A stretch of DNA of 36,686 nucleotides from Advenella alkanexedens (GTDB taxonomy: Bacteria > Pseudomonadota > Gammaproteobacteria > Burkholderiales > Burkholderiaceae_B), in NCBI RefSeq assembly GCF_019132845.1, contig NZ_JAHSPR010000014.1, positions 1-36,686 on the forward strand. The letters are read 5' to 3'. Made by a program: the position numbers and the translations under genes. Shown here one piece after another: positions 1 through 36,686 of this stretch (positions within the stretch are counted from its first letter, which is position 1; each line of letters opens with the position of its first letter). The notes below the pieces were generated by a model. The model ran no database searches, was not told the origin of the DNA, and saw nothing but the letters and a program-made list of their open reading frames with translations.

Positions 1-2
1 TG

Positions 3-235
3 TTAAGCGGCCTGACAGGCGGTTTAACCGGTGGTGGTCAAGGGGGTGGCTTGTTGGGTGGCCTGTTAGGTGGCTCAACCGGCAATCCCGGAACGGGTGC
101 TGCTGCTTCAGGCGGCCTCTTGGGCGGTCTGCTGGGTGGTGGACAATCTGGCGGTCAGTCAGGTGGCCTGTTAGGCGGCTTGCTGGGCGGTGGCCAGGGT
201 GGTGGCCTGCTTGGTGGTTTGCTGGGTGGCGGAGC
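3..235 (+). repeat. Leu/Gly-coding degenerate tandem repeat (LLGG units)
   Basis: Repeats of the type ggcctgttaggtggc encode GLLGG and GLLGGG(Q) about eight times inside the adhesin gene, and the array continues beyond the left edge. Units vary at third positions, so the array is degenerate rather than a recent exact expansion. It could still change length by recombination or slippage. Confidence 0.75.
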
Positions 236-2102
236 TCAAGGCGGTTCAGGCAACGTACTGGACTTGGCTACGGGCATTACCTTGCCCCAAAACCAGCTTG
301 GCAATACGCTTGACGGTGTGTTGACACCTGTTTTGAAACCGGTTGAAGGCCTGCTTAACTCCCTGTTGGGTGCCTTGGCTCCGGTTGTTAATCCGGTTGT
401 AGGCGTTGTTAATGGTGTTACAAGCAACCTGGGTATCGAGTTGCCACAAAATCTGCATCTGGATCTGGTTGATGATTTGTCGTTGGCATTGCAGGGCAAA
501 CAGCCACTGGACCTGGCATTGTTGCAATCTGACGGTAATATTTTAGGTTTGGTGCAGCCTGCTGCTGCACCTACTCCCGGTAACCCAATCCCTGCCCCTG
601 TTGTTGGTGAAATTGCAATTGGTGGTGGAGAAATAAACGGTTTGGGTACCGGTGCTCTTGCTACCGCTAATGGTGCAGGCGCCATGGCGATTGGTGATGG
701 AGCCAAGGCCAGTGGTGCATTAACGACCGCTTTGGGTACAGGCGCAGCGGCTACGGCTGAGGCTACTGTGGCCTTGGGTGGTGCCGCTTCTGCGGCAAAG
801 GCTGGCGCTACTGCCATAGGCTCTGGTGCTTCTGCCGCGGGAGAGGGTTCTACCGCTTTAGGTTTAGGTGCTCTGGCGACAGTCAATAACTCTGTGGCAA
901 TCGGTGCGCTTGCTCAAGCGACAGCAACAAATGCTGTTGCCCTGGGTACAGGCTCTGTTGCCGACGAAGCCAATACCGTTTCAGTCGGTTCAGTGGGTAA
1001 TGAGCGTCGTATCACTAATGTTGCAAATGGCACTAAAGGCAGTGATGCCGCTACCGTTGGACAATTGACACCAGTTATTAATGCATTGGGTGGTGGTGCC
1101 AACATCGCGCTAAACGGTACAGTGACCGGCCCCACTTACAATGGTTTCTCTGATGCCAGTCAGTCATTTACTGATGTGGGAAGTGCCTTGTATTACCTGG
1201 ATACTCGTGTTACCGACCTTGAAAATAACGTTGTGGGTGGCAATAATCTGGTACAGCAAGATACTGTTTCAAGAGATATTACTGTCGGTAAAGATACCGA
1301 TGGCAGTGTGGTGAACTTTCAGAATAAAGACAGCCAGGCCCGTAAGTTGACTGGCGTGGCAGCGGGTGCAGTTAATGCAACAAGTACCGATGCTATCAAC
1401 GGTGCTCAATTGCATGCGACCAATCAATCCATTGCCGATGCGCTGGGTGGAAATACAGTAGTTAATATTGATGGTTCCATTACTGGCACCACCTACAATA
1501 TCAATGAGATTACTCAAGGTGGTATTGTTAACAATAACTACACTAATGTTGGAGATGCTTTTAACAGCGTCAGTAATTCCGTAACCAATCTATATAATCA
1601 GGTTAATGATGGCAAGATTGGTCTGGTTCAGCAGGCAAGTCCCAACGCAGCCATTACCGTAGGTAAATCTACAGGTGGCAACGAGGTTAATTTCAGGAAT
1701 GAAAGTGGTGAGGCCCGTCGCCTGACCGGTGTTGCTGAAGCGGTTGACGGAACCGATGCCGTGAACCTGGATCAGGTTACCCGTATGGTTCAGGGTGCAA
1801 CACCCGCTGATTTAACCGAAGTACGTAACGACATCTCATCCCTGCGTGGTGATGTCCGCCGTGTTGAAAAACGTGCTGATGCCGGTGCCGCAACTGCCAT
1901 GGCTGTTGCAGGCCTGCCGCAGGCTTATTTGCCAGGCAAGAGCATGATTTCCATGGCTGGTGGTGTTTATGCCTCTGAGTCTGGTTATGCTATTGGTGCT
2001 TCTACTGTTACAGAAAACGGCAAGTGGGTACTTAAAGGTAGCGTGGCAGGATCTTCACGTGGCCAAATGGGTGCAACCGTTGGTGCCGGTTACCAGTGGT
2101 AA
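3..2102 (+). CDS. Trimeric autotransporter adhesin (YadA/Hia family), 5' end outside window
   Basis: The reading frame is open to the left edge, so only the C-terminal part (about 699 residues) is present and the true start is upstream. The first ~80 residues are Leu/Gly/Gln repeats built on LLGG. Then come short head-type repeats rich in Ala/Gly (AIGDGA, ALGTGA, AIGSGA), a neck-like segment ending DAATVGQL, two copies of a stalk/neck unit (LVQQ...ITVGK...VNF...ARxLTGVA...DA.N), a short coiled segment (about SSLRGDVRRVEKRAD) and a C-terminal membrane anchor ending in Trp (GAGYQW). These are the parts of a type Vc secreted adhesin, which trimerises in the outer membrane and projects a fibre that binds surfaces or host molecules. 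The ligand cannot be read from the sequence. Internal TTG/ATG codons are not the real start. A strong hairpin follows the stop codon. Confidence 0.9.
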   Translation, partial: LSGLTGGLTGGGQGGGLLGGLLGGSTGNPGTGAAASGGLLGGLLGGGQSGGQSGGLLGGLLGGGQGGGLLGGLLGGGAQGGSGNVLDLATGITLPQNQLGNTLDGVLTPVLKPVEGLLNSLLGALAPVVNPVVGVVNGVTSNLGIELPQNLHLDLVDDLSLALQGKQPLDLALLQSDGNILGLVQPAAAPTPGNPIPAPVVGEIAIGGGEINGLGTGALATANGAGAMAIGDGAKASGALTTALGTGAAATAEATVALGGAASAAKAGATAIGSGASAAGEGSTALGLGALATVNNSVAIGALAQATATNAVALGTGSVADEANTVSVGSVGNERRITNVANGTKGSDAATVGQLTPVINALGGGANIALNGTVTGPTYNGFSDASQSFTDVGSALYYLDTRVTDLENNVVGGNNLVQQDTVSRDITVGKDTDGSVVNFQNKDSQARKLTGVAAGAVNATSTDAINGAQLHATNQSIADALGGNTVVNIDGSITGTTYNINEITQGGIVNNNYTNVGDAFNSVSNSVTNLYNQVNDGKIGLVQQASPNAAITVGKSTGGNEVNFRNESGEARRLTGVAEAVDGTDAVNLDQVTRMVQGATPADLTEVRNDISSLRGDVRRVEKRADAGAATAMAVAGLPQAYLPGKSMISMAGGVYASESGYAIGASTVTENGKWVLKGSVAGSSRGQMGATVGAGYQW

Positions 2103-2105
2103 TAA

Positions 2106-2136
2106 GCGCTCAGGACTAGAATCCTAGTCCTTGCGC
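2106..2136 (+). terminator. Hairpin directly after the adhesin stop codon
   Basis: GCGC and an 8-bp perfect stem (AGGACTAG/CTAGTCCT, loop AATC) closed by GCGC lie four bases after the stop. There is no U-run, so this may be a 3'-end stabilising hairpin working together with the terminator that follows. Confidence 0.5.
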
Positions 2137-2141
2137 CCAAT

Positions 2142-2180
2142 AAAAAACCGCTATTCCCTGTAAGGGATAGCGGTTTTTTT
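2142..2180 (+). terminator. Rho-independent terminator of the adhesin gene
   Basis: The stem AAAAAACCGCTAT(T)CCC / GGGATAGCGGTTTTTT has a one-base bulge and loop TGTAA, and it ends in a run of seven T. The A-run on the left arm could also make it work on the opposite strand. It insulates the cat genes from the adhesin gene. Confidence 0.85.
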
Positions 2181-2194
2181 AATGATGCATACTC

Positions 2195-2209
2195 ATACCT
2201 TTTTGGTAT
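2195..2209 (+). promoter_or_regulatory. LysR-type operator (CatM/BenM box) of catBA
   Basis: An exact ATAC-N7-GTAT box lies inside the 17-bp palindrome CATACC-TTTTT-GGTATG. BenM and CatM are known to bind ATAC-N7-GTAT. The centre (2202) is 28 bp before the predicted -35 and 52 bp before the predicted -10, which puts it near -64, the usual recognition-site position for LysR activators. Confidence 0.8.
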
Positions 2210-2229
2210 GAATTGCAATAAATTCCGTA

Positions 2230-2259
2230 TTAGACCCATCAGGCTTGTGCTTATATACT
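2230..2259 (+). promoter_or_regulatory. Predicted catB promoter
   Basis: The elements are TTAGAC (2230-2235), an 18-base spacer and TATACT (2254-2259), giving a transcript start near 2266. The weak -35 fits a promoter that needs the LysR activator bound just upstream. Confidence 0.6.
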
Positions 2260-2301
2260 CTTGAAATATTAATGAAAAGCAGTATTTCATCAGAGGAAAA
2301 G

Positions 2302-3420
2302 ATGGACGCAACGATTGTTGAAGTTAATACCCGGATTTTGGATATCCCTACCATCAGGCCACACAAAATGTCTGTGGCTACCATGCATTGCCAAAGCATT
2401 GTGCTGGTGCGCATCAAGACTTCTGATGGCATTGAAGGTATTGGAGAGGCCACGACCATTGGTGGCTTGAATTATGGTGGCGAAAGCCCTGAAAGCATCA
2501 AGACAAATATTGACAGTTATTTTGCGCCTCTTATTGTTGGTCAATCAGCCACTAAACTGGCGGCCTTGCGCAAACTGATCAATAAAACCATTAAAGACAA
2601 TCGTTTTGCCAAGTGCGCGATAGAAACGGCTTTATACGATGCCTATGCCAAACGTCTTGGCGTTCCGCTGAATGCCCTGTTCGGTGGTGTGGTTGCCAAT
2701 GAAATCAAAGTGGCCTGGACGCTGGCCAGTGGCGATACGCAAAAAGATATTGCCGAAGCAGAGCAGATGTTGGAAACACGTCGACACAATATATTCAAAC
2801 TGAAAATTGGCATGCGCTCACCCAAAGACGATATCAAGCATATCGCTGCCATCAGGAAGGCTGTGGGTGATGATGTCAGCATTCGTGTTGATATCAATCA
2901 GGGCTGGTCTGAAACCCAGACAGTACAAAACCTGCGTGCTTTGGCTGATGTGGGTGTAGAGCTGGTGGAACAGCCGATTCATGAGAAAAACCTGGCGGGT
3001 ATGCAACGCTTGACGGCGCTGGGCATTGTACCAATTATGGCCGATGAGTCCCTGAAAGGTCCGGAAGATGGGTTTACGCTTGCTTCACAGCATTGTGCCA
3101 ATGTGTTCGCCATCAAGATTGAGCAGGCCGGTGGTTTGCAGCATGCCCGTGATTTGATTGGTATTGCGCAAGCGGCTGATATTGCCTTGTATGGTGGTAC
3201 GATGCTTGAAGGATCTATTGCAACCATTGCAGCAGCCCATTTGTTTGCGACCTTGAACAATCTCGAGTGGGGGACTGAATTGTTTGGACCGCTTCTGTTG
3301 AAAGATGAGATTCTGGCAACACCGCTGGATTACAGTAATTTCACCCTGAAAATCCCAACCGGTCCGGGTCTGGGCATCAGTCTGGACGATGATAAGGTGA
3401 ATTTTTACACACGCAAATAA
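2302..3420 (+). CDS. catB: Muconate cycloisomerase (CatB)
   Basis: Converts cis,cis-muconate to (+)-muconolactone, the second step of the catechol branch of the 3-oxoadipate pathway, in the cytoplasm. It is an enolase-superfamily protein of 372 residues, the normal family length. The key residues are visible: the KxK pair K166/K168 (FKLKIG), metal ligands D197 (VDIN), E223 (VEQP) and D248 (ADES), and K272 (IKIEQAGG). These are each one less than the Pseudomonas numbering, which supports the ATG at 2302. That start has AGAGGA just upstream, whereas the longer TTG frame from 2245 would begin before the predicted transcript start. It is the first gene of a catB-catA unit (63-base gap) under a CatM-type operator. 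Unlike classical catBCA operons, catC is not next to it but in the leftward operon. Confidence 0.95.
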   Translation: MDATIVEVNTRILDIPTIRPHKMSVATMHCQSIVLVRIKTSDGIEGIGEATTIGGLNYGGESPESIKTNIDSYFAPLIVGQSATKLAALRKLINKTIKDNRFAKCAIETALYDAYAKRLGVPLNALFGGVVANEIKVAWTLASGDTQKDIAEAEQMLETRRHNIFKLKIGMRSPKDDIKHIAAIRKAVGDDVSIRVDINQGWSETQTVQNLRALADVGVELVEQPIHEKNLAGMQRLTALGIVPIMADESLKGPEDGFTLASQHCANVFAIKIEQAGGLQHARDLIGIAQAADIALYGGTMLEGSIATIAAAHLFATLNNLEWGTELFGPLLLKDEILATPLDYSNFTLKIPTGPGLGISLDDDKVNFYTRK

Positions 3421-3483
3421 CGGCTATATAAGCGTTAAACATTTATTGAAATTTTTTATCACTTCGCAAAAGGAAGAGACATT

Positions 3484-4389
3484 ATGAGTAAAGAGTCCGT
3501 TGCCGCGTTGCTGGCACAAATGCAGGCTACCGAGTCCCCCGTTGCCGATGAGCGCATCAAGGCAATCATCAATCGTATCATTAGCGATTTGTTCAATACG
3601 ATCGAAGATTTTGATATTACCCCCAGCGAGTTCTGGACAGCATTGAATTTCCTGGCCAACAGTGGTCAGGAGTATGGCCTGATCGCAGCTGGTCTGGGTT
3701 TTGAGCGCTTGCTTGATATCCGTTTGGATGAGGAAGAGGCTGCTGCCGGTATTACCGGTGGTACACCACGTACTATTGAAGGACCTTTGTATGTGGCCGG
3801 TGCACCAGAATCCGTAGGATTTGCCCGTCTGGACAAGGATGGTGAGATTGGTGAGCCGCTGGTGATGGAAGGTGTGGTGCGTGATGAGGCAGGTAATCCG
3901 CTGAAAAACGCTTTGGTTGAAGTATGGCATGCCAACCACTTGGGCAATTATTCCCACTTCGATCCTTCACAGGAAGAGTTTAACCTGCGTCGCAGTATTC
4001 GTACCGATGAAAACGGCCGTTACTGTTTCCGCAGTGTGCTGCCCGTTGGATACAGTGTTCCTCCCGGTGGCGCAACCGATGTGATCCTGAAAAAACTGGG
4101 TCGTCATGGTCATCGTCCTGCACACATTCACTTCTTTGTGACCGCTGAAGGCCAGCGCAAGCTGACAACCCAGATCAATATTGATGGTGATCCATACCTG
4201 TGGGATGACTTCGCTTTTGCAACCCGTGAGGGATTGGTTCCTGAGGTCAAGAAAGAGTCTGATCCTGAAGTGATCAAGAAATATGACATGAATGGCCCAT
4301 TCTCTCATATCGAATTCAACTTTGATCTGCATGCCGATCGCCAGAATTTGATCAGTACTGAAGTAACCCGCGCTCGCGCACAAGCTTAA
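3484..4389 (+). CDS. catA: Catechol 1,2-dioxygenase (CatA)
   Basis: An intradiol ring-cleaving non-haem Fe(III) enzyme that turns catechol plus O2 into cis,cis-muconate, the substrate of the upstream CatB. The 301-residue length is typical. There is an N-terminal helical linker domain (about 1-100) that mediates dimerisation in the family, then the intradiol dioxygenase beta-sandwich. The four iron ligands are recognisable: Y156 (NYSHFD), Y190 (PVGYSVPPGG), H214 and H216 (RPAHIHFF). The ribosome-binding site AAAGGAAGAG lies just ahead of the ATG. Co-transcription with catB is inferred from spacing and the lack of a terminator between them. No benzoate or phenol hydroxylase genes are in the window, so the source of catechol is encoded elsewhere. 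Confidence 0.96.
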   Translation: MSKESVAALLAQMQATESPVADERIKAIINRIISDLFNTIEDFDITPSEFWTALNFLANSGQEYGLIAAGLGFERLLDIRLDEEEAAAGITGGTPRTIEGPLYVAGAPESVGFARLDKDGEIGEPLVMEGVVRDEAGNPLKNALVEVWHANHLGNYSHFDPSQEEFNLRRSIRTDENGRYCFRSVLPVGYSVPPGGATDVILKKLGRHGHRPAHIHFFVTAEGQRKLTTQINIDGDPYLWDDFAFATREGLVPEVKKESDPEVIKKYDMNGPFSHIEFNFDLHADRQNLISTEVTRARAQA

Positions 4390-4460
4390 TGTTCGCACCT
4401 TTTCAGCATGGCTGGGAAGGTGCTTGCCATAAAGGCAGTTTGAGCAAATCGTTTTTTCTG

Positions 4461-4507
4461 CAACAATGCCGGCATATTCTGTTTAAACAGATATGCCGGC
4501 ATTGTTG
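4461..4507. terminator. 47-base near-perfect palindrome between convergent catA and catD
   Basis: A 17-bp outer stem (CAACAATGCCGGCATAT and its complement) is followed by one bulged T and the inner palindrome CTGTTTAAACAG, 23 base pairs in all. It sits between two convergent operons, so it probably ends or protects both transcripts. Neither strand has a U-run after it, so it is not a standard intrinsic terminator. Confidence 0.6.
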
Positions 4508-4520
4508 TCATGGCAGGGAG

Positions 4521-5300
4521 TTATCTCTTCAGAAAGTCTTCCAGGGCACGATTGAAGGCTTCACTGGCTTCAATATTGGACAAGTGTGAGGCATCCAGAT
4601 CAACCCGTTTTGATCCGGCAATTTTTTCTGCCATCGCATCGGCATCGGCCACGGTGGTTACCGGATCATGGCTTCCAGCCACAATCAGGGTAGGCGTTTT
4701 GATCAGTGCGATTTTTTCACGTAAATCGGCTTTGGCCAAAGCATCGCAACATGAGGCATAGCCTTCGGCGTCCGTCTGGCGCAAGCCGTTAATCAGCGCA
4801 TTAACACTAGCCGGGTTGGCCTGTACGAAGCCTTCGGTAAACCAGCGGCCGGCAGAACCATCGGCGACCGGATTCATGCCTTCAGAACGAACCAGAGCGG
4901 CCCGATCATTCCAGCCAGCTTCCTGGCCGATTTTGGCAGCGGTGTTGCACACCACCAGTTTATCCAGTTTTTCAGGAGCATGAATGCCCAGCCACTGTCC
5001 AATCAGACCACCCATTGAAATGCCGCAAAAACTGAACTTTTCGATGCCCAGGGCCTGGGTGATTTGCAGCACATCATTGCCCAGTTGTTCAAGCGTATAA
5101 GGGCCTTTGTTTTTGACGGATTCACCATGCCCACGGGTATCGTAGCTCAAGACACGATAGTTTTTGCTGAAATAGTCCACCTGTTTGGCCCACATGCTGT
5201 GGGTGGTACCCAGGGAGTTTGAGAAAAATAGAACCGGGGTGTTTTCGGGACCGTTCAACTCGTAGTTGAAGGTTTCATTATTAATCTGGATAGAGCTCAT
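4521..5300 (-). CDS. catD: 3-oxoadipate enol-lactonase (CatD/PcaD)
   Basis: Hydrolyses 3-oxoadipate enol-lactone to 3-oxoadipate, the step after CatC. It is an alpha/beta hydrolase of 259 residues, normal for the family, with the nucleophile elbow GISMGG (G-x-S-x-G), a late Asp region (GSHDPVTT) and the catalytic His in DASHLSNIE. The reading frame extends 11 codons upstream, but the start at 5300 (MSSIQINN) has AGGAA at the right spacing and matches the usual N-terminus. It is the third gene of a leftward tctC-catC-catD operon. I call it catD rather than pcaD because catC is directly upstream and no protocatechuate genes are nearby. Confidence 0.93.
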   Translation of the reverse strand: MSSIQINNETFNYELNGPENTPVLFFSNSLGTTHSMWAKQVDYFSKNYRVLSYDTRGHGESVKNKGPYTLEQLGNDVLQITQALGIEKFSFCGISMGGLIGQWLGIHAPEKLDKLVVCNTAAKIGQEAGWNDRAALVRSEGMNPVADGSAGRWFTEGFVQANPASVNALINGLRQTDAEGYASCCDALAKADLREKIALIKTPTLIVAGSHDPVTTVADADAMAEKIAGSKRVDLDASHLSNIEASEAFNRALEDFLKR

Positions 5301-5385
5301 AAATGTTCCTGTTGCTGAAAAACAAAACAGCAAACCGGGTTTGAAGTTTGCTGTTATAAGATGACTGGGGTGACAAGCAGGTGGG

Positions 5386-5661
5386 TTAAATGGCCGAAGG
5401 ATGTCGGCACAGGGCCGTTACCTTGATATCCATGTACGGGAACAGGGGCAGGCCAGACAGCAATGTGTGCAGTTCTTCATTGCTTTCCACATCAAAAATA
5501 CTGACGTTTTTATATTCGCCCACCACGCGCCAGATGTAAGCCCATTTGCCGGAGCGTTGCAGTTCCTGTGAGTATGCCTTTTCAGTAGCCTTGATTTCAT
5601 TGGCCACTTCCTCGGGCATATCGTGAGGAATATTAACGTTCATTTCAACCATGTATAGCAT
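5386..5661 (-). CDS. catC: Muconolactone delta-isomerase (CatC)
   Basis: Isomerises muconolactone to 3-oxoadipate enol-lactone, which the downstream CatD hydrolyses. The 91-residue ferredoxin-like protein is close to the family's usual length of about 92-97 and forms decamers in known members. The N-terminus MLYMVEMNVNIPHDMP resembles the standard start of CatC, and the segment HTLLSGLPLFPYMDIKVTAL is the family's C-terminal half. AAAGGA lies 6 bases before the start. The gap to catD is 85 bases and to the Bug gene 43 bases, with no terminator visible, so the three genes are probably one transcript. Confidence 0.93.
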   Translation of the reverse strand: MLYMVEMNVNIPHDMPEEVANEIKATEKAYSQELQRSGKWAYIWRVVGEYKNVSIFDVESNEELHTLLSGLPLFPYMDIKVTALCRHPSAI

Positions 5662-5704
5662 ATGCGTTCCTTTAAAAAAGATAGTCCATGAGTATTCATT
5701 TTAC

Positions 5705-6697
5705 TCAGTTCGCGGAAATTCCCGTGTCTTTGATGATTTTTTGCCATTTGGTGGTTTCATCCTGCAGGTAAGCTTTCAGTTCTTCAGGTGTGCTGCCGAT
5801 TTTTTCCGCACCAATCGTGGCAAAGGTGGTTTTGACCTTTTCTGAGTCCATGGCGTTTAACATGGCTTTATTCAGTGTCTGGATAACGTCGTCGGGCGTG
5901 CCGGCTGGCGCAAAGGTGGCAAACCAAGGGGTCAATTCATAGCCTTTCAGCCCGCTTTCTGCAACCGTGGGCAGGTCGGGCAGGGTGGAAGAGCGTTTAT
6001 CGGTTGTAATGGCCAGTGCCTTGAGTTTGCCTGCATCAATATGGGGTTTGGCAGAGGTAATGCTGTCAAACATGTAATCCACCTGTCCACCCAGTAAATC
6101 GGTGACAGCCGGGCCACTGCCACGGTATGGAACATGTAGCATGTCCAGTTTGCCCAGGTAAGTAAACAATGCACCCGCCAGGTGAATGGAAGTGCCCACA
6201 CCTGCCGAGGCGTAGGTGTATTTACCGGGGTTTTCTTTGCTCTGTTCAATCACGTCCTTGACTGAGTTGACATCATTGCGGCTATCCTGGGTGACCAGAA
6301 TATTGGGGACGGCGGCCAGCAGGGAAATGGGGGAAAAGTCCTTGATGGGGTCGTAAGTGAGTTGTTTGTATAATGAGGGGTTGACTGCCATGCCGTTGGC
6401 AACAATCATGATGGTATAACCATCGGGTTTGGCACTGGCAACTTGCGCAGCACCAATATTGCCGCCTGCACCGGGTTTATTTTCAACCACAATAGATTGG
6501 CCCAGTTCCTGGCTCATGGCTTCACCCAGCGTGCGGGCAATAACATCCATGGCACCACCGGGCGGGAAGGGAACAATCCAGGAAATCGGACGCTCGGGGT
6601 AGGCGGCCAGCGCGCTATTGGAAAGAGCAAGCAAACTGCCGGCAGTGGCAAGTGTTAATATTTTTTTTGCCACAAATGAACGATTGCGGTTTGGCAT
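5705..6697 (-). CDS. Bug/TctC-family tripartite tricarboxylate-type periplasmic binding protein
   Basis: A periplasmic solute receptor of 330 residues. It has a Sec signal peptide (residues 1-31, cut after SNSALA), then the typical mature start YPERPISWIVPFPPGGAMDVIAR and the GANGxMAVNPSLYK and AGVGTSIHLAGALF segments of the Bug family. Bug proteins bind carboxylates or amides and deliver them to TctAB permeases or act as sensors. Thousands occur in Alcaligenaceae genomes, often without permease genes nearby, as here. It is the first gene of the operon with catC and catD and is divergent from catR, so it should be induced with the pathway. I infer that its ligand is an aromatic acid, muconate or another pathway-linked carboxylate, but the sequence does not show this. 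GGAGA precedes the start. Confidence 0.88.
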   Translation of the reverse strand: MPNRNRSFVAKKILTLATAGSLLALSNSALAAYPERPISWIVPFPPGGAMDVIARTLGEAMSQELGQSIVVENKPGAGGNIGAAQVASAKPDGYTIMIVANGMAVNPSLYKQLTYDPIKDFSPISLLAAVPNILVTQDSRNDVNSVKDVIEQSKENPGKYTYASAGVGTSIHLAGALFTYLGKLDMLHVPYRGSGPAVTDLLGGQVDYMFDSITSAKPHIDAGKLKALAITTDKRSSTLPDLPTVAESGLKGYELTPWFATFAPAGTPDDVIQTLNKAMLNAMDSEKVKTTFATIGAEKIGSTPEELKAYLQDETTKWQKIIKDTGISAN

Positions 6698-6790
6698 CAG
6701 GGAAATCTCCGGAATTAAGGTATGGAATATATCCTGTCATAGGGAATGACTGAATGGGATATAGCCATATGATTTAATATAGATGAAATA

Positions 6791-6819
6791 ATTATCCTTG
6801 TAGTTTTTTCTGCTGTCTA
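6791..6819 (-). promoter_or_regulatory. Predicted promoter of tctC-catC-catD
   Basis: Read on the minus strand: TAGACA (6819-6814), a 17-base spacer and GATAAT (6796-6791), with a start near 6784. The -10 begins 52 bp from the centre of the operator at 6841-6855, the same distance as at catB. Confidence 0.6.
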
Positions 6820-6840
6820 AGACTATATTTGTAGGTGTCA

Positions 6841-6855
6841 ATACTTTAAAGGTAT
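6841..6855. promoter_or_regulatory. LysR-type operator (CatM/BenM box) between catR and tctC
   Basis: A second exact ATAC-N7-GTAT (spacer TTTAAAG). For the leftward operon it lies near -64. For catR it overlaps the untranslated leader five bases before the ATG, so bound regulator could also repress its own gene. Confidence 0.8.
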
Positions 6856-6860
6856 GGGTT

Positions 6861-7751
6861 ATGGAGTTAAGACAAATTCGGTACTTTCATTGTGTTGCAC
6901 GGGAACTTAGTTTTACCCGGGCGGCCAAGTTACTGCATATCGCGCAGCCGCCGTTAAGCAGACAAATCAAACTACTGGAGGAAGAACTGGGGGTCAAGGT
7001 CTTCGAGCGCCAGGGGCGTGGAATCCGTCTTACTGATGCGGGCAAGTACTTTATGGATCATACCCAGAAAATGACCCAGCAGCTGGAAGAGACCATCAAG
7101 GCTACGCAACGGATCGGCAAGAAAGACCGTGTCTGGTTTGGTGTGGGGTTTGTGCCTTCCACGCTTTATGGCTACATGCCTGATTTTATCCGTGCTTTAA
7201 GGGAATTGAGTGAGCAGGTGGAAATCGGTCTGGTGGAAATGACGACCTTGCAACAGTTTGAAGCCTTGAAAATGGGACGTATTGATCTTGGTATCGGGCG
7301 GATCAAATTAAGCGATCCTGAAATTGCACGTGTGGTGCTGCGTGATGAATCCCTGGTGGTGGCTGTGCCCAGATATCACCGGTTGGCCAGTGTGGCGGGG
7401 GTTGGGGTCAATGAAATCTTGCAGGAATCACTGATTGTGTATCCGGCCGCTCCTCGTCCCAGTTATGCGGACCATGTTCTGGATTTGTTCAGTCAGCATG
7501 GGTATGTGCCCAATGTCGTGCAGGAAGTCAACGAGTTGCAAACGGCGATTGGCCTGGTGGCCGCCGGTATCGGTATTGCGCTGGTTCCCGAGTCGGTGAG
7601 ACGATTGTTGCGTGACGATGTGGTTTATATTGACTTTCAGGCGGTTGGGTTCACTTCACCGATCATGATGAGTTGGCGTAAAAATGATGAGTCAGGACTC
7701 TTGAAAGACGTTGTGGCGCTGGCTAAAAACATGGCAATGGAATATAAGTAA
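6861..7751 (+). CDS. catR: LysR-type regulator of catechol degradation (CatM/BenM/CatR type)
   Basis: A 296-residue LysR activator. Residues 1-60 form the winged helix-turn-helix (MELRQIRYFHCVARELSFTRAA... QPPLSRQI), very like BenM/CatM, and the rest is the periplasmic-binding-protein-like effector domain. Residues known to contact muconate in BenM (Ser99, Thr128) have counterparts at S100 (GFVPST) and T129 (EMTTLQQF), so cis,cis-muconate is the likely co-inducer. It is divergent from tctC-catCD, with a 163-base shared region holding an ATAC-N7-GTAT box. A second box precedes catB. AidB-like and permease genes follow in the same direction. The symbol catR is chosen for its position. The resemblance to BenM leaves a benzoate response possible. 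Confidence 0.9.
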   Translation: MELRQIRYFHCVARELSFTRAAKLLHIAQPPLSRQIKLLEEELGVKVFERQGRGIRLTDAGKYFMDHTQKMTQQLEETIKATQRIGKKDRVWFGVGFVPSTLYGYMPDFIRALRELSEQVEIGLVEMTTLQQFEALKMGRIDLGIGRIKLSDPEIARVVLRDESLVVAVPRYHRLASVAGVGVNEILQESLIVYPAAPRPSYADHVLDLFSQHGYVPNVVQEVNELQTAIGLVAAGIGIALVPESVRRLLRDDVVYIDFQAVGFTSPIMMSWRKNDESGLLKDVVALAKNMAMEYK

Positions 7752-7819
7752 GAATATAAGTAAATAAGTAAAGCAGTCATCAACAGGAAATACCTGGGGT
7801 GTTTTCAAAGGAGGTTGAT

Positions 7820-9442
7820 ATGCGGCATGAACAGATTTCAGACAATCAAGTCACGGGTTTGTGCAATTACAATATTTTTGACTCTGATCCTGCATTAAAA
7901 GAAGCCCTTAGATCCCTGGGCGCTTCATGGGCCTTGGAAGATTGCCAGGAATATGGTGCCCTGATGGGGTCTGCCCCCTTATTGCAACATGCGGTCAATG
8001 CCAATAAGCATCCACCGCAGCTCAGGATGTTGAAGCAGGCGGATCATCAAACGGCCACCATTTCTTTTCATGACAGTTGGCACGAGCTGTTACGCAACCT
8101 GTTTCAACAGGGCGTTCATGCCGATGCCTGGCAAAGCAATGCCCATGTCAGACGGGCGGCATTGTTTTATTTGCATGGTCAAACCGAAGCGGGCAGTCTG
8201 TGTCCGGTTACCATGACCTTTGCGTCCATTCCTGCCTTGAAATATGAGTCCTGGTTTGAGATGCTGGTACCGCATTTGTACAGTCGGGAATACGATGCGT
8301 CCGATCAACCCCTGGAAGGCAAGAAAGGCATGATGATTGGCATGGGCATGACCGAAAAACAGGGAGGATCCGATGTCCGTGCCAATACCACGATTGCAGA
8401 ACCATCAGGTCAGTTCGCACACACCCAGACTTATCGCCTGAATGGGCATAAATGGTTTTTTTCTTCGCCACTTTCCGATGCCCATCTGGTTCTGGCGCAA
8501 TCAAAAGGCGAGTTAAGTTGTTTTTATGTACCGCGCTGGTGCCCCGATGGCCAACTGAACGGAGTACAAATACAGGCGCTTAAAGACAAAATGGGTAACC
8601 GCTCCAATGCCAGTGCCGAAGTTTTGCTGCAAAACGCCTGGGCCTTGCCTGTCGGTGAGCCAGGGCGGGGCATACAGGCCATTATTAAAATGGTGGCTCA
8701 AACCAGGCTTGACTGTGTATTGGGTAGTGCGGCTTTGTTACGCCAGGCAGTGGTGCAGGCCGTATATCATGCCCGACACAGAAGGGTATTCGGTAAGAGA
8801 CTGGTTGAGCAGCCTTTGATGCAAATGGTCTTGTGTGATCTTGTACTGGAAAGCGAGGCGGCCATGTGGTTGTCCATGGTGCTTGCGCATGCGATGGAAA
8901 ACCGGCATTCAGACCTGTCCCGAGCCTATGCACGCATTGTGACGCCTGCGGCCAAGTTCTGGGTATGCAAGCGGGCGGTTGAAACGGTTGCTGAATGCAT
9001 GGAAGTCTGGGGCGGTAATGGTTATGTGGAAGACGGCCCCATGCCGCGTTTGCTGCGTGAGGCACCGGTTAACTCAATTTGGGAGGGTTCAGGCAATGTA
9101 ATGTGCCTGGATGTCTTGCGGGCTTTACGCAACGAGCCCGAGTTGACAGAGATCTTGCTGGGCAATCTTTCCGCTGAGGCGGGCATGCATGCTTTGTTGA
9201 GCCAGGCGATCAACACGCTCAAGATGCGTTTGCGTCATGATGCCCATGAGCTTGAGTACGGTGCCCGGCAGGTGGTGCAGGAACTGATTTTGCTGGCGCA
9301 AGCCACCCTGATGTGTCATTATGCGCCTTCGTATGTTGCCGATGCCTTTATTCAAAGCCGGTTTTCACCGGGTGGGCGTATTGTCGGGGCGCATGTTTAT
9401 GCCGATCCCCAGGAAATACTGAAAAGGGCTGTGGTTTTTTGA
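7820..9442 (+). CDS. aidB: AidB-like acyl-CoA dehydrogenase family protein
   Basis: A 540-residue flavoprotein, the same length as E. coli AidB (541) and much longer than ordinary acyl-CoA dehydrogenases (~380). Shared signature stretches include GMGMTEKQGGSDV, NGHKWFFS, SDAHLVLAQ, KDKMGNRSNAS, TPAAKFWVCKRA and PVNSIWEGSGNVMCLDVLR. AidB belongs to the adaptive response to DNA alkylation in E. coli and is a DNA-binding FAD protein whose physiological reaction is still uncertain. The start at 7820 has an ideal AAAGGAGG; the upstream TTG frame is less likely. It lies 68 bases after catR and 13 bases before a permease gene, so the three may be co-transcribed. No ada or alkB is visible here, so a catabolic dehydrogenase role is possible. 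Confidence 0.85.
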   Translation: MRHEQISDNQVTGLCNYNIFDSDPALKEALRSLGASWALEDCQEYGALMGSAPLLQHAVNANKHPPQLRMLKQADHQTATISFHDSWHELLRNLFQQGVHADAWQSNAHVRRAALFYLHGQTEAGSLCPVTMTFASIPALKYESWFEMLVPHLYSREYDASDQPLEGKKGMMIGMGMTEKQGGSDVRANTTIAEPSGQFAHTQTYRLNGHKWFFSSPLSDAHLVLAQSKGELSCFYVPRWCPDGQLNGVQIQALKDKMGNRSNASAEVLLQNAWALPVGEPGRGIQAIIKMVAQTRLDCVLGSAALLRQAVVQAVYHARHRRVFGKRLVEQPLMQMVLCDLVLESEAAMWLSMVLAHAMENRHSDLSRAYARIVTPAAKFWVCKRAVETVAECMEVWGGNGYVEDGPMPRLLREAPVNSIWEGSGNVMCLDVLRALRNEPELTEILLGNLSAEAGMHALLSQAINTLKMRLRHDAHELEYGARQVVQELILLAQATLMCHYAPSYVADAFIQSRFSPGGRIVGAHVYADPQEILKRAVVF

Positions 9443-9455
9443 AGGATGTATTTAA

Positions 9456-10727
9456 ATGAAGTACCAACTGGATGATAAACCCCGTGCATTTCCCATGCTG
9501 ATGTATGGGTTGCAGTGGTTTAGTATCGCGGTACCTTCTTTGCTTATTATTGGCAGTGTGGTGGCGGTTTTGCAGGGGCGGGATGTTTTTGCCCAGATCA
9601 TGTATATGCAAAAACTGTTTGCTGTATGCGGGCTTGTCATGTTTGTGCAAGTGTTGTGGGGGCACAGGCTGCCCCTGATCGTGGGCCCCGCATCGGTATT
9701 GCTGTTGGGTGTTGTGGCGGGAACCGGTTCTGAGGCGGCCATCTATACCGCCATAGGAACCGGGGGTGCTTGCATTGCCTTATTGGCCTTTAGTGGCGGG
9801 TTGAGTAAAATCCAGAAAATTTTTACGCCCCGGGTAGTGGTGGTTATTTTGGTTTTGGTGGCGATTACCCTGTCACCGCTCATTTTGCATTTATCCATGG
9901 GTGAAACCGGCCCGGCAGCCGGTAATCTGGTCTTTGCCATTTCATTAACGCTCATAATGTTGGTGGGTAACAGGTGGCTGGCGGGTGTCTGGAAATCCAT
10001 GGTGGTTTTGCTGGGTCTGGTGCTGGGCTCGCTGGTGTATTTTAGTCTTGCCGGCTGGCCTGGCAGTTTGCCTGCGGTGTTACCCCGGGCAGAAACGGGT
10101 GCCCTGTTTGTGACTTCGTTGGTGTGGCAGCCCGAGTTTGATGCGCCAACCCTGTTGGCATTTTTCTTCAGTTTTATTGCTCTCATGATTAATGAACTGG
10201 GTTCCATCCAGGGGGTAGGTGCCATGCTGGGTGCTCATAATATGCCCGAGCGTAGCAAAAAGGGAGTAGGCGTCACCGGGCTGGGTAATATGATTGCTGG
10301 TTTTTTTGGTGTGATTGGTCCAATTGATTACTCCATGAGCCCGGGCGTGATTGCGGCTACCCAATGTGCTTCGCGTTATCCGTTGGTGCTGGCAGGATTG
10401 CTGTTGGTGCTATGTTCATGGGTGCCGGATATTATCGGTTTCATGACCCTGATACCTGCCGTTGTTATGGGGGCAGCGTTATTGTATGTGATGTCGGCAC
10501 AATTGGCGGCATCTTTGCAAATGCTGGTCCGGGAAAAGGGCGTTGTTGATTTTTACAGTGGCGTAACCATCGCTTTTCCGGTCATGCTTTCTATTCTGAT
10601 TGCTTTTCTGCCCCCCGAGGTGGTGGCGCAGATTCCTGCCATGGCACGACCCATAGCTGGTAATGGTTTTATCATGGGGTGTATTGTGGTGTTATTGCTT
10701 GAGCATACCCTGAACCGTCAGCCTTAG
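9456..10727 (+). CDS. NCS2-family nucleobase/xanthine-type permease
   Basis: A polytopic inner-membrane protein of 423 residues with about 12-14 hydrophobic segments. NCS2 hallmarks are present: an early GLQWFSIAVPSLLIIGSV helix, the RLPLIVGPASV segment of TM3, and ELGSIQGVGAMLGA and GPIDYSMSPGVIAATQCASRYP in the later substrate-binding region. Family members import uracil, xanthine, urate or ascorbate by proton symport. The substrate here cannot be assigned, because the second signature differs from the UraA and UapA forms. The start has GAAGGA upstream, and the gene follows aidB by 13 bases. Possible roles are uptake of a purine-like or other cyclic compound co-regulated with the catR unit. 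Confidence 0.82.
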   Translation: MKYQLDDKPRAFPMLMYGLQWFSIAVPSLLIIGSVVAVLQGRDVFAQIMYMQKLFAVCGLVMFVQVLWGHRLPLIVGPASVLLLGVVAGTGSEAAIYTAIGTGGACIALLAFSGGLSKIQKIFTPRVVVVILVLVAITLSPLILHLSMGETGPAAGNLVFAISLTLIMLVGNRWLAGVWKSMVVLLGLVLGSLVYFSLAGWPGSLPAVLPRAETGALFVTSLVWQPEFDAPTLLAFFFSFIALMINELGSIQGVGAMLGAHNMPERSKKGVGVTGLGNMIAGFFGVIGPIDYSMSPGVIAATQCASRYPLVLAGLLLVLCSWVPDIIGFMTLIPAVVMGAALLYVMSAQLAASLQMLVREKGVVDFYSGVTIAFPVMLSILIAFLPPEVVAQIPAMARPIAGNGFIMGCIVVLLLEHTLNRQP

Positions 10728-10759
10728 TTTTTGCCCGTTGTCGGCTGCAGCAGCTGCTC

Positions 10760-10799
10760 ATGCTTTTCCATGATGTAAAGCCTGCTCATGGAAAAGCAT
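10760..10799. terminator. Hairpin between convergent NCS2 and phnA genes
   Basis: A perfect 14-bp inverted repeat (ATGCTTTTCCATGA / TCATGGAAAAGCAT) with a 12-base loop. There is no clear U-run on either side, so it is a likely but unusual bidirectional terminator or mRNA 3' stabiliser. Confidence 0.55.
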
Positions 10800-10807
10800 A
10801 TCTGTCT

Positions 10808-11140
10808 TTAAATTTTTTTCAGAAATTCGGACTTCAGCATCATGTTGCTGCCTTCAATCTTGCAGGCAATGTCATGGTCACCGTCTACGATACGGATGTT
10901 TTTAACCTTGGTACCTTGTTTGATGACCTGTGATGAACCCTTGATTTTCAGATCCTTGATCAGGGTGACACTGTCGCCATCTTGCAAAACGGTGCCATTG
11001 CTGTCTTTAACCACGCGCCCTTCTTCAGCCTGGGCCTGTTCGCCCTCAAGCCATTCATGCCCACATTCAGGGCAAACCCATTGTATGCCATCGTTGTAAG
11101 TCAGTTCAGAAGTGCATTGTGGACAGGGGGGAAAGCTCAT
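10808..11140 (-). CDS. yjdM: PhnA/YjdM zinc-ribbon protein
   Basis: A 110-residue cytoplasmic protein closely similar to E. coli YjdM (formerly PhnA). It has an N-terminal zinc ribbon with two Cys pairs (CPQC at 6-9, CPEC at 24-27) and a C-terminal SH3-like domain with the conserved blocks [17 protein letters not shown] and [16 protein letters not shown]. The old name 'alkylphosphonate uptake' comes from the neighbouring phn operon in E. coli; its true role is unclear and no phosphonate genes are present here. AAAGGAAA precedes the start. It follows pabBC on the same strand with a 19-base gap, so the two may share a transcript. Confidence 0.93.
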
Positions 11141-11159
11141 GGATTGTTTCCTTTGGTTA

Positions 11160-13160
11160 TTAAGCGTTAAAATCGTTTAAGTGTAGCAATTTTACCGGGA
11201 TAATTCCCCTAAGTGCATTAACGGCCAGAATAATTTCAGCGTTTTCCACTTGCTCGCGGGTAATGGTTTTTTCTGTTACCGTCCATGCCGCGTTAGTGGG
11301 ATGTGCGTTTGCGGGAGTATGAGCGGCAAGCCAATGCGCTGGATTTTGCATGATTTGTTCGCGCATCACGCTGCGCAAAATATCCAGCTCCAGTGGCGGC
11401 GTCTGCCATTGGCCCTGATGGTAAATGAAAATGCTGCTGCGCGCGCCTTCGAGCAGAAAACCATCCTGATTAAAACAAAGACTGTCAAAGGCCTGATGTT
11501 GTATGGCCCGGTGCATGTGTTCATCGTATGGTTGACGGTGGCTGGTTTTGTAACGACGCAAAAAATCCTGATTGGGAAAGCAAACCGGGGCAATGATCAC
11601 GCTTTGCTTTTCTTGTGCAAGGGGCTCCAGCGCGGCATGCTGAATGCTCAGGGAACCATTGTCATGTAAACTGGCCTTAACCCGATAGCCCAGGGGATGT
11701 CCGGTGTTTTTATCTTGCCGCTGCAATTGACTGAAGTGGCTGGTGAGCTGTTGACGCACGCTTGCTTCATGAAAGACAAATCCCAGCTCATGGGCGGAAC
11801 GTTTCAGGCGTGATAAATGGACTTCAAGAAGGAGACATTTTCCCTGCTCATACAGCATGGTTTCAAACAGAGTGAAATCAATGGGCAGGCTTTGTAAAAA
11901 ACGGTATTTCCAGTGACATTCTTCATATTCGCTTTCAGCGGTGCTGTCATACACGATACCCGATCCCACTCCCATGATACCGGTAAAGTGAAGCGGTGAG
12001 GGCAGGGTGTTGGCTGTGGGTGTGGGTCGTGTGGTTTTGTCTGGCGTTGACTCTGTCAGATTTAAGGTTCGGATGACAACATTGAGTTTGCCACAAAAGC
12101 CCAGTCCGCCCTCGCAGGGCTCGAGATAGCCGATACTGCCGGTATACAGGCCACGGTCACGCCGTTCATATTTGGCAATCAGTTCCATACTTCTTTTTTT
12201 AGGCGCGCCGGTAATGGAGCCGCACGGAAAGAGTGCCTGAAAAATATCACCCATATGGGTATTGGGTTTTGCCTGGGCATAAATGGGGGTGGTCATTTGC
12301 AATACCGGACCAAACGGTGTGACTTTAAAAAGTTCGGGTACCTTCACACCATTTGGCACGGCAACTTTACTTAGGTCATTACGCAGTAAATCAACGATCA
12401 TGACATTTTCCGCCCGGTTTTTGGGGTCGGCCTGCAGTGCTTTGGCACGGGCGTCGTTCCGGCCATCATCCAGAGCGGGTACCGTGCCTTTCATGGGCTC
12501 GGTATGAATGCTCCCATCGTGGCGGATGTCCAGAAACAGTTCAGGTGAAAAGCAGAGGGTCCAGCAGGCACTGGGTGCTGTTTCATTGCCTGTGTGAGCG
12601 GATGATGCGGGCAGGCAGGCCAGGGCCCCGTATGGCACGGCTTGTTTTGCCCGTAATTTCTGATAGAGCTTAAAGGGCGAGCCATAGGTTTGAAAATGCA
12701 GCTGGGTGGTATAGTTGATTTGGTAAACTTCACCAGCGGCAATGTCTTGCCGGATCTGTTCGATGCTTTCAATGTAATCGGCCTGGTTCTGCGCCAGCGT
12801 TGGTCGTAACAGGCCGGCGGGTTCTTCAGGACTGAACTGGGCATGTAACCACGCCTGGATGGCTTCCAGGTTGTTGAGTACGGTTTTTTTGGTAAACCAG
12901 AGAACCTGCAGGGCATGTTGCGCTTGCGTAAAAGTGCCCGTGTCTGGCAGCTCTGTTTTTTTTAGCCCGATTATGTCCTGACCCAAACCATAGGGCGCCC
13001 ACACAATGGCATGCCGGTTTTTTTGCCAGCCCTGCAGCAGCAGGGATTGCAAGTGCCCGAGGTCATCGGCTTTTATGCTGTCAGTGTGAACCAGTTGTTC
13101 GTGCAGCAGTCCGGTTTGGGTAACCGCATCATCCAGAAGAACAAAAAAAGGGGGGTGCAT
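11160..13160 (-). CDS. pabB: Fused aminodeoxychorismate synthase component I / 4-amino-4-deoxychorismate lyase (PabB-PabC)
   Basis: A bifunctional 666-residue enzyme of p-aminobenzoate (folate) synthesis. Residues ~1-400 are the chorismate-binding PabB module: [48 protein letters not shown] and [18 protein letters not shown]. Residues ~415-666 are a class IV PLP aminotransferase fold ([39 protein letters not shown]), the PabC lyase that releases pyruvate. A Thr/Pro-rich insertion (~368-388) lies just before the last PabB motif. The glutamine amidotransferase PabA is not in the window. The ATG at 13160 has only a weak ribosome-binding site. A TATAAT sits upstream inside an inverted repeat. Confidence 0.93.
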
Positions 13161-13169
13161 ACGTAAATC

Positions 13170-13204
13170 ACTGCCACAAAAAAGGTATTATAGCTTGTGG
13201 CAGT
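13170..13204. promoter_or_regulatory. 10-bp inverted repeat enclosing a TATAAT upstream of pabBC
   Basis: ACTGCCACAA (13170-13179) and TTGTGGCAGT (13195-13204) form a perfect inverted repeat. The 15-base loop holds a minus-strand TATAAT (13192-13187) 26 bases before the pabBC start. It looks like an operator or a hairpin at the transcript start. No U-run is present, so it is unlikely to be a terminator. The -35 is not convincing. Confidence 0.45.
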
Positions 13205-13241
13205 GTTGACGTTTAAGTTTGCCGTATTAAATGCAAACGGC

Positions 13242-14258
13242 TTACCTTACAGGCAGGCCATATAACAGGCCGCCTTCATTCCATTGGGCATTCAGGCCGC
13301 GCTTGATTTTAAGCGGGCTGTCCTGACCCACATTGCGCTCAAAGCTTTCACCATAATTGCCAACCTGTTTAATGATGTTGTAAGCCCACTTTTCATCCAA
13401 TCCCAGGTTTTTGCCGGCACCGGGTGTCACGCCCAGCAAACGCTGCACATTGGGATTGGTGCTTTGGAGTGCTTCATCAACATTGGCAGAAGTCAGTCCC
13501 AGCTCTTCGGCGTTGATGAGGGCTTGTAAAGTCCATTTGACAATATTCAGCCACTGGTCATCACCCTGGCGTACAAATGGGCCCAATGGCTCTTTGGAAA
13601 TGATTTCCGTTAGGACCTCGTAGTCATCGGGGTTGCTTAATTTTGAAATACGGATGGAAGCCAGGCCTGAGGCATCGGTGGTGAATACATCACAACGGCC
13701 TGCCGCAAAGGCATTGACGACTTCATTGAACTGGTCAAATACAACGGGGGTGTATTTAATATTGTTGGCGCGTGCCCAGTCGGCCATCGTGTTTTCATTG
13801 GACGTGCCGGTTTGCATGCAAACGGTGGCACCATCCAGCTCCTTGGCATTTTTAACGCCCAGCTTTTTGGGTACCAAAAAGCCCTGGCCATCATAAAAGT
13901 TGATGCCGGCACCCAAAATGCCCAGTGCGGTATCACGCTGTTGGGTAATGGTCGTGTTGCGGGTCAGAACATCGACCTCGCCCGATTGCAGGGCGGTAAA
14001 ACGCTGCTGGGAATTCAGGGGGACTGCCTTGAATTTGTTGGCATCACCCAAAACAGCCGCTGCAATTGATTTGCACAGATCCACATCAAGCCCTTCCCAC
14101 TCGCCTTTGGCATTGGGGGCCGAAAAACCGGCAAATCCGGTGGTGGTACCACACAGAACCTCACCGCGCTGTTTGATGGTGTCCAGCGTGGATGCCTGTG
14201 CCGTTTGAGCACCGGCAATCAGTGCAAAAGCGGCCAGCGTATATGTCAATGTTTTCAT
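13242..14258 (-). CDS. aapJ: General L-amino-acid ABC transporter substrate-binding protein (AapJ/BztA type)
   Basis: A periplasmic receptor of 338 residues. It has a signal peptide (1-22, cut after AQA), then the AapJ-like pattern TLDTIKQRGEVLCGTTTGFAGFS, GLDVDLCKSIAAAVLGD, RFTALQSGEVDVLTRNTT, YDGQGFLVPKK, VCMQTGTSNE, FTTDASGLAS and EIISKEPLGPFVRQGDDQW. In complete systems AapJ feeds AapQM permeases and the AapP ATPase for broad-range polar amino acids. None of those genes are adjacent, since both sides hold unrelated genes, so the receptor is orphaned in position. AAGGAG lies upstream of the start. A polar amino acid ligand (Glu/Gln/Asp/Asn group) is family knowledge, not visible here. Confidence 0.88.
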   Translation of the reverse strand: MKTLTYTLAAFALIAGAQTAQASTLDTIKQRGEVLCGTTTGFAGFSAPNAKGEWEGLDVDLCKSIAAAVLGDANKFKAVPLNSQQRFTALQSGEVDVLTRNTTITQQRDTALGILGAGINFYDGQGFLVPKKLGVKNAKELDGATVCMQTGTSNENTMADWARANNIKYTPVVFDQFNEVVNAFAAGRCDVFTTDASGLASIRISKLSNPDDYEVLTEIISKEPLGPFVRQGDDQWLNIVKWTLQALINAEELGLTSANVDEALQSTNPNVQRLLGVTPGAGKNLGLDEKWAYNIIKQVGNYGESFERNVGQDSPLKIKRGLNAQWNEGGLLYGLPVR

Positions 14259-14444
14259 TTTTCAGGAACTCCTTTGTTTACATTTGCAGGATCAGATGGT
14301 CAAACCATACCGAAGAACCAGCTGTTTTGGAACGAAATTTTTATTGCTTGGTTATTACCCGATTTTATAAGGTTATTGGGTTTTATCATTGGAATTCGGG
14401 CAGAGCACCGAATTAAAACCGGCAGCCCGCCCGGCAGGCGGTGC

Positions 14445-14930
14445 TTAGTTGGGATGCAAGTGGGTGGCCTGTCCGTTTTTATGAAGTATGTACGTTCTTT
14501 GCGCAGTGTTGGTGGGGACACTGTTTTTTGTCTTGGCCTTGGGAGGCTGGGCTTGCAGGGTGGGATTGATCAACCCGATAATATCGGGTTGGCTCTGGAG
14601 CATGTCTATCACATCCCGGGCAGGAACCGGTCCTTCAAGCACGTAAGGCCCTGCCTGGGCTGTTTGGCATGAAGCCAGCTCATCAGGAATGCCGAATTGT
14701 CTGCGGTACATCGTTGTATCAGGAACGGTTTGGATATTCAGGTGAAAACCCGAATGTTGCATCTCTTGTGCCCATTGTTTGCAGCAGTTGCAACTTGCCG
14801 TTTGCCAGATATTAATCGTGGGTACTGATTGGGCTGGTGCTACAATGGGGGCCAGCAATGCCATGCAAAGCAAGGTTTTGAGCATTGTTTTTCGGCTTAC
14901 CAGAATGAAATCGTATGTTGTCGGATTCAT
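14445..14930 (-). CDS. DUF411 family exported metal-binding protein
   Basis: A 161-residue protein (146 if translation begins at the second Met, 14885) with a signal sequence around MLKTLLCMALLAPIVAPAQS. The DUF411 core has the Cys cluster ASCNCCKQW (C47, C49, C50 from the first Met), a third conserved site ELASCQTA and the family end PARDVIDML. Members are often linked to copper or other heavy-metal resistance and bind metal through these cysteines. The exact function is not established. A PCu(A)C/CopD pair lies 2 kb away. Neither candidate start has a strong ribosome-binding site. The C-terminal extension (after ~120) is Pro/Lys-rich and variable. Confidence 0.8.
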   Translation of the reverse strand: MNPTTYDFILVSRKTMLKTLLCMALLAPIVAPAQSVPTINIWQTASCNCCKQWAQEMQHSGFHLNIQTVPDTTMYRRQFGIPDELASCQTAQAGPYVLEGPVPARDVIDMLQSQPDIIGLINPTLQAQPPKAKTKNSVPTNTAQRTYILHKNGQATHLHPN

Positions 14931-14995
14931 TTTGTGTCTCGCATGTCTCAGGTTGTTTTTATGATAATCAGCTTGTGATGTTACCCTTGATTCTA

Positions 14996-15009
14996 TTGAT
15001 TTTCATCAA
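14996..15009. promoter_or_regulatory. FNR/ANR/Crp-type operator
   Basis: A perfect TTGAT-TTTC-ATCAA, the consensus of FNR/ANR oxygen sensors. It lies between the divergent DUF411 and CoA-transferase genes. A possible rightward -10 (TAGAGT, 15034-15039) would place the box near -43, close to the classical -41.5 activating position. A leftward -10 (TATCAT, 14966-14961) is also possible. Confidence 0.7.
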
Positions 15010-15148
15010 ATCAATATAACATATTGTTGCAATTAGAGTGTATTTGTAAGCAAGAGGGTGTATTACCGATTATAAAGTGAAGTGTGCATTTATTGATGCA
15101 TTATTTTATTACGCGCAGTATTGCGTTTTTTTTTCGTGAAGTAAAAAT

Positions 15149-16660
15149 ATGTCAACTAATTCAAGAATAAAATGTGCTGCATTGCAAAACCGAGTGATGA
15201 GTGCGGATGAGGCAGCTAAATTAATTCCGTCCGGTGTTAATGTCGGCATGAGCGGTTTTACCGGTGCCGGCTATCCCAAAGCCATTCCGCTTGCATTGGC
15301 CAAGCACATCAAATCGGTTCATGATCAGGGCAAACCGTTTCGTATCAGCGTCTGGACAGGCGCTTCAACCGCCCCTGAGCTGGACGGTGTTCTGGCAGAG
15401 GTTGATGGCATTGAAATGCGTTTACCCTATCAGTCTGATCCCGTTTGCCGTCAGAAAATCAATTCAGGCCAAATGAATTACATGGATATTCACCTGTCAC
15501 ATGTCGCTCAGTTTGCCTGGTTTGGTTTTTTTGGAAAACTGGATATTGCGGTTATTGAAGTTGCGGGCATTTTGGAGGATGGTCGTTTGATTCCTGCCGC
15601 CTCTGTGGGTAACAATAAAACCTGGATTGACCAGGCAGACAAGGTTATTATTGAAGTCAACCATAAATTAAGTGAAAAGCTCGAGGGCATGCACGATATT
15701 TACTATGGTACGGCTTTGCCGCCCAATCGCAAGCCCATCATGATGGCCGAGCCCGACCAGCGAATTGGCGAGCCTTATCTGCGTTGCCCCTTGGATAAGA
15801 TTATTGCGGTTGTTGAAACCAATGAAACAGACCGGGTCAACAAGTTTACCGAGCCCGATGAAACCTCCAAACGCATTGCCAAACATATTCTGGCGTTTTT
15901 TAGCCAGGAAGTGGCAGCAGGTCGTTTGCCCAAGAACCTGTTGCCCTTGCAATCCGGGGTGGGCAATATTGCCAATGCCGTGATGGCTGGTCTTAATGAA
16001 GGTGAGTTTGAAAATCTGAAGGCGTTTACCGAAGTGATCCAGGATGGCATGCTGGACATGATCAAATCCGGAAAACTCGTTAGCGCCTCTGCTACAGCCT
16101 TGTCTTTAAGCGCCGACGGGCTTAAAGAGTTAAATGATAATATCGATTTTTATCGTGAACGTATCCTTTTGCGTACCCAGGAAATCAGCAATCACCCTGA
16201 AATTGTGCGGCGTCTTGGCATTATCGCCATTAATGGCATGATCGAGGCCGATATCTATGGTAATGTGAATTCAACGCATATTATGGGAAGCAGTATCATG
16301 AACGGCATTGGCGGTTCGGGTGACTTTGCCCGCAATGGTTATATGTCATTCTTTGTGACCCCCTCAACAGCCAAAGACGGTGCCATTTCCGCGATTGTCC
16401 CCATGGTTTCTCACGTAGACCACACTGAGCATGATGTCCAGATCATCGTGACCGAACAGGGACTGGCCGATTTGCGAGGCCTGTCACCACGTCAGCGCGC
16501 AATTTGCATCATCGAAAACTGTGCGCATCCTGATTACAAGGCAGCTTTGCTTGATTATTTTGAGCGGGCCTGCAATTCAGGACGTGGGATCCATACGCCA
16601 CATGTTTTGTCAGAAGCCTTGAGCTGGCATGACCGCTATGAAAAAACCGGTCATATGTAA
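15149..16660 (+). CDS. Acetyl-CoA hydrolase/succinyl-CoA:acetate CoA-transferase family protein
   Basis: A 503-residue class I CoA-transferase of the Ach1/AarC type, of normal length. Recognisable blocks are GVNVGMSGFTGAGYPKAIP near the N-terminus, GVGNIANAVMAGL, FTEVIQDGMLDM (where the family's catalytic Glu lies), NGMIEADIYGNVNSTHIMGS and the C-terminal VTEQGLADLRGLSPRQRA. These enzymes move CoA between succinyl-CoA and acetate (or propionate), salvaging acetate or closing a modified TCA cycle. The choice between transferase and hydrolase cannot be made by eye, though this clade is mostly succinyl-CoA:acetate transferase. It is monocistronic, has a long leader with an FNR-like box and is followed by a strong terminator. 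No good Shine-Dalgarno is visible (GTGAAGT at best). Confidence 0.9.
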   Translation: MSTNSRIKCAALQNRVMSADEAAKLIPSGVNVGMSGFTGAGYPKAIPLALAKHIKSVHDQGKPFRISVWTGASTAPELDGVLAEVDGIEMRLPYQSDPVCRQKINSGQMNYMDIHLSHVAQFAWFGFFGKLDIAVIEVAGILEDGRLIPAASVGNNKTWIDQADKVIIEVNHKLSEKLEGMHDIYYGTALPPNRKPIMMAEPDQRIGEPYLRCPLDKIIAVVETNETDRVNKFTEPDETSKRIAKHILAFFSQEVAAGRLPKNLLPLQSGVGNIANAVMAGLNEGEFENLKAFTEVIQDGMLDMIKSGKLVSASATALSLSADGLKELNDNIDFYRERILLRTQEISNHPEIVRRLGIIAINGMIEADIYGNVNSTHIMGSSIMNGIGGSGDFARNGYMSFFVTPSTAKDGAISAIVPMVSHVDHTEHDVQIIVTEQGLADLRGLSPRQRAICIIENCAHPDYKAALLDYFERACNSGRGIHTPHVLSEALSWHDRYEKTGHM

Positions 16661-16700
16661 ACCGGTTTGGCAGCTTTGCCATGATCCCGCATGATTCATG

Positions 16701-16743
16701 CACAATAAAAAGACATGCTTAACAAGCATGTCTTTTTATTGTG
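16701..16743. terminator. Strong Rho-independent terminator after the CoA-transferase gene
   Basis: An 18-bp perfect inverted repeat CACAATAAAAAGACATGC / complement with loop TTAACAA. The right arm contains TTTTTATT, so part of the stem doubles as the U-run. It is symmetric enough to act on both strands. Confidence 0.85.
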
Positions 16744-16888
16744 GGGCGCGGGAAAGTTGTCAGGCCGCGTTCAAGTGATAACGCAGATCAATTACATTGG
16801 ATCAAGCACATGATAGTATGTTCAAAACGGAATAAGTAGCATTATTTAATTTTGGATTTTTAATTATTTATTTTGATAAAGGTGGCAT

Positions 16889-17398
16889 ATGAAAAAATCA
16901 ATGCTTGTAGTGTCTTTGGGACTGTCTGCAGTCTTGATGTCGGGGGCATATGCCCAGCATGGACACGGCCATGGTCATGCCATGAATATCGAAGTAAGCA
17001 CCGAAAAGGGTACCAACAATGTTTCCATTGAAAAATGCTGGGTACGCCTGATGCCCTCAGTCACCCCTTCGGGTGGTTTTTTTGATATCAAGAATCATGA
17101 CACCACACAAATAGCGGTTATCAAGGCTATTGAAACAGATGCGTTTGAAGAGACCATGCTGCATCGTTCTTATATGAAAGATGGACAGTCGGGCATGGAA
17201 ATGGTGCCTGAAGTCATCGTCAAGGCAGGTGAAACCTTGCATTTTGCACCTGGCGGGTTTCATGCCATGCTTGAAAAGCCGGCTGCAGGCCTGAAAGCGG
17301 GCGATAAAATACAAACCCGTTTTGTACTGGGTACCGGAGACAGAATTCCGGTTACTTGTGAATTGAAGCCGGTCAATGCCCGGTCGTTTGACCATTAA
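16889..17398 (+). CDS. Periplasmic copper chaperone, PCu(A)C family
   Basis: A 169-residue exported protein. The signal peptide (1-22, cut near AYA) is followed by a His-rich stretch QHGHGHGHAM that could bind extra copper. The PCu(A)C cupredoxin-like fold follows, with the Cu(I) ligand pattern H-x(n)-M...H-x-M seen in MLHRSYMKDGQSGMEMV and FAPGGFHAML. Known members deliver copper to the CuA/CuB sites of cytochrome oxidase or bind copper in the periplasm. AAAGGTGG precedes the start. A CopD-like membrane gene follows after 29 bases, which supports copper handling as the joint task. SenC/Sco partners are not in the window. Confidence 0.9.
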   Translation: MKKSMLVVSLGLSAVLMSGAYAQHGHGHGHAMNIEVSTEKGTNNVSIEKCWVRLMPSVTPSGGFFDIKNHDTTQIAVIKAIETDAFEETMLHRSYMKDGQSGMEMVPEVIVKAGETLHFAPGGFHAMLEKPAAGLKAGDKIQTRFVLGTGDRIPVTCELKPVNARSFDH

Positions 17399-17427
17399 AT
17401 ATCGGTTATGGCTGGATTGGACGTTAT

Positions 17428-17871
17428 ATGAGCTACAGTATTGCGCATATCGTACACCTGTTCTGCGCGATTGTTTTTGTGGGCGGGGTGTTTTTCGAGG
17501 TGCTGGTTCTGTCTGCCGTTCATGGCAAGCAGGTTTCCAGGTCCGCCCGGCATGAAGTGATGCCAGTCATTGGAAAACGGGTGAAAAGTTTCATGCCATG
17601 GGTGGTGGTTGTGCTGTTTCTTTCCGGTGTACTAATGGCCATGCGCTACGGTGCTGTCCTATCCCATCCTTTTTCATCGGCTTTTGCCTGGCAGCTGAGT
17701 CTTAAAATCCTGTTGGCCTTCAGCGTCTTTGTGCATTTTTTGATTGCCATTGTCAAAATGAAACACAAAACCTTAACCAAGGCATGGTCACGCTATATTC
17801 ATATGAGTGTTTTTGTGCATATGATTTTTATTGTGTTTTTGGCCAAATCCATGTTTTATTTTAATTGGTGA
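17428..17871 (+). CDS. CopD-like copper membrane protein
   Basis: A 147-residue inner-membrane protein with four predicted helices (about 5-27, 50-72, 84-104 and 120-142). Conserved His residues occur at helix starts (IAHIVHLFCAIVFVGGVFFE, VHFLIAIVKMKHK, IHMSVFVHM). This is the small CopD-domain form found beside PCu(A)C genes. The family is linked to copper import or resistance, and related 4-helix proteins may bind haem. It overlaps the end of the opposite-strand hydrolase gene by 11 bases. Transcription with the chaperone is likely. Confidence 0.78.
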   Translation: MSYSIAHIVHLFCAIVFVGGVFFEVLVLSAVHGKQVSRSARHEVMPVIGKRVKSFMPWVVVVLFLSGVLMAMRYGAVLSHPFSSAFAWQLSLKILLAFSVFVHFLIAIVKMKHKTLTKAWSRYIHMSVFVHMIFIVFLAKSMFYFNW

Positions 17872-18670
17872 ATGCTTGCTGAATTAAGTGATCAAGGATA
17901 ATCCGGTTGAACTCATGAGGCATGGCCAGATTCATGCCGTGAGATGCAGGCGAGATGACATGGCTTTGGGCCTGGGGCAAAATGCTGTCAAGACGTGCAA
18001 TGATTTGGGGAAACGGGGCTGGACTGTCTGATCCACCCAGCAGGGTAACGGGGAGCGTCAAGGCTGAAAAAATCGCTTCATCAAAGTAAAAGGCCGGTTC
18101 ATTTTGTTGTAATACCAGCGTATTGGCATTGTCCCGAACCATTTGCTTGAACCATCTGACCATGCGTTTCCAGGTGTTTTCACCGCTGACGGCATCAATA
18201 AAAACAGCCAGGCCTTCGTCAAGCTTTCCTTCCTGTATGGCCAGTAGTGCTTCATGTTTAAAGTTGGCATGGCTTTCCTGTTGGCGGGTTCTGATTCCGG
18301 GGTCGGCCAGAATGAGTGAACGGACTTTGTCATTTTGCTCCAGTGCCATTTGGATGGCAATCGAACCACCGCGGGAATGCCCCAGAACATGGGCGGACTC
18401 AATATTTAAGGCATCTAGCAAGTGAAGCATGTCGCGGGCATGCTGATAAACCGAAAACTCGGTTTGGGCGTTTTCCTGGGGCCAGTAGTGGGGCAGGCTC
18501 GGCACAATGACCCGACAATGTCCGGCAAGTTCGGGCAGTTGCCAGCGCCAGTACCGCAAGTCACACAATGAGCCATGGATTAACAATAGTGCTGGGCCTG
18601 TCCCCTTGTCTTGGTAGTGAAAACAGCTGCTTGTGGTCTGAAGAGTTTTAATGGGAAAGGAAGAATCCAT
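17861..18670 (-). CDS. Alpha/beta hydrolase
   Basis: A cytoplasmic-looking hydrolase of 269 residues. The core motifs are the oxyanion HG (LLLIHGSLCDLRYW), the nucleophile elbow LGHSRGGS (G-x-S-x-G), the Asp region LLGGSDSPAPFPQ and the catalytic His in PASHGMNLAMPHEF. The substrate is unknown; the elbow resembles haloperoxidase/esterase-type members. The open frame extends to 18895, but that would overlap cpoB, so I take the Met at 18670. The Met pair at 18706-18709 is a second option; none has a clear ribosome-binding site. It is last in the tol-pal direction and 97 bases after cpoB. Confidence 0.75.
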   Translation of the reverse strand: MDSSFPIKTLQTTSSCFHYQDKGTGPALLLIHGSLCDLRYWRWQLPELAGHCRVIVPSLPHYWPQENAQTEFSVYQHARDMLHLLDALNIESAHVLGHSRGGSIAIQMALEQNDKVRSLILADPGIRTRQQESHANFKHEALLAIQEGKLDEGLAVFIDAVSGENTWKRMVRWFKQMVRDNANTLVLQQNEPAFYFDEAIFSALTLPVTLLGGSDSPAPFPQIIARLDSILPQAQSHVISPASHGMNLAMPHEFNRIILDHLIQQAFTN

Positions 18671-18767
18671 GACAGTGCGGGAAAGAGGGTATAAAAGTAA
18701 AGGCATCATGATCACACTTGAGGAAGGTGCGATGGAATGATGCCTGTTTTTTTGAAGCGGGAATAAC

Positions 18768-19442
18768 TTATCTGAACAGTTCCAGACGCTGTTTGGCCGT
18801 ATCAGCGGAAGGGGTGTCGGGATATCGATTGATAATGCTTTGCAGGGTTTCTTTGGCGCCAGCAATGTTATTGAGTTCAACCTGGCTCCCGGCAATGACT
18901 AACAGGGCATCTCCGGCTTTGGGGTCAGCAGGGTAGTTGGCCACCATGGATTGCAGTCTTTGTATGGCACCTCTGAAGTCTTTGCTCGCATAAAGGCTGC
19001 TACCTTCGTAAAAACGGGCGCTGGGTGTCAATGGGCTGTTTGGATAGGTGGTGGCAAAATTTCCCAGGGCTACGCTGGATTGGGCGTAATTACCCTGCCT
19101 GAACAGGTCAAGGGCTTCATCATAAGCACGCTGTTCGTTAGGGTCACCAACTTGGGGGGTGGGGTCATAGCCGGCCTCGACACGTGCCGATTGACGCGAA
19201 AGTGTGTCTGCACTACTGAGTCTTTCAACTTCTCCGCGCAGTTGGGTAATTTGGGTTTGAAGGTTTTGGATTTTATTGGAAAGCTCAAGCCTTGCCTGTG
19301 CACTTTGTCTTAGCTGGGCACGCAGATCAAGAATGGCACGACGTGCATCTTCATCTTCAAATGCATAGGCATTGGTATTCAAGATGCTACAAAAAAAAGC
19401 GGTGGTGAGCAGTGAAAGTGTGTGTTTTTTCTTAACGATCAT
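18768..19442 (-). CDS. cpoB: Cell division coordinator CpoB (YbgF)
   Basis: A periplasmic protein of 224 residues that links the Tol-Pal machine to PBP1B-LpoB activity during septation and binds TolA in E. coli. It has a signal peptide (about 1-26, ending NAYA), an N-terminal trimerising coiled coil (ARRAILDLRAQLRQSAQARLELSNKI...), a linker and three C-terminal TPR-type repeats (AYDEALDLFRQGNYAQSSVALGNF, SARFYEGSSLYASKDFRGAI, GDALLVIAGSQVELNNIAGAKETL). The Met at 19442 has GGAG at good spacing; the longer frame to 19502 is not needed. It follows pal as in most proteobacteria. Confidence 0.93.
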   Translation of the reverse strand: MIVKKKHTLSLLTTAFFCSILNTNAYAFEDEDARRAILDLRAQLRQSAQARLELSNKIQNLQTQITQLRGEVERLSSADTLSRQSARVEAGYDPTPQVGDPNEQRAYDEALDLFRQGNYAQSSVALGNFATTYPNSPLTPSARFYEGSSLYASKDFRGAIQRLQSMVANYPADPKAGDALLVIAGSQVELNNIAGAKETLQSIINRYPDTPSADTAKQRLELFR

Positions 19443-19463
19443 GTTTACTCCAGTAAAACAGCA

Positions 19464-19490
19464 ACGCCGCACAGCCATACCGTGCGGCGT
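19464..19490 (-). terminator. GC-rich hairpin between pal and cpoB, possible attenuator
   Basis: A perfect 9-bp stem ACGCCGCAC/GTGCGGCGT with a 9-base loop in the 77-base gap. On the coding strand it is followed by TGCTGTTTTA, only a partial U-run. It may lower cpoB expression relative to pal or mark a processing site. Confidence 0.45.
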
Positions 19491-19519
19491 GTCACAATGC
19501 AAATTATCCGAACGAGCGA

Positions 19520-20002
19520 TTAACGGAGGTAGTTAATATCTGCGCGACGGTTTTCTGCATAGGCTTCTTCGGTGTTACCTAATGCTTTGGGACGCTCTTT
19601 ACCAAAGCTGACCGCTTCGATCTGGTTACCGTTTACACCTTGTTGTACCAGTTGATTGCCAACTGCAACTGAACGGCGCTGACCAAGAGCCAAGTTGTAT
19701 TCGGCACTTCCACGAGCGTCGGTATTGCCTTCAATACGAACGCGCTGTTGTGGGTGTGCGGTTAGATACTGAGCGTGCATTTGGACTAAAGGCTGGTATT
19801 GCGGTTCAACAGCATAGCTGTCAAACGCGAAATAAACAGAGCGCTGTTGAGCTAACGGGCTGTTAGGGTTGAATGGATCCATGGCAGCGCCTGATGCATA
19901 GTCGCCTGTACCTGCACTGCCATCCAATGGAGTTGAGCTACATGCCGCCAGGGAGGCAGCGATGGCTGCGATTGCCAAAGTTTTCGCGATGCGAGAACTC
20001 AT
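19520..20002 (-). CDS. pal: Peptidoglycan-associated lipoprotein Pal
   Basis: An outer-membrane lipoprotein of 160 residues that tethers the envelope to peptidoglycan and works with TolB and TolA at constriction sites. It has a lipoprotein signal with lipobox LAAC (Cys21) and a short flexible linker. The OmpA-like domain follows, with FAFDSYAVEPQYQPLV and the peptidoglycan-binding motif NTDARGSAEYNLALGQRRS. The start at 20002 has AAAGGAAA, while the open frame to 20113 overlaps tolB and is rejected. It lies 25 bases after tolB. Confidence 0.96.
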   Translation of the reverse strand: MSSRIAKTLAIAAIAASLAACSSTPLDGSAGTGDYASGAAMDPFNPNSPLAQQRSVYFAFDSYAVEPQYQPLVQMHAQYLTAHPQQRVRIEGNTDARGSAEYNLALGQRRSVAVGNQLVQQGVNGNQIEAVSFGKERPKALGNTEEAYAENRRADINYLR

Positions 20003-20027
20003 AGTATTTCCTTTAAAATATACACGA

Positions 20028-21311
20028 TTAATCAGTAAACGGGCCCCAAGCAGCGCTTGATACGTTTCCGACTGATGGAATACTTGCTTGGAAAGAGCCG
20101 TCAGTGTTAACAATGCTTAAGCCTCCGCTTGAAACATAAAGTATTTGCATCCCGTTTGGTGCAAAACTTGGAGAAAGATCATTGGGCCCGGAAGTAAGGG
20201 TTTTATCCGAACCGCCACCCAGCCCTTGCAGGGCGATGGAGTATGAGCCTCCTCTTAGACTAGAATATACCAGTTTTGTGCCGTCTGGTGAAATTTTTCC
20301 AGAGACGTTTTGAGACCCGTTGAAGGTAAGACGGCTGGCGCCACCACCATTCAGACCCGTGCGGTAAATTTGTGCGCTGCCACCACGGTCACTGGTAAAG
20401 ATGATGCCACTGCCATTCGGGAAGTAAAAAGGTTCTGTATCAATTTCGTGCGAATCGGTGAGTTTGCGCGGTGTTGAGCCACCCGAGGCACTTATTTGGT
20501 AGATGTTTGAGAGTGCATTCATGCTAAGCGCCACGGCAAGTTGGCTGCCATCTGGAGACCATGCGGGTGCACTGTTGTTGCCCTTGTAGTTGGCAACCAC
20601 CTGACGTGAACCGGTGGCCAGGTTTTGTATATAAACAACGGGTTTGCCGGTTTCAAAACTGACATAAGCCAATCTTGAACCATCTGGAGACCAGGCGGGA
20701 GAAATGATGGAACTGGGTGAGTTGACGACGACTTTGCGGTTTTCACCATCGGCATCAGCGACCACCAATTGTTGCCCTGTTGAATACGCGATTCTTGTTG
20801 CGAAAATGCCACGCACTCCGGTCATTTTCTCATAGATGGCATCGGCGATTTTATGGGCCAGACGACGCATTTGAGGGTCGGTAATGTTTTTGGCCTCAAG
20901 AGGGGCTCTCAATGCGGTGTCGGTAAGCTGGTAATTGGCGGTTGTGCCGTTGACAGAGCCATAAGCAACGGTTGTTGCGCCCAGGTTGGAGATGGCAGCC
21001 CAGTTAGGAGTGCCGTTTGAGTCGATGGTAAGCGCCTGGGTGCGGGTCACTTCAAACTGTCCGGAACGGATCAGGTCGGCACTGATAATATCGGCAATTT
21101 CCTTGCCATTGGTGCCGGCAAAATCGGCAATGATGATAGGAAATTTATTGGCAGAACCTGAGCCTTGCAGGGCGACCTGAACCTGGGCCTGGGCAAAATT
21201 GCCCAGTTGCAGGAAACATGCAAAAACAAGGAACAGAAAAACACGGTGCATGAATGCGAGCCGGCCTTGGCCGGTATTCCGCATGCTGCGATTATCAAGG
21301 GTTGCAGTCAT
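20028..21311 (-). CDS. tolB: Tol-Pal system protein TolB
   Basis: A periplasmic protein of 427 residues that binds Pal and TolA. It has an N-terminal signal (a hydrophobic segment at ~22-42 with a long n-region before it), an alpha/beta domain (FPIIIADFAGTNGKEIADIISADLIRSGQF) and a six-bladed beta-propeller with repeated ISPAWSPDGSRLAYVS-type blades (SPDGSQLAVALS, FTSDRGGSAQIYR, SPDGTKLVYSSLRGG). The ATG at 21311 has AAGGAG seven bases upstream. If the downstream Met (21251) were used, the signal peptide would be more ordinary, so the start could be shorter. Confidence 0.95.
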   Translation of the reverse strand: MTATLDNRSMRNTGQGRLAFMHRVFLFLVFACFLQLGNFAQAQVQVALQGSGSANKFPIIIADFAGTNGKEIADIISADLIRSGQFEVTRTQALTIDSNGTPNWAAISNLGATTVAYGSVNGTTANYQLTDTALRAPLEAKNITDPQMRRLAHKIADAIYEKMTGVRGIFATRIAYSTGQQLVVADADGENRKVVVNSPSSIISPAWSPDGSRLAYVSFETGKPVVYIQNLATGSRQVVANYKGNNSAPAWSPDGSQLAVALSMNALSNIYQISASGGSTPRKLTDSHEIDTEPFYFPNGSGIIFTSDRGGSAQIYRTGLNGGGASRLTFNGSQNVSGKISPDGTKLVYSSLRGGSYSIALQGLGGGSDKTLTSGPNDLSPSFAPNGMQILYVSSGGLSIVNTDGSFQASIPSVGNVSSAAWGPFTD

Positions 21312-21345
21312 AGCACATCTCCTTAGTCAGACAAAAAAGTAAGAG

Positions 21346-22518
21346 TTATCGTGGTGTGTAGGTGTAAGGACCTGTCACATAGGTATTTCCTGATGGTGGC
21401 TTTGGAAATGGATTGCATGCCATCAGGGCTTTTTGTACAGCAGCATCAAACGCGGGATTGCCTGAGCGTTTCGTAATTTTGGCTGATTTTGGCTTGAATG
21501 AGGCATCAAAATCAACGCGATAGGTTAACTCCAGTTTGGCATTGCCGTTAAAGAGCAGGCGGGGCTGCACGCACTGTTGTACTAGTCTGGCGTAGGCTGA
21601 GTTGCCGCCACCGCCACCAACCTGATTCCGGTTGCTTGCGCCACCCTTGATACCGGCGGCACTGGCAATGTCACCACGCATGGCTGCCCGCAAGGCTTCG
21701 CCTTGGGATTCGGCCTTCTGCTTGGCTTGGGCCGCTTTTTTGGCATCGGCTTTTGCTTTGGCCAGTGCTTTTTCTTTTTCCTGTTTGGCTTTGGCCTCTG
21801 CCAAGGCCTTGGCTTTTTTCTCGGCTTCTTCCTTGGCCTTGGCCTCTGCCAGTGCCTTGGCTTTTTTGGCGGCTTCTTCCTTGGCCTTGGCTTCTGCCAG
21901 TGCTTTTGCCTTGGCTTCAGCTTCCTGTTTTGCCTTGGCTTCCGCGAGTGCCTTGGCCTTTTTCTCGGCTTCTTGTTTCGCGGTTTTGGCTTCTGCCAGC
22001 GCTTTCTCGCGAGCGGCTTCAAGGGCTCGTGCTTCCGCCAGTGCTTTTTCGCGGGCCTCTTTGGCTGCCTTGGCATCCGCCAAGGCTTTTTGACGCTGCT
22101 CTTCCTGTGCTTGCTGGCGTTTCTTTTCTATGGCAATTTCAGGATCTTCCTGTTGCTGGGCATTGGCTACCGGTTTCTGGGCAGAAGGAGGGGGTTCGGA
22201 TGCCTGGGGGGCCGCCTCGGGTTCTGCCGGGGATTCCTGGCTTTCCAGCTCTTCAACCGGTGGATCAGGGTCCTCATCACTTGTGGTATCTTCTTCTTCC
22301 GGTTCGGGAGACTGTGTTTGGGCCGGTGCTTTCAGTACCTGTTCCGTACCTTCGGTCCACAACTCCAATTGTATGGGACCGGTGGGCGCCTCGGGAGAGG
22401 CCAGCAGACTGACGATAAGTGCGATCACTAACAGGCTATGAAGCGTCAGGGCGCCGATAAGCCCTTTGCGGTCATCGGACTGCTCATAGAACTCGTTAGG
22501 ATTTTCAGTGTGTTTCAT
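21346..22518 (-). CDS. tolA: Cell envelope integrity protein TolA
   Basis: An inner-membrane protein of 390 residues that spans the periplasm and contacts Pal/TolB. Domain I is one membrane helix (LIGALTLHSLLVIALIVSLLA, ~19-39) with the Ser/His face that meets TolQR. Domain II starts with a Pro/Glu-rich acidic stretch (~65-125) and continues into a long Ala/Lys/Glu coiled coil (~125-270) with repeats of KALAEAKAK. Domain III (~300-390) holds the C-terminal fold ending GPYTYTPR. No clear Shine-Dalgarno is visible. It sits between tolR and tolB as expected. Confidence 0.94.
   Translation of the reverse strand: MKHTENPNEFYEQSDDRKGLIGALTLHSLLVIALIVSLLASPEAPTGPIQLELWTEGTEQVLKAPAQTQSPEPEEEDTTSDEDPDPPVEELESQESPAEPEAAPQASEPPPSAQKPVANAQQQEDPEIAIEKKRQQAQEEQRQKALADAKAAKEAREKALAEARALEAAREKALAEAKTAKQEAEKKAKALAEAKAKQEAEAKAKALAEAKAKEEAAKKAKALAEAKAKEEAEKKAKALAEAKAKQEKEKALAKAKADAKKAAQAKQKAESQGEALRAAMRGDIASAAGIKGGASNRNQVGGGGGNSAYARLVQQCVQPRLLFNGNAKLELTYRVDFDASFKPKSAKITKRSGNPAFDAAVQKALMACNPFPKPPSGNTYVTGPYTYTPR
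21700..22100 (-). repeat. Tandem repeat encoding the TolA coiled coil
   Basis: A repeated ~45-base unit (on the plus strand like ttggccttggcctctgcc) codes for AKALAEAKAKEEA-type heptads in domain II. It leaves long spurious open frames in all other frames. Copy number may differ between strains. Confidence 0.7.
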
Positions 22519-22546
22519 GAAAATAGGTCGTGTTAATCAGGCAATC

Positions 22547-22987
22547 TTAATTTGAGGAGTTTTCACTGTTTTGGTTCACCAGCAAACCAAGGCGGGTCAG
22601 ACCATTGCTGCGCAGGGTATCCATGATTTTGACGACATCCTCATAGGGGACTTTCCCATCCGCGGCAATAATGACGGGGGTGTCAGCCTGAACCAGTGCC
22701 TGCACCTCGGAGAGTAAATTGTCTTTCTCGATTTTCTGGAAGGTTTTGCCGGCTTCACGCAGGCGAATGGAAATGTCACCGTTTTCGGCAAGTTCGATTT
22801 CAACCGGCGTTGACGGAACTGTTGCCGCCTGGCCAACCGAGGGCAGGTTGATCAGGCCTGGCGTGATCATGGGGGCCGTGACCATGAAAATAACCAGCAA
22901 TACCAGCATGACGTCGATATAGGGAACCACGTTCATTTCATTTTTCATTCGACGGCCACGTCGATGGCTGTTTCTTCTGGAAGACAT
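22547..22987 (-). CDS. tolR: Tol-Pal system protein TolR (ExbD/TolR family)
   Basis: A single-span inner-membrane protein of 146 residues. The N-terminal basic tail (SSRRNSHRRGRRMKNEMNVVPY) leads into one helix (IDVMLVLLVIFMVTAPMITPG) that carries the proton-pathway Asp (YIDVML). A periplasmic domain with PVIIAADGKVPYEDVV follows. With TolQ it forms the proton-driven motor that energises TolA. It starts two bases after tolQ ends. Confidence 0.95.
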   Translation of the reverse strand: MSSRRNSHRRGRRMKNEMNVVPYIDVMLVLLVIFMVTAPMITPGLINLPSVGQAATVPSTPVEIELAENGDISIRLREAGKTFQKIEKDNLLSEVQALVQADTPVIIAADGKVPYEDVVKIMDTLRSNGLTRLGLLVNQNSENSSN

Positions 22988-22989
22988 GA

Positions 22990-23670
22990 TTAGCGTACCT
23001 GACGTTGCAAAATATTCAGAAACTCATCAATGAAACTATCAAAACGGTTGGCCAGTTTGTCGATGTCGTTTGAGAAGTGATTGTAGGCAATGACAGCGGG
23101 AATGGCTGCAAACAGGCCGATGGCCGTGGCGATAAGCGCTTCGGCAATACCTGGCGCAACCGCCGCCAGAGTTGCCTGCTGGGTAGTTGATAGTCCGATG
23201 AAAGAGTGCATGATGCCCCAGACGGTGCCCAATAGCCCAATGTAGGGGCTGACCGAGCCGGCAGAAGCCAGAAAGTTCAGACGGGAGTCGAGCAGATCCA
23301 GTTCGCGCTGGTAGGTGGCTCGCATGGCGCGGTTGGGGCCTTCCATGAGCGTATTGATGTCGGTGTTGCCGGTACGGCGGGCTTTCATGAATTCGCTCAT
23401 GCCCGCTTCGAAAATACGGGCCAGTGCACCATGCTCTTCAGTATTGCGGCTGATGGACTGGTGCAGGGAAGACAGGTCACCGCCTTTCCAGAAGGCATTT
23501 TCAAATTCGCGGGTTTGTGTTTGTGTGCGTTTTAAGGTTAGTCGTTTGCTTATGATGTAAGTCCAGGAGACCACCGAAATGGCCAGCAGGATAAGCATAA
23601 CGATTTGTACGGGGGCGCTCGCATTGACTATCAGCGAGAAAATTGACATCTCATCTTGAACGGGTTGCAT
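22990..23670 (-). CDS. tolQ: Tol-Pal system protein TolQ (MotA/TolQ/ExbB family)
   Basis: An inner-membrane motor subunit of 226 residues with three helices (about 10-33, 127-150 and 165-190). The MotA/ExbB core is clear: LNFLASAGSVSPYIGLLGTVWGIMHSFIGL and VAPGIAEALIATAIGLFAAIPAVIAYNHF. It conducts protons with TolR to drive TolA during division. The start at 23670 lies 9 bases after ybgC; a second Met at 23649 (MSIFSLIV) fits the family equally well and neither has a strong ribosome-binding site. Confidence 0.95.
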   Translation of the reverse strand: MQPVQDEMSIFSLIVNASAPVQIVMLILLAISVVSWTYIISKRLTLKRTQTQTREFENAFWKGGDLSSLHQSISRNTEEHGALARIFEAGMSEFMKARRTGNTDINTLMEGPNRAMRATYQRELDLLDSRLNFLASAGSVSPYIGLLGTVWGIMHSFIGLSTTQQATLAAVAPGIAEALIATAIGLFAAIPAVIAYNHFSNDIDKLANRFDSFIDEFLNILQRQVR

Positions 23671-23679
23671 AATAAAATA

Positions 23680-24105
23680 TTAGTCCTGCACGGAAATTAA
23701 TAAGGTTCTGACTGAGGGGGGTATGGCCGCTGGCCGGAAAGTTTGATTGTTGACGCAACATATTTTAATCGTGCTTTCAACCAGTAGCTGGGCGTCTCGC
23801 TCTGCCCATTGTACGAAGGTGGCAGAGGCATCGCCGACTTTGGTGATTTTGCTTTTAATGACAATCATATCGTCAAGCCGGGCGGGTTTTTTGTAGTTCA
23901 GTTGGGTGTTGACAACCACAAAAATGCGGTTGTCACTGCTGGCCAACTCTGATTGATTGACACCAAGATGGCGTAGCCATTCAGTGCGGGCACGCTCAAA
24001 AAACTTTAAATAATTGGCGTAAAAAACCACACCTCCGGCATCCGTGTCTTCGTAGTAAACCCGGATGGGAAGTGTGAATTGCCTGTTGTCTTGTTTTTCA
24101 GACAT
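23680..24105 (-). CDS. ybgC: Acyl-CoA thioesterase YbgC
   Basis: A hotdog-fold thioesterase of 141 residues, encoded first in the tol-pal operon in many proteobacteria. The signature VYYEDTDAGGVVFYANYLKFFERARTEWLR contains the catalytic Asp (DTDAGG). Family members hydrolyse short-chain or, in E. coli, longer acyl-CoA and bind ACP, which suggests a link to phospholipid synthesis near the Tol machine. A CAGGG site precedes the ATG. It follows proS by 24 bases. Confidence 0.93.
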   Translation of the reverse strand: MSEKQDNRQFTLPIRVYYEDTDAGGVVFYANYLKFFERARTEWLRHLGVNQSELASSDNRIFVVVNTQLNYKKPARLDDMIVIKSKITKVGDASATFVQWAERDAQLLVESTIKICCVNNQTFRPAAIPPSVRTLLISVQD

Positions 24106-24129
24106 TTAAAACCCTGATAAATCAGTGAA

Positions 24130-25872
24130 TTATAGCGTATTTTTAAGGTTGTTAAACAAGGATAAAACGTAAGCGTTTACTTCTGCCACAGGGACTTTAA
24201 CCGCCTCTGCCTTGCTGCGCTCCTGTACCTCGATAATACCGTCCTTGAGCCCTCGATCACCAATGGTAACCCTGATCGGCACGCCAATGAGTTCCCATTC
24301 CGAGAACATGACACCGGGGCGGGTATCACGATCGTCAAGTATAACGTCTATATTGTTTTGTTTCAGGGTTTCGTAAAGTGCTGTTGCTTCATTGCGAATG
24401 GCTTCGCTTTTTCCCCAGCCCACCGGACAAATGACAACCTCGAAGGGGGCCATGGCAATTGGCCATATAATGCCTTTTTCGTCATGGTTTTGTTCAATCG
24501 CGGCGGCGGTGATGCGGCTGATGCCAATGCCGTAGCAGCCCATTTGCAAGGTTTCGGGTTTGCCGTTTTCGTTCAGGAAAGTGGCCTTCAGTTCGGACGA
24601 ATATTTGTCACCCAGAAAGAACACATGGCCAACCTCGATACCGCGCTGGATAGCCAGCGTACCGGGCTCACCAATGGCCGGGTCTCCGGCAACCACATTG
24701 CGCAAATCGGCCACTTCGGGTTCGGGTAGGTCACGGCCCCAGTTGATGCCGGTAATGTGATAGGGCGCTTTATTGGCACCACAAATAAAGTCGGACATAT
24801 TGGCAACTGTGGTGTCAGCAATGATGTTGACGGGTTTGGCGGTATTGAGCGGACCAAGATAGCCGGGCTCAGAGCCAAAGTATTCAAGAATTTCCTCTTC
24901 GGTAGCCAGACGAAAACCATGTTTGAAGGCAGGCAGCTTGCTGACCTTGATTTCGTTGATTTCATGGTCGCCACGCACCATGAGCAGCCATACTTGGGCA
25001 GGCCCCTCTTCAGGCGTGGTGACGAACACCACCGATTTGACGGTTTTGTCCAAGCTGACCCCCAGTTGCTGTGCAACCAGTTCGCATTTGTTGGCGTTGG
25101 GTGTTTCAACTTCCTGACTTTCCTGGGTTGGTTCAGCGCGTTTTTCAATCAGGCAAGGCGCTTCGGCCAGTTCTATGTTGGCGGCATAGTCAGAGTCGGG
25201 GTTGTACACGATAAGGTCTTCGCCGGTATCGGCAATCACCTGGAACTCATGGCTGCGTGAGCCGCCAATAGAGCCTGTATCGGCAGCAACGGCACGAAAA
25301 GTCAGTCCAAGACGCTTGAAAATACGCATGTAGGCGTTATACATGATGTCATAGCTGGCCAGGGCACCGGCTTCATCGCGATCGAAAGAGTAGGCGTCTT
25401 TCATGGTGAATTCACGACCACGCATCAGGCCGAAGCGGGGGCGGCGTTCATCACGGAATTTGGTTTGGATGTGGTAAAAATTAACGGGCAGTTGCCGGTA
25501 ACTGTGGATTTCATTACGGGCAATATCGGTAATGACTTCTTCAGAAGTGGGTTGCAGCACAAAGTCACGCTGATGGCGATCCTTGATGCGCAGCAGTTCA
25601 GGGCCGTATTGTTCCCAGCGGCCGGATTCCATCCAGAGTTCCGCGGGCTGAACAACAGGCATAAGCAGCTCTATGGCACCGGCTTTGTTCATTTCCTCAC
25701 GAACGATCGCCTCTACTTTGCGCATGATTTTCAGGCCTAACGGCATATAGGTATAAATGCCGCCTGCGTGTTTTCGAATCATGCCGGCACGTGTCATTAA
25801 TTGATGACTGACGATTTCGGCTTCTGTGGGGGCTTCTTTTAAGGTATTTAAGTGAAATTTGGATGCTAACAT
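24130..25872 (-). CDS. proS: Prolyl-tRNA synthetase
   Basis: A class II aminoacyl-tRNA synthetase of 580 residues, bacterial type. Motif 1 region is [18 protein letters not shown], and motif 2 is [26 protein letters not shown]. An inserted cis-editing (INS) domain spans about 230-400 (with [36 protein letters not shown]). Motif 3 is [22 protein letters not shown], and a C-terminal anticodon-binding domain ends [41 protein letters not shown]. It charges tRNA-Pro and edits mischarged alanine. It is divergent from rppH with a 62-base gap and may be the first gene of the ybgC-tol transcript. Confidence 0.97.
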
Positions 25873-25934
25873 GGTTACAGACTCAATAGATACGTATAAT
25901 CAACTAAATTGTATTTGAAAATGGGGGTGGCCGC

Positions 25935-26540
25935 ATGCTGGATCGCGAAGGCTACCGTCCTAATGTTGGTATTATCCTTGTTAATCAGAAGAATGAGGTG
26001 TTCTGGGGTAAAAGAATTCGAGAACATTCATGGCAGTTTCCGCAAGGTGGCATTAATCATGGTGAAAGCCCTGTGCAGGCCATGTTCCGTGAACTTCATG
26101 AAGAAGTTGGTCTGAAACCAGAGCATGTACGAATATTGGGACGAACACGTAATTGGTTACGGTACAACGTACCGGATAATTTTGTGCGACGCGAGTCGCG
26201 AGGATATTATAAGGGGCAAAAGCAGATTTGGTTTTTATTACGTTTGGTGGGCAAGGATTCTGATGTCAGTTTACGGGCAACCAATCATCCGGAATTTGAT
26301 GCCTGGCGCTGGAGCCGGTATTGGGTTCCTCTGGATTCAGTGATCGAATTCAAACGTGAAGTATATATGCAGGCGTTGAATGAGTTGTCCAAAATCATTT
26401 TTCGCAATCCATCCGAAACCCGAACTTCCAGGCCGCGCCAGTTTTATGGACGTAAATCACAGGCGGGGCGTGGCAAAAAAACAGATGCCGCCAATACCCA
26501 AAAAACGGAGAAAGCAAAAATCCCGTTGGGTGTTGAGTAG
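25935..26540 (+). CDS. rppH: RNA pyrophosphohydrolase RppH
   Basis: A Nudix hydrolase of 201 residues that removes pyrophosphate from the 5' end of mRNA and so starts decay by RNase E. The Nudix box spans residues 38-60 ([23 protein letters not shown]) and fits G-x5-E-x7-REUxEExGU. The start [15 protein letters not shown] is typical of RppH/NudH. A Lys/Arg-rich, low-complexity tail of about 40 residues (~160-201) goes beyond the E. coli protein (176) and is common in betaproteobacteria. The divergent proS is also the usual neighbour in this group. The ribosome-binding site is weak (GGGGGTGG). Confidence 0.95.
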
Positions 26541-26560
26541 CGGTAATCGGTTTATCATTC

Positions 26561-26598
26561 ACTGGCTGGTGCTGTTTAAATGGCACCGGCCAGTTTTG
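26561..26598 (+). terminator. Rho-independent terminator after rppH
   Basis: A 12-bp stem ACTGGCTGGTGC / GCACCGGCCAGT with one G-U pair and a 10-base loop, followed by TTTG. Confidence 0.75.
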
Positions 26599-26679
26599 TA
26601 TTGTGATGATTGAAATTGTTGTTTTGTTGTATTGAAAACAACAAAGATGAAAAAATCATAAAATAATCAGAAACAGGAC

Positions 26680-26707
26680 TTGTGTTTTTTTATAATGGGA
26701 TTATAAT
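26680..26707 (+). promoter_or_regulatory. Predicted promoter of the tRNA-Leu gene
   Basis: TTGTGT (26680-26685), a 16-base spacer and TATAAT (26702-26707). A second TATAAT at 26691-26696 lies in the spacer. The start would be near 26714, about 40 bases before the mature tRNA. Confidence 0.55.
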
Positions 26708-26754
26708 TTCATCTTCATCGCGAAACGCAGTAAATAAGCAAATCGCATGTAAGT

Positions 26755-26841
26755 GCCCAGGTGGCGGAATTGGTAGACGCACTAGGTTCAGGTCCTAGCG
26801 GGAGCAATCCTGTGGAAGTTCGAGTCTTCTCCTGGGCACCA
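26755..26841 (+). tRNA. tRNA-Leu (anticodon CAG)
   Basis: An 87-base cloverleaf with acceptor stem GCCCAGG/CCTGGGC, discriminator A and an encoded CCA. The D-arm has GGTAGACGC and the anticodon arm is CTAGG-TTCAGGT-CCTAG, giving anticodon CAG for CUG codons. A long variable arm (GCGGGAGCAATCCTGT, class II tRNA) precedes the T-arm GGAAG-TTCGAGT-CTTCT. An AT-rich inverted repeat (26841-26850 with 26871-26880) begins at the last base and may form the 3' end. Confidence 0.96.
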
Positions 26842-26964
26842 TTAATTGCTTTTGAATAAAAAAACAAATCAGCAATTAATTTCAATTTATCTCATCTTTT
26901 TCTGTTTTTCCTCAAGTAAATATTTCAACTTCCAATGGTTGTTGCATTTCGCAGTCATGTTTCT

Positions 26965-27858
26965 TTAGATGTTCCAGGCCTTGCTCACCAGCTCACCGTA
27001 ATGCACGGGTGTGTGTCCAATCAGGGCTTCAAAATCAGCACAACTATCTTCATTGTTGGTGGCCAGCATAGTCATGGTCTCTGTGCACCATGGAATGCCT
27101 GGGGCCAGATCTCCCAGGCGGGCGCTTAGGATGCTCAGGCTGTCAGGTAAAGGTAGAACGCGAGCCGGGTTTTTACCGCACTGTTGTCGCAGGCTGGCAA
27201 TGAAATCACTCATCAGAACCGGTTCTGCTCCGGTGCAGCTGATAATGCCCTGTTGTACAAGGGCAGGGCCCAGCAGGGCAACGACAGCTTCAGCCAGATT
27301 AAGTACGGAAACAGGCTGGACACGCGCATGCAGAACCGGTTTGGGCAAAAGCAGCAAAGGTAATCTGGCCAAGTTCATGAAGAGCCCACTGCTGGCGCCA
27401 CCTTTGCCAAATACAATACTGGGGCGCAATATGGTGTGGTTTATTTTGCCACTGTCAGCGAGCCCCATAAGGTAGTGGTCTGCAGCCCGTTTGGTACGGG
27501 CGTATTGTGTTTCGCTGGTTTCGCTGCCAAGCGCTGAGATTTGTATGACCTTTTTAATGTTTGCCAGAGCACAGGCATCCCATAGGGCGATGGGGGCGTG
27601 TTGGTGTACGGCATCAATGGGGCGGTTACGGGACGTGCGAAGAACACCCACGGCATTGATGACGGCATCTACATTGTCAAGTCGGGGCAGCCATGCCTGG
27701 GGGGTGGTATCTTTGGCATAGTCAACCACCACGCTATTGGGTAGGGCACCGGCATGTCGTGCCGAGATGCCGGCAATCACTTCATGGCCGGCCTGTTTAA
27801 GTGCCCGGGAAATGTTTTCGCCAATAAAGCCTTTTGCACCACATACAAGCACTTTCAT
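26965..27858 (-). CDS. NAD(P)-dependent epimerase/SDR-type oxidoreductase
   Basis: A Rossmann-fold protein of 297 residues in the extended/atypical short-chain dehydrogenase group. It has the N-terminal nucleotide-binding glycines CGAKGFIGENI, the DxxD-like segment VDAVINAVGVL and the active-site pair YARTKRA (Y-x3-K). LRPSIVFGKGG is the usual third conserved block, seen in NDUFA9-like and YfcH-like members. The substrate is unknown. GGAGA precedes the start. It faces away from a small exported-protein gene, and a 20-bp palindrome lies between them. Confidence 0.82.
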   Translation of the reverse strand: MKVLVCGAKGFIGENISRALKQAGHEVIAGISARHAGALPNSVVVDYAKDTTPQAWLPRLDNVDAVINAVGVLRTSRNRPIDAVHQHAPIALWDACALANIKKVIQISALGSETSETQYARTKRAADHYLMGLADSGKINHTILRPSIVFGKGGASSGLFMNLARLPLLLLPKPVLHARVQPVSVLNLAEAVVALLGPALVQQGIISCTGAEPVLMSDFIASLRQQCGKNPARVLPLPDSLSILSARLGDLAPGIPWCTETMTMLATNNEDSCADFEALIGHTPVHYGELVSKAWNI

Positions 27859-27939
27859 GATGACTCTCCAGTGTGTTCGTGATTGATTGGAACTAAAATT
27901 GCTATAAATATTCTTAATTGTAGGATAAATGTCTGATTA

Positions 27940-27959
27940 TATTTCCATTAATGGAAATA
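27940..27959. promoter_or_regulatory. 20-bp perfect palindrome in a divergent promoter region
   Basis: TATTTCCATTAATGGAAATA equals its own reverse complement. It lies 81 bases before the SDR start and about 63 bases before the transcript start predicted for the small exported gene from CATAAT (28001-28006). It has the form of a dimeric regulator's operator. The regulator is not identified. Confidence 0.55.
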
Positions 27960-28094
27960 CATTTGCAACAATCGCTATTTTTCTATCACGTTTACCGCTT
28001 CATAATAAACCCATCAAATCAACTTTCCCGAAATTTAACAAATCGGTATGAAACTTGATTTTTATTGAAAGTCATTAATATTTTGGAGTTTATT

Positions 28095-28355
28095 ATGAAA
28101 AACATCATTAAAGCCGCCCTTATTGCCACTACTCTTGCCGCAGGTGCGGTGCATGCCTCAGCCTTGAGTGAGTCTGATTATCCGTTTGTGCCCAATGCTG
28201 CAAGTATCGATGCAGGACAAAAAGTCGAACAGCGCATGACTAAAGAGTCTTCTTCTCCGGCGGTTGTGGTAAACAGTACCAAAACGCGTAAGGCGGTTCA
28301 GCAAGAGCTGCTTGAGTATCAGCAGACTCATGGTGATGTATTTATTTCAAACTGA
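28095..28355 (+). CDS. Small exported protein of unknown function (DUF4148-like)
   Basis: An 86-residue protein with a clear signal peptide (MKNIIKAALIATTLAAGAVHAS, cut after VHA). The mature part is short, hydrophilic and Lys/Gln-rich and ends RKAVQQELLEYQQTHGDVFISN. The 'KxRxAVxxEL...' pattern resembles the small DUF4148-type periplasmic proteins common in Burkholderiales, but the match is by eye only. The ATG at 28095 has GGAG seven bases upstream; the longer TTG frame is rejected. It is monocistronic and ends at a bidirectional terminator. The function is unknown. Confidence 0.75.
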   Translation: MKNIIKAALIATTLAAGAVHASALSESDYPFVPNAASIDAGQKVEQRMTKESSSPAVVVNSTKTRKAVQQELLEYQQTHGDVFISN

Positions 28356-28414
28356 TCGGTTTTGTCTTTCTCGGTTGTTAGTGTTTTTGATGCTAAGACC
28401 TTGAGTATATAGTG

Positions 28415-28452
28415 AAAAAAGTCGTACCATTCAAAAAAGGCACGACTTTTTT
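28415..28452. terminator. Bidirectional terminator between the small exported gene and the dehydrogenase gene
   Basis: AAAAAAGTCGTACC / GGCACGACTTTTTT has one internal mismatch, a 10-base loop and T/A runs on both sides. It serves two convergent genes. Confidence 0.85.
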
Positions 28453-28468
28453 GCAGGGTTAAGGCTGA

Positions 28469-29374
28469 TCAGGGTTTCAGGCGGGAAATAAGACTGGAGG
28501 TATCCCAGCGGTGACCGCCTTTTTGCTGTACTTCCGCATAAAACTGGTCGACCAAAGCCGTGACCGGTAGCAGGGCGCCATTGCGCTTTGCCTCATCCAG
28601 TACCAGGCCCAGGTCTTTGCGCATCCAGTCTACGGCAAAACCAAAATCAAATTTGTTTTCAATCATGGTTTTGCCACGGTTATCCATCTGCCAGCTTTGA
28701 GCAGCACCTTTGCCGATGACATCCAGCACGGCATACATGTCAAGACCTGCCCTTTCTCCGAAGGCAATGGCTTCCGACAGGCCCTGGACCAGGCCGGCAA
28801 TGCAAATCTGGTTGACCATTTTGGCCAGTTGGCCGGCACCGGGTTCACCCAAAAGGGTAATCGCACGTGAGTAGGGTTTTGCAACCGCCTGGATTTTGTC
28901 GAAAACAGCCGGTTCGCCACCGCACATGACAGTAAGCACGCCGTTGACAGCGCCCGCCTGCCCGCCAGAAACGGGGGCATCGATAAATTCCAGCTGTTTT
29001 TCTTTGGCTAATTGATATAGTTCGCGCGCAACATCGGCAGAGGCCGTGGTGTGATCAACAAAAACGGCACCTGGTTTCATGCCATTGAAAGCGCCCGTTT
29101 CTCCCAGGACAACGCTACGCAGGTCATCATCATTGCCCACGCAACAAAAAACAGCATCGGCGTCTTTGCTGGCCTGTGCCGGAGTAGGAGCCCATGATCC
29201 GCCAAACTCGGCAGCCCAGCTTTCGGCTTTGGCGGTGGTGCGGTTGTAGACGCAAACCTTGTGACCCGCCCTGGCCAGGTGACCAGCCATGGGAAAGCCC
29301 ATAACGCCCAAACCTATAAAAGCCACATTGATGGCAGGGGTCGTTTCGTAAGATTTTTCGGTAATTGATGCCAT
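28469..29374 (-). CDS. NAD(P)-dependent beta-hydroxyacid dehydrogenase (GarR/GlxR or 3-hydroxyisobutyrate type)
   Basis: A 301-residue member of the 6-phosphogluconate/3-hydroxyisobutyrate dehydrogenase family. The Rossmann motif is FIGLGVMGFPMA (G-x-G-x-x-G at 21-26), the substrate loop DAPVSGGQAGAVNGVLTVMCGG, and the catalytic Lys sits in GQLAKMVNQ (G-x3-K-x2-N). It could reduce tartronate semialdehyde (glyoxylate route) or oxidise 3-hydroxyisobutyrate (valine route). No neighbouring genes decide between them. The Met at 29374 has AGGA upstream. Confidence 0.85.
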   Translation of the reverse strand: MASITEKSYETTPAINVAFIGLGVMGFPMAGHLARAGHKVCVYNRTTAKAESWAAEFGGSWAPTPAQASKDADAVFCCVGNDDDLRSVVLGETGAFNGMKPGAVFVDHTTASADVARELYQLAKEKQLEFIDAPVSGGQAGAVNGVLTVMCGGEPAVFDKIQAVAKPYSRAITLLGEPGAGQLAKMVNQICIAGLVQGLSEAIAFGERAGLDMYAVLDVIGKGAAQSWQMDNRGKTMIENKFDFGFAVDWMRKDLGLVLDEAKRNGALLPVTALVDQFYAEVQQKGGHRWDTSSLISRLKP

Positions 29375-29543
29375 GGCAATCCTGTTGATGTCAAAATGGA
29401 AAAAACACTTGAAAGATTAATATACCTTAATATTAAAAAATCCGGTTTGTGGTTTTGAATACAGGGTAAAATCAATATCTTCTTATTTTTAATCCAGTGC
29501 GTTTACCTGTAAGCGCGCCTTTTGTACTGAATACGATATCACT

Positions 29544-29957
29544 ATGTTGCAAGACTTAGATCAAGTTGCTGCTCGTGTCGGGCAAGTGGTTCAATTATCA
29601 CGCAGTTTAATGGCTGAGCGTCAGTCCATTGCCACACGGCTGGAGTTGGCCGAAAAGGCCCGTGACTCATACCGCGATCAATTCCAGGCCCGTGAGGACG
29701 AGTTCAAGAACATTATGCAGCGCCTGGATAACCATGAGCAGGAAGTGGGTGAAATCCGTGCCAAGGCTGAGCATGAGAATGTTCGGTTAAAATCCGAGCT
29801 CGAAAGTGCGCAACAGGAAATTGCCCGGTTGCAGATCGATCTGGCCAAGGCGCAAAGCGAGCTGGCTGCTTTTCGTGAGGGAGCCATGAAGGCACGTGAT
29901 CGTGTAGAACACGTGTTGGCCAATTTGCCTGGTGCTGTTACGGAAGGAGCTAAATAA
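29544..29957 (+). CDS. Coiled-coil protein upstream of zapA
   Basis: A 137-residue protein that is almost entirely predicted coiled coil (about 20-120; SLMAERQSIATRLELAEKARD..., AEHENVRLKSELESAQQEIARLQIDLAKAQSELA). It has no signal peptide or membrane segment. Its stop overlaps the zapA start (TAATG), so translation is likely coupled. Gammaproteobacteria have a smaller coiled-coil gene in the same place, which suggests a FtsZ-ring-associated (ZapB-like) partner, but identity is not shown. It has no Shine-Dalgarno, only GATATCACT before the ATG. Confidence 0.75.
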   Translation: MLQDLDQVAARVGQVVQLSRSLMAERQSIATRLELAEKARDSYRDQFQAREDEFKNIMQRLDNHEQEVGEIRAKAEHENVRLKSELESAQQEIARLQIDLAKAQSELAAFREGAMKARDRVEHVLANLPGAVTEGAK

Positions 29958-30268
29958 TGGAACGGGTCAATGTATCAATTCTGGGGCGTGAGCTTTCTCT
30001 TGCCTGCCCTTCTGAAGAACGGCAAAAGCTGGTAGAGGCCGTCAGGCATGCAGATCAGCTTATGCTCAAAATCAAAGGCTCTGGCAATGCATCGGTTAGC
30101 AATGAGCGTATTGCGATCATGGCATGTATTCAAATGGCTTCCGATCTTTTGTCTGTGAGGGCGGTTGACGGGCCTTTTGCTGGTGTACAATACGGTGACT
30201 TCAAGAAAAAAATTGAGGAACTCAATACTTTGCTTGATGATGGAATTAATGAATTAAAAGGCTTGTAA
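29957..30268 (+). CDS. zapA: Cell division protein ZapA
   Basis: A 103-residue cytoplasmic protein that cross-links FtsZ filaments. An N-terminal beta/alpha head (VNVSILGRELSLACPSEERQKLVEAVRHADQLM) carries the ZapA signature, followed by the central helix (NERIAIMACIQMASDLLSV) and a C-terminal coiled coil (KKKIEELNTLLDDGINEL). Its start codon overlaps the stop of the upstream coiled-coil gene and AAGGAG lies before it. 6S RNA follows, as in many proteobacteria. Confidence 0.93.
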   Translation: MERVNVSILGRELSLACPSEERQKLVEAVRHADQLMLKIKGSGNASVSNERIAIMACIQMASDLLSVRAVDGPFAGVQYGDFKKKIEELNTLLDDGINELKGL

Positions 30269-30296
30269 AAGTCAGGCTGGAAAACAAGTTTTAGTG

Positions 30297-30302
30297 TATT
30301 AT
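30297..30302 (+). promoter_or_regulatory. Possible -10 element of the 6S RNA gene
   Basis: TATTAT about 18 bases before the predicted 5' end of 6S RNA. No good -35 is seen at the usual distance. Confidence 0.35.
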
Positions 30303-30319
30303 CAATTTACACGAAAGGT

Positions 30320-30498
30320 TGTCCCTGCGGTATTCGTGACTTGGCTTATCATCTCTTACCTATGCTTATGGCATCAGGTTATCGGATTATGAAGTGGGTG
30401 TGAGCGTCTCTCGTCAGACGAACCCGAAGCTTTATTGATGGTGACCAATCTTGAACTTTAGGGTTCGAGGTGCCGGCCTAGACGGTACATGCGGGGCA
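30320..30498 (+). ncRNA. ssrS: 6S RNA
   Basis: A ~179-base RNA in the standard place after zapA. The 5' segment TGTCCCTGCGGTATTCGTGA and the 3' segment CTTGAACTTTAGGGTTCGAGG match the conserved 6S halves, with closing-stem partners TGTCCC and GGGGCA. Its central bubble mimics an open promoter and sequesters the sigma-70 polymerase holoenzyme in stationary phase. The exact 5' end is approximate. A perfect terminator follows eight bases later. Confidence 0.87.
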
Positions 30499-30505
30499 TT
30501 TAATG

Positions 30506-30539
30506 AAAAAGCGGATCTTGGTTTCAAGATCCGCTTTTT
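30506..30539. terminator. Terminator after 6S RNA, shared with lgt
   Basis: A 15-bp perfect stem AAAAAGCGGATCTTG / CAAGATCCGCTTTTT with loop GTTT. A and T runs on either side let it work on both strands. Confidence 0.9.
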
Positions 30540-30559
30540 GCTTGGTACGGGCTTTGAAT

Positions 30560-31348
30560 TTATTTGTTGTTCGCCGTTTTTTTTGTGCTGCTTATATATA
30601 AGTAGATGCCCGCCAGAATCATGGGGATGGACAGCCACTGTCCCATGCTAAAGCCCAGGGCCAGAAAACCCAGGTAACTGTCGGGCTCGCGTGTATATTC
30701 GGCAATAAAGCGAAAAACGCCATATCCCATCAGGAAAACGGCACTGACTTGACCAACGGGTCTTTTCTTGCCTGAAAATAACCACAGGATGATAAATAAT
30801 AGAATCCCTTCGAGCAGCATCTGGTAAATTTGTGAAGGGTGGCGGGGAATATTGCCGGCACCTGGAAAAATCATGGCCCAGGGGACATCGGCCGGGCGGC
30901 CCCAAAGTTCACCGTTAATGAAATTGCCCAGACGTCCGCAGGCCAAACCCAGTGGCACCAAGGGGGCGATGAAATCGGTCACTTCGAAAAAAGTCTTGCC
31001 TACTTTACGGCCAAACAGATACATGGCCAGTAACACGCCAAGAAGCCCGCCATGAAAAGACATACCGCCGTCCCAGATCGAGAAGATTTCCAGTGGATGT
31101 GCAAGGTAAAAAGAAGGTTGGTAAAACAGGATATAGCCAAGGCGACCACCCAGGATGACGCCCAGTACACCATAAAAGATCAGGTCTTCAAAGCGTTGTT
31201 GGGTCAGGTCAATCATGCCTTTTTTTATGCGGTATCTGCCCAGTATCCATACCAGGGCAAAGGCAAGCAAGTACATCAGCCCATACCAATGGACTTTTAA
31301 TGGGCCAATTTCGATGGCAACAGGATTGATTTCGGGAAATGGGATCAT
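30560..31348 (-). CDS. lgt: Prolipoprotein diacylglyceryl transferase
   Basis: An inner-membrane enzyme of 262 residues with about seven helices. It transfers diacylglycerol from phosphatidylglycerol to the lipobox Cys of prolipoproteins such as Pal. The signatures FHGGLLG (catalytic His region) and [15 protein letters not shown] are present, with the N-terminal [10 protein letters not shown] segment. There is no strong ribosome-binding site before 31348. It converges on 6S RNA across the shared terminator. Confidence 0.96.
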
Positions 31349-31500
31349 GTGTTCGGTTCTGTTGTATGGGAATGAGAAATAATTGGTTCAGTCAATTTTC
31401 TGGATACAATAGCATTATCGCAGTTAAAAAAGTATAAAGTGTTGTGGCGAATGTTCCGGAAGTTGTCGTGTAAATACATTTAATTGTTTAAATTTTAATT

Positions 31501-31866
31501 ATGTTTGGGTTGGATATGTGGCGTTCGCTGGGTAAATGGTGTTTTTTATTAATGATGTGCGGGTCAACGGCCGTTTATGCTTCCGGTCAGCTTGATGGGG
31601 CAAAACTGGCGCAGGAAAAAGTTTGCCTGGGTTGTCACCAGGTGGAAAAGGCCCGGGTAGGGCCACCGTTCAAAGCCATAGCCCAACGCTACCAGCAGGC
31701 CAGCGATGAAATTGAAGTCTATCTGGCTCAGGCAATTCGCCAGGGGGGGCGAGGTCGATGGGGGGTCATTCCCATGCCAGCCCAGCCACAAATCAGTGAG
31801 GAAGACGCATTGACGATTGCCCGATGGATTCGGGGTTTGAGTTTGGAGGGGGCGACTAATGAATAA
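31501..31866 (+). CDS. Small class I cytochrome c (c551/c552 type)
   Basis: A 121-residue exported protein. It has a signal peptide (1-28, cut near VYA), a haem-binding CLGCH at 42-46 (C-x-x-C-H) and the axial Met in GVIPMPAQP (M92), the arrangement of small c551/c552 electron carriers. It is periplasmic or anchored by the N-terminal helix. A second Met at 31516 is a possible start; neither has a clear Shine-Dalgarno. Its end overlaps msrA by eight bases, an unusual pairing that suggests translational coupling. Confidence 0.87.
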   Translation: MFGLDMWRSLGKWCFLLMMCGSTAVYASGQLDGAKLAQEKVCLGCHQVEKARVGPPFKAIAQRYQQASDEIEVYLAQAIRQGGRGRWGVIPMPAQPQISEEDALTIARWIRGLSLEGATNE

Positions 31867-32401
31867 TACATTAACAGAAACAGCGGTATTGGGAGGTGGT
31901 TGCTTCTGGTGCACCGAGGCGGTTTTTTTGCGTCTGCGCGGTGTGATTGATGTGCAGTCGGGTTATTGTGGTGGCCATGTGGATAATCCCAGTTACGAGC
32001 AGGTGTGTGAAAAAAATACCGGTCATATTGAAGTGGTGAAAATTGAGTTTAATCCACAGGAAATCGGTTTTGATGACTTGTTGACGGTTTTTTTTGAAAC
32101 GCATGACCCGACCACGCCCGATCGTCAGGGAAATGATGTGGGGCCGCAATATGCGTCGGCCATTTTCTTACAGAACCCCGGGCAGGAGGCCGTTGCCCGT
32201 TCACACATAGAACGGCTGCAAGAACAGTTTGCTTTGCCGGTGGTTACCAAGTTGTTGCCCAAGGCGCAATTCTGGCCAGCCGAAGCCTATCATGACAATT
32301 ATTTTGCCCGTAATCCCAATCAGCCTTATTGCGCTTTTGTGGTGTCTGAAAAAGTAAACAGGTTCATGAAACGTTTTCCCGATAAATTGAAGGCTTTTTG
32401 A
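31859..32401 (+). CDS. msrA: Peptide methionine sulfoxide reductase MsrA
   Basis: Reduces methionine-S-sulfoxide in proteins and free form. It is 180 residues with the catalytic motif GGGCFWCTEA (C15, with C18 nearby), GYCGGHVDNPSYEQVC, the EVVKIEF and FFETHDPTTPDRQGNDVGPQYAS blocks and the KLLPKAQFWPAEAYHDNYFARNP end. There is no signal peptide, so it is cytoplasmic. GGAGG lies at the end of the overlapping cytochrome gene. No msrB is fused or adjacent. Confidence 0.96.
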   Translation: MNNTLTETAVLGGGCFWCTEAVFLRLRGVIDVQSGYCGGHVDNPSYEQVCEKNTGHIEVVKIEFNPQEIGFDDLLTVFFETHDPTTPDRQGNDVGPQYASAIFLQNPGQEAVARSHIERLQEQFALPVVTKLLPKAQFWPAEAYHDNYFARNPNQPYCAFVVSEKVNRFMKRFPDKLKAF

Positions 32402-32490
32402 TGTGGCAGGCATGCTGCTGTCTTATAAAAAAAGCCCGGTTTTTACCTGTTAACGACATAATCACTGCGTGAACTGGTTTTATGAGGGCT

Positions 32491-33087
32491 TTATATTAAT
32501 GAAAGGGCGATTGACCACATAATCATACCGGTGCCTATATCCAGTATTTGCCAGGCCCTTGCCCTTTTGAACAAAGGTTGCAGCAAACGCGCACCATAGC
32601 CCAATGAAAAGAAAAACAAAAGGGATGCCAGGCTGGCGCCTAGGAAAAAGTTCAGGCCCTTGCCCGGGTAGCGGGTAGAAACAGAACCGATCAAAAGCAG
32701 GGTGTCCAGGTAGACATGCGGATTCAGCCAGGTAAAGGCCAGGCAGATTAATAGTGTTTTTTTCAGGCTGCTGGGTGTGTTGATCTGGCTTGCATTCAAG
32801 CTGCCTTGCCCTTTGAGGGCGGAAATGAAATTCATGAGTCCATAAAAAAACAGGAAAGCGGCACCGGCATAGCGGATGGTGGCCAGCCAGAAACCGGATT
32901 GGGACAAAACCACGCTAAAACCGGCAACACCTATGCCAATAAGCGTTGCGTCAGAAATGGCGCAAATCAGGCATACCCAGAAAACATGTTCAGCCTTAAG
33001 GCCCTGGCGAAGAATAAACGCGTTTTGCGAACCAATGGCTAAAATAAGGGAAAGTGAGAGCAGGAATCCTGCAAAAAGAGCGCTCAT
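32491..33087 (-). CDS. argO: LysE/ArgO-family amino acid exporter
   Basis: An inner-membrane protein of 198 residues with about six helices. The start LSLILAIGSQNAFILRQGLKAEHVFWVC is the LysE/ArgO signature, and FTWLNPHVYLDTLLLIGS is the second conserved block. ArgO exports arginine in E. coli, and LysE exports lysine and arginine. It is divergent from an ArgP-like regulator, the classic exporter-regulator pairing. Basic amino acids are the likely cargo. Confidence 0.9.
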   Translation of the reverse strand: MSALFAGFLLSLSLILAIGSQNAFILRQGLKAEHVFWVCLICAISDATLIGIGVAGFSVVLSQSGFWLATIRYAGAAFLFFYGLMNFISALKGQGSLNASQINTPSSLKKTLLICLAFTWLNPHVYLDTLLLIGSVSTRYPGKGLNFFLGASLASLLFFFSLGYGARLLQPLFKRARAWQILDIGTGMIMWSIALSLI

Positions 33088-33146
33088 GGGGAAATCGAAT
33101 GGGATATAGTTCAGAAGACTGGATTATGCATTGAACGGATTGTTAT

Positions 33147-33191
33147 TTAAATATAATTTAATTTATTTTATATATATTAAATTATATTTAA
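33147..33191. promoter_or_regulatory. Paired AT-rich inverted repeats in the argO-argP control region
   Basis: TTAAATATAATTTAA (33147-33161) and its exact reverse complement TTAAATTATATTTAA (33177-33191). Each arm is also a 6+3+6 palindrome (TTAAAT-N3-ATTTAA). The arm centres are 30 bp apart, about three helical turns. They are candidate ArgP sites (LysR T-N11-A type). Confidence 0.55.
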
Positions 33192-33200
33192 GGAAGTGTT

Positions 33201-34094
33201 GTGATTCATGACTTTGATCCGCGTCAGACCCAGGCATTTATCGCTATTCTTGAAGGCGGCAGTTTTGAGGCAGCAGCCCAAAAACTGAATATTACGCCAG
33301 CAGCAATATCGCAACGAATACGGGCGCTGGAAAATGCGCTGGGTGCGCCATTGGTGCAAAGAACCCGGCCGTGTCAGGTAACCAGGCAAGGCATGAAGCT
33401 GGCGCAGTTTATACGTAAGCGAGAGTTGTTGTTCAAGGATTTCCAACGCACTTTTTTTCCTTCAGAAAACCAGTTTCTGGAGCTGAATATATCCGTTAAT
33501 AATGACTCAATCGGATCCTGGTTCATGCCCGCTATTTCAACGTTTGTAATAGAAAACCGGATTTTGCTTAATATCCTGTTAATTGATCAGGATTTAACGC
33601 ATCGTCATATGGAGGAGGGGCTGGTGGTGGCGGCGTTATCCTCCAATCAACAGGCCATGAGGGGTTGTTCCAGCCGTTTCCTGGGGAATTTGCGTTATTC
33701 CATGATGGCAAGCCGTGAGTTCATGCAGCGTTGGTTTTCGCTTGGTTTTAATCGGGAGACAGCTGTGCAGGCGCCCATGTTGATTTTTGATCAAAATGAT
33801 TTGCTGCAGGAACAGTTCCTCAAAAAATATCTGGGTTTATCGCAAAGTGCCTGTCCCTGTCATTACATACCTGCTTCGGAACCCTTTACTGATGCCATAC
33901 GTCTGGGCTTGGGTTATGGCATGGTGCCTCACACAATGTTAAACGATAAAGACAATGCTCGTCTGGTGCAGGTCATGCCGGGGGCTTATATTGATGTCCC
34001 TTTGTATTGGCATCAATGGAATCAGGAATCTGCGGTGCTTTCAGCACTGGGCAATGAGGTTGCCCATCGTGCTGAAGGTGTGTTGCTTCAATAA
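33201..34094 (+). CDS. argP: LysR-family regulator ArgP (IciA) type
   Basis: A 297-residue LysR protein. The N-terminal helix-turn-helix is FDPRQTQAFIAILEGGSFEAAAQKLNITPAAISQRI, close to ArgP/LysG, and the C-terminal effector domain follows. ArgP-type proteins sense Lys/Arg and control the exporter next door. The start is GTG at 33201, with AAGGA six bases before it; no in-frame ATG lies nearby. Lys/Arg sensing is inferred from the divergent exporter. Confidence 0.9.
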   Translation: MIHDFDPRQTQAFIAILEGGSFEAAAQKLNITPAAISQRIRALENALGAPLVQRTRPCQVTRQGMKLAQFIRKRELLFKDFQRTFFPSENQFLELNISVNNDSIGSWFMPAISTFVIENRILLNILLIDQDLTHRHMEEGLVVAALSSNQQAMRGCSSRFLGNLRYSMMASREFMQRWFSLGFNRETAVQAPMLIFDQNDLLQEQFLKKYLGLSQSACPCHYIPASEPFTDAIRLGLGYGMVPHTMLNDKDNARLVQVMPGAYIDVPLYWHQWNQESAVLSALGNEVAHRAEGVLLQ

Positions 34095-34162
34095 AGCAGT
34101 CTGATTCAATTAATGACGGGCATGTTTTGTTGCTTATCAACTCCTGGTTTTGAAGGGCAGAA

Positions 34163-35278
34163 TTACTCTACTGTTTTCAAGACGCCCCGGCGCATCTGAT
34201 CCAGTTCGATGGATTCAAACAGGGCCTTGAAGTTGCCTTCGCCAAAACCTTCATTGCCTTTACGCTGGATAATCTCAAAGAAAATGGGACCAATCTGGTT
34301 TTCGGTAAAAATCTGCAAGAGTAAATCGTTGTTCGGTCCACCGTCCAGAAGAATACGGTTCTTTTTCAAGCGTGCTACATCTTCGTTGTGGTTGGGCAGG
34401 CGTTGGCTTAACAATTCATAATAGGTGTCAGGCGTATCCAGAAATTTCAGCTTGTTTTGCCTTAGTGCTTCTACCGTCTCATAAATATTGTGGGTGCCCA
34501 GGGCAATATGCTGGATGCCCTCACCATGATATAAGTCCAGATATTCCTGGATTTGTCCTTTTTCTTCGGTACCTTCTTCATTAATCGGGATGCGGATTTT
34601 TCCACAAGGAGAAGTCATGGCCTTGGACTTGACGCCTGTTACTTTACCTTCAATATCAAAATAACGGATTTCCCTGAAGTTGAACAGGCGCTCATAAAAC
34701 TCGGCCCATTCCTGCATGCGGCCTTTATGGACGTTATGGGTAAGGTGGTCAATAATTTGCAGGCCGGCTCCTTGGTGATTCAGGTCTTGACTGGCGGTTT
34801 CGCAATTGATGGGTTCAAAGTCAACATCATAAATACTGATATCGCCAATGCCGCAGTGTCCGTCTTTTCCTTTCCAGCGATCAACCAGATAAATCAGGGA
34901 GTCACCAATACCTTTAATCGCCGGAATATTCAGTTCCATTGGGCCACTTTGTGAATCAAACCCCCAGGCGCCCAGTTCCAGTGCGCGTTGATAGGCTTTG
35001 GCGGCATCCTGGACCCGAAAGGCAATCGCGCAGATGGACGGGCCATGCTGGCGGGCAAACCGTTGGGCAAAAGAGTCCTTTTCGGCGTTGATGAGAAAAT
35101 TAATTTCGCCCTGGCGGTATAGGGTGACGTTTTTGGTGCGGTGCCTGGCGATGGCTTTAAAGCCTAAAGCGATAAATACCTTGCCCAGTGCTTCCGGATC
35201 GGGGGCGGTGTATTCAATAAATTCAAAACCGGCTGTGCCCATTGGGTTGTCCCAGGGGGTGAATGTTTCAGTGTTCAT
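34163..35278 (-). CDS. hppD: 4-hydroxyphenylpyruvate dioxygenase
   Basis: Turns 4-hydroxyphenylpyruvate into homogentisate in tyrosine catabolism. The 371-residue protein has two vicinal-oxygen-chelate domains. The Fe(II) ligands are H178 (IDHLTHNV), H257 (GIQHIALG) and E335 (FFEIIQRKG), and the C-terminal GFGEGNFKALFESIE is diagnostic. AAGGAG precedes the start. The homogentisate dioxygenase and later steps are not in the window. It is divergent from an Lrp-like regulator that probably controls it. Confidence 0.96.
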   Translation of the reverse strand: MNTETFTPWDNPMGTAGFEFIEYTAPDPEALGKVFIALGFKAIARHRTKNVTLYRQGEINFLINAEKDSFAQRFARQHGPSICAIAFRVQDAAKAYQRALELGAWGFDSQSGPMELNIPAIKGIGDSLIYLVDRWKGKDGHCGIGDISIYDVDFEPINCETASQDLNHQGAGLQIIDHLTHNVHKGRMQEWAEFYERLFNFREIRYFDIEGKVTGVKSKAMTSPCGKIRIPINEEGTEEKGQIQEYLDLYHGEGIQHIALGTHNIYETVEALRQNKLKFLDTPDTYYELLSQRLPNHNEDVARLKKNRILLDGGPNNDLLLQIFTENQIGPIFFEIIQRKGNEGFGEGNFKALFESIELDQMRRGVLKTVE

Positions 35279-35425
35279 GATTATCTCCTTTTGTTATTGA
35301 TTCATTGTCAGCTTGTGCGTAAATGATATTTTAATAAAAAATGAACAACTAAAAATTGCGAATAAGTCTCGAAAAAATGAATTTTTAAATTATTATTCTA
35401 ATAAATAAAATATTAAGGAAATAAA

Positions 35426-35905
35426 ATGCCAATAAATTCACTGGATAAGATAGACAAGCAAATTATTAATGAGTTGCAGCAGGATGGAAGGCTGAGCAAT
35501 CTTGAGTTGGCCGATCGGGTTGCGTTGTCTCCGAGTCCTTGTTTGCGACGGGTCAAGCGCCTGGAAGATGAGGGATATATCACGGGATATACCGCAAAGG
35601 TCGATCCGGATAAGATCGGTTGCGGCTTGATTGCTTATGTATCCATTCATCTGAACAAGGTCAATGGTGGCAGTCATGCACCCATGGAGGAATTTGCCCA
35701 AGATGTGCAGAAATGGCCCGAGGTGGTGGAGTGTTATGCCCTGTCCGGGGAAATGGATTACATATTAAGAGTGCAGGTAAAAGATTTGGCGGCTTTTTCG
35801 GCGTTCTCCATGAATGTATTAATGAAGCATCCTTCTGTTATTGATATGCGCTCAAGCTTTGCGTTGCAAAAGATAAAAGAAAGCAAAATGCTTTATGTTA
35901 GATAA
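35426..35905 (+). CDS. Lrp/AsnC-family transcriptional regulator
   Basis: A 159-residue protein. The N-terminal helix-turn-helix LDKIDKQIINELQQDGRLSNLELADRVALSPSPCLRRVKRLEDEGYI is very close to Lrp. A C-terminal RAM effector domain follows (PEVVECYALSGEMDYILRVQVKDLAAF), which binds amino acids and sets oligomerisation. It is divergent from hppD, so aromatic amino acid control is likely, as for HpdR-type regulators. TAAGGA precedes the start. A TTATTA-TTC-TAATAA palindrome (35390-35404) sits 21 bases before it and may be its autoregulatory site. Confidence 0.87.
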   Translation: MPINSLDKIDKQIINELQQDGRLSNLELADRVALSPSPCLRRVKRLEDEGYITGYTAKVDPDKIGCGLIAYVSIHLNKVNGGSHAPMEEFAQDVQKWPEVVECYALSGEMDYILRVQVKDLAAFSAFSMNVLMKHPSVIDMRSSFALQKIKESKMLYVR

Positions 35906-36190
35906 AGACGATCACATGTACACATGTTGTAAAAAAATAACGGGCGCTGGTATGGATAATAAATCATGTGTGGAGCAATGAGTTGGGTGAGGTGAGCGGA
36001 GCCAGGACAGCATTCAGGTAAGGGTTTTGGATATGTGGGAGTCTGTGGTGCAGGCAGAAAACCTCTTCCTGTTGCGTTGTTGCAATAAAAGCACAAATAT
36101 TCTGAGGGGTGGGCTTGCTTTATGTTTTCAATTAAATCAATGACTTATGTTTTTTTGTGTAAAATACCTACAGATATTTGTAGAAAAAGC
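35906..36190. other. Non-coding stretch before the rRNA promoters
   Basis: No convincing gene on either strand. The largest open frames are short, out of context and lack ribosome-binding sites. There is a small ACATGTACACATGT repeat at 35914-35927. Confidence 0.6.
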
Positions 36191-36220
36191 TTGCCAAGGT
36201 GCGAAGAAGTCCGCTATAGT
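36191..36220 (+). promoter_or_regulatory. Predicted rRNA operon promoter P1
   Basis: TTGCCA (36191-36196), an 18-base spacer and TATAGT (36215-36220), start near 36227. An inverted repeat (TGCGAAGAA / TTCTTTCGCA, one bulge) encloses the -10. Confidence 0.55.
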
Positions 36221-36420
36221 TACATTCTTTCGCAGCAACGGCACTAGGGTTTACCCCAAAGCGCCCGGCGGTGAAAAGGAAACGAAGTCTGGTTAAGTGT
36301 GTTGGTTTAGAACGCTACGGCTTAAGCAGGCAACGTGAAGTTGGTGGTCTGGCAGGTTGGTGTTAACGATTTGCCGGGTGGTTTAAAAAGAACGGTTTTA
36401 AAAATTCTTTAAAAAAGTTC

Positions 36421-36449
36421 TTGACAAACAAAACCACATACTTCATAAT
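36421..36449 (+). promoter_or_regulatory. Predicted rRNA operon promoter P2
   Basis: TTGACA (36421-36426), a 17-base spacer and CATAAT (36444-36449), preceded by an A/T-rich UP-element-like tract (36381-36418). The start is near 36456. It is the best -35/-10 pair in the window. Confidence 0.8.
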
Positions 36450-36686
36450 CTCGTTTCTCTGCTACTGACACAGCAACGCAGTCAAGTCAGTCTGATGTGG
36501 AAACCTTCGGGTTTGAATCGGGTTGAGCTGAATGCGACAAGACCTACTGTAAAGCAGGTTTATGTCAGCCTCATGACCATTGGGTCATGTTGTAATGCTC
36601 TTTAACAATATAACAGCCGATAAGTGTGGGCGCTTGGAATGTAAGAGGCCACACCAGCGTAAGCTGGTGATGCTGAATTTATACTT
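36450..36686 (+). other. 5' leader of an rRNA operon (pre-16S), truncated by the window
   Basis: The transcribed leader downstream of P2 holds the boxB/boxA module and the GCCGATAAGTGTGGGCG-type segment found after boxA in Alcaligenaceae/Bordetella leaders. The usual 16S start (AGAGTTTGATC) is not present, so the mature rRNA begins outside. Confidence 0.8.
36572..36607 (+). promoter_or_regulatory. rRNA antitermination site (boxB-like hairpin and boxA)
   Basis: A hairpin CATGACC-ATTG-GGTCATG (36572-36589) is followed by TGCTCTTTAACA (36596-36607), identical to the boxA of E. coli rrn leaders bound by NusB/S10. It marks this DNA as the 16S leader. The 16S coding start should lie beyond the right edge. 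Confidence 0.88.

Follow-up and report, generated by a model that had tools for sequence, protein, structure and literature searches.

Two exact copies of the motif ATAC-N7-GTAT, each with the same promoter layout behind it, stand ahead of two gene sets for catechol degradation in a 36,686-nucleotide stretch of Advenella alkanexedens DNA (the window): catB-catA and, on the opposite strand, a set comprising a gene for a Bug/TctC solute-binding protein, catC and catD. These matching sites very probably allow a muconate-sensing switch to turn on the two separated sets, and we hold with considerable confidence that each box is the Site 1 operator for a LysR tetramer of CatR/BenM type, which would induce catBA and Bug-catC-catD in coordination. 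Regulation of this kind is known; in Advenella it is part of a wider promoter set with two sister regulators, yielding a concrete prediction of the benzoate/catechol regulon (four promoters, one of them carrying a mismatch) and indicating how an operon can be divided and relocated with its operator-promoter block intact.

Features of the window and the evidence for them (regulatory elements predicted)
Feature	Position	Strand	Evidence
Intrinsic-terminator-like hairpin	2142..2179	+	-22 kcal/mol, z -6.84; 0/200 shuffles as good
Site 1 box, catB promoter	2195..2209	+	exact ATAC-N7-GTAT
Degenerate Site 2, catB promoter	2216..2230	+	CAAT-N7-GTAT, 5/8 matches, +21 bp from Site 1
-35 TTAGACC (hexamer TAGACC, from 2231)	2230..2236	+	TTAGAC position kept in relatives
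-10 TATACT	2254..2259	+	17-nt spacer to TAGACC; conserved column by column
Candidate Site 3 over -10	2255..2269	+	ATAC-N7-ATAT, 7/8, +60
catB, muconate cycloisomerase	2302..3420	+	TIGR02534, 549.6 bits (cut-off 334.95)
catA, catechol 1,2-dioxygenase	3484..4389	+	TIGR02439, 424 bits (cut-off 392)
Symmetric hairpin, convergent catA/catD	4460..4508	.	-34.5 kcal/mol, z -7.77
catD, 3-oxoadipate enol-lactonase	4521..5300	-	TIGR02427, 296.6 bits (cut-off 255.85)
Terminator-like hairpin, catC/catD gap	5326..5355	-	11-bp stem, T-rich tail; -13.5 kcal/mol, z -5.25
catC, muconolactone delta-isomerase	5386..5661	-	TIGR03221, 159.3 bits (cut-off 130.6)
Bug/TctC periplasmic solute-binding protein	5705..6697	-	PF03401, 266.6 bits
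-10 GATAAT, Bug promoter	6791..6796	-	begins 6796, +52 from box centre 6848
-35 TTAGACA (hexamer TAGACA, from 6819)	6814..6820	-	TTAGAC position kept in relatives
Degenerate Site 2, Bug promoter	6820..6834	-	CTAC-N7-GTCT, 6/8, +21 from Site 1
TATATT, proposed -10 of lysR1	6824..6829	+	in 14/16 lysR upstream regions
Site 1 box, Bug promoter and Shine-Dalgarno region of LysR1	6841..6855	.	exact ATAC-N7-GTAT
LysR1, CatR-type LysR regulator	6861..7751	+	HTH_1 + LysR_substrate

The preliminary description had reported the two exact boxes (2195-2209 and 6841-6855, before catB and tctC-catCD), and they are confirmed; the window holds no third copy. Dinucleotide-preserving shuffles of the window (n=100) gave a mean of 0.15 boxes against the 2 found, in line with the mean of 0.16 from a Markov simulation. 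The spacing given there (-10 at 52 and -35 at 28-29 from the box centre) was likewise found at both promoters; at catB, the box is centred on 2202 and TATACT begins at +52. Both promoters appear in a sigma-70 scan, in which the regional match count is that expected by chance (9 vs. a shuffle mean of 8.5).

In Acinetobacter baylyi ADP1, BenM and CatM recognize ATAC-N7-GTAT as Site 1, and their action is described by a Site 1/2 vs. Site 1/3 model (sections of PMC6628147). The putative operators of Advenella resemble that system, as far as those sections describe it, in Site 1 and in a degenerate Site 2 that immediately precedes the -35; at catB, the last base of Site 2 is the first T of TTAGAC. 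In contrast to ADP1, there is no clear conserved Site 3: a search of the promoters of this genome and its relatives yielded nothing beyond the partial one at catB, which is kept only in part among relatives.

Whether the box by itself can define a regulon, as the preliminary description had assumed in suggesting a genome scan for ATAC-N7-GTAT, was decided against by its frequency: the 2.99-Mb genome contains 34 exact copies vs. 26 for a reversed-pattern control, so that listing by the bare box fails and the view is corrected. Mechanical ORFs of at least 190 amino acids cover 27 of the 34, and a 28th, before LysR2 (see below), counts as covered only through the choice of a TTG farther upstream as the start of its ORF. 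Another four boxes (L006, L010, L011, L015) are non-coding, lack TTAGAC and have neighbor genes with no evident cat link. The composite of box, 20 or 21 nt, and TTAGAC occurs exactly three times in the genome (reversed control, 0), twice in the window, ahead of catB-catA and of Bug-catC-catD, and once elsewhere, ahead of catA2-benABCDE. When two mismatches were allowed at fixed spacing, 9 matches were found vs. 6 in the control, and therefore only matches with zero or one mismatch were used.

The relatives used for comparison were chosen for the Bug-catC-LysR arrangement; 30 catC loci were taken, of which 19, with no Bug gene within the stretch, were left out of the promoter comparison, and 25 further catC-positive genomes contributed no locus. 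Among the promoters compared (own included), the box is exact in 16/16 Bug/lysR and 15/15 catB promoters, with TTAGAC at exactly +20 from it in 15/16 Bug promoters (the remaining one has TTGGAC) and 13/15 catB promoters. For the Bug promoter, the information value labelled ‘upstream 30’ was set aside, being inflated by padding. The element travels with its genes: it is still present in A. mandrilli (G122), where catBA lies ~25 kb from lysR, and in three genomes (G028, G109, G025) it accompanies a catA that stands apart. This conservation, together with the composite found three times genome-wide, strongly supports the architecture shared by catBA and Bug-catC-catD. That AT-rich intergenic DNA produced both boxes by chance, a reading to which the near-control frequency of the bare box lends itself, is exceedingly improbable given the fixed spacing, the exact conservation, the absence of any shuffle (0/100) with two or more boxes, and the empty composite control.

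It is possible, if short of probable, that box plus TTAGAC is a general layout of many LysR-regulated promoters in the family, in which case LysR control would be indicated, and not which LysR or which inducer. Across the family, the composite is not specific to cat genes: of the 30 loci examined, 11 are next to cat/ben genes, one is next to a LysR1-like/Bug pair, 8 are near other LysR and/or Bug genes and 10 have no query gene nearby; the composites at other LysR-Bug or LysR loci (L121, L123, L135, L142-L146) favor such a layout, with the box of L142-L145 overlapping the start codon of LysR. Against it, the exact composite in this genome is limited to cat/ben promoters, and the inner box letters (CTTT..) are common to all three copies.

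In the mechanism that we infer from these features for a CatR/BenM-type switch, a LysR dimer would occupy Site 1, centered near -64 of both catB and Bug; cis,cis-muconate would keep the second dimer at the degenerate Site 2, whose position 21 bp farther downstream places it against the -35 (TAGACA/TAGACC), and this dimer would recruit RNA polymerase, inducing catBA and Bug-catC-catD together. A comparable pairing of an upstream repression binding site and a muconate-dependent downstream activation binding site is reported for Pseudomonas putida CatR (parts of PMC9705993); there, the operons are single and of catBCA type and the two sites were footprinted, whereas the Advenella sites are predicted from sequence.

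The Bug box would also bear on the regulator itself. Its last base lies 5 nt ahead of the LysR1 start codon (6861), the distance from box to lysR start codon is 4-5 nt in 16/16 lysR regions, and a Shine-Dalgarno-like AAAGG (6848-6852) falls within it. The proposed lysR1 -10, TATATT, stands back to back with the Bug -35 and is missing from the catB promoter, where no divergent lysR adjoins. Site 1 thus lies ~5-19 nt downstream of the proposed transcript start of lysR1 and over the Shine-Dalgarno sequence, so that its occupancy should repress lysR; the placement just downstream of the conserved TATATT suggests autorepression. More tentatively, CatR-type and other LysR-Bug pairs of this bacterial family may share a fixed divergent cassette, in which the target -35 (TTAGAC) abuts the regulator -10 (TATATT) and Site 1 lies on the Shine-Dalgarno sequence or start codon. 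If so, one binding event would prime the target and silence regulator transcription, perhaps also the region where translation starts; moreover, with a -35/Site 2 block moving along with its genes, a regulon could split with no loss of control.

The closest solved relatives of LysR1 are BenM (231.7 bits; 120/280 aligned residues identical) and CatM (217.7 bits). The preliminary claim that the residues with which BenM contacts muconate are kept in it is right in part: S, T, R and E occupy the equivalents of Ser99, Thr128, Arg146 and Glu226, but other pocket positions differ (P for G98, Y for F203), and the residue matching Tyr293, read from an ungapped extension of the alignment, is something other than Tyr. 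A second regulator, LysR2, 46% identical to LysR1, adjoins catA2-benABCDE, divergent from that operon, and is preceded by the identical 15-mer box (G000:C16:103810-103824). Arg is found at the BenM-160 position of both proteins and Tyr at the BenM-293 position of LysR2, which, having both BenM benzoate-site residues, corresponds in these residues and in its divergent position to CatM/BenM of Betaproteobacteria. LysR1 looks CatR-like, agreeing with the use of that name in the parts of PMC6449761 considered here (co-localized with cat genes only, box before cat genes only). One sister regulator would thus probably respond to muconate only, while the other has residues for benzoate synergy. Two paralogous LysRs, cat plus ben genes and the R160/Y293 distinction recall BenM/CatM of ADP1 (PMC6628147, same sections). 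Unlike them, LysR1 lies off the BenM/CatM branch and below the NCBIfam cut-offs (NF040709 for BenM, 246.4 vs. 600; NF040710 for CatM, 240.6 vs. 580), which are high in these ‘exception’ models; LysR2, too, falls below them (324.2 and 335.4, respectively). In the tree, LysR2 groups with BenM/CatM; the branch separating LysR1 from LysR2, BenM and CatM has support of 74/42, yet is present in 200/200 bootstrap trees. This tree leaves out L081, L088, L108 and the 72-amino-acid L073, and includes the distant own paralogs L065 and L066; an earlier one with two wrong-frame rows (L081, L088) gave 100/100 for the LysR1-parting branch.

The proposal of a split regulon driven by a single regulator is therefore incomplete, given the more BenM-like LysR2 with its identical 15-mer. 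A one-mismatch composite precedes a second benD (benD2) in this genome and in G040, and since LysR2 has the identical box as well, the two regulators may share sites. Degenerate Site 2 copies occur in 4/4 own promoters at +21/+22 (catA2, 7/8 at +22; benD2, 5/8 at +21), and the predicted regulon takes in catA2-benABCDE-transporter and, with some probability, benD2 as well. The genome encodes a third LysR (C14, 32%) next to another Rieske dioxygenase, where there is no box. The same box is, or could be, a target of LysR2, which might even act as chief activator at several of these boxes or at every one, with LysR1 acting mainly on itself and Bug-catC-catD or being redundant, as in the CatM/BenM overlap of Acinetobacter. 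Its box, its benzoate-site residues and its position in the tree would fit, as would P. putida, where cross-regulation of two CatR paralogs is described (cross-activation in strain ND6; PMC9705993, in part). We nevertheless regard this as unlikely: searches for LysR2 at E 1e-60 returned nothing but the LysR1 locus in five relatives whose catB and Bug boxes are conserved (G071, G115, G123, G121, G125), and there LysR1 must therefore suffice.

Suvorova and Gelfand (2019; PMC6449761) described regulons of CatR and of CatM/BenM in Betaproteobacteria that include TctC/Bug (COG3181) genes; the main text of that paper contains ‘Advenella’ 0 times. In the portions considered here, CatR accompanies cat genes and COG3181, CatM/BenM is divergent from catA-benABCD, autoregulation occurs and the motif is AkACC-N5-GGTAT, all akin to the present case; in contrast to those regulons, Bug-catC-catD of Advenella is split from catBA, convergent with it and equipped with its own promoter copy. 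With respect to ADP1, the inclusion of a Bug gene and the operon arrangement differ.

The hairpin upstream of the catB box is followed by a T run and stands between the preceding ORF and the promoter of catB; a terminator pattern scan omitted it owing to the scan's own loop and stem limits. An RNA structure at the LysR1 start was considered, and rejected on its folding score (z -0.42). The terminator-like hairpin in the catC/catD gap calls full cotranscription of catD into question. The mechanical ORF of catB begins at a TTG at 2245.

Both exact copies of ATAC-N7-GTAT (the box, or Site 1, a predicted CatR/BenM-type operator) on which the preliminary description based a promoter architecture shared by two cat operons are confirmed; they are the only exact copies in the window, where 100 shuffles averaged 0.15 copies and in no case reached two, and the -35/-10 spacing proposed is right for each. 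Scanning the whole genome for the bare box, as had been suggested for listing the regulon, showed it to be common, with 34 copies vs. 26 for the reversed control (the same pattern read backwards).

Features of the window and related own-genome sites (contigs C16 and C19)
Feature	Position	Strand
Adhesin-like ORF (683 aa)	51-2102	+
Strong terminator	2142-2179	
Box, catB side	2195-2209	
catB	2302-3420	+ (rightward)
catA	3484-4389	+ (rightward)
catD, catC, Bug/TctC gene	4521-6697	- (leftward)
Terminator-like hairpin	5326-5355	-
Box, Bug/lysR side	6841-6855	
LysR gene (LysR1)	6861-7751	+ (rightward)
Acyl-CoA dehydrogenase-like gene	7829-9442	+
Third composite	G000:C16:103783-103824	
Second benD	G000:C19:15084-16009	

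Specificity within this genome comes from a composite, in which TTAGAC follows the box by about 20 nt: a spacing of 17-23 nt gave three matches, vs. none for the reversed control, and TTAGAC lies 18-23 nt away in only these same three of the 34 boxes. Two are those of the window; the third, on C16, has as its box the same 15-mer as on the Bug/lysR side, and 4 nt beyond it LysR2 begins (the nearest LysR paralog of LysR1, 46%), divergent from catA2-benA-benB-benC-benD-benE-MFS transporter. With spacing 20 and one mismatch allowed, one further composite appears, before a second BenD gene on C19 (415 bits vs. a cut-off of 380), and is kept in G040. This second benD (L161, L168), followed by a transporter-like ORF on the same strand, is shared with A. 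faeciporci (G040); a search of 8 other genomes of the genus at E 1e-70 found none apart from the copy within the operon of A. mandrilli (G122).

Relatives for footprinting were picked for having the Bug/catC/LysR gene arrangement (Bug, a periplasmic solute-binding protein); the A. faeciporci and A. mandrilli genes are 92% and 90% identical to LysR1. The box is exact in 16/16 Bug/lysR intergenic regions (own included), always 4-5 nt from the lysR start, with TTAGAC exactly 20 nt away in 15 and TTGGAC in the other. Upstream of catB the box is exact in 15/15 and TTAGAC stands at +20 in 13, the exceptions being G125 (TTGGAC) and G041, where catB-Bug-catC form a single operon with the lysR intergenic region, already part of the Bug/lysR set, as its promoter. 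In G122 catBA, at a distance of ~25 kb from lysR, retains the composite, and a separately located catA carries one of its own in G028, G109 and G025; G124, of the same genus, is without LysR (E 1e-90) and without composite.

A predicted, degenerate Site 2, whose last base is the first T of TTAGAC, lies 21 bp from Site 1 at catB (5/8 matches), Bug (6/8) and the second benD (5/8), and 22 bp away at catA2 (7/8); the chance per position is 0.049, 0.009 and 0.001 for 5, 6 and 7 matches or better. This agrees with the Site 1/Site 2 layout described in PMC6628147, which puts Site 2 ahead of the -35; of a Site 3 there is no more than a suggestion, at catB. Because TATATT occupies the place of a -10 on the lysR strand in 14/16 Bug/lysR regions, and the catB promoter, where there is no divergent lysR, lacks it, we read it as the predicted lysR -10. 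Site 1 would then fall inside a short lysR leader, over the Shine-Dalgarno, a pattern expected for autorepression.

Of 280 aligned residues, LysR1 shares 120 with BenM and LysR2 shares 137; LysR2 groups with BenM and CatM (87/96), LysR1 outside. R160 and Y293 of BenM are critical for its benzoate response (PMC6628147). The former is Arg in both paralogs (His in CatM), the latter Tyr in LysR2 and, by ungapped extension of the alignment, Ala in LysR1; from these residues, LysR2 is probably a muconate-plus-benzoate sensor and LysR1 a muconate sensor.

The composite occurs in 48/250 family genomes (reversed control: 10, among the matches listed). Searching the surroundings of 30 loci for cat, ben, Bug and LysR genes placed 11 next to cat/ben genes, 1 next to a LysR1-like/Bug pair with no cat gene seen, and 8 next to other LysR and/or Bug genes, while the other 10 had none of the queried genes as neighbours; the composite is therefore a broader LysR promoter layout, exclusive to cat/ben only within the own genome. 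Four other LysR genes (L142-L145), some adjoining Bug genes, have a box that overlaps their own start codon, with TTAGAC and TATATT interleaved. L120 and L137-L141, from several genomes of one other genus plus one more, share an ATAC-N7-GTAT...AAATATTAGAC element that is conserved among them, and none of the queried genes lies close by.

Titles and abstract starts on Advenella with catechol and muconate revealed nothing on this regulation, and search listings nothing evident about cat clusters of this type that include a Bug gene, beyond PMC6449761, which describes betaproteobacterial CatR and CatM/BenM regulons with catB-COG3181 operons and catA-benABCD. The promoters and regulators here are a further case of this already described kind of regulation.

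Directly 3' of LysR1, and possibly co-oriented with it, is the acyl-CoA dehydrogenase-like gene (NF008594, 522 bits, below the cut-off of 545). The hairpin between catC and catD could lower catD transcription. Upstream of catB, the repetitive ORF ended by the strong terminator has head-repeat-like motifs and, judged by eye, resembles a trimeric autotransporter adhesin.
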